Shown here piece after piece: positions 1-64,000 of a stretch of DNA of 64,000 nt. Made by a program: the position numbers and the translations under genes. Below the pieces are notes generated by a model. The model worked only from the letters and a program-made list of their open reading frames with translations, searched no databases and was not told where the DNA came from. Source of the stretch: Lachnospiraceae bacterium (lineage in GTDB: Bacteria > Bacillota > Clostridia > Lachnospirales > Lachnospiraceae); assembly GCA_022483465.1 (NCBI GenBank), contig JAKVNF010000004.1, positions 495,713-559,712 of the forward strand, read 5' to 3'. Numbering within the stretch: the first letter of the stretch is position 1; each line of letters begins with the position of its first letter.

Positions 1-737
1 TAGTTCGTGGTGATTTGATCGTCAAGCCGGTCCACCATCTCCGCGGGCGGATCCTTCTTGAAGGTGCTGTTGTCCACCAGGTACTCCAGGATCTTCTGCT
101 CGACATCGCTGTCGTAGGTCTGCTGTGCCTGCTGCATCAGCTGATCCTTCACGTAGTCCTTGTACTCGTCCACGGTGGTGACACCGGTGATGTTCTGCTG
201 GGCAACCCAGTCATCGGTGAGCTCCGGGGTGACCTTCTGGGAGATCTTGTTGATGGTGACGGTGAAGACCACGTCCTTGCCCGCCACATCCGTGTTGCCA
301 TAGTCATCGGGGAACTTCAGGTTCAGGTCCACGGTCTCGCCGACCTTCTTGCCGATGAGGCCGTCCTCGAAGCCGTCAATGAAGCTGCCGGAGCCGATGG
401 TCAGGTCGTATCCGGTAGCGCTGCCGCCGTCAAACTCCTTGCCGTCGATTTTGCCGGTATAGTCGATGTTGACGATGTCGCCGCTCTGCACCGTATCCCG
501 GTCCGTGACCTCCTCGGTGGTGGAGCTGGAGCTCAGGGTGTACTGAATGTACATGTTCACGTAGTCATCCGACACGGAGGGCTGTGCCTCCTCCACGGGG
601 ATCGAGCTGTAGTCGCACAGCTCCACGTAGTCCTCAGCGTTGATGCCGGACAGATAGGCCGGATCCTTCTTTCCGCAGCCCGCAAGGCCAAGCACCATTG
701 CGCCAGCCAGGACAAGTGCCATGATTCTTTTCTTCAT
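1..737 (-). CDS. Trigger-factor-like FKBP peptidyl-prolyl isomerase lipoprotein (partial)
   Basis: The gene runs off the left edge, so about 245 N-terminal residues are visible. The ATG at 737 is preceded by GAGAGG. The product opens with a lipoprotein signal (MKKRIMALVL, lipobox LAGC, Cys21), so it should be anchored on the outer face of the membrane. A middle segment reads as an FKBP-type prolyl isomerase domain (GDIVNIDYTGKIDG, later SFIDGFEDGLIGKKVGE). A helical segment resembling the C-terminal chaperone part of trigger factor follows. Family knowledge: such lipoproteins help fold exported proteins. Cytosolic Tig is unlikely because of the lipobox. The C-terminus is outside the window. 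Confidence 0.85.
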   Translation of the reverse strand, partial: MKKRIMALVLAGAMVLGLAGCGKKDPAYLSGINAEDYVELCDYSSIPVEEAQPSVSDDYVNMYIQYTLSSSSTTEEVTDRDTVQSGDIVNIDYTGKIDGKEFDGGSATGYDLTIGSGSFIDGFEDGLIGKKVGETVDLNLKFPDDYGNTDVAGKDVVFTVTINKISQKVTPELTDDWVAQQNITGVTTVDEYKDYVKDQLMQQAQQTYDSDVEQKILEYLVDNSTFKKDPPAEMVDRLDDQITTN

Positions 738-797
738 AAAATTGTTTACCTCTCTGTGGCAGACAGTGCCCCTCTGGGTCTGTCCGCAGTAACCATA

Positions 798-825
798 AGT
801 TTAGCACAGCATGAAATGTCTTAAA
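798..825 (-). promoter_or_regulatory. Putative promoter of the isomerase lipoprotein gene
   Basis: Read on the minus strand there is a -35-like TTTAAG (820-825), 16 bases, then TGC-TAAACT (-10 at 798-803, extended -10 type), about 60 bases upstream of the ATG at 737. It is called from spacing and consensus only. Confidence 0.4.
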
Positions 826-837
826 AGGTCTTTTTTC

Positions 838-866
838 TTGCCTGAACAGTGCTGGAATGCTAAAAT
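838..866 (+). promoter_or_regulatory. Putative sigma-A-type promoter for the 902 gene
   Basis: TTGCCT (838-843), a 17-base spacer and TAAAAT (861-866). Transcription would begin near 873, downstream of the in-frame ATG at 857. This argues that translation starts at the TTG at 902 rather than at 857. Confidence 0.6.
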
Positions 867-901
867 CTATTAGATCATCTGTACTCTCGGAGGTAAGCAT
901 T

Positions 902-1447
902 TTGAAGGATTTGACAACCGGAAACAAGATCGCCATCGGCGTCATTGCGGCGATCGTGGCAGCGCTCATCGTGCTGTTTGTCGTCTTCCACAGGGGAATC
1001 TTCCTCGTTCTCGCCATCGTGACCGCCGTCATCGCAGTGCTCTACTTTCTGGGCACGGTCCTGCAGCGACGTCAGGAACAGCAGGATGAGGCCGTACAGC
1101 AGACCAAGCAGAACATGACCATGCTCGTCATCGACAAGAAGCGGATGAAGATGAAGGATGCGGGCCTTCCCCAGCAGGTCATCGACGCCACACCGAAGAT
1201 GCTCCGCAGGAGCAAGGTCCCGATCGTCAAGGCAAAGGTCGGTCCCCAGATCCTGAACATGGTCTGCGACGAGCGGATCTTCGACTCGATCCCGGTGAAG
1301 AAGCAGATCAAGGCGCAGGTCTCCGGCATCTACATCGTCGGCGCGACGGGGATGAAGGGACAGAAGCTGGTCTCCGACAACCCGAAGAAGAAGAACTGGC
1401 TCTCCCGCCAGATGGACCGGATCCGCAAGGCCGGCGGCGCAGGCTGA
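902..1447 (+). CDS. Small membrane protein of unknown function
   Basis: Predicted 181-residue protein. The TTG at 902 has GGAGGT at 889-894, seven bases upstream, and a promoter (838-866) that would exclude the longer ATG-857 version. The N-terminal third holds two adjacent hydrophobic segments (about residues 9-28 and 31-50) with a His-Arg-Gly turn between them. A charged, Lys/Arg-rich cytoplasmic part follows (DKKRMKMKDAGLPQQVID; PKKKNWLSRQMDRIRKAGG), giving a predicted 2-TM protein with a basic tail. I do not recognise the family. It is a single gene between a divergent lipoprotein gene and a terminator. Confidence 0.75.
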   Translation: MKDLTTGNKIAIGVIAAIVAALIVLFVVFHRGIFLVLAIVTAVIAVLYFLGTVLQRRQEQQDEAVQQTKQNMTMLVIDKKRMKMKDAGLPQQVIDATPKMLRRSKVPIVKAKVGPQILNMVCDERIFDSIPVKKQIKAQVSGIYIVGATGMKGQKLVSDNPKKKNWLSRQMDRIRKAGGAG

Positions 1448-1451
1448 ATAC

Positions 1452-1481
1452 AAAAAACTCGCTGCAGCAGCGAGTTTTTTT
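1452..1481. terminator. Bidirectional intrinsic terminator
   Basis: ACTCGCT (1457-1463) pairs with AGCGAGT (1469-1475). The hairpin is flanked by an A run on the left and a T run on the right, so it can end both the 902 gene (plus) and the plsC-pyrK-pyrD-ispE operon (minus). Confidence 0.85.
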
Positions 1482-1500
1482 ATGCCTGTTTTCTGCCCGT

Positions 1501-2385
1501 TCAGCTCACCCTGGCCGGGTTCACAAAGTTCGTCCGGAATTTTGCAAAGCCCGGATACTCCTTTTCCAGCCTGGAGAGGGCGCGCTCTGCGTCCTCTCTT
1601 TTTTCGTAGATGCCAAAGACCGTGGGGCCGCTCCCCGTCATCACCGCGTTCAGGGCGCCCTCTTCTTTCAGGACGTTCTCCAGCTCTCCAATGATCGGGT
1701 AGACGCTCCCCGTCTGCTGCTCCAGCACGTTCCCGCACAGGGCAGCCATGCCCGGAAGGTCCCGCTTTTTGATGGCCGCGACCATCCCGTCCACATCCGG
1801 GTGGCGGATGTCTTTTTCCGGGATCGCGTCATATGCCTTGTAGACCCAGGGCGTTGCCACATCGATGTCCGGCTTGACCACCACCAGTTCGCACTGCATC
1901 CAGTCAGGGAGCGGTGTCAGCACCTCGCCGATCCCCTCGCAAAGGGCGGTGCCGCCCGCCACACAGTAGGGAACGTCCGCCCCGAGGGAGAGACCGATCT
2001 CACACAGCCGGTCATTTCCTGCCCAGAGGCTGTACATGTCCCGGATGCCGGTGAGCACCGCTGCCGCATCGGCAGAGCCGCCTGCCATGCCGGCCGCCGC
2101 GGGGATGTGCTTTTCCAGGGTGATGTCAAAGCCATCCTCCAGGCCAAAGGCCTCCTGCATGGCCTTCGCCGCCCGGCAGACCAGGTTGTCGGGACCTGCG
2201 GAGAGGTCCGAGCCCTGGATCTGCAGGCGGATCTCCCCGTGGTCAGCCCGCTCGATGGTGAGCCGATCCCAGATGTCCACGGTCTGCATGATCATGCGGA
2301 CCAGGTGATAGCAATACTCCCGCTTTCCCACCACGTCCAGGGAGAGATTGATCTTTCCGTATGCCTTCTTCTCGATCCGCTTCAT
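1501..2385 (-). CDS. ispE: 4-diphosphocytidyl-2-C-methyl-D-erythritol kinase
   Basis: IspE phosphorylates CDP-methylerythritol with ATP, a step of the MEP isoprenoid pathway in the cytoplasm. The 294-residue product begins MKRIEKKAYGKINLSLDVVG, typical of the family, and has the GHMP-kinase glycine loop IPAAAGMAGGSADAAA and the C-terminal MTGSGPTVFGIY motif. I chose the ATG at 2385 over the one at 2409 because GAGGAGA lies just upstream (2391-2397) and family members begin at this point. It is the last gene of the plsC-pyrK-pyrD-ispE run, 10 bases after pyrD, and ends before a bidirectional terminator. Confidence 0.95.
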   Translation of the reverse strand: MKRIEKKAYGKINLSLDVVGKREYCYHLVRMIMQTVDIWDRLTIERADHGEIRLQIQGSDLSAGPDNLVCRAAKAMQEAFGLEDGFDITLEKHIPAAAGMAGGSADAAAVLTGIRDMYSLWAGNDRLCEIGLSLGADVPYCVAGGTALCEGIGEVLTPLPDWMQCELVVVKPDIDVATPWVYKAYDAIPEKDIRHPDVDGMVAAIKKRDLPGMAALCGNVLEQQTGSVYPIIGELENVLKEEGALNAVMTGSGPTVFGIYEKREDAERALSRLEKEYPGFAKFRTNFVNPARVS

Positions 2386-2395
2386 GGAGTTCTCC

Positions 2396-3319
2396 TCACT
2401 GCACCGCACCGATCAGATCCTCGATCTTCGAGAGGCCGTGCCGCGCCGCATAGTCCGCAAGGCCGTCAGCGACCTTCACCGTCAGATCCGGGGTGTGGAA
2501 GTTCATGGCACCGACTGCCACCGCCGTGGCGCCGGCGAGCATCAGTTCCGCCGCATCCTGCCAGGAGGCGATACCGCCCATGCCGATGATCGGGATCTGC
2601 ACTGCCTGGTGCGCCTCGTACACCATGCGCACCGCGATCGGGTGGATCGCCGGCCCGGAGAGGCCCCCGGTCTTGTTGGCGAGCACGAACTTCTGCTTCT
2701 CCACGTCGATCTTCATGCCGGTAATCGTGTTGATCAGCGAGATGCCGTCGGCGCCGCCCGCCTCCGCGGCCTTTGCCATCTCCGCGATGGAGGTCACGTT
2801 GGGGGTGAGCTTCATGATGACCGGTTGCTTTGCCACCTTCTTGATCCGCTGTGTGATGTCAAAAAGGGCGTCGGCCTCGGTGCCGAAGGCGATGGCACCC
2901 TGCTTGACGTTGGGGCAGGAGACGTTGATCTCCAGCATGTCCACCCGCTTCTCGTCGGCGAGCCGCTCCACCACGTCCAGGTACTCCTCCACGGTGTGGC
3001 CGCAGACGTTGACGATGACTCTGGTGTCGAACTGCTTCAGGAATGCCAGGTCCCGCTCGATGAAGACATCGATCCCGGGGTTTTGCAGGCCGATCGCGTT
3101 GAGCATGCCGCCGGGGACCTCGGTCACCCGGGGCGTCGGATTCCCCTCCCAGGGGACGCTGGAGACGCCCTTGGTCACCACGGCGCCGAGCCGGTTCAAA
3201 TCCACAAAGTCCGAATATTCCATTCCGGAGCCGAAGGTCCCGGAGGCGGTCATGACGGGGTTTTGAAAGGTCACGCCGGCAATGGAAACGGACATATCCG
3301 TGTGCACATTTTTGTCCAT
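2396..3319 (-). CDS. pyrD: Dihydroorotate dehydrogenase B, catalytic subunit
   Basis: Oxidises dihydroorotate to orotate in pyrimidine synthesis. With PyrK (next upstream) it forms the NAD-linked class 1B enzyme. The 307-residue product has the FMN-barrel landmarks MTASGTFGSG, the catalytic-loop sequence NVSCPNVKQG (Cys base, as in class 1 enzymes), VIMKLTPNV and IPIIGMGGI. Its ATG shares one base with the pyrK stop codon (TGATG), so the two subunits are likely translationally coupled. Confidence 0.96.
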   Translation of the reverse strand: MDKNVHTDMSVSIAGVTFQNPVMTASGTFGSGMEYSDFVDLNRLGAVVTKGVSSVPWEGNPTPRVTEVPGGMLNAIGLQNPGIDVFIERDLAFLKQFDTRVIVNVCGHTVEEYLDVVERLADEKRVDMLEINVSCPNVKQGAIAFGTEADALFDITQRIKKVAKQPVIMKLTPNVTSIAEMAKAAEAGGADGISLINTITGMKIDVEKQKFVLANKTGGLSGPAIHPIAVRMVYEAHQAVQIPIIGMGGIASWQDAAELMLAGATAVAVGAMNFHTPDLTVKVADGLADYAARHGLSKIEDLIGAVQ

Positions 3320-4131
3320 CAGATCAATACCTCCCTGGCTTCAAACACCGGTCCCTCGGTGCAGATTCTCGCATTCTTCACGTGGGAGTGGCCGTCCACC
3401 TTCGCGGTCTTTGTCACGCACCCGAGGCAGGCGCCCACGCCGCAGGCCATCCGCTCCTCCAGGGAGAGATAGCAGGGGCAGTCCCGCTCCAGTGCAAGAG
3501 CCTTGACCCCCCGCAGCATCGGGAGCGGCCCGCAGGCACAGATGACATCGAAGGCGGGCTTTTCGGACCTCACCGCCTCGATCACGTTCCCGTGAAAGCC
3601 GGCACTGCCATCGTCCGTGGCGATGACAACATCGGCAGCCTTCGCAAACTCCCGGTCGAGAAAAAGGTCATTTGTCCGGTAGCCAAGGACCGCCGTCACC
3701 TGCCCCGCGCCAAGGGCCCGGTTTTTCTCAGAGATCGCCTCGGCAAGCCCCAAAAGGGGCGGGGCACCGATCCCCCCGCCGAGAAGCAGAACCCGCTTTC
3801 CCGCGAGCTTCTCCAGGTCATAGCCGTTTCCGAGGATCCCCAGAACGTCCAGGGTCTCCCCCGGCTGACAGCGGGAGAACTCCAGAGTTCCCGCACCCAC
3901 GGTGCGGAACACGAGGCGGAGCGTCCTCGTCTTCGGATCCCAGCCGCAGATGCTGATGGGGCGCGGCAGGATCCGCCCGCTGTCTCTCGAATAGACCCCC
4001 ACAAACTGCCCCGGGATCACCTGTTCTGGTGCCTCATTCTCCCGGTACCGGAGCCGGAGGTCATAGACCCCTGCTGCCAGCTGCCGGTTCTCCACCACGG
4101 TCAGCGTCCGCTTTGCCCGCTCACTGCTCAT
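3319..4131 (-). CDS. pyrK: Dihydroorotate dehydrogenase B, electron transfer subunit
   Basis: FAD and [2Fe-2S] subunit that passes electrons from PyrD to NAD. The 270-residue product has an N-terminal ferredoxin-reductase-like FAD part (GQFVGVYSRDS, RPISICGWD), a nucleotide-binding part (LLLGGGIGAPPLLGLAE) and a C-terminal cysteine cluster (MACGVGACLGCVTK) for the iron-sulfur centre. I start it at ATG 4131: GGAGG precedes it and the upstream extension in this frame is unlike the family. It overlaps the end of plsC by 11 bases. Confidence 0.94.
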   Translation of the reverse strand: MSSERAKRTLTVVENRQLAAGVYDLRLRYRENEAPEQVIPGQFVGVYSRDSGRILPRPISICGWDPKTRTLRLVFRTVGAGTLEFSRCQPGETLDVLGILGNGYDLEKLAGKRVLLLGGGIGAPPLLGLAEAISEKNRALGAGQVTAVLGYRTNDLFLDREFAKAADVVIATDDGSAGFHGNVIEAVRSEKPAFDVICACGPLPMLRGVKALALERDCPCYLSLEERMACGVGACLGCVTKTAKVDGHSHVKNARICTEGPVFEAREVLI

Positions 4132-4882
4132 GCCGTTCCTCCTTGTCCATGGGCGCATACTTCGCATAGGTGTCCGCGATGATGTCCCGCACCTTCTCAT
4201 GCAGTACCTTCCGCTCCGGAATCGGCATCCCCTGGGTGGGGATGGGGGTTCCGAAGATCACGTGCACGGTCTTGCACTTGAGCTTCGGGAAGTGATCCTC
4301 GAACACATCCCCGGTTCCGACGGTGGTCACCGGGATGATGGGGCAGCCGGTGCGGATGGCGATCTTGAAGCTCCCGCCGTGGAAGGGCAGAAGCGTTCCC
4401 TCCTTGTGGTTTCTCGTCCCCTCGGGGTAGATCAGAACGCTCCTGCCGGACTGGATCAGCTTCTGGGCGTCGGTGATCATCTGGACGCCTGCCTTCAGAT
4501 CATTCCGGTCCAGGAAGAGGGTGCACATCTGCGTCATCCAGAAATTCAGGAGCGGGACCTTCTTCAGCTCCTTCTTGGCGACGATGCCGAGCTTCCAGCC
4601 CATGCAGGGCATGGCGCAGACGATGTCAAAGATGCTGCGGTGATTGCCCACAAACAGCACCGCCTGATCCTTCGGGATGTTTTCCAGCCCCTCCACCTTC
4701 ACGCGGCACCCGGCGATGACCTGCAGGATGCGAAGGCCCACATAGATGTAGCCCGCGGACAGGCGCTCCTTCTGGTCTTTCGAGAAGAGCCCCGCAATCA
4801 GGACGACCGGCATCCACACGATGCCCAGGATCAGGTACGCCACCACGTAGATGATGGTGATGAGGGAATGAAGATATGCCAT
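4121..4882 (-). CDS. plsC: 1-acyl-sn-glycerol-3-phosphate acyltransferase
   Basis: Membrane enzyme that acylates lysophosphatidic acid to phosphatidic acid. The 253-residue product starts MAYLHSLITIIYVVAYLILG, a hydrophobic anchor, then shows the acyltransferase block NHRSIFD (H-x4-D) and the EGTRN substrate motif, both complete. The ATG at 4882 has GGAGG close upstream, and the 42 residues that could precede it lack family character. It is the first gene of a minus-strand run leading into pyrK, pyrD and ispE, which links lipid, pyrimidine and isoprenoid steps by position only. Confidence 0.93.
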   Translation of the reverse strand: MAYLHSLITIIYVVAYLILGIVWMPVVLIAGLFSKDQKERLSAGYIYVGLRILQVIAGCRVKVEGLENIPKDQAVLFVGNHRSIFDIVCAMPCMGWKLGIVAKKELKKVPLLNFWMTQMCTLFLDRNDLKAGVQMITDAQKLIQSGRSVLIYPEGTRNHKEGTLLPFHGGSFKIAIRTGCPIIPVTTVGTGDVFEDHFPKLKCKTVHVIFGTPIPTQGMPIPERKVLHEKVRDIIADTYAKYAPMDKEERHEQ

Positions 4883-4950
4883 GCTTCCTCCAGCGGCCGC
4901 CGTGCGGCCAAGCTTTTTTGCCGGATGCCATCCGGTATGCTGTCCAGCTG

Positions 4951-4956
4951 AGTATA
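4951..4956 (-). promoter_or_regulatory. Putative extended -10 of the plsC operon
   Basis: On the minus strand TGG-TATACT lies about 69 bases before the plsC ATG. I see no good -35 hexamer. The TG dinucleotide ahead of the -10 may compensate. Confidence 0.4.
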
Positions 4957-5001
4957 CCACAGAAGGCCCCCTCTTCCCCATGCTCCATCGCGGCAGAACG
5001 C

Positions 5002-5030
5002 TTTTCATCCTCCCCGCAATTCAGTAAAAT
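5002..5030 (+). promoter_or_regulatory. Putative promoter of the pyrC-SNF2-SWIM-HAD operon
   Basis: TTTTCA (5002-5007), 17 bases, TAAAAT (5025-5030), about 50 bases before the pyrC ATG at 5080. No PyrR-type leader or attenuator is evident in the short untranslated region. Confidence 0.5.
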
Positions 5031-5079
5031 ATCCCCGGGACAACAAAACCCAAAAGAACTCGATTTTCGGAGGATCCCC

Positions 5080-6366
5080 ATGCTTCTGATTCAAAACTGC
5101 CGTCTGATCGATCCCGCCTCCCACACCGATGGGATGCGGGACCTGCTGCTCGCCGATGGGGTGGTCAAAGCCATCGCCCCTGCGGGGACCCTCTCCGCCC
5201 CCGCCGGGTGCGAGGTCCTTGCCGCCCATGGCATCGTCGCCGCCCCCGGGCTTGTCGACACCCACTCCCACTTCCGGGATCCGGGCTTTCCGGAGAAGGA
5301 GGACATCCACACGGGGAGCCTCTCCGCGGCCCGGGGCGGCTACACCTCCATCGTCATGATGGCCAACACAAAGCCCCCCATCGACTGCGTCCCGGTTCTC
5401 GAAGACGTCCTCGCCCGGGGACGCAAAGAGAAGATCCACATCTACAGCGCCGCCAACGTCACCGTGGGCATGCAGGGCGCGGAGCGGACGGACTTTGTCT
5501 CCCTGAAGGAGGCGGGCGCCGTGGTCTTCACCGATGACGGAAGGCCCGTGATGGATCAGGACCTCTTGAAGAACGCCCTGAAGCTCGCGCGAAAGCTCGA
5601 CGTCCCGGTCTCCCTCCATGAGGAGGATCCCACCTTCGTGAAAAACCCCGGGGTCAACGCGGGCGGAAAAGCTGCGGCGTCGCTCGGCCTTGTCGGGGCG
5701 GACCGGCAGGCGGAGGCTTCGCTCGTTGCCAGGGATGTGAAGCTCGCCGAGGAGGTGGGCGGAAAGCTCCTCATTCAGCACATCAGCTCCAGGGAGGGGG
5801 TCGCCCTGGTCCGGGAAGCCCAGAAACACAACCCGCTGATCCAGGCGGAGGCAACGCCCCAGCACTTCTCCCTGACCGAGGCCGCGGTGCTGGAGAAGGG
5901 GACCCTTGCCAAGGTGAATCCGCCTCTTCGCCTCGAGGAGGATCGGCAGGCGATCCTTGCGGGCATCGCCGACGGCACGATCCGGATCATCGCCACCGAT
6001 CACGCACCCCACGCAAAAGCGCAGAAGGACCAGCCCTTTGTCAAAGCGCCCAGCGGCATGATCGGCCTCGAGACCGCGCTCTCCCTGGGCATCCGGAACC
6101 TGGTGCAGCCCGGGGTCATCTCCCTGGAGCATTTTCTCGCGATGCTGACGATAAACCCCGCGGAATACTACCATCTCCCCGCGGGAAGGATCTGCGAGGG
6201 CGGCCCGGCAGACCTTGTGCTCTTTGATCCGGAAAGGACATGGACCGTGACCAGCCGCTTTGCCTCCCGCTCCTCCAACTCCCCCTTTATCGGAGAGACC
6301 CTTCCCGGCGTCGTCCTGTACACCATCTGCCGCGGAGAGATCATCTACCGCGCGGATATCAACTGA
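5080..6366 (+). CDS. pyrC: Dihydroorotase (class I)
   Basis: Zinc amidohydrolase that closes carbamoyl-aspartate to dihydroorotate. The 428-residue product has the metal-binding DTHSHFRDPGF motif, the TDDGRPVMD stretch, HEED, the QHISS histidine and the TDHAPH motif with the catalytic aspartate, all typical of full-length class I PyrC. The ATG at 5080 has GGAGG (5069-5073) six bases upstream; upstream residues in the open frame are unrelated. It is first in a plus-strand operon, and the SNF2 gene begins 15 bases after its stop. Confidence 0.96.
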   Translation: MLLIQNCRLIDPASHTDGMRDLLLADGVVKAIAPAGTLSAPAGCEVLAAHGIVAAPGLVDTHSHFRDPGFPEKEDIHTGSLSAARGGYTSIVMMANTKPPIDCVPVLEDVLARGRKEKIHIYSAANVTVGMQGAERTDFVSLKEAGAVVFTDDGRPVMDQDLLKNALKLARKLDVPVSLHEEDPTFVKNPGVNAGGKAAASLGLVGADRQAEASLVARDVKLAEEVGGKLLIQHISSREGVALVREAQKHNPLIQAEATPQHFSLTEAAVLEKGTLAKVNPPLRLEEDRQAILAGIADGTIRIIATDHAPHAKAQKDQPFVKAPSGMIGLETALSLGIRNLVQPGVISLEHFLAMLTINPAEYYHLPAGRICEGGPADLVLFDPERTWTVTSRFASRSSNSPFIGETLPGVVLYTICRGEIIYRADIN

Positions 6367-6381
6367 AAGGATGGGGATTGT

Positions 6382-9018
6382 ATGTCTGCTGCTGAGGTTT
6401 CTGCTGCCATCAACACAAAGCGCGAGCTGCTCTCTTTTGTCTTCACCGCAAGGACCTTCACGGTCGACCATCCAAAGGCACTTCTCTCCGATGCGGAGAC
6501 AAAACTTCGGGAGGCGTTTCTTGCGGACCGCTGCAGGGCCCTCTTCGACCTGGGCTTCACCCCGCAGAGCGGAAAGGAGAGCCCTTCCCTCTCCTTCCTG
6601 CACAGGCTCTCCGGGATCTTCCTCGAGGAGCTGACAGGCTCCCCGGACCTGGAGGTTGCAAGAGAGCACACCGTGGTGACACTCTCAGAGGAGACCGCGG
6701 ACCGGATTCTGTATCTTGTACCCTTCGGAATCGGAACGGAGAACATCACGCCCTCCTGGATCCGGGGGATCTTTGAGGGCCTGAACCAGGCCTTTTCCAC
6801 AGAGCTCTCCGCCTGGCAGGGGACGGTCTCGATGTTTCTCACCGAGCACAGCCAGAACCTGCGCGTCCCGGAGCGGATCTTCTTCCACCTCGTGGAGAAC
6901 AGGGACGATCCAGACCATCCGTTTGCCTTTCTCGCGACCTACAGCACCCGGGATGCCCGGGGGAAGGTGCGCCATATGCCCCTCTCCTACGCCCTCACCG
7001 AGTACCGGGAGGACCGGAAGAAGCTCCTCGACCTCCTCTCGTGCCTGAACCGGGCGTCGGAGGTCTCTCCCCTCATCGCCTCCTTCACGGAGTCCGGGGA
7101 GATGTTTCACCCGCTGCGCCTGACCTCCGAGGAGGCCTGGCAGTTCTTAAAGAGCGTGGAGGACATCGAGAAGTGCGGCATCGTGTGCCGTGTGCCGAAC
7201 TGGTGGAAGCGGGGTGCCTCCTCTGTCTCGCTCTCTGTCCAGCTGGGAGGCGAGAAGCCCTCGCTCCTCGGCTTTGACAGCATTGTCTCCTCCCAGCCCT
7301 CCCTCTCCGTGGACGGGGTTCCTCTTACCCGGGAGGAGATTGAGGAGCTCCTGAAGAGCACCGAGGGCCTTGCGTTCCTGAAAGGCCGCTGGGTGGAAGT
7401 GAACCACGCAAAGCTTGAGCGCATGCTGGAGGAGATGGACCAGTACCGGGGCAGCATGACCCTCCTGGAGGCTCTTCGCCTCGAGAACGGCATGGAAAAG
7501 GAGAAGGCCGATCCCGATGGCGGGGTGCTTGTGACCAACGGGAAGTGGCTGGGAGACCTTCTGCAGAACCTGCGCCGGCCGAAGAACATCAAAATCGCAA
7601 AGGTCCCGGCAGGGCTCCATGCGGCGCTCCGCCCCTATCAGAAGACCGGCTACGCCTGGCTCTCCTACATGCACACCCTGGGCTTCGGCGCCTGCCTTGC
7701 CGACGACATGGGTCTTGGCAAGACCCTGCAGGTCCTGACCTTCCTCGAGAGCCTCTGGGAGAAGGACAAAAATGCCCGGGTGCTACTCGTCGTCCCCGCC
7801 TCCCTCCCCGGCAACTGGACAAAGGAGGCGGCCCGGTTTGTGCCGGATCTTCCGCTCGCCGTCCTGCACGGGAAGCCGAGGGAGGAGATCCTCGCTCTCC
7901 TTGGGGAGGATGCCGCCTTCCTCTATATCACGACCTACGGCATGGTCTCCCGGATGGAGGAGTTCTCAAAGAAGCACTGGGATGTCCTCATCCTGGATGA
8001 GGCCCAGGCCATCAAGAACCCCGGGACAAAACAGACCAGGAACATCAAGAAGATCCCCGCAAACTTCCGCATCGCTCTGACCGGCACTCCGGTGGAGAAC
8101 GACCTGACCAACCTCTGGTCCCTCTTCGACTTTCTGGACAAGGGACTGCTCGGCACCTCAAAGGAGTTCTCCGACTTCGCCGGCAGCATCGATACCCAGG
8201 AAGACGGCTACCAGAAACTCCGCGGCATGGTCTCTCCGTTCATCCTCCGAAGGCTCAAGACCGACAAGTCCATCGTGCCGGATCTCCCGGAGAAGCTCGA
8301 AGAGGTGGAGTACGTGGACCTGACCGCAAAGCAGGCCGTGCTCTACCGCAGGCAGGTGAAGGAACTGGAGAGCAGGATCCAGGATGCGGACGGCATCGAG
8401 AAGAAGGGTCTCGTCCTCGGCACGATCCAGAAGCTCAAGCAGATCTGCAACCATCCGGATCAGTACCTGGGCCAGAGCGCATACGATCCCGCAGAGAGCG
8501 GCAAGTTCCGGCGGCTCGGGGAGATCTGCCAGAAAATTTACGAGCGAAGAGAGCGGGTGCTGGTGTTCACACAGTACCGGGAGATCACCCCTTATCTGGC
8601 GTCCAACCTGGAGGAGGTCTTCGGTCTGCCGGGCCTTGTGATCCACGGCGGCGTTCCCTCCGCGAAGCGGCAGCAGCTTGTGGACCAGTTCAACGGGGAG
8701 GAATACGTGCCATTCATGGTCCTCTCCGTGAAGGCGGCCGGCACCGGCCTGAACCTGACAGCGGCAAACCACGTGATTCACTTCGACCGCTGGTGGAATC
8801 CCGCGGTCGAGAATCAGGCGACAGACCGCGCTTTCCGCATCGGGCAGACAAAAAATGTGGTTGTGCACAAGTTTGTCGCCGCCGGAACAATCGAGGAGAA
8901 GATCGATCAGCTGATCAACGACAAGAAGGAACTGGCGGAGAATGTCATCGGCAGCGGTGAGAACTGGCTGACAAAGCTCGACGACAGGGCCCTCCTGAAC
9001 CTGATGAGACTGGAGTGA
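6382..9018 (+). CDS. SNF2-family DEAD/DEAH-like helicase ATPase
   Basis: An 878-residue Swi2/Snf2-type DNA translocase. The first 430 residues form a family-specific N-terminal region of unknown role. The ATPase core then shows LADDMGLGKT (Walker A, about residues 440-449), LDEAQAIKN (DExx box near 539), LTGTPVEN, a helicase C domain with VFTQYRE, and motif VI QATDRAFRIGQ. All catalytic motifs look intact. The SWIM zinc-finger domain often found in bacterial SNF2 proteins is not in this chain but in the next gene, four bases downstream. Cellular role is not established; DNA or RNA-polymerase remodelling is an inference from the family. Confidence 0.93.
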   Translation: MSAAEVSAAINTKRELLSFVFTARTFTVDHPKALLSDAETKLREAFLADRCRALFDLGFTPQSGKESPSLSFLHRLSGIFLEELTGSPDLEVAREHTVVTLSEETADRILYLVPFGIGTENITPSWIRGIFEGLNQAFSTELSAWQGTVSMFLTEHSQNLRVPERIFFHLVENRDDPDHPFAFLATYSTRDARGKVRHMPLSYALTEYREDRKKLLDLLSCLNRASEVSPLIASFTESGEMFHPLRLTSEEAWQFLKSVEDIEKCGIVCRVPNWWKRGASSVSLSVQLGGEKPSLLGFDSIVSSQPSLSVDGVPLTREEIEELLKSTEGLAFLKGRWVEVNHAKLERMLEEMDQYRGSMTLLEALRLENGMEKEKADPDGGVLVTNGKWLGDLLQNLRRPKNIKIAKVPAGLHAALRPYQKTGYAWLSYMHTLGFGACLADDMGLGKTLQVLTFLESLWEKDKNARVLLVVPASLPGNWTKEAARFVPDLPLAVLHGKPREEILALLGEDAAFLYITTYGMVSRMEEFSKKHWDVLILDEAQAIKNPGTKQTRNIKKIPANFRIALTGTPVENDLTNLWSLFDFLDKGLLGTSKEFSDFAGSIDTQEDGYQKLRGMVSPFILRRLKTDKSIVPDLPEKLEEVEYVDLTAKQAVLYRRQVKELESRIQDADGIEKKGLVLGTIQKLKQICNHPDQYLGQSAYDPAESGKFRRLGEICQKIYERRERVLVFTQYREITPYLASNLEEVFGLPGLVIHGGVPSAKRQQLVDQFNGEEYVPFMVLSVKAAGTGLNLTAANHVIHFDRWWNPAVENQATDRAFRIGQTKNVVVHKFVAAGTIEEKIDQLINDKKELAENVIGSGENWLTKLDDRALLNLMRLE

Positions 9019-9022
9019 GACC

Positions 9023-9751
9023 ATGGCAAGATATTGGGAGACAGGAACGTTTTCACAGCCCTCTGCGGAGGAACTGCAGGCAAAGGCCTATGCCAGCGTG
9101 GAGAGCGCAAAGAAGAAGGGTCGGCTCTATGACCCCGTCCAGCCCAGGACCGCAAGGGGAGAGATCTGCACCACCTGGTGGGGCCAGTCCTGGTGCCGGA
9201 ACCTGGAGCGGTATGCGGACTATGAGAGCCGCCTGGACCGCGGCAAGCGATATCTCCGCACCGGCACCGTGATCGACCTGCAGATTGAGAAGGGAAAGGT
9301 GGAGGCAAGGGTCCAGGGAAGCCGCAAGACCCCCTACAAGGTCCAGATCCGGATCAGTCCGCTCCCGGAGTCCCGCTGCCAGGAGATCATGTCCCGGTGC
9401 AGCGAGAGAATCGAGAACCTGGAGGACCTCGCCAGGGGAGAGTTTCCGGAGGCCCTGAAGGACATCTTCCTTGCGGAGGATGGGTTCTTTCCGCAGCCGC
9501 GGGAGATCTCCTTCGACTGCAGCTGCCCGGATTGGGCCGTCATGTGCAAGCATGTAGCGGCAGTGATGTACGGCATCGGCGTGCGCCTCGACGAGAATCC
9601 CTTCTATTTCTTTCTCCTGCGCTCCATCGACCCGGAGCGGCTGATCGCAAAGACCGTGGACAGCAAGGTGGAGTCGATGCTCGCCAATGCAGATGTTAAG
9701 ACAGATCGGGTGATGGACGATTCCGGGCTCGACCTGTTTGGCGTGCTATGA
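9023..9751 (+). CDS. SWIM zinc-finger protein, partner of SNF2
   Basis: A 242-residue protein with one SWIM motif of the form CxCx6CxH: Cys166, Cys168, Cys175, His177 in SFDCSCPDWAVMCKHVAAV. SWIM domains bind zinc and are thought to contact DNA or protein. The gene begins four bases after the SNF2 stop, and such pairs are common in bacteria, so I infer that the two proteins work together. The N-terminal region (ICTTWWGQSWCRNLERY) is a conserved block of the family. Its stop overlaps the next start codon (ATGA at 9748-9751), suggesting coupled translation. Confidence 0.9.
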   Translation: MARYWETGTFSQPSAEELQAKAYASVESAKKKGRLYDPVQPRTARGEICTTWWGQSWCRNLERYADYESRLDRGKRYLRTGTVIDLQIEKGKVEARVQGSRKTPYKVQIRISPLPESRCQEIMSRCSERIENLEDLARGEFPEALKDIFLAEDGFFPQPREISFDCSCPDWAVMCKHVAAVMYGIGVRLDENPFYFFLLRSIDPERLIAKTVDSKVESMLANADVKTDRVMDDSGLDLFGVL

Positions 9752-10529
9752 GAAGCATGCGGATCGCCTTCTTCGACATCGACGGCACTCTGGTTCCCTT
9801 GGGGAAGGGCGTGCTCTCCGAGAGAACCCGGGAGGCACTGCAGACGCTGCAAAGACGCGGTGTCCGGATCGTGATCGCCACCGGCCGCGCCATCGGCAGC
9901 GTACCCTCCTTTCCAGGCATTTCCTTTGATGCCTATCTCACCTTCAGCGGTTCCTACTGCGCAGACCGCGAAAGGCGATGCATCGAAAAGTCCGTGATCC
10001 CGAAGAAAGATGTCATCCAAATCCTCGAAAACGCCGCTTCTCTGAACCGCCCATCACCCTCGCCGGCCTCTCGGAGCAGTGCGCAAACGGCACGGAGAAA
10101 GACCTTGCGGACTACTATGCCATCTCCGGCCAGCGTGTCCCGGTGCGGCCCGATTTCGACGGCTTCCTCTCCGGGGAGGACATCTATCAGATCATGATGG
10201 GCGCTAGGAAGGAGGAGTACGGGCGGATTCTCGCCGGGACAGAGCATGCCGAAATCACCGCCTGGTGGCCCCGCGCGGTCGACATCATTCCAAAGGGGAG
10301 CGGCAAGGGCCAGGGCGTTGGGGCGATTCTGCGGCACTTTGGTCTCTCCCGGGATGAGGCCATCGCCTTTGGAGACGGCAGAAACGACATCCCGATGTTC
10401 CGGGCGGTGGGCACCGGCGTCGCCATGGGAAACACGAAGCAGGATGTCAAGGACCAGGCCTCCGACCTCTGCCCGCCTGCTGCCGAGGACGGCATCTGGC
10501 AGTACCTCACGGCCCGGCATTACATCTGA
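9748..10529 (+). pseudogene. Cof-type HAD phosphatase, interrupted by a one-base frameshift
   Basis: The first frame carries the HAD motif I FFDIDGTL and motif II VIATGRA. After the CCC at 10050-10052 that frame degenerates. The reading continues in another frame with ITLAGLSEQ, the motif III lysine in KGSGKGQGV and motif IV FGDGRNDIPMF. Adding one C in the CCC run would join both halves into about 256 residues, the usual Cof-family length (sugar-phosphate or FMN phosphatases). Motif IV is intact, so the change may be recent or an assembly error. The start ATG overlaps the stop of the SWIM gene. Confidence 0.85.
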
Positions 10530-10531
10530 TC

Positions 10532-10574
10532 AACGAAGGAGCGATGACAGCTGTCATCGCTCCTTCGTTTTTAC
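10532..10574 (+). terminator. Strong intrinsic terminator
   Basis: A perfect 19-base inverted repeat (10532-10550 with 10551-10569) followed by a T run. It closes the pyrC operon and, read the other way, lies just after the minus-strand TSCPD gene. Confidence 0.9.
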
Positions 10575-10590
10575 GCCTTTTTGGCGCCTG

Positions 10591-10869
10591 TTATTTCTGC
10601 AGGCCCTGGGCCTGCTCCTTCTCCTGCTTTAAAGCATTCTCCACGCCGATGGCGAGCTGGTCCGCGCAGGAGGTTCCCCGGAAACCACACTGGTTTCCCT
10701 TCAGGATCTCCACGGCCCGCTCCGCATCCATTCCCTCCAGGAGCTTGGCGACCGCCTTGGTGTTGCCATCGCACCCTCCGTGGAAACGCACGTTGTGGAG
10801 CTTTCCATCCTCGATGGAAAAGTCCACCTGGCTGGAACATGTGCCCCGGTTCCTATGAGTGTAATTCAT
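10591..10869 (-). CDS. TSCPD-domain protein (TIGR03905-like)
   Basis: A 92-residue protein resembling the small TSCPD domain otherwise found at the C-terminus of B12-dependent ribonucleotide reductases. It has regularly placed cysteines: GTCSSQ, GGCDGN, NQCGFRGTSCADQL, the last being the signature region. Function of the stand-alone form is unknown; metal or redox roles are suggested only by the cysteines. The ATG at 10869 sits one base after the murF stop, so it ends the glgP-hydratase-ddl-murF run. An upstream extension in the same frame is murF antisense-like noise. Confidence 0.85.
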   Translation of the reverse strand: MNYTHRNRGTCSSQVDFSIEDGKLHNVRFHGGCDGNTKAVAKLLEGMDAERAVEILKGNQCGFRGTSCADQLAIGVENALKQEKEQAQGLQK

Positions 10870-10870
10870 C

Positions 10871-12292
10871 TTATGTCTTATCCTCCAGATATCTGCTGAG
10901 CTCCTCGAGAGCCGCCGCCCGGGAGGCCTTGACCAGGAAGGCGGTTTCCGGCGCATACAGCGCATCCAGCACCTTCTTGGCCTCTTCCTTGTCCTTGCAG
11001 GCATGTACCTCTGCAAGACCAAAGCGCTTTGCCTCCTCGGCGATCAGCGCCGCGAGCAGTCCCACCGTGACGAGGACGTCGATCCCGTCCTTTGCCGCGG
11101 CGGCACCCACCTCGCGGTGCAGTGCCTCCTCCTGTGCGCCGAGCTCTCCCATCTGTCCCAGCACCGCAACGCGCCGCTTTCCCTGTACCCGGGAGAGGGT
11201 CAGAAGGCCAGCCTCCATGGACTGGGGGTTGGCGTTGTAGGAATCGTCATAGAGAAGGCTCCCGTTGGCGAGCGTGCGCACCTCCATGCGCATCGCCGTG
11301 GCCACATATCCCGCGATGCCCTGCCGGATCTCTTCGATCGTCATCCCATAGTGCAGGCCGAGGGCCGCCGCGGTCAGGGCGGGGTAGATCATGTGCCGCC
11401 CGAGGGCCGGCACCGTGACCGGGAACGCTCCCGCGGGGGTCACCGCGGTGAATTCCACCCGGTCCGGGAGATCATCCCGGATGTCCGCAGCCCGAAAGCT
11501 GCAGGCGGGGTCCTCTCCCACAAAGTCGAGGACCAGGTCCTTGGGCATGCCGGTGGTATTGCGGATGAGGTCCCTCGTCTTTTCGTCCCGAAGCCGCACC
11601 AGAAAATCGTTGTCCCCATTCAGGACCGCGTAGCCGCCCTCTGCAAGGCCGCCGAAGATCTCGCACTTACTCCGGAAGATGTTCTCCCGGCTTCCCAGGA
11701 GTCCTATGTGGGCATCGCCCACGTTGGTGATGGTCAGGGCCGTGGGCTGTGCGATCTCCACCAGGTGGTGGATCTCCCCCCGGTGATTCATGCCCATCTC
11801 GATCACCGCAATCTCGGTGTCCCGGTCCAGGGTGAAGACGGTCCGCGGCACGCCGATGTAGTTGTTGAAGTTCTTCTGCGTCTTGACGCAGTGGTACTTC
11901 ACGGAGAGGACCGCGGCGATCATGTCCTTGGTCGTGGTCTTGCCCACGCTCCCGGTGACCGCCACCACCGGAATATCAAACTTTCTCCGGTAGAAGGCTG
12001 CGGCCTGTGCCGCCGCCTGCAGGGTGTCCTCCACCAAGAGGTAGAACTTTCCGGGCAGATATTCCTGCGGCGCCCGGGAGATCACGCACCCCGCGGCGCC
12101 CGCCGCAAGGGCTGCCTCCACGTACTTGTGGCCGTCGGTCTTCTCCCCGACGATCGCAAAGAACACGCTCCCGGGGCCGGCCATGCGGTTGTCCGACACC
12201 ACCTTCGTGATGACGGTGTTCGGGTCTGCAAAGTCGCCAAGGAGGATCCCTCCCACGGCGCTTCTCAGTTCACCCAGTGTGATTTCTTCCAT
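10871..12292 (-). CDS. murF: UDP-N-acetylmuramoyl-tripeptide--D-alanyl-D-alanine ligase
   Basis: Adds the D-Ala-D-Ala dipeptide to the peptidoglycan precursor in the cytoplasm. The 473-residue product has the Mur-ligase P-loop VTGSVGKTTTKDMI, the IEMGMNHRGEI block and the C-terminal DDSYNANPQSMEAGL motif, all expected for MurF. It starts five bases after the stop of ddl, which makes its dipeptide substrate, so the pair is a functional unit. Length is normal. Confidence 0.96.
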   Translation of the reverse strand: MEEITLGELRSAVGGILLGDFADPNTVITKVVSDNRMAGPGSVFFAIVGEKTDGHKYVEAALAAGAAGCVISRAPQEYLPGKFYLLVEDTLQAAAQAAAFYRRKFDIPVVAVTGSVGKTTTKDMIAAVLSVKYHCVKTQKNFNNYIGVPRTVFTLDRDTEIAVIEMGMNHRGEIHHLVEIAQPTALTITNVGDAHIGLLGSRENIFRSKCEIFGGLAEGGYAVLNGDNDFLVRLRDEKTRDLIRNTTGMPKDLVLDFVGEDPACSFRAADIRDDLPDRVEFTAVTPAGAFPVTVPALGRHMIYPALTAAALGLHYGMTIEEIRQGIAGYVATAMRMEVRTLANGSLLYDDSYNANPQSMEAGLLTLSRVQGKRRVAVLGQMGELGAQEEALHREVGAAAAKDGIDVLVTVGLLAALIAEEAKRFGLAEVHACKDKEEAKKVLDALYAPETAFLVKASRAAALEELSRYLEDKT

Positions 12293-12296
12293 AAAC

Positions 12297-13352
12297 TCAA
12301 TCCTTCATCGCGTCCTGCACGATCATCTCGCACAGGTCTGCATAGGAGATGCCGACCTTCTCCGCCTCCTGGGGCACCAGGCTTGTCGGCGTCATGCCGG
12401 GAAGCGTGTTGACCTCCAGGAAGTACACGGTGTCGTCCGCCGTCACCATGAAGTCGGAGCGGGAGTAGGTCCGCAGTCCCAGGGTATCGTGGACCTTCAG
12501 GGCCATCTCGCCGATCTCCTCCCGGACCTTGTCGGAGCAGCGCCCGGGGCAGATCTCATCGGTCGCCCCGGCCACGTACTTGTTGCTGTAGTCATAACCG
12601 CCCTGCTTCGGGGCGATCTCAACGTTCGGAAGGGCTTTGCCAAGGAGCACGCCGCAGGTGAACTCTCTGCCCTCGATGTACTGCTCCACCAGGATGTCAT
12701 CCGAGTACCGCAGCACCTCGTGCAGGGCAGGCTCCACATCCTTCTGCTCCTTCACGATGTAGACGCCCAGGGTGGAACCACCGGTGGGGGTCTTGATGAC
12801 CACCGGTGCCTTGGTCTTTGCCGCGATCACCGGGATGTCCGCTTCCTTCACCCCGCGGTAGGAGGCCCAGTCAGGGGTGCGCACCCCCTGGGGGCGCACC
12901 ATCTGCTTGGTCACCATCTTGTCCATCGCCATCGCCGCGCCCAGATATCCGGAGCCGGTGTAGCGGATGCCCATCATGTCAAAGGCGGCCTGCACCCGGC
13001 CGTCCTCGCCGTTTAAGCCGTGCAGGGCGATGAAGACCAAGTCCGCCTCGGAGCAGATCTCGATGACGCCCCGTCCGAAGAGGCTCTTCGACTTGTACTT
13101 TCTGCTTCTTCTCACCTCGTCCAGATCCGGTGCCTGTCCGTCAAAGGCGACGGGCGCCAGGGCCGGAAGCTTGTCAAACAGAACGCCCGGATGGGCGATG
13201 GTCTCCTCGTCCAGATCCTCCAGGCCAAGAAACAGGTCCACCAGTACCGCCTGGTGCCCCTTGTCGCGCAGCGCCTGGCAGATCTTCGTTCCGGACAGGA
13301 ACGAGATCTTCCGCTCTGTGCTGAGGCCACCGGCCAAAACTACGATTTTCAT
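12297..13352 (-). CDS. ddl: D-alanine--D-alanine ligase
   Basis: ATP-grasp enzyme that joins two D-alanines for MurF. The 351-residue product begins MKIVVLAGGLSTERKISFLS, has the HGLNGEDG loop, the ATP-grasp stretch KTPTGGSTLGV and the metal-binding C-terminal FLEVNTLPGMTPTSLVP. The ATG at 13352 follows GAGG at a suitable distance; the longer frame upstream belongs to the end of the hydratase gene. Only four bases separate it from that gene, so an aconitase-family enzyme is co-transcribed with wall synthesis. Confidence 0.95.
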   Translation of the reverse strand: MKIVVLAGGLSTERKISFLSGTKICQALRDKGHQAVLVDLFLGLEDLDEETIAHPGVLFDKLPALAPVAFDGQAPDLDEVRRSRKYKSKSLFGRGVIEICSEADLVFIALHGLNGEDGRVQAAFDMMGIRYTGSGYLGAAMAMDKMVTKQMVRPQGVRTPDWASYRGVKEADIPVIAAKTKAPVVIKTPTGGSTLGVYIVKEQKDVEPALHEVLRYSDDILVEQYIEGREFTCGVLLGKALPNVEIAPKQGGYDYSNKYVAGATDEICPGRCSDKVREEIGEMALKVHDTLGLRTYSRSDFMVTADDTVYFLEVNTLPGMTPTSLVPQEAEKVGISYADLCEMIVQDAMKD

Positions 13353-13356
13353 ATGC

Positions 13357-15669
13357 TCAATCCTCTTTTGCTTTGTCCTTCTGCGACCGCCGGTTGTAGT
13401 TGATGAGGCACCCGTCCAGGATGATCTCCCGCTCCTCGTCCGTGAGCGCACCCAGCGTCACGGTAAACGGGGTCAGGGTGCCATTCTTCACCGTGTAGCC
13501 GGTGATGGACTCCTGTGCGGTCTCCACCGCTTTGCGGATGTCCGGGAAGAACAGGTAGTCAAGCTTGGCAAAGGGCAGATCCCCCGCCGGGATCACGAAG
13601 GGCAGAAGGCCCCAGTTGATCAGGTTGCTGCGGTAGCGCTTGGTGGCGTACTCGTTGGCGAAGTTCGCCCAGCCGCCCAGCACCTTCTGACAGGAGGCTG
13701 CCTGCTCTCTCGCGGAGCCATCGCCGGGCTTCACCGCGAAGATGGCGGAGCCGACGCCCAGGTTTTCGTGGGAGACCTCCGGGAACTTCGTGTGGACGGT
13801 CTTCATGACCTCCTTGAGCTCCGGAAGCGCCTCGCCGGCGCAGCGGCCAGCGGTGATTGCCCGCTCACCCTCGCGGACCTCCTTGGAAAGGCCCACGTAG
13901 TCCGGTGCCTTCCTGGAGAGGGCAAACTCCGAGAGTCCCTCCGGATTGGAGCGATAGGAGCTGGTCTCCCCGGAGGGAATCAGCTCATCGGTGGTCGTCA
14001 CCGGGTCGTGGATCTCCGCCGTCACCTTCAGGATCAGGTTCTTCGGCAGGGGCTGCATGGTCGGCCAGTCCTTGATGTTGGGTCCGAGCTGGATCTGCTC
14101 GCTGGGGTCGGCGACGCCGTGGCTGTCGAAGACCCGCTTCTCGTAGATCCGCTTGTCAAAGTGATAGTGATACGCCGGGATGTCCCTGTCGATGTCCGTT
14201 GCCGGTGTCAGGATGCCCTGGTTGGCCGCGGTGGCCGCGATGCTTCTTGCGTCCATCAGCGCCACGTAGCTGATCTGGCCCTTCTGGGGCTTGGAGCCCT
14301 CCCGGTTCGGGAAGTTTCTCGTGGAGTGCCGGATGCTGAAGGCGTTGTTCGCCGGCGTGTCGCCTGCGCCAAAGCAGGGGCCGCAGAAGGCGGTCTTTAA
14401 GATCGCGCCCGCGTCCATGAGCTTCTCGGCGACGCCGTTCTTTAAGAGCTCCATGTAGATCGGCTGGGATGCCGGGTAGACCGAGAGGCTGAACCGGCCA
14501 TTGCCGCAGTCCTCGCCGTCCAGGATCCCCGCTGCCTCGCAGATGTTCTCGAAGCCGCCGCCGGCGCAGCCGGCGATGATGCCCTGGTCCACGTGGAACT
14601 TGCCGTCCCGGATCTTGTCCGAGAGGTGGCACTCGACTTCATCGCCGAAGGAGACCTTTGCCCGCTCCTCGACGCCGTGCAGCACCTCTTCGAGATTGTG
14701 ATTGACAAAGTCGATGGTGTAGGCCATGGACGGATGGAAGGGCATGGCGATCATGGGCTCCACCGTGGAGAGGTCGATGTCGACGACGCCGTCGTAGTAG
14801 GCCGCCTGTCCGGGACGGAGCTCTCTGTAAGCGCCCTCTCTTCCGTGGATGGCATACCACTCCTTCGTCTTCTCGTCGGTCTCCCAGATGGAGGAGAGGC
14901 AGGTCGTCTCCGTCGTCATGACGTCGATGCCGATGCGGAAGTCCTCCGAGAGATTCTTGATGCCAGGTCCCACGAACTCCAGGACCTTGTTCTTCACAAA
15001 GCCGCTGGCAAACACCGCGCCGATCAGGGCGATGTTCACGTCGTGGGGGCCAATGCCCCGCTTCGGGGTGCCGTGCAGGTTGATGGCGATGACCTCCGGG
15101 CGGCGGATGTCATAGGTCTGGCCCAGAAGCTGCTTGACGAGCTCCGGACCGCCCTCGCCCATCGCCATGGTGCCAAGGGCGCCGTACCGGGTGTGGGAGT
15201 CGGAGCCCAGGATCATCTTTCCGGACTCTGCCAGCATCTCCCTGGCGTACTGGTGGATGACCGCAAGGTGCGGCGGGACATAGATGCCGCCGTAGCGCTT
15301 GGCCGCGGTGAGGCCGAACATGTGGTCATCCTCGTTGATGGTGCCGCCCACTGCGCACAGCGAGTTGTGGCAGTTGGTGAGGACATAGGGCATCGGAAAC
15401 CTGGTCAGGCCCGAGGCCCGGCAGGTCTGGATGATGCCCACATAGGTGATATCGTGGCTGGTCAGGGCGTCAAAGCGGATGTTCAGGTTCTCCGGATCCG
15501 CTCCCTGGTTGTGGGCAGACAGGATCTGCCACGCCATGGTGCGGTTTCTGGCCTCCTCCTTCGTGACCTGGATGCCGCGGGAGGCAAGGGCCTTCCCCGC
15601 CTCCGGCGTATCCTCCACAAAGGTTCCGTCCCCGAGGTAATACGCGCCACCGTTTTTCACTGTTACCAT
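13357..15669 (-). CDS. Aconitase-family hydratase (YbhJ-like)
   Basis: A 770-residue member of the aconitase superfamily. Three cysteines sit where the [4Fe-4S] ligands are expected: Cys368 in AGCAGG, and Cys429 and Cys432 in FCGPCFGAGD. Other family-like blocks are GSDSHTRYGALGTMAMGEGG and the C-terminal swivel part. It is not close to AcnA, AcnB or LeuC in overall form; it best fits the uncharacterised YbhJ-like hydratases. Substrate is unknown. The ATG at 15669 has GGAGG upstream, and the longer frame is glgP shadow. It lies between glgP (7 bases) and ddl (4 bases). Confidence 0.85.
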   Translation of the reverse strand: MVTVKNGGAYYLGDGTFVEDTPEAGKALASRGIQVTKEEARNRTMAWQILSAHNQGADPENLNIRFDALTSHDITYVGIIQTCRASGLTRFPMPYVLTNCHNSLCAVGGTINEDDHMFGLTAAKRYGGIYVPPHLAVIHQYAREMLAESGKMILGSDSHTRYGALGTMAMGEGGPELVKQLLGQTYDIRRPEVIAINLHGTPKRGIGPHDVNIALIGAVFASGFVKNKVLEFVGPGIKNLSEDFRIGIDVMTTETTCLSSIWETDEKTKEWYAIHGREGAYRELRPGQAAYYDGVVDIDLSTVEPMIAMPFHPSMAYTIDFVNHNLEEVLHGVEERAKVSFGDEVECHLSDKIRDGKFHVDQGIIAGCAGGGFENICEAAGILDGEDCGNGRFSLSVYPASQPIYMELLKNGVAEKLMDAGAILKTAFCGPCFGAGDTPANNAFSIRHSTRNFPNREGSKPQKGQISYVALMDARSIAATAANQGILTPATDIDRDIPAYHYHFDKRIYEKRVFDSHGVADPSEQIQLGPNIKDWPTMQPLPKNLILKVTAEIHDPVTTTDELIPSGETSSYRSNPEGLSEFALSRKAPDYVGLSKEVREGERAITAGRCAGEALPELKEVMKTVHTKFPEVSHENLGVGSAIFAVKPGDGSAREQAASCQKVLGGWANFANEYATKRYRSNLINWGLLPFVIPAGDLPFAKLDYLFFPDIRKAVETAQESITGYTVKNGTLTPFTVTLGALTDEEREIILDGCLINYNRRSQKDKAKED

Positions 15670-15676
15670 GTGTGAG

Positions 15677-18274
15677 TTACCTCCCTTGCTGATCTTTCCC
15701 CTTTGCCGGCTGCGCGTCCGCCTTCTTCGACTTCCGCGCTGCCGTCTTTCTGGCTGTGGTCTTCGTCTGGGCCGCGACCGGTGCGACTTCCTCCTCCGGC
15801 ACCGGGTAGACCTTCTCCAGCTTCCAGATGTCGCGGACGTACTCCTCGATGGTCCGGTCACTGGAGAACTTGCCGGCGCTGGCGGTGTTGAGCATCGCCA
15901 TCTTCGCCCAGCCCCTCTGATCCCGGTAGGCGTCGACGATGCGGCGCTGGGCATCCGCGTAGGACTCGAAGTCCTTCAGGATGAAGTACCGGTCTGCCGG
16001 CGAGCCGTTCTCGCCGTACAGGAGGGCGTTGTAGAGCGGGCGGAACCGCTCCGGGTTGTCCTTGGAGTAGGTGCCGTCCACCAGCTGCACCAACACCTCG
16101 CGCACGTTGGAATCGCTGTTGAAGATCTCCATCGGGTTGTAGCCGCCGTGGTTCTCGTACTGGATGACCTCCTGGGAGGACAGACCGAAGATAAACATGT
16201 TTTCGGCGCCCACCTCTTGGGCGATCTCGACGTTGGCGCCGTCCATCGTGCCGATCGTCACCGCGCCGTTGAGCATGAGCTTCATGCAGCCGGTGCCGGA
16301 GGCCTCCTTGGAGGCCGTGGAGATCTGCTCGGAGATATCCGCCGCCGCGAAGATGATCTCCGCGTTGGAGACCCGGTAGTCCTCGATGAAGACCACCTTG
16401 ATCTTGTCCTGGATCGAGGGATCGTTGTTGATCACATCCGCCACGGAGTTGATCAGCTTGATCGTGAGCTTGGCGTTCACATAGCCGGCCGCCGCCTTGG
16501 CGCCAAAGATGAACGTGTGCTTGGGATAATCCAGGTTCGGATTCTTCTTCAGCTGGTTGTAGACGTACATCACGTGCAGGATGTTCAGGAGCTGTCTCTT
16601 GTACTCATGCAGACGCTTGACCTGGACATCGAAGATGGAGCGGGGATCCACGGTGATGCCGTTGTGCTCCTGGATGTACTTCGCCAGGCGCACCTTGTTG
16701 CGGTACTTGATGTTCATGAACTCCTTCTGGTACTTCTCGTCGTCCACGAAGGTCTTGAGTTCCGCGATGTGCGGCAGGTCGGTGATCCACTCGTCCCCGA
16801 TCTGATCGGTGATCCACTGGGACAGCAGCGGGTTCGCGTGGGCCAGGAACCGGCGCTGGGTGATGCCGTTGGTCTTGTTGTTGAACTTCTCCGGGTACAT
16901 CTCGTAGAACTCGTGCAGGGACTCCTTCTTGAGGATCTCTGTGTGGAGCTGGGCGACGCCGTTGACGGAGAAGCCGGCCACGATGGCCATGTTCGCCATG
17001 CGGATCTGTCCGTCGTAGACGATCGCCATCTTGGAGAGCTTGTAGTTCACGTCCGCTCCGGTGTTGTCGTACTTCTGGTGCACCTGGATCTCAAACCGCC
17101 GGTTGATCTCCTCGACGATCTGGTAGATGCGGGGCAGGAGTCTTGCGAACAGGTCGATGGGCCACTTCTCCAGGGCCTCTGCCATGATCGTGTGGTTCGT
17201 GTAGGCGCAGCAGCGGTTCACAATGCTCCAGGCATCGTCCCACTCCAGGCCGTACTCATCCAAAAGGATCCGCATCAGCTCCGGCACGGTCAGGGTCGGA
17301 TGGGTGTCGTTCATCTGGAACACCGCCTTCTCCGGCAGGTCATGGATGTCCTGGTTGCGGGACATGAAGCGCTTGATGGCCAGCTGGACCGAGGCGGAGA
17401 CGAAGAAGTACTGCTGCTTCAGGCGCAGCTCCTTGCCCTGGATGTGGTCATCGCAGGGATAGAGGACCTCGCAGATCGTCCGCGCCAGGTTTGCCTCCTC
17501 CACGGCCTTCTGGTAGTCGCCCTTGTCAAAGGAGTCCAGGTGGAAGCTCTCCACCGGCTCCGCATCCCAGATCCGGAGCGTGTCGACGAAGCCGTTGCCG
17601 TAGCCGACCACCGGCATGTCGTAGGGGATGGCCTTGACGGCGCTGTAGCCCTCCTGCCGGAACATGGTTCTGCCGTTCTCGGCCTGGTAGGAGGTCACAT
17701 AGCCGCCGAAGTGCACCTCCTGGGTGTACTCGGGGCGGCGCAGCTCAAAGGGATTGCCGTTCTCGAGCCAGTTGTCCGGCACCTCCACCTGGTAGCCGTC
17801 CCGGATCTCCTGTTTGAACATGCCGTAGCGGTAGCGGATGCCGCAGCCGTAGGCGGGGTAGTTCAGGGTTGCCAGGGAGTCCAGGAAACATGCCGCAAGG
17901 CGGCCAAGGCCGCCGTTGCCCAGTGCCGGATCCGGCTCCTCGTCCTCCACCTCGTTGATGTCAAAGCCAAGCTCTGCCAGAGCCTCCTGGACCGGCGCAA
18001 AGGCCTGCAGGTTGATCAGGTCGTTGCCGAAGGCGCGGCCCATCAGAAACTCCATGGAGAGGTAGTACAGTGTCTTGGGGTTTTTCTCCTCAAACGCCTT
18101 CTGGGTCCGCATCCAGTTGTCGATGATCTGGTCCTTCAGGGCGTAGGCCGAAGCCTGGAACACCTGCTGCCTCGTGGCCTCCGACATCTCCCGGCGGTAC
18201 ATGGTGCGCACGTTGTACTCCACACTTCGCTTGAAGAGATCCTTGTCAAATCGCAACTGCATTTTTCTGCTCAT
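15677..18274 (-). CDS. glgP: Glycogen/maltodextrin phosphorylase
   Basis: Releases glucose-1-phosphate from alpha-1,4-glucans using pyridoxal phosphate. The 865-residue product has the family blocks YYLSMEFLMGR, DPALGNGGLGRLAACFLDS and the PLP-lysine region SGTGCMKLMLNGA. The last 40 or so residues are an added Ala/Lys/Thr-rich tail (TARKTAARKSKKADAQPAKG) not needed for catalysis. The ATG at 18274 has GGAGG just before it, eleven codons inside the longest open frame. It complements glgC/glgD elsewhere in the window. Confidence 0.95.
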   Translation of the reverse strand: MSRKMQLRFDKDLFKRSVEYNVRTMYRREMSEATRQQVFQASAYALKDQIIDNWMRTQKAFEEKNPKTLYYLSMEFLMGRAFGNDLINLQAFAPVQEALAELGFDINEVEDEEPDPALGNGGLGRLAACFLDSLATLNYPAYGCGIRYRYGMFKQEIRDGYQVEVPDNWLENGNPFELRRPEYTQEVHFGGYVTSYQAENGRTMFRQEGYSAVKAIPYDMPVVGYGNGFVDTLRIWDAEPVESFHLDSFDKGDYQKAVEEANLARTICEVLYPCDDHIQGKELRLKQQYFFVSASVQLAIKRFMSRNQDIHDLPEKAVFQMNDTHPTLTVPELMRILLDEYGLEWDDAWSIVNRCCAYTNHTIMAEALEKWPIDLFARLLPRIYQIVEEINRRFEIQVHQKYDNTGADVNYKLSKMAIVYDGQIRMANMAIVAGFSVNGVAQLHTEILKKESLHEFYEMYPEKFNNKTNGITQRRFLAHANPLLSQWITDQIGDEWITDLPHIAELKTFVDDEKYQKEFMNIKYRNKVRLAKYIQEHNGITVDPRSIFDVQVKRLHEYKRQLLNILHVMYVYNQLKKNPNLDYPKHTFIFGAKAAAGYVNAKLTIKLINSVADVINNDPSIQDKIKVVFIEDYRVSNAEIIFAAADISEQISTASKEASGTGCMKLMLNGAVTIGTMDGANVEIAQEVGAENMFIFGLSSQEVIQYENHGGYNPMEIFNSDSNVREVLVQLVDGTYSKDNPERFRPLYNALLYGENGSPADRYFILKDFESYADAQRRIVDAYRDQRGWAKMAMLNTASAGKFSSDRTIEEYVRDIWKLEKVYPVPEEEVAPVAAQTKTTARKTAARKSKKADAQPAKGKDQQGR

Positions 18275-18313
18275 GTTTTCCTCCACTGTGTCTCCCGACC
18301 CATACACAACAAT

Positions 18314-18363
18314 CAGCCATGGCGCCGCAGTACATCCATGTACGTCGGTGCCATGGCTGTTTT
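18314..18363. terminator. Hairpin between ileS and glgP
   Basis: CAGCCATGGC (18314-18323) pairs with GCCATGGCTG (18350-18359), with a partly paired interior. A T run follows on the plus side; on the minus strand, the direction of both flanking genes, the trailing sequence ATTGTTGTG is only moderately U-rich. It may partly terminate ileS transcripts or act as a leader hairpin for glgP. Confidence 0.5.
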
Positions 18364-18372
18364 ACCTAGCAC

Positions 18373-21300
18373 TCAGTGCTTTTTCTCCACACCGATGGTG
18401 ATGTTCTCACCGTTGATGTTCCACTCCTTCTCGTTGGCGAGCGGGACATCCTTCTCGATCTCATCTGCCAGAACCTTGGTGCAGATCCGCTCCTGTGCCT
18501 TCTTTGCGATGGCATAGAGCTTCTCGTTCCCGGTCAGGGACAGGCGGATGTGATCCATGACCTCAAAGCCGGAATCCTTCCGCATGGTCTGGATCTTGCT
18601 GATCATCTCGTAGACATAGCCCTCCTCGACAAGCTCCGGGGTCAGGTTCGAGTCGATGACGACCGTGGTGTCCCCCTGCTCTATGGAGATGAAGCCGGGC
18701 TTCTGCGCCATGTCGATCAGCAGGTCATCCCTTGTGAGGGTGATCTTCGTGCCGGCGTCGTCAAACTCCAGCGCGCCGTCTGCCTCGAGCTTGTCCATGG
18801 CGGCATTCCCGTCCAGGGCGGCGAGGGTCTTCTTGATGAAGCCCAGGTGCTTTCCGTACTTGGGTCCCACGGTGCGCAGCTGAGGCTTGAAGGTGTAGGT
18901 GGTGAAACTCCGGACATCGTCCGTGAACTCCACGTCCTTCACGTTCAGCTCGTCCTCGATGATCTCGACGAAGTACTCCGGAAGCTTGGCCGGCGCCTTG
19001 ACATACATCTTGGCGACGGGCTGGCGGGTCTTGAGGTTTCCGCTGTTGCGGCAGGCGCGGCCCATCACAACGATGTTGAGCACCTCGCCCATGCGCGCCT
19101 CCAGATCCTTGTCGATCTTCGACTCATCCGCAACCGGATACTTGCAGAGGTGGATGGACTCCGGGGCATCCTTCTCGACGCTCCGGACGATGTTCTGGTA
19201 GATCTCCTCCGTCATGAAGGGGATCATGGGTGCGGCGCACAGGCAGACCGTCTTCAGGGCGGTGTAGAGGGTCAGGAAGGCGTTGATCTTGTCCTGCTCC
19301 ATCCCCTTTGCCCAGAACCGCTCTCTGCCGCGGCGCACGTACCAGTTGGACATGTCGTCCACGAAGTCCTCGAGGACCGCAGCGGCCTCCGGGATCTTGT
19401 AGGCGGCCAGGTTCGCGTCCGTGTTGCGGATCATCGTGTTCATCCTGGAGAGGAGCCACTTGTCCATGACGGAGAGCTTGTCGTAGTCCAGCGTGTACTT
19501 GGTGGGATCGAAGCTGTCGATGTCCGCGTACAGCGTATAGAACGCGTAGGTGTTCCACAGGGTGCCCAGGAACTTGCGCTGTCCCTCCTTCACGGCCTCG
19601 CCCGAGAACTTCTTGGGAAGCCAGGGCGCGCTGTTCGTGTAGAAGTACCAGCGGATCGCATCGGCGCCGTAGGTGTTCAGGGCATCCATCGGGTCGACGG
19701 CGTTGCCCTTGGATTTGGACATCTTGTTGCCATCCTTGTCCAGCACAAGGCCCATGACGATGACGTTCTTGAAGGCAGGCTTGTTGAACAGAAGGGTTGC
19801 CTCTGCGTGCAGGGAGTAGAACCAGCCTCTTGTCTGGTCCACAGCCTCGGAGATGAAGGATGCCGGGAACTGCTTCTCGAACAGGTCCTTGTTCTCAAAG
19901 GGATAGTGGAGCTCCGCGTACGGGCAGGCACCGGAGTCGAACCAGCAGTCGATGACCTCCGGGACACGCTTCATCGTGCCGCCGCAGTCGGGACAGGTGA
20001 TCGTGAAGTTGTCCACGTAGGGCCGGTGCAGCTCGGTCTTCAGGGCAGCGGGATCCTTCGAGAGATCCGCCAGCTCCTGTCTGGAACCCACGCAGATCTG
20101 CTTTCCGCAGTCCGGGCAGATCCAGACCGGCAGAGGGGTGCCCCAGAACCGGTCACGGGAGAGGGCCCAGTCCTGGATGTTCTCCAGCCAGTTGCCAAAG
20201 CGCTTCTCGCCCATGGTCGGCGGAACCCAGTTGATCTCCTTGTTGTTGCGCACGAGGTCATCCCGGACCGCGGTCATACGGATGTACCAGGACTCCCGGG
20301 CGTAGTAGATCAGCGGTGTGTCGCATCTCCAGCAGTGGGGATAGTCGTGCTCGACCTTCGGTGCGGCAAAGAGGATGCCGCGCTCCTCGAGATCCTTTAA
20401 GACCTCGGGATCGGCGCTGATTGCGCCCTCGTTGTCGATCTCTCTCTGGGTGGGCTTGCAGCGCATGCCGGCAAACTTGCCGGTCTCGGGCTTCATGCGG
20501 CCCTGGCTGTCCACCATCTGGACAAACGGCGCATCGTACTTTCTGCCGACCCGCGCATCGTCTTCACCGAAGGCAGGGGCGATGTGGACGATGCCGGTAC
20601 CATCGGTCATGGTGACATAGTCATCGCAGTAGACGAAGAAGGCCTTCTTGTGCTGCGCATCCACCGCATCCTTGGCGCACTGGTACAGGGGCTCGTACTC
20701 CTTGTACTCCAGATCCTTGCCCTTGTAGGTCTCCAGGACCTCATAGGCAGGGGCGCCGTCCTTGGCAAGGCCGCCAAGCACCTTGTCCGCAAGGGCAGAG
20801 GCGATGTAGTAGGTATAGCCGTCGGCGGCCTTCACCTTCTCGTACTCATCCTCCGGGTTCACGCAGAGCGCGATGTTGGAGGGCAGGGTCCAGGGGGTTG
20901 TCGTCCAGGCGAGGAAGTAGGCATCCTCTCCCTTTGCCTTGAAGCGGACGACCGCGGTCCGATCCTTGATGGTCTTGTAGCCCTGCGCCACCTCGTGAGA
21001 GGAGAGCGGGGTCCCGCAGCGCGGGCAGTAGGGAACGACCTTGAAGCCCTTGTACAGAAGGCCCTTCTTCCAGATCTCCTTCAGGGCCCACCACTCGGAC
21101 TCGATGTAGTCGTCATAGTAGGTGACATAGGGGTGCTCCATGTCGGCCCAGAAGCCGACCTTGCGGGAGAACTGCTCCCACATGCCCTTGTACTTCCAGA
21201 CGGACTCCTTGCACTTCTTGATGAAGGGCTCCAGACCATAGTTCATGATCTGTTCCTTCTGGTTCTTCTCGCTGATGCCGATCTCTTTCTGGACTTCCAG

Positions 21301-21579
21301 CTCAACCGGCAGGCCGTGGGTATCCCAGCCGGCCTTTCTGGGGACCTGCTGTCCCTTCATCGTATGGTAGCGGGGGATCATGTCCTTGATGACACGGGTC
21401 TCCACATGGCCGATGTGCGGCTTGCCGTTGGCAGTCGGCGGCCCATCGTAGAACATGTAGATCGGATGTCCCTCGTTCTCCTCTACGCTCTTCTCAAAGA
21501 TCCTGTTCTCCTCCCAGAACTTTGCCACCTCGTCTTCGCGCTGAACAAAGTTCAAATCAGAGTTTACCTTGTTGTACAT
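18373..21579 (-). CDS. ileS: Isoleucyl-tRNA synthetase (eukaryote-like type 2)
   Basis: Charges tRNA-Ile. The 1068-residue product has the class I motifs GPPTANGKPHIGH and NKMSKSKGN, the editing-domain block AWTTTPWTLPSN, and zinc-like pairs CPRCG and CPDCG. The HIGH-region wording (PTANGKPHIGHV, RKAGWDTHGLPVE) matches type 2 IleRS, found in many Clostridia and eukaryotes; many type 2 enzymes tolerate mupirocin, but that is family knowledge and untested here. GAGGAGG precedes the ATG. No T-box leader is visible in the short upstream region. Confidence 0.95.
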   Translation of the reverse strand: MYNKVNSDLNFVQREDEVAKFWEENRIFEKSVEENEGHPIYMFYDGPPTANGKPHIGHVETRVIKDMIPRYHTMKGQQVPRKAGWDTHGLPVELEVQKEIGISEKNQKEQIMNYGLEPFIKKCKESVWKYKGMWEQFSRKVGFWADMEHPYVTYYDDYIESEWWALKEIWKKGLLYKGFKVVPYCPRCGTPLSSHEVAQGYKTIKDRTAVVRFKAKGEDAYFLAWTTTPWTLPSNIALCVNPEDEYEKVKAADGYTYYIASALADKVLGGLAKDGAPAYEVLETYKGKDLEYKEYEPLYQCAKDAVDAQHKKAFFVYCDDYVTMTDGTGIVHIAPAFGEDDARVGRKYDAPFVQMVDSQGRMKPETGKFAGMRCKPTQREIDNEGAISADPEVLKDLEERGILFAAPKVEHDYPHCWRCDTPLIYYARESWYIRMTAVRDDLVRNNKEINWVPPTMGEKRFGNWLENIQDWALSRDRFWGTPLPVWICPDCGKQICVGSRQELADLSKDPAALKTELHRPYVDNFTITCPDCGGTMKRVPEVIDCWFDSGACPYAELHYPFENKDLFEKQFPASFISEAVDQTRGWFYSLHAEATLLFNKPAFKNVIVMGLVLDKDGNKMSKSKGNAVDPMDALNTYGADAIRWYFYTNSAPWLPKKFSGEAVKEGQRKFLGTLWNTYAFYTLYADIDSFDPTKYTLDYDKLSVMDKWLLSRMNTMIRNTDANLAAYKIPEAAAVLEDFVDDMSNWYVRRGRERFWAKGMEQDKINAFLTLYTALKTVCLCAAPMIPFMTEEIYQNIVRSVEKDAPESIHLCKYPVADESKIDKDLEARMGEVLNIVVMGRACRNSGNLKTRQPVAKMYVKAPAKLPEYFVEIIEDELNVKDVEFTDDVRSFTTYTFKPQLRTVGPKYGKHLGFIKKTLAALDGNAAMDKLEADGALEFDDAGTKITLTRDDLLIDMAQKPGFISIEQGDTTVVIDSNLTPELVEEGYVYEMISKIQTMRKDSGFEVMDHIRLSLTGNEKLYAIAKKAQERICTKVLADEIEKDVPLANEKEWNINGENITIGVEKKH

Positions 21580-21754
21580 TTGACCTCCTCGCGCGGACCT
21601 TTCTCGTCAGCCCGCACTTTCGTGAAATTTGGGGAAATAAACCTGTGGTAATGATAAGCGCTCCGTTCCCGCCCGTCAAGCAACGGACCATGGCGCGGCG
21701 CCTCTTCCTACCATAATTAAAGGGCTTTCTGCAGAACCTGCCGACACAAACCGT

Positions 21755-21783
21755 TTGATCTTAGCGGCGCATCGTAGTATGAT
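21755..21783 (+). promoter_or_regulatory. Putative promoter of pncB
   Basis: TTGATC (21755-21760), 17-base spacer, TATGAT (21778-21783), about 66 bases before the ATG at 21850. Confidence 0.65.
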
Positions 21784-21849
21784 TACCCCGTCTAATTTGT
21801 CACCTGTCAAGACCGCCACGGCCTTGCAGGCATACGGGAGGAATGAGTT

Positions 21850-23304
21850 ATGGATCGTCAGAACCTGACGCTGCTCACGGATCTGTATGAGCTGACCATG
21901 ATGCAGGGCTATTTCAAACACAAGGATCAGAACAAGACCGTCGTCTTCGACGCCTTCTTCCGCAACAACCCCTTCGGGGGCGGCTACTCCATCATGTGCG
22001 GCGTGGAGCAGCTGGTGAAATACCTGGATGAGCTGCACTTCTCCTCTCAGGACATCGAGTACCTGCGGAGCCTGAAGATCTTCGACGAGGACTTTCTGGA
22101 CTACCTGGCGGACTTCAAGTTCCACGGCGATGTGTACTGCATTCCGGAGGGCTCGCTGATCTTCCCCCGGGAGCCCCTCGTGAAGGTGGTGGCCCCCATC
22201 ATGGAGGCCCAGCTGGTGGAGACGGCCATCCTGTGCATCATCAACCACCAGAGCCTGATCGCCACCAAGTCCGCCCGCATCGTGCATGCGGCCAAGGGCG
22301 CACCGATCATGGAGTTCGGCCTGCGCCGCGCCCAGGGACCGGACGCGGGCACCTACGGCGCCCGGGCTGCCGTCATCGGCGGCTGCGCCGGCACCTCCAA
22401 CGTGCTCTGCGGCGAGCTCTTTGACGTCCCCGTCATGGGCACCCATGCCCACAGCTGGATCATGAGCTTCGACGATGAGCTGGATGCCTTCAAGACCTAC
22501 GCAAGGCTCTATCCCACCGCATGTACGCTCCTGGTCGACACCTACGACACCTTAAAGAAGGGCGTGCCGGATGCGATCAAGACGTTCCAGTGGATGAAGG
22601 AACAGGGTCTTCCCACGGACCACATCGGCATCCGCCTGGATTCCGGCGACCTCGCCTACCTGACCAAGAAGGCGAGAAAGATGCTGGACGAGGCCGGCTT
22701 CCCGCAAGCCAAGATCACCTGCTCCAACGACCTGGATGAGCACCTGATTACCTCCCTGTTCGAGCAGGGCGCCTGCATCGACTCCTTCGGCGTCGGCACG
22801 CACCTGATCACCGCAAAGGACACCCCGAGCTTCGGCGGCGTCTACAAGCTGGCTGCCGTGCAGCGGGAGGACGGCTCCTTCGTCCCCAAGATCAAGCTCT
22901 CCGAGAACACCGAGAAGATCACGAACCCCGGCAACAAGAAGATCTACCGGGTCTACGAGAAGGACTCCCACAAGATCAAGGCAGACCTGATCTGCTTTGT
23001 CGATGAGACCTTCACCGAGGACAAGCCCCTTCTTCTGTTCGACCCCTTAGAGCCCTGGAAGAAGACCGTCATGGAGCCCGGCACCTTTACGCTCCGGGAG
23101 ATGCTCGAGCCCGTGTACCTGGGCGGAAAGAGCGTCTACACCTTCCGCAAGACCATGGACATCCGCAGCTACTGCCTCAAGGAGCAGGATACCCTCTGGG
23201 AGGAGTCGCGCCGTCTGACCAATCCCCACCAGGTCTATGTGGATCTCTCCCAGAAGCTCTACGACACCAAGCTCCAGCTCCTGGACCAGATGTCCGCCCA
23301 CTAA
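21850..23304 (+). CDS. pncB: Nicotinate phosphoribosyltransferase
   Basis: Makes nicotinate mononucleotide from nicotinate and PRPP in NAD salvage. The 484-residue product starts NLTLLTDLYELTMMQGYF, the family N-terminus, and has the active-site stretch MEFGLRRAQGPD, GTHAHSW and the phosphate-binding IRLDSGDLAYL and TCSNDLDE regions. GGAGG precedes the ATG. It is a single gene with its own promoter and terminator, divergent from ileS. Confidence 0.95.
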   Translation: MDRQNLTLLTDLYELTMMQGYFKHKDQNKTVVFDAFFRNNPFGGGYSIMCGVEQLVKYLDELHFSSQDIEYLRSLKIFDEDFLDYLADFKFHGDVYCIPEGSLIFPREPLVKVVAPIMEAQLVETAILCIINHQSLIATKSARIVHAAKGAPIMEFGLRRAQGPDAGTYGARAAVIGGCAGTSNVLCGELFDVPVMGTHAHSWIMSFDDELDAFKTYARLYPTACTLLVDTYDTLKKGVPDAIKTFQWMKEQGLPTDHIGIRLDSGDLAYLTKKARKMLDEAGFPQAKITCSNDLDEHLITSLFEQGACIDSFGVGTHLITAKDTPSFGGVYKLAAVQREDGSFVPKIKLSENTEKITNPGNKKIYRVYEKDSHKIKADLICFVDETFTEDKPLLLFDPLEPWKKTVMEPGTFTLREMLEPVYLGGKSVYTFRKTMDIRSYCLKEQDTLWEESRRLTNPHQVYVDLSQKLYDTKLQLLDQMSAH

Positions 23305-23323
23305 TCCAAACCAAAAACGCGCT

Positions 23324-23364
23324 GCACCCGGCGCCGGGATCGCCCCGGCACCGGGTGTTTTTTT
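23324..23364 (+). terminator. Terminator of pncB
   Basis: A G+C-rich hairpin with arms CACCCGG...GCCGGG and CCCGGC...CCGGGTG, followed by seven T (23358-23364). Confidence 0.9.
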
Positions 23365-23370
23365 GCGCAC

Positions 23371-23399
23371 AAAATAAAAGAGCCGGCAGCTGCCGGCTC
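23371..23399 (-). terminator. Terminator of the Na/Pi cotransporter gene
   Basis: A perfect 20-base palindrome (23380-23399, arms GAGCCGGCAG and CTGCCGGCTC). On the minus strand it is followed by TTTTATTTT, 34 bases after the transporter stop. Confidence 0.88.
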
Positions 23400-23432
23400 C
23401 TTCCCCATATCCCTCTGAAAGATCCGGCCTGC

Positions 23433-25316
23433 TTACTTGCGGCCGGCTCCCTTCCTGTCGTTCTTGTCGTCCTTTTTCTTCTCGTCCTTTTTCTTCTTGG
23501 GCTTTTCCTTTTCCTTCTCCTCGCTCCCGGTCTCCTCCTTGAGGGGCGGCAGCGCGTAGACCTGTTCGAGTTCCCGGGCCTTGGTCCGAAGCTCGGTGAG
23601 TTTTCCCTCGCTCTCGAGGTGCTCCAGGTAGTCGTGGAACTCCAGGTCATCCTCCCCCAGCTGGGAGAGAAAGACCGAGATGTTTGTGCAGTGGTCCCCG
23701 ATCCGCTCGAAGTCGGTGGTGATGTCCTCCAGCACGATGCCAAGCTCCACGGAACACTTGCCCTTGCGCACGCGCCGTGCGTGGCGCCGGCGAACGCCAA
23801 GGCTCAATCCGTCGATGACGCTCTCCAAGGGCTCCACCTGGGCAGCGGTGCCGGTGTCGAGTTTTTCGTACCCCGTCACCGTCATGCCGACGATATCATT
23901 CACCGCCCTGCCGTAGACAGAGAGCTCATCCCGCGCCCGGCTCGAGAAGGCGGTTCCCTTCTGATGCATCGCCTGGGAGGCCTGCATCACGTTCAGAGCG
24001 TGGTCGGTCATCCGCTCATAGTCCCCGATGCTGTGGTAGAGGAGGGTCAGAAGATGGGACTCCGCGGGGGTGAAGTTCATCCCCATGATCTGAACCAGGT
24101 AGGAATTGAGCTGGTCCTCGTACTCGTCCACCCGGCGCTCGATCTTGTCGACTTTCGCCGCGGCCTCCTCGTCATAGGAGAGGACAAGGCCGGTGGCAAG
24201 GCGCACCGCTTCCTGCGCGTGCTCTGCCATCGCATTCGTCGCCTTCCTGCACTGCTCCAGCGCAAAGGAGGGAGAGGCCACGTACTTCGGGTCCAGGATC
24301 TGCAGGGCTTTCTTGCCCTCGGCCTCCTCCCGCTCCTGCTCGGTGACGGGGACCGCCCGCCGCACAAGTTTGACCAGAAAGTCGGAGATCGGCAGCACCA
24401 CCAGCACGGCGATGATGTTGAAGACGCTGTGGAACACTGCGATGGAGACCGGCGTTGCGGTCTCCCCCATGATCGCAAAGTGCAGCACCGCGTTCAGCGG
24501 GTAGAACACCGCCATGAAGACCGTGGTCTTGACGATGCAGTAGAAGAGCTGGATCAGAGCGGCGCGGCGCGCGTTGCGGGAGGCGCCGATGGAACCCAGG
24601 ATGCCGGTGATGGCAGAGCCGATGTTCTCACCCATCAGGACCGGGATCGCGCTGCCCATCTTCAAAGTTCCCGTCAGGGAGATCGCCTGCAGGATGCCGA
24701 TAGAGGCGGAGGAGCTCTGCAGAATCACCGTGACCACAAGGCCCACGCAAAGGCCCAGGATCGGATTCGAGAAGGCGGTGAGAAGTCCCGTAAAGGACGG
24801 ATCGTCCGCCAGAGGCGATGCCGCGGTGGACATGGCGTTCATGCCGATCATGAGCACCGCAAAGCTTGTCATGATGCCGCCCACGTCCCGGGCCCGCTGC
24901 TTCTTTCCCATCATCAGCATGAAGACGCCCAGGATGCCGATGATCGGGGAGAAGTTTGCCGGGCGCAGGAGCTGGAGAAACAGGTTGTCACTCTGGATGC
25001 CCGTGGTGGAGAGGAGCCACGCCGTCACCGTGGTGCCGATGTTGGCACCAAGGATCACGCCCACGGACTGCTCCAGCGTCATGATCTGGGAGTTGACGAA
25101 GCCCACCACCATGACGATGGTGGCACCGGAGGACTGGATGACTGCCGTCACCAGGGTGCCCAGCAGCGCCGCCTTCCACTTGTTGGATGTCAGGTTCTGG
25201 AGAATGCTCTCCATCTTTCCCCCCGACACCTTCTTCAGGCCTTCTCCCAGGGTCTGGATGCCGTACAGAAACAGCACCAGCCCACCCACGATGCCAAGAA
25301 CATCGATGATACTCAT
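23433..25316 (-). CDS. Na/Pi cotransporter family protein with PhoU-like domain
   Basis: A 627-residue membrane transporter that couples sodium to phosphate uptake. The first 310 residues contain two PNaS-type repeats with the QSSGATIVMVVGF and QSSSASIGILQAI signatures. About residues 340-590 form a cytoplasmic PhoU-like helical region (RMTDHALNVMQASQAM; FERIGDHCTNI). The end is an extreme Lys/Glu/Asp-rich tail. A three-repeat Pho-box-like element (25332-25359) lies directly upstream, fitting phosphate control. The gene has its own terminator. Confidence 0.93.
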   Translation of the reverse strand: MSIIDVLGIVGGLVLFLYGIQTLGEGLKKVSGGKMESILQNLTSNKWKAALLGTLVTAVIQSSGATIVMVVGFVNSQIMTLEQSVGVILGANIGTTVTAWLLSTTGIQSDNLFLQLLRPANFSPIIGILGVFMLMMGKKQRARDVGGIMTSFAVLMIGMNAMSTAASPLADDPSFTGLLTAFSNPILGLCVGLVVTVILQSSSASIGILQAISLTGTLKMGSAIPVLMGENIGSAITGILGSIGASRNARRAALIQLFYCIVKTTVFMAVFYPLNAVLHFAIMGETATPVSIAVFHSVFNIIAVLVVLPISDFLVKLVRRAVPVTEQEREEAEGKKALQILDPKYVASPSFALEQCRKATNAMAEHAQEAVRLATGLVLSYDEEAAAKVDKIERRVDEYEDQLNSYLVQIMGMNFTPAESHLLTLLYHSIGDYERMTDHALNVMQASQAMHQKGTAFSSRARDELSVYGRAVNDIVGMTVTGYEKLDTGTAAQVEPLESVIDGLSLGVRRRHARRVRKGKCSVELGIVLEDITTDFERIGDHCTNISVFLSQLGEDDLEFHDYLEHLESEGKLTELRTKARELEQVYALPPLKEETGSEEKEKEKPKKKKDEKKKDDKNDRKGAGRK

Positions 25317-25331
25317 ATGTCATCCCTATAC

Positions 25332-25359
25332 TTTACACAAAATTTACCCAAACTTCACC
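25332..25359. promoter_or_regulatory. Pho-box-like tandem repeats
   Basis: TTTACA (25332-25337), TTTACC (25343-25348) and TTCACC (25354-25359) are spaced exactly 11 bases apart. This is the arrangement of PhoP-binding hexamers TT(A/C/T)ACA in Bacillus. The array starts 15 bases upstream of a Na/Pi cotransporter start codon. Confidence 0.5.
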
Positions 25360-25370
25360 ATTTAGAGTGT

Positions 25371-25409
25371 AAAGCAAAAGGCGTGGCCGCGCAACCGCAC
25401 AGACACGCC
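25371..25409 (-). terminator. Terminator of the GGDEF gene
   Basis: On the minus strand GGCGTG (25404-25409) pairs with CACGCC (25380-25385), then TTTTGCTTT. It lies six bases after the GGDEF gene stop. Confidence 0.7.
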
Positions 25410-25414
25410 CTGAA

Positions 25415-26512
25415 TCAAATTTCCTGTTCTGTTCCGTTTCCTTCCGGCATCCTGGCCCTTCGCGAGTGCTCCGGGGTGGAGTAAAACGCCGCCTTGGCCT
25501 CCCGCATCTTCTTCTCGGCCTCCATCAGCATCTTGTCGGAATTGATCTTTCCTGCCGGCCGCTCCGCCATGCCGTAGGAGACGAAGTATCCCATCTTCTC
25601 CAGCTTCTTCTGCACCGCCGCGGCCCGCTCCTTCGTCTCGTCCAGCGGCGCATCAAAGACCAGGGAGACGAACTCATCGCCGCCGAAGCGGTAGGTGTGG
25701 TCGCACCCGAAGGCCTTTGCCATCTCGCCGGCCACCGCCTTCAGCATCCGGTCCCCCGCGGCGTGCCCCTCCCGGTTGTTCAGCTCGTGGAGGCCGTTCA
25801 CATCCGCAAAGATGCAGATGACGTTCTCACTCGCCTCCTCCAGGATCGCGTCGCAGTGCTCCTCATAGCTGTTCCGGTTCCGGACGCCGGTCAGGAGGTC
25901 GTTCTCAAACAGCATCCGGTTCTTCCTGGCCAGGGAGAGGCTCCGGTACTTGACCACCGCCGACTCGATGCCGGCGACGATTCCCACGGCGCCGAACACC
26001 ACGGAGTTCCACAGATCCGGCTCCCAGTTGACGGGCTCCTTGATCCGGACCGTCAAAAAGTCAAAGCCGATCGCCACTGCCACCGTCAGGATGATGGACT
26101 GGATGGGCCGCATGGCAAAGGCCACCGGGATGATCGCCAGGCACACCATCATCGTGGTCGCCTGGTTGTCCGGGTTGATGATTGTGGTCATCACCGCGTA
26201 GCTGTAGATCACCATGATGCAGGTCCGGACAAAGGGCGGGATCATCGAGCGGTCACGCTTTAAGGCGCTCCGCGAGGCGATGAGCATGACCAGATCCACG
26301 AAGAGGTAGCCGGTGCACATGATGGTCATATAATCGTCAGACGAAAACGACAGAGTCGACGCAATCACGCTGCCGATCATCAGGCACAGGGTAAGGACGT
26401 TGGTGACTTCGAGACACCCGCGGTTGTACTCCGCGATGTCCTTTCGGATCCGATTGTAATCCTCCTGCTCGAGCCCTCCGTAGAGCAGCAGCCGCAGAAT
26501 TTTTTCCTTCAT
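25415..26512 (-). CDS. Membrane-bound GGDEF protein (probable diguanylate cyclase)
   Basis: A 365-residue protein with about six hydrophobic segments in the first 190 residues and a GGDEF domain after them. The active-site motif is intact: YRFGGDEFVSL, Gly277-Phe281. It should make cyclic di-GMP from GTP at the membrane. The inhibitory-site position before the motif reads FGCD instead of RxxD, so classic product feedback is not expected. Start: ATG 26512 gives MKEKILRLLLYGG; an in-frame ATG at 26551 would add 13 residues, and neither has a strong ribosome site. Confidence 0.9.
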   Translation of the reverse strand: MKEKILRLLLYGGLEQEDYNRIRKDIAEYNRGCLEVTNVLTLCLMIGSVIASTLSFSSDDYMTIMCTGYLFVDLVMLIASRSALKRDRSMIPPFVRTCIMVIYSYAVMTTIINPDNQATTMMVCLAIIPVAFAMRPIQSIILTVAVAIGFDFLTVRIKEPVNWEPDLWNSVVFGAVGIVAGIESAVVKYRSLSLARKNRMLFENDLLTGVRNRNSYEEHCDAILEEASENVICIFADVNGLHELNNREGHAAGDRMLKAVAGEMAKAFGCDHTYRFGGDEFVSLVFDAPLDETKERAAAVQKKLEKMGYFVSYGMAERPAGKINSDKMLMEAEKKMREAKAAFYSTPEHSRRARMPEGNGTEQEI

Positions 26513-26623
26513 AGCCGTTCCCGTCCGTCTCCTGCTGTTGATAGCACCCATGCCGCCTATATTAATCTGTGAATATATTTTATCGGTTTTGCCTTGGGCT
26601 TGTACACTACGAAGACAGGTAGT

Positions 26624-29600
26624 TTATCCGGCCTGGGCGCCGTTCCCCCGCAAAAGCTCCGAAAAATCGGCGAGGAACTGCTCCGCCGCCGCAAGAAGGA
26701 GTGCGGTGTCCCGGATGCCGCTGCCGGAGGCCTGCTCCTCGAGCTCGAAGTAGGGAAGGCCCCGCAGATCTCCCCGGGACGTCCCGTTGGGGAAGAAGCG
26801 CAGGCGCTTTGCGTACCGGCGAAGGAGCCGGGGGATGTTCTCCACCTGGACCCTGGCGTTCTTCTCCAGGGTAAAGCGAAGGCGCAGCGGGCTTCCCGCT
26901 GCCGTGCCCGCGCTCCCCGAGATGTCGCAGATCTCCATCTTCTGGGCAGTGCTGCGGATCAGGGAGACCCGCAGCAGGTTTTCTGCGGGCTCCGGGATCT
27001 TCTCGCCGAAGCGGTCCCGCATCTCGTCCCGCACGTCGTCGCACTCCTCGGCGCTGGAGACCGCCGCAATCCGCTTGTAGATGTCGAGCTTCTGCTCCTC
27101 GTTGAGGATGTAGCTCTCCGGGATGAAGGCATCCACCGGGAGGTTCACACTGGTGTGCTTTTCCTCCTGCACCGGGATGCCCTTGGCCCTGCGGACCGCC
27201 GCGTCCAGCATCTTGCAGTACAGCTCGTACCCGACCTCGGCCATGTGGCCGCTCTGGGCATCCCCCAGCACCGCGCCGGCGCCCCTAATCTCCAGGTCCC
27301 GCATCGCGATGCGAAAGCCCGAACCCAGATCCGTGAACTCCCGGATCGCCGCCAGGCGCTGCTCGGCCACCTCCCGCAGGAGTTTATTGCGCCGGTACAT
27401 CAGGTAGGCATAGGCGGTCCTGCTGGAGCGCCCGACTCTTCCCCGCAGCTGGTAGAGCTGGGAGAGGCCCATCCGGTCCGCGTCGTGGATGATGATCGTG
27501 TTGACGTTGGGGATGTCGAGGCCGGTCTCAATGATCGTCGTCGACACCAAGACGTCCAGCTCGCCGCTGATGAACTCGTACATGATCTTCTCGAGCTCGC
27601 CCTCGTGCATCCTGCCGTGGGCATAGGCGATCCTGGCCTCCGGCACCAGCTGCTGGAGCTGGGAGGTCACAAGGTCGATGTCGTTGATCGTGTTGTGGAC
27701 AAAGTAGACCTGGCCGCCCCGGCCAAGCTCCCGCAGGATCGCCTCCCGCACCAGCTCCTCGTTGTACTCCATCACGTAGGTCTGGATCGGCTGCCGGTCC
27801 TGGGGCGCCTCCTCCAGAACGCTCATGTCCCGGATGCCCACAAGGCTCATGTGGAGCGTCCGGGGGATCGGCGTTGCCGACAGGGTCAGCACGTCCACGT
27901 TCTCCCGAAGCTTTTTGATCTTCTCCTTGTGGCGCACGCCAAAGCGCTGCTCCTCATCGACGACGAGAAGGCCCAGGTTCTTGAACTTCACCCGATCGGA
28001 GAGAAGCTTGTGGGTTCCGATCACGATGTCGATGGTGCCGTCCGCAAGGCCTTTGAGCACCTTGGTGGTCTCCGAGGCCGTGCAAAAGCGCGACAGCAGC
28101 GCAATGTTCACCGGGAAGTTCTTCATCCTCTCGGTGAAAGTGTTGTAGTGCTGCTGGGCCAGGATCGTCGTGGGCACCAGCACCGCCACCTGGCAGTCGT
28201 CCTGCACGGCCTTGAAGGCCGCCCGCAGGGCGACCTCGGTCTTGCCAAAGCCCACGTCCCCGCAGATCAGCCGGTCCATGATCTTGTCGGACTCCATGTC
28301 GCGCTTGGTGTCCTCGATCGCGCTCAGCTGGTCCTGGGTCTCCTCGTAGGGGAACATCTCCTCGAATTCCTTCTGCCAGACTGTGTCCTTCGGAAAGACA
28401 TGGCCGTGGGCGTTCTGCCGCTTTGCGTAGAGCTCCACCAGGTCCTGGGCAACCTCCTCCACGGCGCGCTTGACGCGCCCTCTGGTGGCGGTCCACTCGT
28501 TGCTCCCCAGGGAATTGAGCTTCGGGCGGGGGCCCTCCTTGGAGCTGTACTTCTGCAAAACGTTCAGCTCGGTGGGCAGCACATACAGGATGCCGCCCTG
28601 GCCGTACTCGATCTTGATGTAGTCCTTGCGGATGCCGTCGATGTCGATCTTCTCGACGCCCCGGTAGATGCCGATGCCGTGGTCCTCGTGGACCACGTAG
28701 TCCCCCACCTTCAGGTCCGCAAAGCTCTGCAGCGCCTCTCCCTCATAGCGGTGCTTCTTCTTTTTCGGCCGGCCGGAGGCGGCGCCGAAGATGTCGGTCT
28801 CGGCGATCACCGCCAGCTTCACATCCGGATAGGCAAAGCCCTTCTGGATGCTGCCGTAGTAGGTCACAATCTCCCCGAGCTCCAGCTCCTTCTCCGGGTT
28901 CTCGCTGTAGGAGGCCGTCAGCCCGTCGTTGGTCAGATCCTGGGCGAGCCGCTTTGCCCGCGTCCTGGAGGCCGACAGCAGCACCACCCGGTACTGCTCC
29001 CTCCTATAGCGGTGCAGGTCCTCCTCCAGGAGGGAAAAGCTCTTGTTGTAAGGGGCGATGCTCTTGGTGTGAAGGGTCACCACCTCCTCCGGCGCAAAAA
29101 ACTCGCTCCGGATGGCAAGGCCCGCCATACCAAGGCGCCGAAAGTGCGCGACCCTCGCCAGGGTCTCCTCCTTCGAAAAGAGGAGGTTCATCTGCCCTGG
29201 CAGGATGTAGCCCTTGTCCGCGCGGGCGGACATGCTCTCTGCAAACTCCGCCTCCACCGCCTGCGCCTGCTCCCAGAGGTGCGAGGGCTCCTCAAGAAAG
29301 AGAAGCGTCTCCTCCCTGGGGAACAGGTCCAGGAAGCTGTCCGCCTCCGGGTAGAAGTAGCGGATGCAGCTCTCGAGCCGGCTGTAGTCGGACCAGTCCC
29401 TGGCCTCGGACAGAAGTGCCCCGGTCTCGTCCTCGATTCGTTTGGCGGCCTCCATGCTGCCCGCCCGGCGGAAGCGCTCCGCCGTCTCCTTTTCCTCCTT
29501 TTCGATGGCCGCAAAGCCATCCTCCCGGGCCTTCTCGGGGAGAATCAGCTCGGAGGCCGGGTAGATGCGCACCCGGTTCAGTTCCTGGAGGGAGCGCTGG

Positions 29601-30241
29601 GTCTCGATGTCAAAGCTGCGCAGGTCCGTGATCTCGTCCCCGAAGAACTCCAGCCGGTAGGGGTTGTCCTCGGTCAGGTCAAAGATGTCCGCAATGTCGC
29701 CCCGGATTGCAAACTGCCCCCGACTGTCCACCTGGGCCGTGCGCACGTAGCCCATGGAGACGAGGCGCGCAGCCAGCTCCTCCAGGGACAGCTCCGTGTT
29801 CTTTCCCAGGACCAGGATGTTCTTTCGCAGCTCCTTCAGGGGCACCTGGGGCGTCATCAGGGCGGCAAAGGTCGTCACCACCGTGGTCGGCTTTCCGTCG
29901 ATCAGGCGCCGCAGGCACCGGAGCCGCTCGGTCTCGATCTCGTTTCCGCGCAGGTCCGCCTGGTAGAAGATCAGGTCCTTAGCGGGAAAGAGCACCGTGC
30001 TCTTGTCATAGAAGAGGTTCTGCTCCTGGATCTCCCGCGCCCGCTTGTCCGAGCTGGTGATGATCAGGCGAAGCCGCGCATGAGCGTGCAAAAGCGGATC
30101 CTCGGAGAGCGCATAGGCCAGGTGCAGCTCCTGGGTGGGCTGACAGCCCTCCGCCAGGATGGCCCCGGCGGTGACCCGCAGGTGATCCCGAATCTTCTGA
30201 TATGTAGTTGACTCCTCCAGAGGAGCTGTGATTGCGCGCAT
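26624..30241 (-). CDS. mfd: Transcription-repair coupling factor
   Basis: ATP-dependent translocase that removes stalled RNA polymerase and recruits UvrA. The 1205-residue product has the UvrB-like N-terminal module (VTTFAALMTPQVPL; RGDIADIF), the RNA-polymerase interaction domain (VGDYVVHEDHGIGIY), then RecG-like motor motifs CGDVGFGKTEVALRA, VVDEEQRFGV and SATPIPRTL, and a C-terminal D7 region. Length and order match the family. It starts 28 bases after pth, with which it is probably co-transcribed. Confidence 0.96.
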   Translation of the reverse strand: MRAITAPLEESTTYQKIRDHLRVTAGAILAEGCQPTQELHLAYALSEDPLLHAHARLRLIITSSDKRAREIQEQNLFYDKSTVLFPAKDLIFYQADLRGNEIETERLRCLRRLIDGKPTTVVTTFAALMTPQVPLKELRKNILVLGKNTELSLEELAARLVSMGYVRTAQVDSRGQFAIRGDIADIFDLTEDNPYRLEFFGDEITDLRSFDIETQRSLQELNRVRIYPASELILPEKAREDGFAAIEKEEKETAERFRRAGSMEAAKRIEDETGALLSEARDWSDYSRLESCIRYFYPEADSFLDLFPREETLLFLEEPSHLWEQAQAVEAEFAESMSARADKGYILPGQMNLLFSKEETLARVAHFRRLGMAGLAIRSEFFAPEEVVTLHTKSIAPYNKSFSLLEEDLHRYRREQYRVVLLSASRTRAKRLAQDLTNDGLTASYSENPEKELELGEIVTYYGSIQKGFAYPDVKLAVIAETDIFGAASGRPKKKKHRYEGEALQSFADLKVGDYVVHEDHGIGIYRGVEKIDIDGIRKDYIKIEYGQGGILYVLPTELNVLQKYSSKEGPRPKLNSLGSNEWTATRGRVKRAVEEVAQDLVELYAKRQNAHGHVFPKDTVWQKEFEEMFPYEETQDQLSAIEDTKRDMESDKIMDRLICGDVGFGKTEVALRAAFKAVQDDCQVAVLVPTTILAQQHYNTFTERMKNFPVNIALLSRFCTASETTKVLKGLADGTIDIVIGTHKLLSDRVKFKNLGLLVVDEEQRFGVRHKEKIKKLRENVDVLTLSATPIPRTLHMSLVGIRDMSVLEEAPQDRQPIQTYVMEYNEELVREAILRELGRGGQVYFVHNTINDIDLVTSQLQQLVPEARIAYAHGRMHEGELEKIMYEFISGELDVLVSTTIIETGLDIPNVNTIIIHDADRMGLSQLYQLRGRVGRSSRTAYAYLMYRRNKLLREVAEQRLAAIREFTDLGSGFRIAMRDLEIRGAGAVLGDAQSGHMAEVGYELYCKMLDAAVRRAKGIPVQEEKHTSVNLPVDAFIPESYILNEEQKLDIYKRIAAVSSAEECDDVRDEMRDRFGEKIPEPAENLLRVSLIRSTAQKMEICDISGSAGTAAGSPLRLRFTLEKNARVQVENIPRLLRRYAKRLRFFPNGTSRGDLRGLPYFELEEQASGSGIRDTALLLAAAEQFLADFSELLRGNGAQAG

Positions 30242-30269
30242 TGCTCTGCCTTTCCTTCCCCGCCGGCCT

Positions 30270-30851
30270 CTACTCCCGGTTGTACCGGCACATCGCCTTC
30301 TGGACGCCCTCGGTCAGGATGCAGGCCGCCGCCTCGGCAGCCCGCTTCTTGGCCTCCTCCAGGATCTTCCGGTCCTCCCCCGCGGGGTGCCCCAGCACGT
30401 AGTCCGCCAGGTCCGCATCCGGGGAGGGCTTTGCCCCGACCCCGACGCGGATGCGGGTGAAGTTCCCGTCCCCCAGGTGCAGGATGATGTTCTTGAGGCC
30501 GTTGTGGCCGCCGGCGGACCCCTTCTCCCGGATCCTAAGCTTCCCCTCCGGCAGGTCGATGTCATCGCTGATCACGATCAGGTGGTTTGTGTGGTCGATC
30601 TTCCAGAAGTCAATTCCCTCCCGGACGGCCTCCCCGGAGAGGTTCATGTAGGTCTGGGGCTTCATCAGGATGACCTTCTGCTCCCCGATCCGGCCCTTGC
30701 CGATCAGGGACTTGCCGAATTTCGTGGGTCCGTCGATGTGATAGGTGTCAATCAGGTCATCCAGGACCTCAAAGCCCACGTTGTGGCGGGTCCCCTCGTA
30801 CTCCCGGCCGGGATTGCCCAGACCGACGATCAGGTAAAAATCTGCTGCCAT
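30270..30851 (-). CDS. pth: Peptidyl-tRNA hydrolase
   Basis: Recycles peptidyl-tRNAs released during translation. The 193-residue product begins with the family block YLIVGLGNPGREYEGTRHNVGF, which holds the catalytic His of the TRHNVG motif, and has LMKPQTYMNLSG and SAGGHNGLKNI. It is the first gene of a pth-mfd pair; the same pair is common in Firmicutes. A promoter (30931-30959) and a leader hairpin (30887-30908) lie upstream. Confidence 0.96.
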   Translation of the reverse strand: MAADFYLIVGLGNPGREYEGTRHNVGFEVLDDLIDTYHIDGPTKFGKSLIGKGRIGEQKVILMKPQTYMNLSGEAVREGIDFWKIDHTNHLIVISDDIDLPEGKLRIREKGSAGGHNGLKNIILHLGDGNFTRIRVGVGAKPSPDADLADYVLGHPAGEDRKILEEAKKRAAEAAACILTEGVQKAMCRYNRE

Positions 30852-30886
30852 AGTTTCTGCTCCTCAAAAATGACGTCACAAAAGAG

Positions 30887-30908
30887 CAGCTGCGGCAGGC
30901 CGCGGCTG
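30887..30908 (-). promoter_or_regulatory. Leader hairpin upstream of pth
   Basis: On the minus strand CAGCCGCGG pairs with CCGCAGCTG around a CCTG loop (one mismatch), followed by CTCTTTTGTG. It lies between the predicted promoter and the start codon and could be a weak attenuator. Confidence 0.35.
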
Positions 30909-30930
30909 TTCCATGCTTTTCCATCGGGTA

Positions 30931-30959
30931 ATTGTATCGCAATCCGGCGCCCGGGGCAA
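30931..30959 (-). promoter_or_regulatory. Putative promoter of pth-mfd
   Basis: Minus strand: TTGCCC (30954-30959), 17 bases, TACAAT (30931-30936). The transcript would start about 75 bases before the pth ATG. Confidence 0.6.
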
Positions 30960-30980
30960 GCAGGGCGCCCCCAGAGGGCC

Positions 30981-31021
30981 AAAAAGCGGGGCGGAAAGGA
31001 TGCCTTCCTTTCCGTCCCGCT
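30981..31021 (-). terminator. Terminator after spoVG
   Basis: A 16-base stem (30985-31000 with 31006-31021, one wobble) followed on the minus strand by TTTTT. It begins seven bases after the spoVG stop and ends the glgC-glgD-spoVG unit. Confidence 0.88.
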
Positions 31022-31027
31022 TTCTTC

Positions 31028-31321
31028 TCACTCCTCCGGTCCCGATCCATCTGCCCCGCCGTCCTGGGAGAGGTCCTCCCGGTACTTCTGGAGGATCATC
31101 TCCTCCATCATGCTGCGGGTCTCGGTGTTGATCGGGTGCGCAATGTCGCGGTATTCGCCGTCTGCCGTCTTCTTGCTGGGCATCGCGACGAAAAGCCCCT
31201 TTTCGCCCTCGATGACCTTGATATCATGTACCACAAATACGCCGTCAATGGTGATGGAGGCAACGGCCTTCATCTTTCCGCTCGAGGCAATCCTGCGTAT
31301 CCTGACATCTGTAATTTTCAT
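31028..31321 (-). CDS. spoVG: Septation/regulatory protein SpoVG
   Basis: A 97-residue protein that starts [11 protein letters not shown] and carries the SpoVG core ([39 protein letters not shown]). Family knowledge: a small DNA- or RNA-binding regulator linked to septation, sporulation and surface products. The end is an acidic tail ([11 protein letters not shown]). The ATG at 31321 follows GGGGAG, 18 bases after the glgD stop, so it is likely transcribed with glgC and glgD, an unusual partner set. Confidence 0.95.
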
Positions 31322-31339
31322 AATAAACGCTCCCCATTT

Positions 31340-32461
31340 CTAGATGTTATAGCGTTCGCCTTTCTCCTCTACGATGATCCGGATACCGTTCTCTGCTTTA
31401 TAATAAGAATTTGCCTGAATTGTGCTGTCACTCTCCACGATGCAGTTTTCTAAGTAAGTATTATCTCCGATGTATACGTCATTCAATATCAGTGAATTCC
31501 TGATCACGCAGTTGCTTCCGACATAGACCTGCTGGAAGAGAACTGAATCTTCGATCGTTCCGTTCACAATACATCCGCTGGAGAGCAGGCTGTTTCGAAC
31601 CGTCACTCCGGTGTTGTACTTGGCGGGTGGAAGATCCGCGACCTTGGAATGAACCTCCGGGTACTGCTTGAAGAAGTAGTGCCGTACCTCTGGCTTGAGG
31701 AAGTCCATGTTGGTATTGAAGTAATCATCCACCGAGGCGATGTTGCTCCAATACCCGTCTATCTTGTAACCGTAAATTCTCTTGATGTCCTTGTAACGGA
31801 TCAGGATGTCCTGGACAAAGTCGAACCGTCCCTCCTCCTGCGACTTCTCCAGCAGCTCGATGAGCTGCCGCCTGCGGATCACATAGATGCCGCAGGAGAT
31901 CGTATTGGAGTGGGAAATGATTGGCTTCTCCACGAATTCGCGGATCCTGCCGTCCTCGTCCATCCCGACGGTGCCGTAGCGCTCCACGCTGGCATCCACC
32001 GGCATATCCTTGCAGACCACGGTGATGTCGGCCCGCTTGGCGACGTGATACTCCAGCACGTCGTTGTAGTCCATCTTGTAGACACAGTCGCCCGAGGCGA
32101 TGACCACGTAGGGCTCGTGTGAATTCTTCAGGAAGCTGATGTTCTGCGCAATGGCGTCAGCCGTGCCGCGGTACCAGTTGCTGTTCTCGTTGGTAAAGGA
32201 GGGCGTGAACAGGAACATGCCGCCCTGCTTTCTGCCGAAGTCCCACCACTTGGAAGAACTCAGATGCTCATTCAGGCTTCTTGAATTGAACTGGGTCAGA
32301 ATCGCAACCTTCTGAATGCGGGAGTACTCCATGTTGCTGAGGGCAAAGTCAATGCTGCGGTAGCTGCCCGCGATCGGCATTGCACACACAGCCCTCTTCT
32401 TCGAGAGCTCCCTCATGCGGTTGCTTCTGCCGCCTGCCAAAATAATTCCGATCGCTCTCAT
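31340..32461 (-). CDS. glgD: Glucose-1-phosphate adenylyltransferase subunit GlgD
   Basis: A 373-residue GlgC paralogue. Family knowledge: GlgD pairs with GlgC and tunes ADP-glucose synthesis in Firmicutes. It has the nucleotidyltransferase opening [13 protein letters not shown], where a true GlgC has GGxGxRL, plus a C-terminal left-handed beta-helix of hexapeptide-like repeats ([24 protein letters not shown]). The changed nucleotide loop supports a mainly structural or regulatory role. Its ATG overlaps the glgC stop (ATGA, 32458-32461). Confidence 0.94.
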
Positions 32462-33732
32462 TCTGCCTCACCTTCCTTGTTCAGGGTCCTTCCGCTTTCC
32501 AGGCGGCCGTCCGGATAGTCCTCCTTTTGGGTGATGCCGTTGATCATGACGTTCTTCCCGACGGAAACCCCGGAAGGAACGACCGCATCCTCCGCGATCA
32601 CCACCAGGCCCTCGCGGTAGATATCCGGTCTTGTGTCATTCGGCAGCTCTTCTCCCTCGCCGATGATGACGTGATCCCCGATGACGGCATGTTCTGCGAC
32701 GATGGTCTTCTCCAGGGACGAGTCCCCTGCGATGGAGGCCCCGTTCATGATGATGGAGTCCCGCACCACGGTGTTCTCACCGATGACCACATCCGTTCCG
32801 ATGACGGAGTTGTAAACCTTGCCGTATATTTCGGATCCCTCGCCGACAATGGAGCGCTCCACGTGGGAGTTTCTTCCGTAATACTGCGGCGGAAGGGATG
32901 TCACGTTCGTGTAGATTTTCCAGTACTCCTCGTAGAGGTTGAACTCCGGAACCACATCGATGAGCTGCATGTTGGCCTCCCAGTAGGAGGTGAGGGTTCC
33001 CACGTCCTTCCAGTAGCCGTTGAACTCATAGGCGTAGAGTGCCTCGCCCTTGTCCCGGCAGTAGGGGATGATGTGCTTTCCGAAATCCAGTCCCGGCTGG
33101 TCCTTGTTGGCGACCAGAGCCTCCTTCAGGGCTTTCCAGGAGAAAATGTAGATGCCCATGGAGGCTAAGTTGCTCCTGGGGTGCTCCGGCTTCTCCTCGA
33201 AGTCCGTGATGCGCTTGTTCTCATCCGTGATCATGATGCCGAAGCGCTTTGCCTCCTCCATGGGGACCGGCATGACGGCGATGGTCACGTCCGCGTGGTT
33301 CTCCTTGTGGAAGTCGAGCATCGACTCATAGTCCATCTTGTAGATGTGGTCGCCAGAGAGAATCAGGACATAGTCCGGATTGTAGGTCTCCATGTAGCTC
33401 AGGTTCTGGTAGATCGCGTTGGCGGTGCCGGTGTACCACTCCGTGCCCTCCATCTTCTCGTAGGGGGGCAGGACCGAGACGCCGCCGACCAGCTTGTCCA
33501 GATCCCACGGAATGCCGATGCCGATGTGGGTGTTGAGCTTTAAGGGCATGTACTGGGTCAGCACCCCGACCGTGTCCACGCCGGAGTTGATACAGTTGCT
33601 GAGCGGGAAATCAATGATGCGGTATTTCCCGCCGAAGGAGACCGCGGGTTTTGCCATCTTTGCCGTGAGGATTCCAAGACGGCTCCCCTGTCCGCCGGCC
33701 AGGAGCATTGCGATCATTTCTTTCTTAATCAT
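32458..33732 (-). CDS. glgC: Glucose-1-phosphate adenylyltransferase
   Basis: Makes ADP-glucose for glycogen synthesis. The 424-residue product has the catalytic opening [23 protein letters not shown] shortened here to its key features (GGQGSRL loop, then the lysine of KMAKP), the sugar-phosphate site ([10 protein letters not shown]) and [10 protein letters not shown]-terminal beta-helix carries hexapeptide repeats. It is first of the glgC-glgD-spoVG unit, divergent from murC across a 367-base promoter region. No glgA or glgB is in the window. Confidence 0.95.
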
Positions 33733-33828
33733 AATTCACCTCAACCTTGACATGCGGATTCTGATTTCATTCCGTCCGTATTCGGCAAAACACCAATCCG
33801 AAAAGGAAAGTCTTCATCTGTTACCTGA

Positions 33829-33834
33829 ATTATA
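33829..33834 (-). promoter_or_regulatory. Extended -10 of the glgC-glgD-spoVG operon
   Basis: On the minus strand TGT-TATAAT is a perfect -10 with an upstream TG, about 97 bases before the glgC ATG. The matching -35 (TTCCCT at 17 bases) is weak. Confidence 0.55.
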
Positions 33835-34032
33835 ACACATGTAAATTTTAAAGGGAACATGATATCTCTCATTGGTTCGTGATTATATCCAATTTTCATG
33901 TCTGAATTCCCACATTTTTGGTTAAATTTGCAGGACCCGTTTCCACTTTCTTCATACTTTTGAAAATTCCCCGAGAATTCTGCACATAATCCGCGTACCA
34001 GCGGCCGGATTTGGAGCGACAGCCCGGACTAC

Positions 34033-34060
34033 TTGGAAATCCGCCAAAACCCGCTATAAT
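34033..34060 (+). promoter_or_regulatory. Putative promoter of murC
   Basis: TTGGAA (34033-34038), 16 bases, TATAAT (34055-34060), 40 bases before the murC ATG. The transcript leader would be about 30 bases. Confidence 0.65.
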
Positions 34061-34099
34061 ACTTTTGAAATTGTATTCCAAATCAGGAAGGAAATAGCC

Positions 34100-35491
34100 A
34101 TGTATTATCAGATTGATTTCAACAAGCCAATCCGCGTCTTCTTCTGCGGCATCGGCGGGGTATCCATGTCGGGGCTGGCAGAGATCTTAAAGAGCAGAGG
34201 CTTTTACGTGACCGGCTCTGACCGGGCGGAATCCGACACCACAAGGCACCTGGAGTCCATCGGCATCCCGGTCCACATCGGACAGAAGAAGGAGAACATC
34301 ACGGCCGACCTGGATCTGGTGGTCTTCACCGCTGCGATCCACCCGGACAACCCGGAGTACCAGGAGACGCTGCGCCTTCATCTCAACCACCTGACAAGAG
34401 CCCAGGTCCTGGGCGAGGTGATGCGCAATTACGGCTGCCCCGTCGCCATCTCCGGCACCCACGGCAAGACGACCACCACGTCGATGATCTCCGAGATCCT
34501 CCTGGCCGAGGACGCGGATCCCTCCATCAGCGTGGGCGGCAACTTGAAGTCCATCGGCGGAAACGTGCGGGTGGGCCACTCCGACTACTTTGTTGCCGAG
34601 GCCTGCGAGTACACCAACAGCTTCCTGTCCCTGTTCCCGAAGATCGGCATCATCCTGGACATCGATGCGGACCACCTGGACTTCTTCAAGGACCTGCAGG
34701 ACATCCGCAACAGCTTCCGGAAGTTTGCACAGCTGATCCCCGCGGACGGCACCCTCATCATCAACTCCGACATTGAGAACCTTGACGAGATCACCGACGG
34801 CCTTGCCTGCCGGGTGGTCCGCTATGGCTCCGATCCGGAAAAGTCCGACTACTGGGCTGAGGACATCACCTATGACAACCTGGCCCATCCCACCTTCACC
34901 GCCGTGCGCAGAGCCGACGGCTCCCGGCAGAAGATCACGCTCCATGTGCCCGGCATCCACAACGTCTGGAACAGTCTGGCCGCCATCGCCTGCGCAGACC
35001 TTTTGTCGGTGGACCGGGACGTCACCGCAAGGGCGCTCCTTGGCTTTACCGGCACCGACCGGCGCTTTGAGTTCAAGGGAAGACTCTCCTGCGGCACCGC
35101 CGTCATCGACGACTATGCCCACCACCCGACGGAGATCGCCGCGACCCTCCATGCGGCAAAGCAGCTGGATGCGGACCGGATCTTCGTGGTCTTCCAGCCC
35201 CACACCTACACGAGAACCAAGGCCCTGATGGACGATTTTGCCAAGGCCCTCTCCCTGGCCGATGTGGTGATCCTCGCGGACATCTACGCCGCAAGGGAGA
35301 CCGACACCCTGGGCATCAGCTCCGAGACGCTGGCGGAAAAGATCCGCGCCCTGGGCCACGAGGAGACCTACTACTTCCCGAGCTTTGGGGAGATCGAAAA
35401 ATTCGTCCTGAAAAACTGCCGAAAAAATGACGTGTTGATAACCATGGGCGCCGGAAACGTGAATACTGTGGCAAAAGACCTGCTTGCCTGA
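34100..35491 (+). CDS. murC: UDP-N-acetylmuramate--L-alanine ligase
   Basis: Adds L-alanine to UDP-MurNAc, the first peptide step of wall precursor synthesis. The 463-residue product has the N-terminal Rossmann block FFCGIGGVSMSGLAEIL, the P-loop SGTHGKTTTTSMI, VAEACEYTNSFL and the C-terminal DDYAHHPTEI. AAGGAA precedes the ATG. It is the first gene of a plus-strand group that continues, after a 223-base gap with its own promoter, to dnaD, the helicase loader and prs. Confidence 0.96.
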   Translation: MYYQIDFNKPIRVFFCGIGGVSMSGLAEILKSRGFYVTGSDRAESDTTRHLESIGIPVHIGQKKENITADLDLVVFTAAIHPDNPEYQETLRLHLNHLTRAQVLGEVMRNYGCPVAISGTHGKTTTTSMISEILLAEDADPSISVGGNLKSIGGNVRVGHSDYFVAEACEYTNSFLSLFPKIGIILDIDADHLDFFKDLQDIRNSFRKFAQLIPADGTLIINSDIENLDEITDGLACRVVRYGSDPEKSDYWAEDITYDNLAHPTFTAVRRADGSRQKITLHVPGIHNVWNSLAAIACADLLSVDRDVTARALLGFTGTDRRFEFKGRLSCGTAVIDDYAHHPTEIAATLHAAKQLDADRIFVVFQPHTYTRTKALMDDFAKALSLADVVILADIYAARETDTLGISSETLAEKIRALGHEETYYFPSFGEIEKFVLKNCRKNDVLITMGAGNVNTVAKDLLA

Positions 35492-35495
35492 GCAC

Positions 35496-35589
35496 CAATC
35501 CACAGTGTGCACCTGCGGGGACAAAAAATTCCTGTGGATAACCGGGGACGAAACCGCGGCGCTTTCGCCCCTTTTCCACGTTTTCCACA
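35496..35589. promoter_or_regulatory. DnaA-box-like cluster
   Basis: Within 94 bases lie TGTGGATAA (35533-35541, exact inverse of the consensus TTATCCACA), TTTTCCACA (35581-35589, one mismatch), TTTTCCACG (35572-35580, two mismatches) and CAATCCACA (35496-35504, two mismatches). The cluster is between murC and the promoter of the dnaD-loader pair. Confidence 0.5.
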
Positions 35590-35656
35590 GTATCCCCTTT
35601 TTGAATGCCGATTTTAGCGGGGCGCCGGCGAACAGTTTTTCTGTTGATTTCGCCAA

Positions 35657-35685
35657 TTTCAGGCCCCAACCCGCTATGCTATACT
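35657..35685 (+). promoter_or_regulatory. Putative promoter of dnaD-dnaI-prs
   Basis: TTTCAG (35657-35662), 17 bases, TATACT (35680-35685) with TGC directly before it (extended -10). The DnaA-box-like cluster ends about 70 bases upstream of the -35. Confidence 0.6.
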
Positions 35686-35714
35686 CCGTTCTATCCACTT
35701 GAGAAAGACCAAAA

Positions 35715-36536
35715 ATGACAGAGGGAATGGGGTTAGCAGCAATGGGAGCAGTAACACTTTGCGACGATTTCGAGCCGGAGAGCACCGCGCTCTCCAATCT
35801 CTTTATCGATGAATACATGAAGGATGCCAACGACGCGGAGCTGAAGATCTACCTGTATCTTCTGCGCGAGATGAAGGCAGGGAAGTCGACGAGCATCCTG
35901 GACATGGCGGACCAGTTCAACCTGACCGAGCGGGAGACCGTGCGGTGCCTGCGCTACTGGCAGGCCCAGGGCCTGGTGCACCTGTCCACCGATGAAGACG
36001 GCACCCTGACGGGGATCCGCCTCTTAGAGCCCCGTCCGAGACGCCAGCAGCGGGTCATCCCGATCACACCGATGCTTGGCGGCCATGGAAGCCAGGAGAG
36101 TGCGGCGCAGGATCTGAAGTTCACCCCGGCGCCGAAGGAGCCGCAGCCCGCAAGCCCGCGGCTTGCCTCCGGGGATGAGGCCGCCAAGGCACAGCTTCTG
36201 TTCATCGTCGAGAGCTACATCGGCAAGCCCCTCTCCCCCAAGGAGATGCAGACCGTCTACTACATCACCGATGACCTGCACTTCTCGGAGGACCTGGTGG
36301 ACTACCTGCTCCAGTACTGCGTCGGAATGGGGAAGAAGGACTTCCGCTACATCGAGAAGGTGGCCGCGAACTGGGCCGAGAGCGGCATCTCCACCGCCCG
36401 GGACGCCCAGAAGGCGGTGGCAGAGGGCAAGAAGAAGGCCTCAACCCGCAAGGGCACGGCCGGCGGACGCTTCAACAGCTTTGCGCAGAACACCTACGAT
36501 TTTGATGATCTGGAGAAAAAACTCCTGGAGAACTGA
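35715..36536 (+). CDS. dnaD: DnaD-domain primosome protein
   Basis: A 273-residue protein with an N-terminal winged-helix part (LKIYLYLLREM; LDMADQFNLTERETVRCLRYWQAQG) and a C-terminal DnaD/DnaB2-like helical region (YYITDDLHFSEDLVDYLLQYC), ending near the Phe/Asp-rich tail typical of the family. Family knowledge: helps load the replicative helicase at origins and restart sites. The start is uncertain: ATGs at 35715, 35727 and 35742 are in frame and homologues often begin near MGAVTL (35742). The helicase-loader gene follows 14 bases after its stop. Confidence 0.88.
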   Translation: MTEGMGLAAMGAVTLCDDFEPESTALSNLFIDEYMKDANDAELKIYLYLLREMKAGKSTSILDMADQFNLTERETVRCLRYWQAQGLVHLSTDEDGTLTGIRLLEPRPRRQQRVIPITPMLGGHGSQESAAQDLKFTPAPKEPQPASPRLASGDEAAKAQLLFIVESYIGKPLSPKEMQTVYYITDDLHFSEDLVDYLLQYCVGMGKKDFRYIEKVAANWAESGISTARDAQKAVAEGKKKASTRKGTAGGRFNSFAQNTYDFDDLEKKLLEN

Positions 36537-36550
36537 AGAGGAGGGCCGGT

Positions 36551-37525
36551 TTGGGTCTGACAAAGGAACAGTACGACCGCATCATGCAGGAATACGCGGC
36601 GGCGCGGGATAAAAACCTGCATGAGCAGACGAAAAGACGCCATCTGGTCTATGCAAAAATCCCGGAATATCAAAAGCTCGACAAAGAGATTCCATCCCTC
36701 GGGGTGGAATCTCTTCGCGCTGCCATCGGAAGCTCCCCGGAGGAGGGGCGCGCCCGCATGCAGGCGCTGCGCAAGGCGATCGACGAGCGCGTGGCAAGAA
36801 AGCGGCAGCTCCTTCGGGAGAACGGGTTCCCGGAGGACTACTTGGAGCTCCACTACGACTGTCCCGACTGCCGGGACACCGGCTACATCGACGGGCAGAA
36901 GTGCCACTGTCTCAAGGCCCGGGAGGTGAAGATCCTCTACGACCAGTCCAACCTAAAGAAGCTGACCGAGTCCAACAACTTCTCCCTGATGACCGACGCC
37001 TACTACGAGGGGGAGGACCGGCAGCTGTTCCACAAGGCGGCCGCCCTCGCCCGCTCCTTCGTCCAAAATTTCGACCGACACTATGAAAATCTTTATTTCT
37101 ATGGTACAGTCGGAACCGGAAAGTCGTTCCTTTCGATCTGCATCGCCAAGGAACTGCTGGACACGGGCCACGCGGTGCTGTACTTTTCCGCCGCGGGTCT
37201 CTTTGAACTGCTTTCTTCTTATGTATTCGGCAAGAAGCCGCGGGAGGACTATGCAGCCTTCCTGGATGCGCTGTACACGGCGGACCTGCTCATCATCGAT
37301 GACCTGGGCACCGAGCTCACCAACGGCTTCGTGAAGACGCAGCTGTTCGAGTGCATCAATGAGCGCCATCTGGGCAGCCGCTCCACCATCATCTCCACAA
37401 ATCTCTCCCTCAGGGAACTGCAGGGTGTATACTCTGACCGCATCTTTTCGAGAATAACCAGCAATTACACGGTATGCAAGCTGACAGGACCTGATATCCG
37501 CGTCCTGAAGAAAGTGAGGAAATAG
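36551..37525 (+). CDS. DnaI/DnaC-like helicase loader ATPase
   Basis: A 324-residue AAA+ ATPase. It has an N-terminal cysteine cluster (CPDCRDTGYIDGQKCHC) that should bind zinc, as in DnaI of Bacillus. The P-loop YGTVGTGKSFLSICIAK and Walker B LLIIDDLGTE follow, then a sensor region (STNLSLREL) and arginine-finger region (RIFSRI). Start is TTG 36551, with GAGGAGGG (36538-36545) five bases upstream. Together with DnaD it forms a primosome loading pair. The prs gene begins six bases after its stop. Confidence 0.9.
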   Translation: MGLTKEQYDRIMQEYAAARDKNLHEQTKRRHLVYAKIPEYQKLDKEIPSLGVESLRAAIGSSPEEGRARMQALRKAIDERVARKRQLLRENGFPEDYLELHYDCPDCRDTGYIDGQKCHCLKAREVKILYDQSNLKKLTESNNFSLMTDAYYEGEDRQLFHKAAALARSFVQNFDRHYENLYFYGTVGTGKSFLSICIAKELLDTGHAVLYFSAAGLFELLSSYVFGKKPREDYAAFLDALYTADLLIIDDLGTELTNGFVKTQLFECINERHLGSRSTIISTNLSLRELQGVYSDRIFSRITSNYTVCKLTGPDIRVLKKVRK

Positions 37526-37531
37526 GTAAGC

Positions 37532-38734
37532 ATGGAACCAGTTAGACGACATGACAAGCGCAGCCTGGAGACCATTCCTGTGGGCTCTCTCGGACTCATT
37601 CCGCTCACCGGATGTGAGCAGATCGGGCAGGAGATCGACTACTACCTGACCCAGTGGCGCGCCGAGCGCGAGGGAGAGCACAAGAACAGCCTTGCCTTTG
37701 CCGGATATCAGCGCCCCACCTACATCGTGGACTGTGACCTGCCCCGGTTCGGCACCGGAGAGGGAAAGGGTGTGCTGAACTCCTCCGTCCGCGGCATGGA
37801 CCTGTATATCCTGGTGGACGTGGTCAACTACAGCAAGACCTACCGCCTGTTCGGGGAGCAGAACCACATGTCCCCAGACGACCACTATCAGAACTTAAAG
37901 CGCGCGATCGCCGCCGTCGGCGGCAAGGCGCGGCGCATCACCGTGATCATGCCCTACCTCTACGAGGGCCGGCAGCACAAGCGCTCCATGCGGGAGTCTC
38001 TGGACTGCGCCATCGCCCTGCAGGAGCTGGTCCGCATGGGCGTCGACAACATCATCACCTTTGATGCCCACGATCCCCGCGTGCAGAACGCCATTCCCCT
38101 CTCCGGCTTCGACACCGTGCAGGCCTCCTATCAGTTCATCAAAGGGCTCCTGCGCCACGTGGAGGGTCTCCACATCGACAGCCAGCACATGATGGTCATC
38201 AGCCCCGATGAGGGCGGCATGAAGCGCGCCGTCTACATCGCCAACGTCCTCGGCCTGGACATGGGCATGTTCTACAAGCGCCGGGATTACACCCAGGTGG
38301 TGGACGGCAAGAACCCGATCCTGGCCCACGAGTTCCTGGGCTCCTCCGTCAAGGGCAAGGACATGATCATCATCGACGACATGATCTCCTCCGGCGAGAG
38401 CGTCCTGGACGTCGCCAAGGGCCTCAAGGAGCGCGGTGCTGCCCGCATCTTCGTCTTCTCGACCTTCGGCCTGTTCACCGCGGGCCTGTCCCAGTTCGAC
38501 AAGGCCTATGAGGATCACCTCATCGACAAGGTTCTCACCACCAACCTGATCTACCAGACCCCGGAACTTCTCTCCCGTCCCTGGTACATCAGCTGCAGCA
38601 TGAGCAAGTACATCGCCTACATCATCGACACGCTCAACCACGACAGCTCGATCAGCGACCTCTTAAACCCCGTCGCCCGCATCCAGAACATCGTGGAGCG
38701 CTACCAGGCAGGCGGCCTCAAGATCATCGAGTAA
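37532..38734 (+). CDS. prs: Ribose-phosphate pyrophosphokinase (long form)
   Basis: Makes PRPP from ribose-5-phosphate and ATP. The 400-residue product has the catalytic TFDAHDPRVQNAIP block and the PRPP-binding loop IIDDMISSGESVLD. It is longer than the usual ~315 residues, with extra sequence mainly at the N-terminus (about 80 residues) and internal loops; long forms occur in Lachnospiraceae-type genomes, from general knowledge. The PRPP loop has Ser-Ser-Gly-Glu where most enzymes have Asp/Thr-rich residues. It shares the transcript with dnaD and the loader and ends at a strong terminator. Confidence 0.92.
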   Translation: MEPVRRHDKRSLETIPVGSLGLIPLTGCEQIGQEIDYYLTQWRAEREGEHKNSLAFAGYQRPTYIVDCDLPRFGTGEGKGVLNSSVRGMDLYILVDVVNYSKTYRLFGEQNHMSPDDHYQNLKRAIAAVGGKARRITVIMPYLYEGRQHKRSMRESLDCAIALQELVRMGVDNIITFDAHDPRVQNAIPLSGFDTVQASYQFIKGLLRHVEGLHIDSQHMMVISPDEGGMKRAVYIANVLGLDMGMFYKRRDYTQVVDGKNPILAHEFLGSSVKGKDMIIIDDMISSGESVLDVAKGLKERGAARIFVFSTFGLFTAGLSQFDKAYEDHLIDKVLTTNLIYQTPELLSRPWYISCSMSKYIAYIIDTLNHDSSISDLLNPVARIQNIVERYQAGGLKIIE

Positions 38735-38754
38735 GCCATACCGAGTATAAAAAG

Positions 38755-38800
38755 CAATCCCGGAACAGAACCCTGTCGATTCTGTTCCGGGATTGTTTTT
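38755..38800. terminator. Bidirectional terminator
   Basis: A 16-base perfect stem (38755-38770 with 38780-38795) with a nine-base loop, five T on the plus side and CTTTTTAT on the minus side. It serves prs (plus) and the large exported protein gene (minus). Confidence 0.9.
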
Positions 38801-38828
38801 GTTGTCATGCGGCATTTCCCGCACCTGT

Positions 38829-41426
38829 TCAGTCGGTGCTCTGGACGGGGACGTAGGTGAGGAACCGGTTGCCGCTCGCCGAGAACAGGGTATTGGCCTC
38901 CTCCCGCTTCATCAGCGTGGAGCCCTGTGCCGGATCCCAGATCGCGACGTTCTCCGGGCCGTAGCCGGTGATGAGGACCGCGTTCTGTCCGTTGTCCGTC
39001 ACCGCCAGCACCGGGATGTTCACGGACGGATAGTAGAGCACCTGGTCCATTGTGCAGCCCGAGAGGTCCAGGACCTGGGCGGAGGTCAGGTTCTCGGAGA
39101 GGATCTCCTCGCTGGTCTTTCCCTCTGCCAGAAGATCCGACACAGAGACCGAGACGCCCTCGTAGCGCAGGATTGCATCCAGGCAGGCCGCGACGCTCCC
39201 GTCGCTTTCGTAGACCGCGGCGGTGCTGTCCTCCCCGCCGATCCCGTCGATCTCGCAGCGCTCGGCGGTGGTGCTCTCATAGACGGTCACCCCGCCGGGG
39301 CCGGTGACGACACCGGTCTCCGAGTCCGCGAGCCGCACCGCGTCGGAGGCGTCGGTGAAGCTCCGGTCATAGCCGTAGAGGCCGTAGACGTAGTAGAGGG
39401 CCGTGCCGGTCTCCTGCCCCGACTCATCCGCAAGGTCAATAACCGGGACGTCGCCGGAGACATACATTCTCGGCCGCACATAGCGCACATCCTTTGCGAG
39501 AAGCCCCGACACCGTCAGGTTCGTCACGGTCTCAAAGCGGTCTGAGCTCTCCGTCTGAATCAGCGTGGAGCCGTCGGACTCCCGGACCGTGCCCACGATC
39601 TCGTCGTCATCGGCCGCGATGTAGGACACCGTCCCGTCGCTGCTTGGCTTTTTCTGCACCCTGTGGAGGGTGATCTGGTTGTCGTCGATCACCGCCTCGG
39701 AGATGAGATACCCATCCGGCTCGTAGTCCAGAAGCACGTTCCGGTCCCGGTCCACGATGCGGATCGCATACATGGGCGTAAACCAGGTGCTGGTGCTGTC
39801 CTCGGAGGCATCGTCCGTGCGGGCGACGCCGTAGATCAGGTCCTCCCCCATGAAGCCGATCGGGATCAGGTTCTCCCCATCCCCGGCCTCAATGACGTTC
39901 CGGGAGAGGTCCGAGAGATCCTCCAGGACGATGTTGCCGGTGGTGCTGCCGCCGGAGGTCTCCTGGAAGGCAATCAGCTCGCCGCCCTCGGAGGAAGCGC
40001 TCTCCCCGCTGGTCCAGGACTCCACCACCCGGGAGGTGCCGCGGCGGGTGTTGATCTCATAGAGCTTGTTCTCGAGCAGCAGATACAGCCGCCCCGACTG
40101 GTTCAGGTAGGCGCTCTGCTCCACCTCGGACTGGAGCACCGCAAAGGAGCCGGAGAAGGAGAGGAAGGCGGTCTCTGTCACGCTCCGCTTGTCTGGCAAG
40201 TAGGTGCACAGGCTGACGCCGGTCTCCCCCTCGTGACTGCCCCGGTTCATGTACCCGTAGACCAGGAAGGAGACATTCCCGTCGCTGTCCATGCCCAGGA
40301 TCTTGATGTCGTGGTTCGGGCAGAGGCTCCTGCGGTCCGTCGTCCCCGCCTCCGCAAAGGAGAAGGCCGCCGCGGCCGTGCTGTCGCCGGCGCGGCAGAC
40401 GTACAGGCTCCCGTCCAGGACAAAGGCAACCTCGCTCCCGTCGTCGCTGGATACGGTCGTGACCGACGAGGGCGTGACGATCCCCAGGTGCACCGTGCTG
40501 TCGTCAAAGACGGCGGTGGAGGGGTCGTAGATCTCCTCCGCCGTGCGCTGGTAGCTCAAAAGGTGGAAGCGGTCGGACCCCTTCCGGATCCGGTAGTACT
40601 CGGTGCACTGGAGTGTGTGGGTCTCGGTATCCGAGGAGTCCCCCTCCTGGTCCGCGCCAACGCGCACCACAAAGGTTCCCTCCAGGATATAGGTGCTGTT
40701 CTCCGCCCGCAGGATGGAGAACACCGGTGCCACCGTCTCCTCGGGCAGGAGGTTGTTCCAGACCACCTGGTCATAGCTGGAGTTGATGTCCACCGAGGCC
40801 AGGGTGCTGTTGTCCGCCGAGTCGTCCGGCTCGATGTAGGTCTCGATGTACTTCTCGTTGTCCGCCTGGAGCGTCGTCTGATGGAAGGTGGAGACAAAGT
40901 CCAGGGCATCCAGGTAGGTGTCATCTTCTGCCGCCGCCATGCTGATCCGCGTGTAGTAGCGGATGCTGTCCTGGGCATCCGTCGAGACCACGAGAACGAG
41001 CAGGTACTCCCCGTCCGACGTCACCAGGTCCCCGAAGGTGACCTGGTAGGTGAGGACACCGCTGTCATCGGTGCTCTCGGGCGTCAGCTCATCCCGCTCG
41101 ATCAGGCGCTGTCCCGACTCGTCCCGGACCTCGGCCTGCACCGCGGTCACCGTGCCCCCCTCGGGATTTACCTGAAAGGAGAGGCTCCGGTCCGAGGACA
41201 GTGGCGTCAGCACCGCCCGGTACTTCTCCATGTCCCTTGGGGTGACAAAGCCCACCAGCTCATTGAACTGCTCCCCATTCGCCTCCATCGTGACAAGAGG
41301 AAGCGTGGGCTCCTCCATCGCCTCTGCGGTGGCGGAGGCCGTGTGGCCCGTGGCCAGCTCGATCAGGAGGATGGAGGCGATAAAAATACTGACCGCACAC
41401 ACGATGCGGATGATGGTTTTCTTCAT
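38829..41426 (-). CDS. Large exported protein with degenerate C39-like domain
   Basis: An 865-residue protein. The ATG at 41426 follows GGAAGG and gives an N-terminal signal or anchor (MKKTIIRIVCAVSIFIASIL). Then comes a long acidic, Ser/Thr/Asp-rich extracytoplasmic region with repeating beta-strand and SDG/GDG turns, suggestive of a propeller-like fold. The last 130 residues resemble a papain-like C39 peptidase fold: Cys748 in AACLDAILRYEGV and Asp831 in AIWDPAQGS, but the expected His position reads Asn815 (QNAVLITGYG). Catalysis is therefore doubtful; peptide binding is possible. It lies 111 bases after ntpD. I do not recognise a named family for the whole protein. Confidence 0.85.
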   Translation of the reverse strand: MKKTIIRIVCAVSIFIASILLIELATGHTASATAEAMEEPTLPLVTMEANGEQFNELVGFVTPRDMEKYRAVLTPLSSDRSLSFQVNPEGGTVTAVQAEVRDESGQRLIERDELTPESTDDSGVLTYQVTFGDLVTSDGEYLLVLVVSTDAQDSIRYYTRISMAAAEDDTYLDALDFVSTFHQTTLQADNEKYIETYIEPDDSADNSTLASVDINSSYDQVVWNNLLPEETVAPVFSILRAENSTYILEGTFVVRVGADQEGDSSDTETHTLQCTEYYRIRKGSDRFHLLSYQRTAEEIYDPSTAVFDDSTVHLGIVTPSSVTTVSSDDGSEVAFVLDGSLYVCRAGDSTAAAAFSFAEAGTTDRRSLCPNHDIKILGMDSDGNVSFLVYGYMNRGSHEGETGVSLCTYLPDKRSVTETAFLSFSGSFAVLQSEVEQSAYLNQSGRLYLLLENKLYEINTRRGTSRVVESWTSGESASSEGGELIAFQETSGGSTTGNIVLEDLSDLSRNVIEAGDGENLIPIGFMGEDLIYGVARTDDASEDSTSTWFTPMYAIRIVDRDRNVLLDYEPDGYLISEAVIDDNQITLHRVQKKPSSDGTVSYIAADDDEIVGTVRESDGSTLIQTESSDRFETVTNLTVSGLLAKDVRYVRPRMYVSGDVPVIDLADESGQETGTALYYVYGLYGYDRSFTDASDAVRLADSETGVVTGPGGVTVYESTTAERCEIDGIGGEDSTAAVYESDGSVAACLDAILRYEGVSVSVSDLLAEGKTSEEILSENLTSAQVLDLSGCTMDQVLYYPSVNIPVLAVTDNGQNAVLITGYGPENVAIWDPAQGSTLMKREEANTLFSASGNRFLTYVPVQSTD

Positions 41427-41448
41427 GTAGCTTACGTTCCTTCCGAAG

Positions 41449-41489
41449 AACAGCAAAACAAAACGGGCAGAGGGACGTCCCCCTGCCCG
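41449..41489 (-). terminator. Terminator or attenuator after the V-ATPase operon
   Basis: Arms CGGGCAG (41464-41470) and CTGCCCG (41483-41489) with a partly paired interior. On the minus strand TTTTGTTTTG follows. It stands 22 bases before the start codon of the exported protein gene, so it may end V-ATPase transcripts or meter readthrough. Confidence 0.8.
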
Positions 41490-41537
41490 AAACAGTTTAC
41501 CATATCCGCCATCCGGCGTGAACGCCAAATAGCCGCG

Positions 41538-42218
41538 CTAACCCTGTGCCGCGCCCTGCTCCATCTTTGCCTTGTAGTGGTGCGCATCCTCCAGCATCAT
41601 GTCCTTGACCTTCATCAGACGGACCTGGGTGCTGCGCTCGTTCTCATCCAGCTTCATGGAGATGTAGCGGATGTTCGCCTGGGTCTCCGGGATGATGACG
41701 TGCTCCAGCGCGTTCACGCGGCGCCGCGTCTTCTCGATCTCCGCCGACATCAGCTGGCAGGACTTCTCCACCTCGGCGAGGCGGAGCATATCCGGCAGCA
41801 CGTCGGAGAGCGACTTCACCGCGTCGTCCAGATCCCCGGACGTAAACGCCAGACCGTAGGAATAGATGTCGTTCTCGTCCGCGGTCCTGGTCTTGAAGGT
41901 AAAGTGCGGGATGTTGACGCTCATGACGTTCTTCGGCGTCATCTCCACGGAGACCTCCTGCTTGGGCGCCATCAGCGCCGTGTGCAGGGCCTCCTCGGAC
42001 ATGATGGCCCTGGCGAGGACGAAGTTGCCATTGGCAGCCCGGATCCCCGCTTCCACCTTCTGGCGAAGGCGCATGTTCTCGCGGACCAGGTCCAGGAACT
42101 GGCGCATCAGCTCATCCCGCTTGTCCTTGAGGAGCCGATGTCCCTTGACGGCCGTCACCAGTTTTTTCTTCTGCCGGGTCAGCTCCATCCGGGTGGGATT
42201 CACCTGTGTTGCAGCCAA
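41538..42218 (-). CDS. ntpD: V-type ATP synthase subunit D
   Basis: Central-shaft subunit that rotates inside the A3B3 head. The 226-residue product has the family N-terminus NPTRMELTRQKKKLVTAVKGHRLLKDKRDEL and long amphipathic helices at both ends (QVRLMKVKDMMLE), shown here only by short motifs such as LTRQKKKL and GHRLLKDKRDEL. It is the last of nine co-directional V-ATPase genes, 28 bases after ntpB, and is followed by a hairpin terminator. Confidence 0.95.
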   Translation of the reverse strand: MAATQVNPTRMELTRQKKKLVTAVKGHRLLKDKRDELMRQFLDLVRENMRLRQKVEAGIRAANGNFVLARAIMSEEALHTALMAPKQEVSVEMTPKNVMSVNIPHFTFKTRTADENDIYSYGLAFTSGDLDDAVKSLSDVLPDMLRLAEVEKSCQLMSAEIEKTRRRVNALEHVIIPETQANIRYISMKLDENERSTQVRLMKVKDMMLEDAHHYKAKMEQGAAQG

Positions 42219-42246
42219 ACTCGATCACCTCCTGACTCCTCTTGGC

Positions 42247-43620
42247 TCACTTCTTCTCGTAGTACTTGTCGAGCATCTTGTCGTTGATTCTCTTCAGCTC
42301 GGAACGGGGCAGCATCCGCAGCAGATCCCAGCCGATGTCCAGCGTCTCCTCGATGCTGCGGTCGGTCTGGTATCCCTGGGACACGTAGCGCTTCTCGAAT
42401 TCATCCGCAAACTTCGCGTACAGAAGGTCGGTGTCGGTCAGGGCGGCCTCGCCGAGAATGACCATCAGCTCCTTCGCGTCTTTGCCGCGCGCATAGGCGG
42501 CAAAGAGCTGGTTCAGGGTGGCGGAGTGGTCCTCTCTGGTCTTGCCTGCGCCGATACCCTTATCCTTCAGACGGGACAGGGAAGGCAGCACGTCGATGGG
42601 TGGTGTGATACCCTTGCGGTAGAGGTCACGGGAGAGAATGATCTGTCCCTCGGTGATGTAGCCGGTCAGGTCGGGGATCGGGTGGGTCTTGTCGTCCTCG
42701 GGCATCGTCAGGATCGGGATCATCGTGATGGATCCTTTCTTGCCGCGCTGACGGCCGGCGCGCTCGTACATCGTGGCCAGGTCCGTGTACATGTAGCCGG
42801 GATAGCCGCGGCGTCCGGGGACCTCCTTGCGGGCAGCCGAGATCTCACGCAGGGCGTCCGCGTAGTTGGTGATGTCGGTCAGGATGACCAGCACGTGCAT
42901 GTCCTTCTCAAAGGCCAGGTACTCCGCGGCGGTCAGTGCCATGCGGGGCGTACTGATACGCTCGACAGCCGGGTCGTTTGCCAGGTTGACAAACAGGACC
43001 GTGCGGTCGATGGCGCCGGACTGACGGAAGGACTCCTGGAAGAAATTTGCCTCCTCGAAGGTGATACCCATGGCGGCGAAGACCACGGCGAAGGGCTCAT
43101 CGGTGCCGCGCACCTTTGCCTGCCGCGCGATCTGGGCGGCCAGCTGTGCGTGGGGAAGACCCGAAGCCGAGAAGATCGGGAGCTTCTGTCCGCGGACCAG
43201 GGTGTTCAGTCCGTCGATGGCGGAGATGCCGGTCTCGATGAACTCGGAGGGATAAGCTCTCGCCGCCGGGTTCATGGGCAGGCCGTTGATGTCCATGCGC
43301 TTCTCGGGGATGATCTCGGGACCGCCGTCGATCGTGCGGCCCATGCCGTCGAAGACACGGCCCAGCATGTCCTCCGAGACGCCCAGCTCCATGGCGTGTC
43401 CCAGGAACCGGACTTTGGAGTGCTCCAGGTTGATGCCGGTGGAGGCCTCAAACAGCTGCACCAGGGCCCGGTCCTCATCGATCTCCAGGACCTTGCAGCG
43501 CCTCGTCTCGCCGTTTGCCAGCTCAATCTCGCCCAGCTCGTTGTAGGTGACGTTCTCCACGCCGCTCACCAGCATCAGGGGGCCGGTAACTTCCTGTATG
43601 GTGCGGTATTCCTTTGCCAT
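42247..43620 (-). CDS. ntpB: V-type ATP synthase subunit B
   Basis: Non-catalytic nucleotide-binding subunit of the V1 head. The 457-residue product has [30 protein letters not shown] in place of a true P-loop, [15 protein letters not shown] and [12 protein letters not shown], all diagnostic of the B subunit. It starts two bases after the ntpA stop, in the usual A-B-D order. Confidence 0.96.
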
Positions 43621-43622
43621 AA

Positions 43623-45392
43623 TTACTCGTCCTCCTTTCCGACCAGATCTGCCATCTCGTGGGAGAGCTCATCGGTGACCTTCTTGTAGGCCCCGTCAAT
43701 CTCCTGCTCCGGCGTGTACTTGTAACGGCCGATCTGCTCTCTTGCGGGGAGCTTGACCAGCGCGTTGATGTCCGCACCGCTGTCGAGGGCGTGAACACCC
43801 TCCTCGTAGTAGGCGTACACCAGCTTCATCATGTAGTACTGCTTTTTCAGGGAGGTGTAGGTGTCGATCTCGTCGAAGGAGTTCTGGTGCAGGAAGTCCT
43901 CGCGGATGGACCGCGCGGCCTCCATCTTCAGCCGATCCTTCGGGGAGAGGGCATCCATACCAACCATCTTGACGATCTCGTTCAGGGAGGCCTCCTCCTG
44001 CAGAAGACTCATCAGGTTCTGGCGGGTCTCCATCCAGTCGGACTCCACGTTCTTGTTGAACCAGGGCTCCATGTCATCCAGGTACAGGCTGTAGGATGTC
44101 AGCCAGTTGATGGCCGGGAAGTGTCTCTGGTAAGCCAGATCCGCATCCAGTGCCCAGAAGACCTTGACGATGCGGAGCGTCGCCTGGGAGACGGGCTCGG
44201 AGATATCACCGCCGGGCGGCGAGACAGCGCCGATGGCGGACAGGGATCCCTCTCTGCCCTCCTTGCCCAGGGAGATGACGCGGCCGGCGCGCTCATAGAA
44301 CTGCGCCAGACGTGATCCCAGGTAGGCGGGATAACCCTCCTCGCCAGGCATCTCCTCGAGACGTCCGGACATCTCACGCAGGGCCTCGGCCCAGCGGGAG
44401 GTGGAGTCTGCCATCAGAGCCACCGAGTAGCCCATGTCGCGGAAGTACTCCGCCATCGTGATGCCGGTGTAGATGGAGGCCTCACGGGCCGCCACGGGCA
44501 TATCCGAGGTGTTGGCGATCAGGATGGTCCGCTGCATCAGGGACTCCCCGGTCCGGGGATCCTTGAGTTCCGGGAACTCGTTCAGAACGTCCGTCATCTC
44601 ATTGCCGCGCTCGCCGCAGCCGATGTAGACCACGATGTCCGCGTCTGCCCACTTGGCCAGCTGGTGCTGGGTGACGGTCTTGCCGGAACCGAAGGGTCCG
44701 GGGATGGCCGCCGTGCCGCCCTTGGCGATGGGGAAGAACGCGTCGATGACGCGCTGTCCGGTGACAAGCGGCATATCCGGCGGCAGTTTTTTCTTGTAGG
44801 GGCGGCCCTTACGGACGGGCCACTTCTGCATCAGGGTGACGGGGACGTCCCCCTTGTCGGTGGCGATGACGCCGATCTGCTCCTCCACGGTGTAGGACCC
44901 GGAGGCAAGGCTCTTGATGGTGCCGGAAACCCCGACGGGCACCATGATCTTCTGCACGACGACCGGGGTCTCCTGGACTGTGCCCAGGATGTCGCCCGCC
45001 TCCACCGCGTCCCCTACCTTTGCGGTGGCGTTGAAGGTCCACTTCTTCTCCCGATCAAGGGCGGGAACCTCCACGCCTCTTGTCAGGAGATTGCTGTGGG
45101 TCTTCTCCATGATCTTGTTGAGCGGTCTCTGAATGCCGTCATAGATGGAACTGATCAGTCCCGGTCCCAGCTCGACGGACAGCGGGGCATCGGTGGAGTA
45201 CACGGGCTCCCCCGGTCCCAGGCCCTGGGTCTCCTCATAGACCTGGATGGAGGCCTGGTCCCCGTGCATCTCAATGATTTCTCCGATCAGACCCTGCTCG
45301 CTGACGCGGACGACATCGTACATGTTTGCGTCACGCATGCCCTCCGCGATGACGAGGGGTCCTGCTACTTTTTTGATCTTCCCTGTGCTCAT
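43623..45392 (-). CDS. ntpA: V-type ATP synthase subunit A (catalytic)
   Basis: Catalytic ATPase subunit. The 589-residue product has the P-loop [17 protein letters not shown], the [17 protein letters not shown] arginine/glutamate region, [15 protein letters not shown] and the non-homologous insert typical of A subunits ([12 protein letters not shown]). Its ATG overlaps the stop codon of the subunit F gene (ATGA, 45389-45392). All catalytic motifs appear complete. Confidence 0.97.
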
Positions 45393-45739
45393 TTGCGCAG
45401 TGTCTCCTCCTTGTTGCTGCTGACATTCCCGAACAGGATGTCGCTGCCGACCGCCTGCTCGACGCTGTCCTTCACCCCCTGGATGCCGTCGCCGGTGTTG
45501 CCGGAGACGCCCGGGATCCGGATGATCGCGGGTACCATCTTGTCGCGGTACCTGCGGATCTCCTCCGGGATCTGGGAAGCCAGCTTCTCTGTGATGTAGA
45601 TGATGCCGTATCCGCTCTCTGCGATGTGGCGCAGGGTCTTCGCCCCCTCCTCCGGTGTCTTCACCGCAAAGGTGGTCAGCCCCAGCACCGCAAATCCGTA
45701 GATGCTGTCGTAATCCCCCAGTACTGCGATGTTATACAT
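45389..45739 (-). CDS. ntpG: V-type ATP synthase subunit F (ntpG position)
   Basis: A 116-residue Rossmann-like shaft subunit that binds subunit D. The N-terminus [17 protein letters not shown] is typical, as is the [11 protein letters not shown] strand. In the E. hirae naming the gene in this position is ntpG; in other schemes it is atpF. It overlaps the C subunit gene by eight bases and ntpA by four, a sign of tight co-translation. Confidence 0.93.
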
Positions 45740-46700
45740 ACATCTCCCTTACCCTTTCCCGGATCGCATCCTCTGAAAAGCCGTTTGCCTTGGCTGTCAG
45801 GATGATGCGCACCGTCTTGATCTCATTCTCACGGGCAAGATAGAATGCCACAATCGGTCCGGAAGTGAACGGATTGGTCTTCTGCGGCTTGATCGCCTCG
45901 ATCTGGCAGTTGTCGCACCAGCGCTCAAAGGAGGAGGGCGACACCTTCAGTGCCTCCACCGCATCCGCATATCCGTGATCCTGCAGGTAGGGATAGAGGG
46001 CCTCGGTTCCCCGGGCCGCCTCCTGGGCGAGCTCCTGGACCGGGAAGGCGTCCGTGGGCGCCAGGGCCTCGTTCAGAAAGCTCAGGGACTTTCCGATCTT
46101 GGCCGCCCGGACCGCAATCCGGATGTCCGCCGTGGCTATGGTGGAGCGGATGTAGTCCCGGATCACCGGGGTGCCGGCCTTGCCGGCTGCCTCTCCCATC
46201 GCCACCAGGCAGGCCCGGTCCACGATGGTGTCGCAGATCTGTCCGTCGCGGGTGGCAACCATGCGGTCAAAGGCCTCCTCGGCCGGTGCCTGCATGCCCT
46301 CGGGGAGATCAGCAAAGCGCTTCTCCGAGAGGAGGGTTGTGACTTCTTTGCGCCCAAAGCCCGGGATGTCGTAGAAGATCCGGTCGTGGGTGTCCGAGGT
46401 CAGCACCTCTTTGATGCCCGCCTTCAGGTTGTGGTAGCGCCGGGGGATGTCAAAGATGTCGAACACCTTTTTGTCGATCCCGAGCTCCTCCATGAGCGCC
46501 ATGTTTTTGGTCTCCTCCGCCTGGAGGACGGCGTCCGGGTCGCGCCCGGACTCGGCATTGCCCCAGCCCCGTGCAATCAGGTAGTCCAGGACCGCGTCGG
46601 CACTTGCCATGCCGGCCATCTGGGAGATGTCTGCATCGGAGAGGAGTGAGTTCTCTCTGACCCGGATCCGCGCAACGGCATATACATAATTGTTTGTCAT
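45732..46700 (-). CDS. ntpC: V-type ATP synthase subunit C
   Basis: A 322-residue AC39/Vma6-like subunit that joins the shaft to the membrane ring. It is mostly helical with NYVYAVARIRVRENSLL at the start and NPFTSGPIVAFYLARENEIK near the end, a conserved C-subunit stretch. I use the ATG at 46700; the open frame continues upstream into subunit E antisense-like sequence. It lies 13 bases after ntpE. Confidence 0.92.
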   Translation of the reverse strand: MTNNYVYAVARIRVRENSLLSDADISQMAGMASADAVLDYLIARGWGNAESGRDPDAVLQAEETKNMALMEELGIDKKVFDIFDIPRRYHNLKAGIKEVLTSDTHDRIFYDIPGFGRKEVTTLLSEKRFADLPEGMQAPAEEAFDRMVATRDGQICDTIVDRACLVAMGEAAGKAGTPVIRDYIRSTIATADIRIAVRAAKIGKSLSFLNEALAPTDAFPVQELAQEAARGTEALYPYLQDHGYADAVEALKVSPSSFERWCDNCQIEAIKPQKTNPFTSGPIVAFYLARENEIKTVRIILTAKANGFSEDAIRERVREMYV

Positions 46701-46713
46701 AGTACGCGCTCCT

Positions 46714-47304
46714 TTACCAGAGGATCCTGTTGACCTGATCCCGCAGCGCATCCTTCTTCTGTGCAAACAGAGCGGCAAGCGTGCAGTTCTCCTCAATTCC
46801 TCCGTATTTCAGAATGAATCCGTTGTCGATGTTCTCTGCCGCGGGGCTGATGGTCAGCTCCGCGCCCTTTTCCCTGCCGATGGCGGCAGCGCGCGTGGCG
46901 AAATCCGCCGGAAGGCGCTTCAGATCCCGCGCGCCGAACCAGATCACACCCGTCCCCGGGGTGACGCAGGCGGCGAGGAGCTTCTCGATCATCGCGAAGT
47001 AGTCCTTTACATCCTGCCCGTCCAGCCGGTCATAGGCCTTCTGCAGCACCCCGTCGATGATCTCCTGTCTTGCCAGGAGCTTCTCCTCCCGGGCGCGCAT
47101 CTGCGCCGCAGAGTCGGTCCTGCTGCGGGTCTTTTCGGTCTCCGCCGCGGCACGTGCGCCGGCCTGCTCCTGGATGGCCGCAGCCTCTTTCTCGGAGGCA
47201 TCGCGGATCTCGTCCGCCTTCTGCCTTGCCTCGGAGAGGATGCCGTCCGCCTTTGCCCTTGCGTCCTGCAGGATTTCTTTTGTGATGTTGTCAATTCCTG
47301 CCAT
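46714..47304 (-). CDS. ntpE: V-type ATP synthase subunit E
   Basis: A 196-residue peripheral-stalk subunit. The first 90 residues are a continuous charged coiled coil (ILSEARQKADEIRDASEKEA), followed by a globular end that binds the head (CTPGTGVIWFGARDL; FILKYGGIEENCTL). It pairs with the small ntpF product to form the stalk. Spacing to ntpK is 34 bases. Confidence 0.92.
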   Translation of the reverse strand: MAGIDNITKEILQDARAKADGILSEARQKADEIRDASEKEAAAIQEQAGARAAAETEKTRSRTDSAAQMRAREEKLLARQEIIDGVLQKAYDRLDGQDVKDYFAMIEKLLAACVTPGTGVIWFGARDLKRLPADFATRAAAIGREKGAELTISPAAENIDNGFILKYGGIEENCTLAALFAQKKDALRDQVNRILW

Positions 47305-47338
47305 ATCCGCACTCTCCTTTGTGTCTCTTTTCCGGGCC

Positions 47339-49850
<2,512 letters not shown>

Positions 49851-49877
49851 AAATTTCCGCCTTTCTGCAGAACAATG

Positions 49878-50189
49878 CTAGGAGAGAAGAAGCGCGATCA
49901 CGCTGTCCACGGCAGTTTGTTCCTTCTGCGATGCCGTTTCCCTGATGCGCTCTGCCTCCTGTTCGGCCTGCTGCGCGCGCGCTGCAAGTGTCGCTTTGGA
50001 CTCTGCCGCCGCATCCTGCTCCGCCTTGTCAAAGCGTGCCGCTGCCTGGTGCTTTGCCTCCGCCCTTCGCGCGTCTGCCGCATCCTGCGCCTGCCTGACG
50101 AGCTCATCTGCCTGCGCTTTCGCGTCGGCGATGATCTGGTCGGCCTGCGCTTCCGCCTCTTTCACAGCCCGAATGGTTTCCTCTATCAT
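49878..50189 (-). CDS. ntpF: V-type ATP synthase small stalk subunit (ntpF position)
   Basis: A 103-residue, almost wholly helical and Ala/Glu/Gln-rich protein (MIEETIRAVKEAEAQADQII) of the V-ATPase G/H type, partner of subunit E in the peripheral stalk. The ATG at 50189 follows GGGGG; the longer open frame upstream would translate the leader and is rejected. It is the first gene of the operon, so the order is F-I-K-E-C-G-A-B-D, as in E. hirae ntp. Confidence 0.85.
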   Translation of the reverse strand: MIEETIRAVKEAEAQADQIIADAKAQADELVRQAQDAADARRAEAKHQAAARFDKAEQDAAAESKATLAARAQQAEQEAERIRETASQKEQTAVDSVIALLLS

Positions 50190-50292
50190 CGGATCCCCCT
50201 TTCTTCGAAACTCTCTGTGCCCTCCTCGCCTCCCCCGGCATCCGGGAACGGGCAGCCCCCGGATTCCGAAAACTTTTACAATAACAGAGATA

Positions 50293-50321
50293 ATTTTAGC
50301 GCACTTAGGGATCAGTTTCAA
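50293..50321 (-). promoter_or_regulatory. Putative promoter of the V-ATPase operon
   Basis: Minus strand: TTGAAA (50316-50321), 17 bases, TAAAAT (50293-50298), about 104 bases before the ntpF ATG. Confidence 0.7.
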
Positions 50322-50336
50322 CAAGCGAAACTGATC
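50310..50336. promoter_or_regulatory. Inverted repeat over the V-ATPase -35 box (operator candidate)
   Basis: GATCAGTTTC (50310-50319) and GAAACTGATC (50327-50336) form a perfect 10-base inverted repeat with a seven-base centre. It covers the -35 hexamer, a place where a dimeric repressor would block RNA polymerase. Confidence 0.5.
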
Positions 50337-50482
50337 TTCTGTGTCTTTGTCTCCGCGGATTTGATCATTTTTCTTATCTCTTTTTCCAAAATTTACAGCA
50401 TTTTTTCATGACACCCTCAGTAGAAGTGCCCTGACTATTGTACAGAAAGAGCCTTCGCATCACTTTTCCTGCTGCAGGCCGT

Positions 50483-50521
50483 AAAAAAGGGACATTCCGG
50501 GCAGAACCCGAAATGTCCCTT
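50483..50521 (-). terminator. Terminator of the SleB-type hydrolase gene group
   Basis: On the minus strand AAGGGACATTTCGGG pairs with CCCGGAATGTCCCTT, then TTTTTTA. It begins about 43 bases after the hydrolase stop. Confidence 0.88.
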
Positions 50522-50563
50522 CACGGATCATCCTGCTTTTTGTTTGGCGCCGCTTGGATCCGG

Positions 50564-52018
50564 CTAATAGAAGATGTGCCCGCCGATCGTGTACTTGGGC
50601 GTCACGCCGTCCACCGGGGTTCGGAAGAACAGGCAGTTCCCCACCGGGGACTCGCCCGCCATCGCCGCATCCGCCGCCTGGTAGCAGGCGTCCGTGGCAT
50701 CGTCCCGGGCAAGGGCAAGGGCCAGGCGCCCGGAGGCCACCGGGGAGAACTGGCCGGACTGGTAGATGACGCCAGAGATCGTGTTCGGGAAGGCGCCGCT
50801 CATCACCCGGTTCATGACGACTGCTCCCACCGCCACCTGGCCCTCATAGGGCTGGTTGCCGGCCTCGCAGTAGATCAGGTTGGCGAGCAGGTACCGGTCG
50901 CTGTCCGCGATCTGCACGTTGGAGATGCTCTGCCAGGTGCTGGCATTGGAGATTGCCTGCAGGCGCTGCTCCTCCTCGAGCTGCTTCTGCAGCTCGGAGA
51001 TCTCGTTGTTCTGGGCGTCCAGCTGGGCCTGCAGGGCGTCGGCGCTGCTCTGGGCCGCGTCGAGGTTGGTGCTGGCGGTATCCAGCGAGTCCGCGGTCTG
51101 GTTCACGAGGTCCGAGACCTCGCTCTGCTTTGCCTGCTGGTCCGACTGGAGGCTCTCCAGCGCCTGCTGCTGGGCCGTCAGCGTGTCCTTCTGCGCGGAG
51201 ATCTCCGACTGGGTGGTCTGAATCTCGGCGGTCTTCTGCGCCAGGGCCTGCTGCTGTTGCTCGATCTCGGACTTCTTGTCCTCGATCTGCTGCTGCTCGT
51301 CCTCCAGTTCCTGCTGCTTTTCCACGATCTGCTTTGCGGTCTCGGTGTACTCCGCCAGCTTCTTCGCGTCGTACTCGTAGAGCTTTTGGATGTAGCGCTG
51401 TTTATTCAGAAAGTCCGCAAAGTCCTCCGCCTGCAGCAGGATCTCCAGATAGTAGCCGTTCCCCTTCTCGTAGAGAAACTTCACCTGGGCCTTCATCGCG
51501 TCGTACTGGTCCGCCTGCTGCTGCTTTGCCTTCGCAAGGTCCGACTTCGTGGTCTCGATCTGGGTGGAGATGTCGGAGAGCTCCGCATTGGCCGTATCCA
51601 GGGCGGACTGGGTGTCGGCCAGGTCCGACTGGGCCTTTGTCAGGTCCGCATTGGCCGCATCCAGCGCCGACTGGGTGCCGGAGATGCTCTCCTGCTTGTC
51701 CTGGATCTGGCTGTCCAGGCTGTTGAGCTCCTGGGTCACCTGGGTCAGCTGGTCGTTCAGCTCGCCCAGCTGACCCTCCAGGGCGCTCTTGGTGCTCTTG
51801 GCGCTGTCCAGGGCCTTCTGGTTCTCATCGATGGCGCTCTGGGTCTCGGAGGCCGCCTGCTGGGCCGCCTCGAGTTTCTCCTTCGTGGTCTGCGCCGAGG
51901 CGGAAATTGCCGTACAGCCGAAAAGGCAGCATGCCAGCAGGCATGCTGCGAAAGAAACCGTTCCTCTGTACTTGTTCCGGCGGGGACTGCGATGTCCCCC
52001 GAAGAAGTGGTTTTTCAT
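50564..52018 (-). CDS. Exported coiled-coil cell wall hydrolase (SleB-type domain)
   Basis: A 484-residue protein. An N-terminal signal (FAACLLACCLFGCTAISASA) suggests export; the cysteine there does not fit a good lipobox. Residues about 45-350 are almost unbroken Gln/Asp/Ser/Ala-rich coiled coil, like the N-terminal regions of CwlO and other FtsEX-controlled hydrolases. The last 115 residues form a SleB/CwlJ-type Hydrolase_2 domain (LLANLIYCEAGNQPYEGQVAVG; NRVMSGAFPNTI), here with the catalytic-type Glu of YCEAG. Family knowledge: peptidoglycan cleavage. It is last in a run after dCMP deaminase. Confidence 0.9.
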   Translation of the reverse strand: MKNHFFGGHRSPRRNKYRGTVSFAACLLACCLFGCTAISASAQTTKEKLEAAQQAASETQSAIDENQKALDSAKSTKSALEGQLGELNDQLTQVTQELNSLDSQIQDKQESISGTQSALDAANADLTKAQSDLADTQSALDTANAELSDISTQIETTKSDLAKAKQQQADQYDAMKAQVKFLYEKGNGYYLEILLQAEDFADFLNKQRYIQKLYEYDAKKLAEYTETAKQIVEKQQELEDEQQQIEDKKSEIEQQQQALAQKTAEIQTTQSEISAQKDTLTAQQQALESLQSDQQAKQSEVSDLVNQTADSLDTASTNLDAAQSSADALQAQLDAQNNEISELQKQLEEEQRLQAISNASTWQSISNVQIADSDRYLLANLIYCEAGNQPYEGQVAVGAVVMNRVMSGAFPNTISGVIYQSGQFSPVASGRLALALARDDATDACYQAADAAMAGESPVGNCLFFRTPVDGVTPKYTIGGHIFY

Positions 52019-52033
52019 GACATCAAAAGAGCT

Positions 52034-52519
52034 TCAGACCGTGATCAGGATCTTTCTGCCGGTCTTCTGATACTGGTAATAGCGCACGCCGGCCGCGTTG
52101 AGCATCCGCTTGCTCGCAATCGTCGCCTCGCTGTCCGCGTACTTGTCACTGTTGTAGACGATGGTCTTGATGCCCGCCTGGATGATCGCCTTGGCGCACT
52201 CATTGCAGGGGAAGAGGGACACGTAGAGGGTGGACCCCTCCAGGCTCCCGCCCCGATAGTTCAGGATCGCGTTGAGCTCGCTGTGGGTCACAAAGGGATA
52301 CTTGGAGTCCAGCCCCGTCCCCTCGTTGGTCCAGGGGAAGGCGTCGTCATCACACCCCCTGGGCAGGCCGTTGTAGCCGATGGAGAGGATCTTGTGATCC
52401 GCGCTGACGATGCAGGAGCCCACCTGCGTGTGGGGATCCTTGGACCGCATGCCGGCCAGCTGGGCCACGCCCATGAAATACTCATCCCAGGTGATGTAGT
52501 CTTCTCTCTTCTGCGACAT
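52034..52519 (-). CDS. Deoxycytidylate (dCMP) deaminase, ComEB-like
   Basis: Converts dCMP to dUMP for thymidylate supply. The 161-residue product has the zinc-binding HSELNAIL (H-x-E) and LFPCNECAKAI (PCxxC) motifs plus DPHTQVGSCIVS and GYNGLPRGC. The sequence resembles ComEB-type dCMP deaminases of Firmicutes. It follows upp after 12 bases, placing pyrimidine salvage enzymes together. Confidence 0.93.
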   Translation of the reverse strand: MSQKREDYITWDEYFMGVAQLAGMRSKDPHTQVGSCIVSADHKILSIGYNGLPRGCDDDAFPWTNEGTGLDSKYPFVTHSELNAILNYRGGSLEGSTLYVSLFPCNECAKAIIQAGIKTIVYNSDKYADSEATIASKRMLNAAGVRYYQYQKTGRKILITV

Positions 52520-52531
52520 CTTGCCCTCTTG

Positions 52532-53161
52532 TCACTTGGTTCCGAAAATCCGGTCTCCGGCATCACCCAGGCCCGGCACGATGTAGCCGTTCTCATTCAG
52601 GTGATCGTCCATGGCGCCGATGTAGAGGTCCACATCCGGGTGCTTCTCCGTGAAGGCCTTCACGCCCTCGGGGGCAGCGATGATGCACAGGAAGTGGATC
52701 TTCTCACAGCCGTGCTTCTTGAGCTGGGTCACCGCATCGATGGAGGAGCCGCCGGTCGCCAGCATGGGATCCACGACAAAGACCTCGCGCTCTGCGCAGT
52801 CCGCCGGGAGCTTGCAGTAGTACTCCACGGGCTCCAGGGTCTTGGGATCCCGGTAGAGTCCGATGTGTCCCACCTTTGCCGCGGGGATCATCTTCAGCAT
52901 GCCGTCGACCATGCCGAGGCCCGCACGAAGGATCGGCACCACCGCCAGCTTCTTGCCCTTGAGCTGCTTCGCCGTGGTGTGGGCGATCGGGGTGTCGATC
53001 TCCACATCCTCCAGCTCCAGATCCCGGGTTGCCTCATAGCACAGGAGCATTGCGATCTCTCCCACGGTCTCGCGGAAGGCCTTGGTCCCCGTGGTCCTCC
53101 TGCGGATAAACCCGATCTTGTGCTGAATCAGCGGATGATCCATAACTACGACTTTTGCCAT
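52532..53161 (-). CDS. upp: Uracil phosphoribosyltransferase
   Basis: Salvages uracil to UMP with PRPP. The 209-residue product has [17 protein letters not shown], the PRPP loop [16 protein letters not shown] and the uracil-binding end [18 protein letters not shown] start at ATG 53161 ([17 protein letters not shown]), which has GGAGG a little upstream, rather than the ATG seven codons earlier. It follows rpiB, which feeds ribose-5-phosphate to PRPP. Confidence 0.96.
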
Positions 53162-53197
53162 TTCCTGCCTCCTTTTTCCCACCTTGCCTGGTTGCGA

Positions 53198-53641
53198 TTA
53201 GTTCTTCTCTTCGATCTTTGCGATCTTCTGTACCCTTCTCACGTGCCGCTCCTCATTGGAGAACGCCGTGGCAAGGAAGGTATCCACGATGTCCAGTGCC
53301 AGGTTCTGGCCCGTGATGCCGGCGCCCAACGCCAGCATGTTGGCGTTGTTGTGGAGCCGTGTGAGTCTTGCCTGGGTAGTGCTGGTGCAGAGGGCGCAGC
53401 GGATGCCCTTCACCTTGTTGGCGACAATGGAGACGCCGATGCCGGTGGTGCAGATCACGATGCCCTGCTGGCAGCGTCCCTGCGCCACCGCATTGGCTGC
53501 CTGCTCTGCAAAATCCGGATAGTCACAGGATTCCGTGCTGAACGTGCCGAAGTCCTGCACCGTCTCCCCCTTTGCCTCCAGATGCGCCCGAACCGCCTCC
53601 TTGAGCGCAAATCCGCCGTGATCACTTGCCAGCGCTATCAT
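53198..53641 (-). CDS. rpiB: Ribose-5-phosphate isomerase B
   Basis: Interconverts ribulose-5-phosphate and ribose-5-phosphate. The 147-residue product begins MIALASDHGGFALKEAV and has GIVICTTGIGVSIVANKVKGIR and the CTSTTQARLTRLHNNANML region with the active-site residues; the LacA/RpiB family fold is clear. Its ATG overlaps the stop of the threonylcarbamoyl-AMP synthase gene (ATGA). Confidence 0.94.
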   Translation of the reverse strand: MIALASDHGGFALKEAVRAHLEAKGETVQDFGTFSTESCDYPDFAEQAANAVAQGRCQQGIVICTTGIGVSIVANKVKGIRCALCTSTTQARLTRLHNNANMLALGAGITGQNLALDIVDTFLATAFSNEERHVRRVQKIAKIEEKN

Positions 53642-54717
53642 TGTCTTCCCCCTTCCGCAGACTCCTGGTCCGCATGGATTACCTTCTGCCCCGCCGCCTT
53701 CATCAGGCGGTTCATGATGGCCATGCAGATGCCGCCGCCCGCAAAGGACTCGGAATACATGACCTGGGCGCCGTCGTCGTCAAACTCCCGCAGGATCTTG
53801 AAGAGCTGCCGCGCCACGGTCTCCTCGTCGCTTCTTGTGCCGGCGCTGTAGACATAGTCGGCCTGGTACCGGTCCTTCGTCTCGTCCGTGCAGATGATGC
53901 CGGTCACCTTGCCGGCCTCCTTCGCCCTGCGGCAGGCTTCGTTGATGTATGATACTACGTTTTCCGGGCTTCCTTCAACTATCGCCAGGTCCCCCTGGGG
54001 CGCATAGTGGCGGTATTTCATGCCCGGCGCCTTCGGCCGGATGTTGGAATTGGGCGCAATGATCGTCCGGTCCACATCCACCTCGCCGAGGACCTTCTCG
54101 AGCATCTCCCTGGTGATGTACCCGGGGCGCAGGATCGTGGGGGTGTCCTCCGTCAGGTCGATGATCGTGGACTCGAGGCCGATGCCGACCTGGCCCCCGT
54201 CGATGATCATCTCCACCTTGCCGTCCAGATCCTCCCGGCAGTACTTTGCCTCCGTGGGAGAGGGCCGGCCGGACTTGTTTGCCGAGGGCGCTGCGATGTA
54301 GCCGCCGCCCGCCCGGATCATCGCCGCCGCGATCTTGTTGCTGGGGAAGCGGATCGCCACGGTATCCAGGCCGCCCGTCGTCTCATAGGGGACCAGGGAG
54401 GACTTCTGGAAGATCATGGTCATCGGGCCGGGCCAGAAGGCCGCGGCGAGCTTCTCCGCCTCCTTCGGGATCTTCTCCACGATGGGCTCCACATCCTCCC
54501 ACCGGCACACGTGCACGATGAGGGGGTTGTCGGAGGGCCGCCCCTTTGCCGCATAGATCTTTTTGGAGGACTCGGGACTTAATGCATCCCCGCCGAGGCC
54601 GTACACGGTCTCCGTCGGGAAGGCCACCAGGCCCCCCTCCTTCAGGATCCGCCCCGCCCGGTCGATCGCCGCCTGGTCGATGGCATCCTCTGTCATGGTT
54701 ACATACTCTGTCTTCAC
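53638..54717 (-). CDS. L-threonylcarbamoyladenylate synthase (Sua5 type)
   Basis: Makes threonylcarbamoyl-AMP for the t6A37 tRNA modification. The 359-residue product has the YrdC domain (GGLVAFPTETVYGLG; AAKGRPSDNPLIVHV; SANKSGRPSPT) and a C-terminal Sua5 domain after a linker (PGMKYRHYAPQGDL), so it is the long two-domain form (Sua5/YwlC). I choose GTG 54717 because GAAGG lies seven bases upstream, 14 bases after the GH18 stop; ATG 54696 is an alternative. It overlaps rpiB by four bases. Confidence 0.93.
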   Translation of the reverse strand: MKTEYVTMTEDAIDQAAIDRAGRILKEGGLVAFPTETVYGLGGDALSPESSKKIYAAKGRPSDNPLIVHVCRWEDVEPIVEKIPKEAEKLAAAFWPGPMTMIFQKSSLVPYETTGGLDTVAIRFPSNKIAAAMIRAGGGYIAAPSANKSGRPSPTEAKYCREDLDGKVEMIIDGGQVGIGLESTIIDLTEDTPTILRPGYITREMLEKVLGEVDVDRTIIAPNSNIRPKAPGMKYRHYAPQGDLAIVEGSPENVVSYINEACRRAKEAGKVTGIICTDETKDRYQADYVYSAGTRSDEETVARQLFKILREFDDDGAQVMYSESFAGGGICMAIMNRLMKAAGQKVIHADQESAEGGRQ

Positions 54718-54733
54718 TGCTTCGCCTTCTTTT

Positions 54734-56800
54734 TTACTGCGCCATATAATCGGCAATGACATCCCACACGGAAGCCGTGTCAAACTCGAGCTTCCACTCC
54801 GCGACACCGGCGATGTCCGCCGACGTCATGACATCGAGCTTCTGCTGGATGGACTTGTCATCCTCCACCCAGATCTGAATCAGGGCGCCGTCGGAATCGG
54901 TGCGCTCCGCATAGTTCTGGCCGGTCTCAGAGTCCCAGGTCTCGGTCATGCCGTTGTTGGCGATGTAGTCCGCGATGTCCTGCATGCCATAGGCCTCCGA
55001 GGTCACCGCGCCGTTGTAGGTCTTCCAGATCCGGGAGTAGAAGGGCACCGCGTTGATGACCTTCGACTTGTCCACCTTCTCCACGGCCATCTGTATGCCA
55101 TCGGTCACGTAGCTGATGGAGGCCACGGAGCCCGCCTCCTGGCTGCCCGCGTAGTGCTCATCGTAGCCCATGATGACCACGTAGTCGACGAAGACGCCCT
55201 GCTCCTTGATGTTGTAGTAGTCGTTGAACTCGTAGGCCGGGTAGTTGTCCACCGAGAGGGTCAGGCCCGCATTGCGGCAGGCGATGGAGAGCTCCCGGAT
55301 GAACTCCACGTAGTCCTGGCCATAGCTCTTGTCAATGAGCTCGAAGTCCACGTTGATGCCGTCATACCCGTAGGTCTGCACCTGGGTCATCAGCTGGCTG
55401 ATCAGGTTGTTGCGGGAGTCCAGCGTGTGCAGGAAGGAGCTCTTGTCGGTCAGCTCCGTCGAGTTGATGTTGTCCACCACCGCGTAGACCTTGTAGCCCA
55501 GGTTATGGGCCGTGTCCACGTAGTACTGGCTCGCAAAGCTGGAGATGTCGCCCGCCTCGTCGGTCACCCAGAAGATCGTGGGCGCGATCACGTTGACGCT
55601 CTTGGTCTGGCTGGTGTCCTGGATCAGCGTGTCCTCCGCCGCCGCGGTGGAGTAGACGTTGTGGAAGGCCATGTTCACCTTCTCGCCCAGCTGGTGGGTG
55701 GTGTACTCGGGTTCGGTGTAGACGCCAGGATCCGTCTGGGTCGTCTGCGTCACATCGGAGAGGCGCTTATTCTCCATGTAGCCGATGATGCCGTCCGCCG
55801 TCGCGACCTGGCTCCACTGGTCCATCTGGTCGAGGACCGTGACCTGGTCGTCTTTTGCCACATCCGTCAGGATGTCGCTCTTGATGCCGCCGCTGGTGCG
55901 GACCTGGGTGTCCTTTGTCACCGTGGCGACGTTGATCTGGGTGGTGAAGTCGGAGGAAATCACCAGCCGGGTCGGGTTGTCATAGGCGGTGAAGGAGAAG
56001 TCCGTGTACTGCTGGACAAACTGGAGGTTTAAGTACACCGTCCCGTCGTCGTCCGCCACCGCGGGGACGTAGTCCAGGGTCTCGGTGCTGTCCCCAGTCG
56101 TCACATCGCTGCTCCCCACCTGGGTCACCACCTTCTCGGTGGGCAGGCAGTAGATGATCATCCCGGTGGTGTCATCGCTGTTCTGCACGCCGTAGTAGAA
56201 GCGCCCGTTCAGGTTGGCCTGCACATCGGCGAGGGTCATGTAGTAGCCGCCGTCGATGAGCTTTGCCCGCACGTCGGAGAGGGCATTGTTCCAGGTGATC
56301 GGCACATCCGTGTCGTCGGCGACGCTGAAGTACTCATTCAAATCTGCCCGGGTCTTGGAGTAGGAGTACTTGTCCAGGTAGAGCTTGCCGCCAAAGGCCA
56401 CCAGGAGAAAGAGGATCAGCACCACGGTGATAATCATCGTGGGGTTGGTCTTCTTTTTCCGGCGGCCGGAGCTGCTGCGCTTTCTGCCAGACGAGGAGGT
56501 TCTGCCAGTACCCCCGGCACTTCTGCGGGAGCCGGAAGAGGATTTCCTGCGCTGCCTGGGCGCTTCCTCCTCTTCATAGTAGGGATCCTGCTCAGGTTCC
56601 TGCCCGTACCCGCCGTCATCGTACTCGCTGGCGTAGGGATCCTCCTCGTAGTATCCGTCGTCATATCCATACCCGTCGTCCGGGTATCCGTCCTGCGCCT
56701 GACCATTGGGATCGTAGTCCTGCTGATATCCCCCATCCCCGTAATACTGACTATTCCGGGTGTCCTCGGACCGGCCGCGGCCCGTATTTTTGTTCGCCAT
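54734..56800 (-). CDS. Membrane-anchored GH18-type glycosidase with SH3-like domain
   Basis: A 688-residue single-span protein. Residues 1-85 are Tyr/Asp/Gly/Glu-rich and acidic; residues 85-118 are Ser/Arg/Lys-rich; a membrane helix (MIITVVLILFLLVAFG) follows. Outside are a copper-amine-oxidase-like or stalk region, an SH3b-like stretch (VATVTKDTQVRTSGGIKSDI; VATADGIIGYMENKRL) and a glycoside hydrolase 18 barrel with the catalytic motif YDGINVDFELID (Asp485, Glu487). Such proteins relate to YaaH/SleL enzymes acting on peptidoglycan. It is the first gene of the run that continues to tsaC-like, rpiB, upp and dCMP deaminase. Confidence 0.9.
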   Translation of the reverse strand: MANKNTGRGRSEDTRNSQYYGDGGYQQDYDPNGQAQDGYPDDGYGYDDGYYEEDPYASEYDDGGYGQEPEQDPYYEEEEAPRQRRKSSSGSRRSAGGTGRTSSSGRKRSSSGRRKKKTNPTMIITVVLILFLLVAFGGKLYLDKYSYSKTRADLNEYFSVADDTDVPITWNNALSDVRAKLIDGGYYMTLADVQANLNGRFYYGVQNSDDTTGMIIYCLPTEKVVTQVGSSDVTTGDSTETLDYVPAVADDDGTVYLNLQFVQQYTDFSFTAYDNPTRLVISSDFTTQINVATVTKDTQVRTSGGIKSDILTDVAKDDQVTVLDQMDQWSQVATADGIIGYMENKRLSDVTQTTQTDPGVYTEPEYTTHQLGEKVNMAFHNVYSTAAAEDTLIQDTSQTKSVNVIAPTIFWVTDEAGDISSFASQYYVDTAHNLGYKVYAVVDNINSTELTDKSSFLHTLDSRNNLISQLMTQVQTYGYDGINVDFELIDKSYGQDYVEFIRELSIACRNAGLTLSVDNYPAYEFNDYYNIKEQGVFVDYVVIMGYDEHYAGSQEAGSVASISYVTDGIQMAVEKVDKSKVINAVPFYSRIWKTYNGAVTSEAYGMQDIADYIANNGMTETWDSETGQNYAERTDSDGALIQIWVEDDKSIQQKLDVMTSADIAGVAEWKLEFDTASVWDVIADYMAQ

Positions 56801-56839
56801 GAATCTGTTTCCTTTCTGACTGGTGCGTAGTTCCGGCTC

Positions 56840-56868
56840 ATTATAGCAGGATTTTGGGGAGGCGTCAG
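56840..56868 (-). promoter_or_regulatory. Putative promoter of the GH18-tsaC-rpiB-upp run
   Basis: Minus strand: CTGACG (56863-56868), 17 bases, TATAAT (56840-56845) preceded by TGC. It lies 40 bases before the GH18 start codon. Confidence 0.68.
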
Positions 56869-57086
56869 TAAGGCACGAAAAAGTTTCCGGCCGTCCTGAA
56901 TTGCAGCAGGGACGCGCCGGATGCGTGTTTTGTCCGAAAGAAGGTTCGGATTTGTCTCCTGACTTTCGGGCGGCCTCCCGGGATCATGAGCCAAAAAAAC
57001 CGCCGGGTTGCGTCTTGCCCCATTCCGTTAGGCCTTTGCAGGGATGGAGGACAGGGCGCTTATTTTTTGGAGAAAGGACCAAGACC

Positions 57087-57597
57087 ATGTTCCGAGAGAT
57101 GAGAAGAAACCGTCAGATCCTGCCGCAGGAAATTGTGGACGCCGTGCTCCGGAGGGGAACCTCCGGCGTGCTGGCCCTCTCCGGCGACGACGGCTACCCC
57201 TACGCCGTGCCGATCAGCTACGTCTACGACGGAAAGGCCATCTACTTTCACTGCGCCAGGGCGGGGCACAAGCTCGACGCCATCCGGCGCTGCGGGAAGG
57301 CATCCTTCTGCGTCGTCGACCAGGATGAGATCGTGCCCGAGGAATTCACCACCTATTTTCGGAGCGTGCTCGCCTTCGGCAGAATGCACGAGGTCACAGA
57401 GGATGCCGAAAAGCACCAGGCGATGGAGGCGCTGTGCGAAAAGTACGCGCCGAACGAGACAAAGGACAGCCGGGACAAGGCCATCGAAAGGGAGTGGGCG
57501 CCGCTCTGCGTCCTTCGGTCCGACATCGACCACATCACAGGAAAAAGATGCCATTGAACTGGTCCGAGCAAAACAGGAAGCAAAAAAGAAGAACTGA
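57087..57597 (+). CDS. Pyridoxamine 5'-phosphate oxidase-like flavoprotein with frameshifted C-terminus
   Basis: A small FMN-binding split-barrel protein of the PNPOx-like family (GTSGVLALSGDDGYPYAVPISYVYDGKAIYFH, here summarised by GVLALSGDDGYPYAVP; later GHKLDAIRR). As written, the frame ends at 57557 (156 residues, ITGKRCH). Removing one A from the AAAAA at 57542-57546 restores DAIELVRAKQEAKKKN and a stop at 57595-57597, a family-like C-terminus. The loss affects only the last 15 or so residues, so the product may still fold. ATG 57087 was chosen for its homologue-like start. Physiological substrate is unknown. Confidence 0.8.
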
Positions 57598-57674
57598 AAA
57601 ACCGAAACAGACCGGTTCCGCCCTGCCCGGCAGGGTTTCTACATTAATACATATGACGGTAGGAGGTATTTGTC

Positions 57675-57945
57675 CCAAGCGGAACTGCACAGCGGGATTC
57701 CTGCGCACAGATTCCGCATGGGGCAAACGCCTCCCCGGGAAACAGACACGGCATCGGTCTTCAGACCGGATGGGTGGACTTGCAAAAGAAGTGAAGTAGA
57801 CGCCGCGGTGAAAGGATCGGTCGTCAGGCCGTCCCGGCATCGCGCCGAAGATGTAGGGCGAATCCAACAGGACCAGAGGGAACATTCCCGCGAGGGTTCC
57901 CCGTCAAATGGATTCTCCCGGAACCAGGAAAGAACTGCTTCATAA
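57675..57945 (+). ncRNA. Candidate structured non-coding RNA
   Basis: No convincing gene, yet the stretch is dense in perfect stems: GCGGAA/TTCCGC (57679-57684, 57712-57717) enclosing GCGGG/CCTGC; GGGG/CCCC (57720-57723, 57733-57736); GGTC/GACC plus CATC/GATG (57752-57772, TTCA loop); CGGTC/GGCCG (57818-57831); CGGC/GCCG (57835-57847); and GAATCCA/TGGATTC (57860-57866, 57909-57915) enclosing GGGAAC/GTTCCC. It is G+C-rich between A+T-richer flanks. The strand is inferred from the neighbouring gene. Size and shape bring to mind the raiA-motif RNA of Firmicutes, but I cannot confirm that class. No clear promoter or terminator was found. Confidence 0.5.
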
Positions 57946-58393
57946 ATGATAGAGAAAATGTAATTCGTGTAATTGTGACATGCAATCCGGAGGAAAGCCG
58001 CTGGGATCCGATACCAGAACGCTGCATCGTGAAGAGGCTCATCGCAGCTATTCAACTTTCCGGGGATCTGGCACACCTCCTTTCCCGCATGAGATTTTCT
58101 CAACCTGCCCGGTGCTGTGAAGTATGCACCTTACTTTGCCGCTTGAAAAGGGGCTTTGTGTTCGCCGGAAGCATTTTCGGAGTCCTGTACAATTCCGATC
58201 CCCCGTTTTTTGAGGAATCCCTATATACATTCATTGTTATCTGTCTTCCTCTATTATTTTGTCTGTCGTATTTGTCGGATTTTCTTGTTCTATATTTCGC
58301 GGATATCTGACTTTTCCCGCACTGCGGCAGGGGCTTTCATGCACTGACGGTTTGGGGTACAATCATTTCCACAAAAGAAAGGCAGGAAATCGC
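57946..58393. other. A+T-rich intergenic stretch before mecA
   Basis: About 450 bases with no supportable gene. It has short hairpins such as GGTGC/GCACC (58111-58130 region) and GAGATTTTCTC near 58091. The part from about 58190 to 58310 is markedly T-rich. The mecA promoter lies at its end. An open frame at 57975-58310 lacks a ribosome site and family resemblance. Confidence 0.6.
58335..58363 (+). promoter_or_regulatory. Putative promoter of mecA
   Basis: TTTCAT (58335-58340), 17 bases, TACAAT (58358-58363), 30 bases before the mecA ATG. Confidence 0.5.
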
Positions 58394-59164
58394 ATGGAAC
58401 TTCGCAGAAACGGAGACAATGGCATCCTGTGCCTGCTGACGCAGGATGATCTAAAACAGCGGGGCATCTCCCTCGGGGACCTCTCCTACAGCACCCTGGC
58501 GGTGCGCAAACTCTTTGTGGAGGTCCTGGAGGAGGCCCGGCAGAAGCTGGGCTTTACCGTGGAGCCCGGACAGTACAAGGCAGAAATCATCCCGATGGGG
58601 GATGGCAGCATGCAGCTGCTCTTTTCCACCGCCCTCACCCAGGACGAGATGGACTCCCGGTTTGTCAATTTCCGGCCGGCGGTCATGAAGAGCAACGACG
58701 AGGACGGCGCCCAGGAGAAGGACAGCGACATCGCCGCCGCCCTGCGCTCCCTGATGAACCTCTCCCAGGCCGCCCGCGGCAGGAATGCCGAGGGGGCGGA
58801 GTCCGATGCCGCAGGCCAGGAGACAGAGGAGACGGCGGGCCCCAGCGCGGACGCAAGGCGCAGGTTCCTGCGGCTCAACCGGATGTTCGTCTTCGAAAAC
58901 ATGGCCAAGGCCTGTGAGGCGGCCTCTGCGGTCCGGAGCTTTACGGGTACGAGCGCTCTCTACCACTCCCCGGACACCGGCACCTACCGGCTGCTTCTGA
59001 CCATGCCCGACATGGCGGCCCTCGGGGCCAACCAGAAGAGCCTCATCACCCTCTCGGAGTACGCCTCCCAGGAGGTGGTCACCCCCTCGAGACTCCAGTC
59101 CCTGCAGGAACACGGGGAGCTGGTGATCCCGGACCATGCCATCGAGAAACTCGCAGAAATCTGA
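58394..59164 (+). CDS. mecA: Adaptor protein MecA
   Basis: A 256-residue MecA/NegD-family protein. Family knowledge: MecA delivers substrates to the ClpC ATPase for degradation. It has an N-terminal domain (MELRRNGDNGILCLLTQDDLKQRGI), given here by the motif LTQDDLKQRGI, an acidic, low-complexity linker (about residues 100-155, ESDAAGQETEETAGPS), and a C-terminal ClpC-binding domain (LYHSPDTGTYRLLL; LSEYASQ). AGGAAA precedes the ATG. It is a single gene with its own promoter and terminator. Confidence 0.9.
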   Translation: MELRRNGDNGILCLLTQDDLKQRGISLGDLSYSTLAVRKLFVEVLEEARQKLGFTVEPGQYKAEIIPMGDGSMQLLFSTALTQDEMDSRFVNFRPAVMKSNDEDGAQEKDSDIAAALRSLMNLSQAARGRNAEGAESDAAGQETEETAGPSADARRRFLRLNRMFVFENMAKACEAASAVRSFTGTSALYHSPDTGTYRLLLTMPDMAALGANQKSLITLSEYASQEVVTPSRLQSLQEHGELVIPDHAIEKLAEI

Positions 59165-59172
59165 CAGTTTCA

Positions 59173-59200
59173 CCCGGACCGGAAACGGTCCGGGATTTTT
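59173..59200 (+). terminator. Terminator of mecA
   Basis: CCCGGACCG (59173-59181), GAAA loop, CGGTCCGGG (59186-59194), then ATTTTT. A GNRA-type tetraloop caps a perfect nine-base stem. Confidence 0.92.
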
Positions 59201-59236
59201 CTGTCTTTTGCGGCAGTCTGCCTGAATCTGGCTCTT

Positions 59237-59250
59237 GGTAAGCGCTTTCT
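59237..59250. promoter_or_regulatory. cre-like site upstream of nifJ
   Basis: GGTAAGCGCTTTCT resembles the CcpA operator TGTAAGCGTTAACA, with the AAGCGCTT core palindromic. It lies about 80 bases upstream of the nifJ -35 box. Confidence 0.3.
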
Positions 59251-59329
59251 TTTGCGGAATTACCGACCCCCGGTCGGCGTATTTTGTCTCTTCTTCACAA
59301 GGTTAGCAGGCGCTAATCGGGCAAACTTA

Positions 59330-59358
59330 TTGCATTTTGACGATACCGATGCTAGTAT
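59330..59358 (+). promoter_or_regulatory. Putative promoter of nifJ
   Basis: TTGCAT (59330-59335), 17 bases, TAGTAT (59353-59358) with TGC before it (extended -10). The leader would be about 80 bases, ending in AGGAGGT (59427-59433). Confidence 0.5.
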
Positions 59359-59442
59359 ACCCTTAGAATAGATATGCTGTGGGAAATGGGCGTTTTATAC
59401 TGCTTCCCGGCACATCTCAATACTACAGGAGGTCATATAGCT

Positions 59443-62400
59443 ATGGCAAGAAAGTACTTAACCATGGATGGCAACGAAGCTGCGGCACATGCGGCGTACG
59501 CATATACCGAAGTTGCAACCATCTACCCCATCACACCGTCATCAGTCATGCCTGAGCACGTTGATGAGTGGGCCACTGCCGGACGCAAGAACATCTTTGG
59601 CGAGACCGTAAAGGTCACCGAGATGCAGTCTGAGGCAGGTGCCGCAGGTGCCACGCACGGTTCCATCGTAGCCGGTGCCATGACATCTACATTCACCGCT
59701 TCCCAGGGACTTCTGCTGATGATCCCGAACATCTACAAGATCGCAGGTGAGGGCCTGCCGGCAGTCTTCAACGTCTCTGCCCGCTGCGTCGCTACCCACG
59801 CTCTGAACATCTTCGGTGATCACTCCGATGTCTATGCATGTCGCCAGACCGGTGCCGCCATGCTCTGCGAGAGCTCGGTACAGGAGGTTATGGATCTGAC
59901 TCCGGTTGCCTACTGCGCAGCCGTTGACGGCAGACTTCCGTTCATCAACTTCTTCGATGGATTCCGCACTTCTCATGAGATCCAGAAGATTCAGGTCTGG
60001 GATTACGATGACCTGAAGGATCTCATCGATATGGATAAGGTCCAGGCATTCCGTGACGGCGCCCTGAACCCGAATCATCCCCGTGAGATGGGCTCTGCTC
60101 AGAACCCGGATATCTTCTTCACCACCCGTGAGGCCTGCAACAAGACCTACGATGCAATGCCTGAGATCGTCCAGAAGTACATGGACAAGGTCAATGCAAA
60201 GATCGGCACCGACTACAAGCTGTTCAACTACTACGGCGCACCGGATGCAGATCAGATCATCATCGCTATGGGCTCCGTCAACGAGACCATCGAGGAGACC
60301 ATTGATTACCTCAACGCACAGGGCCGCAAGGTCGGTGTCGTGAAGGTCAGACTGTATCGTCCTTTCAGCGCAAAGCACCTGATCGAGGCCATTCCGGACA
60401 CCGTCAAGAAGATCTCCGTCCTCGACAGAACCAAGGAGCCCGGCTCCATCGGCGAGCCTCTGTACCTGGATGTGGTCGCTGCCCTCAAGGATTCCAAGTT
60501 CAAGGATGTCCCCGTCTACGGCGGACGCTACGGCCTTGGTTCCAAAGACACCACTCCTGCACAGATCATCGCTGTCTATGACAACACCGAGAAGAAGAGA
60601 TTCACCATCGGCATCACCGATGATGTCACCAATCTCTCCCTTCCTACCGGCAAGGAGATCGTCACTACCCCCGAGGGAACGGTCTGCTGCAAGTTCTGGG
60701 GTCTGGGCGCAGACGGTACCGTCGGTGCCAACAAGAACTCCATCAAGATCATCGGCGACAACACCGACATGTACGCACAGGCTTACTTCGACTATGATTC
60801 CAAGAAGTCCGGCGGCGTGACGATGTCCCACCTGCGTTTCGGCAAGAAGCCGATCAAGTCCACCTACCTGATTCACCAGGCGAACTTCGTTGCCTGCCAC
60901 AACCCGGCATACATGAGAAAGTTCAACATGGTTCAGGAGCTGGTCGACGGCGGCAGCTTCCTGCTCAACTGCAGCTGGAGCGATGCTGAGCTCGAGGAGC
61001 ACATCCCCGGACAGGTCAAGAAGTTCATGTATGATCACAAGATCAACTTCTACACCATCGACGGTGTGAAGCTCGGTATTGAGACCGGCATGGGCCCGAC
61101 CCGTATCAACACCATCCTGCAGTCCGCTTTCTTCACGATCACCAAGATCATCCCCGAGGATCACGCCATCCAGCTCATGAAGGATGCCGCTCAGAAGACC
61201 TACGGCCGCAAGGGACAGGATGTCGTCGAGAAGAACTGGGCCGCTATCGATGCCGGCGCCAAGAACTGGCACAAGGTTGAGATCCCGGAGAGCTGGGCAA
61301 ATGCACAGGATGAGGGTCTGGACTTCAAGAAGATCACCTCTCCCAGAAAGGATGTCGAGGACTTCGTCAACAACATTCAGATCGCTGTCTCCGCTCAGGA
61401 GGGCAATGGCCTGAAGGTTTCCGATGTTCTTCCTTATGTGGACGGCTCCACTCCGTCCGGCGCAGCAGCATTCGAGAAGCGCGGCATTGCCGTCAACGTC
61501 CCTGTCTGGAACGCTGAGAACTGCATTGAGTGCACGTTCTGCTCCTATGTCTGCCCTCACGCAGCAATCCGTCCGATCGCTATGACCGAGGCTGAGGCTG
61601 CAAAGGTTCCGGAAGGAACGGTTGTCAAGGAACTCAACGGTATGCCCGGATACAAGTTCGCAATCGTTGTGTCCTCTCTGGACTGCACGGGCTGCGGATC
61701 CTGCGCAAATGTCTGCCCTGGCATGAAGGGCAACAAGGCTCTGACCATGACCAGACTCGAGGAGGCAGAGGCTCTGCCGAACGAGCAGGAGGCCTTCAAC
61801 TATGGCGTCGCTCTTCCGATCAAGGACGAGGTTGTCGCAAAGTTCAAGGAGACCACCGTCAAGGGATCTCAGTTCAAGCAGCCGCTGCTTGAGTTCTCCG
61901 GAGCCTGCGCTGGCTGCGGCGAGACACCTTACATCAAGCTCATCACCCAGCTGTTCGGCGACAGAATGATGGTTGCAAACGCAACCGGCTGCTCCTCCAT
62001 CTGGGGCAACTCCTCTCCTTCTACGCCTTACACCGTCAATGCAGAGGGCCGCGGACCCGCATGGTCCAACTCCCTGTTCGAGGATGCTGCTGAGTTCGGC
62101 TTTGGTATGTTCCTTGCCAACGATGCAATCCGCGACAGCCTGAAGAAGAAGGTTGCTGCTTGGAACGGTGAGGGTGCTCAGGAATGGCTCGACACCTTCG
62201 CAGACGGCGCAAAGAACGGCGCTGCAACGAAGACCCTGATCGCTGCTCTTGAGAAGGATGGTTCCGATGCTGCCAAGGAAATCCTGGCTGAGAAGGACTA
62301 CCTGAACAAGAAGTCTCAGTGGATCTTCGGCGGTGATGGATGGGCATTCGATATCGGCTACGGCGGCGTGGACCATGTCCTCGCTTCCGGCAAGGATGTT

Positions 62401-62958
62401 AACATCTTCGTCGTCAACACCGAGGTGTACTCCAACACCGGCGGACAGTCCTCCAAGGCTACCCCTGAGGGCGCTGTCGCACAGTTCGCTGCAGGCGGCA
62501 AGGAGACCGTGCAGAAGGATCTCGCTGCCATGGCAATGAGCTACGGCTATGTCTATGTCGCACAGGTCTCCATGGGTGCTGACAGGAACCAGTGCATCAG
62601 AGCCATTGCTGAGGCTGAGGCTTATCCGGGACCGTCTCTGGTTATCGCCTATGCTCCCTGCATCAACCACGGCATCCGCAAGGGCATGAGCAAGGCGCAG
62701 GACGAAGAGAAGCTGGCTGTAGATACTGGATACTACAACCTGTTCCGCTTCAACCCGGCTGGCGGCGACAAGAAGTTCTCCCTGGATTCCAAGCCCGCAA
62801 GCAAGGAGTACAGCGAGTTCCTCGGCGGCGAGGTTCGTTACACCTCCCTGCAGCGCAAGAACCCCGAGAGAGCCGCAAAGCTCTTTGCAGAGGCAGAGCA
62901 GCACGCAAAGGATCACTACGCATACCTCGAGAAGCTCGGCGCTCTCTACAACGCATGA
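59443..62958 (+). CDS. nifJ: Pyruvate:ferredoxin (flavodoxin) oxidoreductase
   Basis: Oxidatively decarboxylates pyruvate to acetyl-CoA and reduces ferredoxin. The 1171-residue single-chain enzyme has the domain I start (MDGNEAAAHAAYAYTEVATIYPITPSS, key part YPITPSS), two [4Fe-4S] clusters in the ferredoxin-like insert (CIECTFCSYVCP and CTGCGSCANVCP), the proximal-cluster cysteines of CAGCGETPYIKL and the thiamine-diphosphate region (GDGWAFDIGYGG; NTGGQSS). ATG 59443 has AGGAGGT nine bases upstream. Its codon choice differs from its neighbours (many GCA, GCT, GTT), as in highly expressed genes. The adjacent ferredoxin is its likely acceptor. Confidence 0.97.
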   Translation: MARKYLTMDGNEAAAHAAYAYTEVATIYPITPSSVMPEHVDEWATAGRKNIFGETVKVTEMQSEAGAAGATHGSIVAGAMTSTFTASQGLLLMIPNIYKIAGEGLPAVFNVSARCVATHALNIFGDHSDVYACRQTGAAMLCESSVQEVMDLTPVAYCAAVDGRLPFINFFDGFRTSHEIQKIQVWDYDDLKDLIDMDKVQAFRDGALNPNHPREMGSAQNPDIFFTTREACNKTYDAMPEIVQKYMDKVNAKIGTDYKLFNYYGAPDADQIIIAMGSVNETIEETIDYLNAQGRKVGVVKVRLYRPFSAKHLIEAIPDTVKKISVLDRTKEPGSIGEPLYLDVVAALKDSKFKDVPVYGGRYGLGSKDTTPAQIIAVYDNTEKKRFTIGITDDVTNLSLPTGKEIVTTPEGTVCCKFWGLGADGTVGANKNSIKIIGDNTDMYAQAYFDYDSKKSGGVTMSHLRFGKKPIKSTYLIHQANFVACHNPAYMRKFNMVQELVDGGSFLLNCSWSDAELEEHIPGQVKKFMYDHKINFYTIDGVKLGIETGMGPTRINTILQSAFFTITKIIPEDHAIQLMKDAAQKTYGRKGQDVVEKNWAAIDAGAKNWHKVEIPESWANAQDEGLDFKKITSPRKDVEDFVNNIQIAVSAQEGNGLKVSDVLPYVDGSTPSGAAAFEKRGIAVNVPVWNAENCIECTFCSYVCPHAAIRPIAMTEAEAAKVPEGTVVKELNGMPGYKFAIVVSSLDCTGCGSCANVCPGMKGNKALTMTRLEEAEALPNEQEAFNYGVALPIKDEVVAKFKETTVKGSQFKQPLLEFSGACAGCGETPYIKLITQLFGDRMMVANATGCSSIWGNSSPSTPYTVNAEGRGPAWSNSLFEDAAEFGFGMFLANDAIRDSLKKKVAAWNGEGAQEWLDTFADGAKNGAATKTLIAALEKDGSDAAKEILAEKDYLNKKSQWIFGGDGWAFDIGYGGVDHVLASGKDVNIFVVNTEVYSNTGGQSSKATPEGAVAQFAAGGKETVQKDLAAMAMSYGYVYVAQVSMGADRNQCIRAIAEAEAYPGPSLVIAYAPCINHGIRKGMSKAQDEEKLAVDTGYYNLFRFNPAGGDKKFSLDSKPASKEYSEFLGGEVRYTSLQRKNPERAAKLFAEAEQHAKDHYAYLEKLGALYNA

Positions 62959-62999
62959 GTTTCTGCTGACGATCTGCGCAGCGTAACGTAACAAAATGA

Positions 63000-63038
63000 G
63001 CACGCCCGCACGGCACTTGCCGCGCGGGCGTGCTTTTT
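63000..63038 (+). terminator. Terminator of nifJ
   Basis: GCACGCCCGC (63000-63009) pairs with GCGGGCGTGC (63024-63033), followed by five T. Confidence 0.92.
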
Positions 63039-63083
63039 GCTGTCCACGGTGCACAGCCGGCTCCCCATCTGCCCCCTTCCTCT

Positions 63084-63101
63084 TGTTAGTATTTACTAAC
63101 A
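63084..63101. promoter_or_regulatory. Palindromic operator candidate at the ferredoxin promoter
   Basis: TGTTAGTA-TT-TACTAACA is a perfect inverted repeat that covers the predicted -35 box (63092-63097). It resembles a dimeric regulator site. It is not a canonical Rex site, because the TGTTA and TAACA half-sites are eight bases apart rather than six. Confidence 0.55.
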
Positions 63102-63121
63102 GGCCGGTGGGGGAGTATCAT
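63092..63121 (+). promoter_or_regulatory. Putative promoter of the ferredoxin gene
   Basis: TTTACT (63092-63097), 18 bases, TATCAT (63116-63121). The transcript would start about 70 bases before the ATG at 63201. Confidence 0.5.
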
Positions 63122-63132
63122 GGGACACGTAA

Positions 63133-63177
63133 GGCGCCGGAACAATTCCGGTGCCGGTTATGCCACAAACATTTGTG
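63133..63177 (+). promoter_or_regulatory. Two hairpins in the ferredoxin leader
   Basis: GGCGCCGGAA/TTCCGGTGCC (63133-63142, 63146-63155; one wobble) and CACAAA/TTTGTG (63164-63169, 63172-63177) fold just before the ribosome site AAGGAGG (63184-63190). They may stabilise the 5' end of the message. Confidence 0.45.
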
Positions 63178-63200
63178 CACAATAAGGAGGATTTACTATT

Positions 63201-63371
63201 ATGCCACGTCAAATTGGTGATGCATGTATCAGCTGCGGCAGCTGCGCCGCACAGTGCCCTGTTGAGGCGATTTCTCAGGGTGATTCCCACTACGAGATCG
63301 ATGCCAACAAGTGCATCGACTGCGGTGCTTGCGAGGCTCAGTGCCCTGTCGGAGCGATCTCCGAGGCATAA
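63201..63371 (+). CDS. 2[4Fe-4S] ferredoxin
   Basis: A 56-residue clostridial-type ferredoxin. It has two CxxCxxCxxxCP motifs: CISCGSCAAQCP and CIDCGACEAQCP, each ligating one [4Fe-4S] cluster in pseudo-twofold symmetry. It should carry low-potential electrons from the adjacent pyruvate:ferredoxin oxidoreductase. A strong AAGGAGG lies ten bases before the ATG. It has its own promoter with a palindromic operator candidate and ends at a strong terminator, so it is regulated apart from nifJ. Confidence 0.97.
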   Translation: MPRQIGDACISCGSCAAQCPVEAISQGDSHYEIDANKCIDCGACEAQCPVGAISEA

Positions 63372-63399
63372 GGCGTCGTCTGACTGACCAGCAAAATGA

Positions 63400-63433
63400 A
63401 GCCCTTCCGCGGATTTCCGCGGAAGGGCTTTTT
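63400..63433 (+). terminator. Terminator of the ferredoxin gene
   Basis: A perfect 14-base stem (63400-63413 with 63416-63429) followed by TTTT. It also lies beyond the stop of the minus-strand ABC gene. Confidence 0.9.
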
Positions 63434-63454
63434 GTTGTGCTCTGTTTTATTTGC

Positions 63455-64000
63455 TCAGCGAAGCTGAACGAAGTTTTTGTTCTCAACCTGGTAGACGTGG
63501 TCGCAGTGCTCGATCGTCGTGAGCCGGTGGGCCACGATGACCAGCGTCTTCTTGCCGTGGAGCCGCTCGATGGCCTCCATGATCGCCGCCTCAGTGTCGT
63601 TGTCCAGGGCGGAGGTGGCCTCATCGAAGATCATGATGTCCGGGTCGTTGTAGAGGGCCCGGGCGATGCCGATGCGCTGCCGCTGGCCGCCGGAGATCCG
63701 GATGCCCCGCTCGCCGATGCCGGTGTCCAGGCCCTGGGGAAGGCCTCTCACGTACTCGTCGAGCTGTGCCTCCTTCAGCACCGCCCAGACCTTCTCGTCA
63801 TCCACCTTGTCCCGGTCCACGCCGTAGGCGACGTTGGCTCGGACCGTGTCATCGAGCATGAACATCATCTGCGGCACGTATCCGATGTCCGCGTACCAGC
63901 CGGGGAGGTTCTCCTCGATGTTGGTGCCGTCCACCAGGATCGCCCCCTGCTGGGGCCGCAGAAGCCCCAGAATGAGGTCCACCGCGGTGGACTTGCCGGC
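63455..64000 (-). CDS. ABC transporter ATP-binding domain (C-terminal part, partial)
   Basis: The gene runs off the right edge, leaving about 181 C-terminal residues. Visible motifs: the end of Walker A (AGKSTAVDLI), the Q-loop (YVPQMMFMLDDTVR), signature ISGGQRQRIGIARAL, Walker B IMIFDEATSALD and the H-loop IVAHRLTTI. The style, with DDTVRANVAYG and a short end after the H-loop, fits an exporter in which the membrane domain precedes the ATPase, as in MsbA-like or lipid and peptide exporters. Substrate cannot be told from this part. Confidence 0.9.
   Translation of the reverse strand, partial: AGKSTAVDLILGLLRPQQGAILVDGTNIEENLPGWYADIGYVPQMMFMLDDTVRANVAYGVDRDKVDDEKVWAVLKEAQLDEYVRGLPQGLDTGIGERGIRISGGQRQRIGIARALYNDPDIMIFDEATSALDNDTEAAIMEAIERLHGKKTLVIVAHRLTTIEHCDHVYQVENKNFVQLR

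Follow-up and report, generated by a model that had tools for sequence, protein, structure and literature searches.

A Probable Minus-strand Structured RNA Family between mecA and a GH18 Gene in Lachnospiraceae

Results

Lachnospiraceae is a major gut family. The window analyzed here, a 64,000-nucleotide stretch of DNA from a Lachnospiraceae bacterium, contains an intergenic interval beside mecA, and the surrounding genes are listed below in window coordinates together with the parts of the RNA that we propose for this interval.

54734..56800, minus strand: GH18 gene with an SH3 domain, the neighbor on the other side from mecA (Pfam Glyco_hydro_18)
57087-57557, plus strand: gene for a NimA-like flavoprotein of the pyridoxamine-phosphate-oxidase type, between GH18 and the RNA (Pfam Pyridox_ox_2)
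57600..58114, minus strand: predicted non-coding RNA, 5' end near 58114 and 3' end near 57600 (promoter placed by comparing RUG433 and genus loci, 3' hairpin, terminator-like site)
57603..57620, minus strand: weak terminator-like site behind the 3' hairpin (three such sites versus 1.8, S.D. 1.3, expected in shuffles)
57662..57734, minus strand: long 3' hairpin (folds; two both-sides changes relative to RUG433)
57755..57768, minus strand: small hairpin CGGTCT/AGACCG, extended by CAUC/GAUG (both-sides change in RUG433)
57856..57919, minus strand: core hairpin, outer GAATCC/GGATTC and inner GGGAAC/GTTCCC, loop with CUCGCGGGAA (UCYCACGGAA in the genus) (motif and position)
57917..57985, minus strand: presumed 3' arm of P1 in three segments, UUGCAUG (57985-57979), AUUUUCUC (57959-57952) and CCUGGUUCCGGG (57928-57917)
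58076..58081, minus strand: AGGAGG just inside P1, without a start codon behind it (coordinates, motif family, start-codon test)
58085..58112, minus strand: presumed 5' arm of the closing helix P1, including GAGAAAAU at 58101-58094 (duplex and MFE fold)
58121..58149, minus strand: weak candidate promoter TTTTCA, 17 nt, CATACT (placed by hand; 4 + 4 of 12 consensus matches)
58394..59164, plus strand: mecA, the divergent neighbor (Pfam MecA, 123.8 bits)

The NimA-like gene scores 188 bits with the NCBIfam model NimABCDEF, under the cut-off of 260, and the syntenic stretch of the sister species RUG433 has no such gene.

A preliminary description of this DNA had marked 57675..57945 as a gene-free block with at least six perfect stems and had read it as a candidate structured RNA. 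Nine pairs of inverted repeats of at least 6 nt are indeed present, but the count of stems is generous, as three of the nine (CCCGGG, TTGCAA, and CCGCGG) are mere 6-nt palindromes. The nesting of GGGAAC/GTTCCC (57878-57883/57896-57901) was described correctly; it lies inside GGGCGAATCCA/TGGATTCTCCC (57856-57866/57909-57919), arms that are 91% complementary, and would form the core hairpin of the minus-strand RNA. The absence of a credible gene is confirmed by the lists of open reading frames and by comparison with RUG433, from which the block differs by insertions and deletions of 1, 1, 1, 1, 2, 2, 2, and 4 bases, so that no reading frame is kept. The G+C content, said to be higher than in both flanks, is 0.61 at 57700-57899 and exceeds that of the adjacent intergenic DNA (0.51 in the 200 nt to the left and 0.485 in the 200 nt to the right) but not that of the neighboring genes (0.60-0.655). 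The limits given for the block were too narrow, as the long hairpin begins at 57662 and the sequence conserved in RUG433 extends to 58259.

The segment 57640-57945 folds more stably than its dinucleotide shuffles (z of -4.9 on the plus strand and -2.9 on the minus strand; 0 of 100 shuffles as stable on either), and the fold of the window alone gave a z of -3.2 for plus versus -2.1 for minus. A consensus fold of the window and RUG433 yielded -94.5 kcal/mol on the plus strand versus -90.0 kcal/mol on the minus strand, with four both-sides pair changes on each. This pair shows selection on the stems and leaves the strand undecided, plus being slightly the more stable.

When 99 relatives (G000, 60 genomes of the same genus, and 38 of the same order) were searched at the DNA level, the block matched only in G000 and RUG433. 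The alignment with RUG433 covers 57635-58259 at 71% identity, with 78% over the block versus 72% over the start of mecA. A longer DNA query matched 20 of 62 genus genomes at E 0.1 or better; in the 18 genomes besides G000 and RUG433 the matches were short, reached no better than E 0.014, and were taken as chance. Scanning the genome contigs with an 18-base motif returned at least 120 stretches, and among the matches listed a two-sequence profile recognized RUG433 (L116). Six genome matches and one viral match that were inspected look like chance similarities within genes, five matches in a viral scan were likewise set aside as chance, and the phage and plasmid collections gave no match. A plus-strand model built from the two sequences (R1) found G000 and RUG433 in the genus, plus two matches at E 0.44 and 0.77, and G000 alone across 299 family genomes.

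Models of known RNA families gave no match at the element. With Rfam 15, the window yielded two and RUG433 three chance-level matches; up to E 1, 17 loci from other genera yielded three more at chance level, none at the element, and 18 genus loci yielded none at the element. In one of the latter (L055) a Clostridiales-1 RNA (RF01699, 113.5 bits) lies beside the element, between it and mecA, at 1231-1407 on the plus strand. Membership of the raiA motif family (RF03072), which had been suggested for the block, is not borne out: the window has no match at the gathering score, and the surroundings of the block have none even at E values up to 10. Across 61 genomes the raiA model had no matches, an uninformative result as the controls were silent too. 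The 6S RNA model (RF00013) matched neither the window, the surroundings of the block, the 18 genus loci, nor the 17 other-genus loci. Among 10 genus genomes it matched in five, with a single match exceeding the cut-off, and found nothing in G000 or the four others. Because mecA is on a different contig from the 6S match in each of the five, the mecA-GH18 RNA is not the 6S RNA of these genomes.

Of 62 genus genomes, 58 have MecA (L052 was left out of the genus set), and GH18 lies divergent on the opposite side from mecA in 51 of 59 upstream stretches. The window has the same divergent arrangement, the NimA-like gene having come between. The intergenic stretches share islands that a DNA search misses, namely TTCCGTGRGA on the plus strand, which is UCYCACGGAA on the minus strand. 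The core motif YYCACGG, picked like the other motifs after the data were seen, occurs in 43 of 58 genus loci as against 9 for the reversed control and 1 for the reverse complement. L208, L209, and L216 were left out of the comparison of conserved elements between genus loci. We read GACCAGAGGGAACATTCCCGCGAGGGTTCCCC of the window as a probable form of this element, and the core hairpin element is present in the window copy by both motif and position. A conserved TTGTGATTTTCGCACAA-like element, perhaps an operator, stands upstream of mecA between the divergent promoters (e.g. L049 and L032).

In many genus loci the minus strand carries TTG-17/18-TANAAT, followed some 20-45 nt on by GTATC..GGAGG. 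The latter is found in 36 of 58 genus loci and its reverse complement in none. Promoters with at least 9 of 12 consensus matches were detected on the minus strand of 55 of 86 stretches and on the plus strand of 36, mecA's own promoter included; shuffled minus stretches gave an expectation of 16.4. The homologous promoter of RUG433, TTCACA-17-CATACT, was reported by the scan with 9 of 12 matches; TTTTCA-17-CATACT of the window was absent from the scan output. AGGAGG has a start codon behind it at 8 of 58 loci, fewer than the background of 0.30 predicts, and as AGGAGG is kept without a reading frame we read it as a putative structural or ribosome-contacting element.

A set of 100 genomes that represents each genus once and includes G000 has MecA in 97. 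Apart from G000, 96 of these genomes remain, and the loci of 68 were examined, beginning with the 30 that most resemble the query. GH18 is divergent in 21 of 28 of these loci (L222 and L249 were unparsed out of the 30). UAUCAC(G/A) or CGUCAC(G/A) occurs 100-520 nt behind the predicted start in 25 of the 68, and the reversed and reverse-complement controls gave two each. In 19 of the 30 loci an open reading frame of 70-85 amino acids lies between the RNA and GH18, for example at 829-1080 of L228 and 724-939 of L243, both on the minus strand. For two examples Pfam found nothing, and NCBIfam gave one match far below its cut-off. In four loci (L230, L236, L247, and L250) what by eye looks like a protein-kinase gene, divergent from mecA, takes the place of the RNA, with an AGGAGG-like site at equal distance.

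The pairing of the predicted 5' arm of P1 with its own partner, compared with foreign partners, was measured in the 25 other-genus loci with the core motif. Own partners averaged -20.1 kcal/mol versus -14.6 kcal/mol for foreign ones (z -8.3 on the minus strand, 0 of 10000 permutations, with L284 and L285 among the 25 pairing weakly), and the same test on the complementary strand gave a z of -5.2 (0 of 10000). The own arm was the best of all arms in eight of the 25. Here the first tens of nucleotides form a helix with the segment that precedes the core, frequently 12-20 bp long and with differing letters (for example in L246, L282, L225, and L264). Within the genus (n = 26, with the AGGAGG arm omitted because it had blurred the first own/foreign version), the z was -3.1 on minus (22/5000) and -1.1 on plus. 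At single loci, the P1 z fell below -2 in 15 of 43 genus loci and 7 of 16 others; in the window the pairing can be drawn, at a z of +1.6 that is not significant, and RUG433 gave 0.0. The core arms covary nearly equally on both strands (minus strand, z of -3.8 in the genus and -4.6 in the others; plus strand, -3.8 and -4.0). Clade A was thinned to 4 of its 12 loci in the genus P1 and core-arm tests, and a MAFFT alignment of the diverse cores was poor and was kept out of all counts. Across genomes, both the P1 arms and the core arms covary.

The 12 loci of clade A have a rod helix in which CGGAAGCAGAUGAAAC..CUGUAYCGG pairs with GGUACAGUUUCUGUGCUUCCCGG. Its structure was derived from the same nine sequences on which it was tested, and in these 93.6% of cells pair versus 39-45% in slid versions. 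Both-sides changes occur in 8 of 51 pairs versus 3.8 in shuffles, and the count of further pair types was no better than in shuffles (297/500). The structure conservation index reached 1.02 for the minus strand and 1.06 for the plus strand. A model built from the nine sequences (R2) recovered six further loci, none of them in clade A, at E < 0.001, in the same place and on the same strand. The window and RUG433 went unrecognized by it up to E 5, and 348 family genomes gave no matches in a set that held no known-matching genome and had four candidates scored per genome.

Single-locus folds were modestly stable, with a mean z of -1.7 on minus and -1.4 on plus and the minus value lower in 40 of 60 loci. 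The window copy is assigned to the RNA family because of its synteny, core element, AGGAGG position, and 3' hairpin; its minus strand and exact ends are inferred. Of the preliminary description, the structured RNA is upheld, since the sequence is conserved, its pairs show compensatory changes, and the element recurs at a single locus, but only part of the element had been seen, and the plus-strand reading gives way to comparative evidence that favors minus.

Discussion

An RNA at the mecA-GH18 locus likely exists and is probably a new family of minus-strand structured RNAs of Lachnospiraceae, a view of existence and strand that we hold mainly because of the P1 and core-arm pairing energies across the genus and other genera. 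Comparison of sequences supports a structured RNA that would be independent of the neighboring coding genes, and our best guess is a structural RNA acting in trans. The explanation that we favor by a little is a stand-alone minus-strand RNA with its own sigma-70-like promoter and a trans-acting role, of which the block would be the 3' two thirds. Such an RNA of ~0.4-0.5 kb would be transcribed divergently from mecA and towards GH18. P1 would be a long-range helix in which the first ~30 nt of the transcript pair with the segment before the core hairpin, with AGGAGG inside it in the role suggested above; the core would expose UCACGGAA in the genus or UAUAUCACG in other genera, and in the genus a long hairpin would close the 3' side. 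The RNA may act as a scaffold or RNP, possibly touching the 30S, rather than on its neighbors. It is conceivable, though we think it improbable, that the whole family is an uncatalogued RNP or ribosome-associated RNA acting in trans, whose AGGAGG contacts the 3' end of 16S rRNA and which perhaps couples the translation state to MecA-guided proteolysis.

The main rival is a cis-acting leader, a long 5' untranslated region that would control the next minus-strand gene (the small open reading frame or GH18) in the manner of a riboswitch or attenuator, and we regard it as unlikely but deserving of weight. The small frame, besides its frequency among the 30 most query-like loci, is present in 17 of the 25 core-bearing loci of other genera, and in L237 and L243 a T run stands between the core hairpin and the ribosome-binding site of the frame. 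However, the remaining eight core-bearing loci show no such frame, the 59 genus stretches contain no match to it, several genus loci have a TATAAT-like box that belongs to GH18 itself, and in the window a plus-strand gene separates the RNA from GH18. The stand-alone RNA is preferred to a leader, as a preference and not as a proof.

The slightly better plus-strand fold, both for the window and for its consensus with RUG433, would suit a functional RNA on the plus strand, but the minus strand shows the stronger P1 covariation in both genus and family, the single-locus folds tend the same way, and the order of promoter, P1 arm, and AGGAGG reads on the minus strand, all of which leaves a plus-strand RNA doubtful at best. 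Least probable is conserved regulatory DNA between divergent promoters with no functional RNA at all; the two promoters and the TTGTGATTTTCGCACAA-like element do share this interval, but sites at the DNA level leave unexplained the covariation of arms a few hundred nucleotides apart, and a wobble asymmetry favors one strand.

If the stand-alone RNA is real, a good share of the sampled genera of Lachnospiraceae have retained it next to mecA. An RNA in this place, with fast-changing letters and a covarying architecture, would escape sequence searches, and it was through synteny that it was recovered. We found no description of it in the portions of the literature covered by our search, which included parts of PMC5171806 and PMC11706538, and the term "mecA" occurs 0 times in the searched text of PMC8040213, PMC11109978, and PMC8632094.

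Among known systems, the large ornate orphan RNAs of Bacillota (OLE, ROOL, and GOLLD) resemble the candidate in kind, but the mecA-GH18 element has no Rfam match. 6S RNA shares with it a long closing rod helix at the start; in contrast, the mecA-GH18 RNA has no match to the 6S model at its locus and has extra core and 3' domains. The raiA motif (ModT RNA), an intergenic RNA of Bacillota with several stems that stands alone according to PMC11706538, is in these respects like the RNA proposed here, whereas the mecA-GH18 RNA lacks a match to its model, is about twice as long, and has different neighbors.
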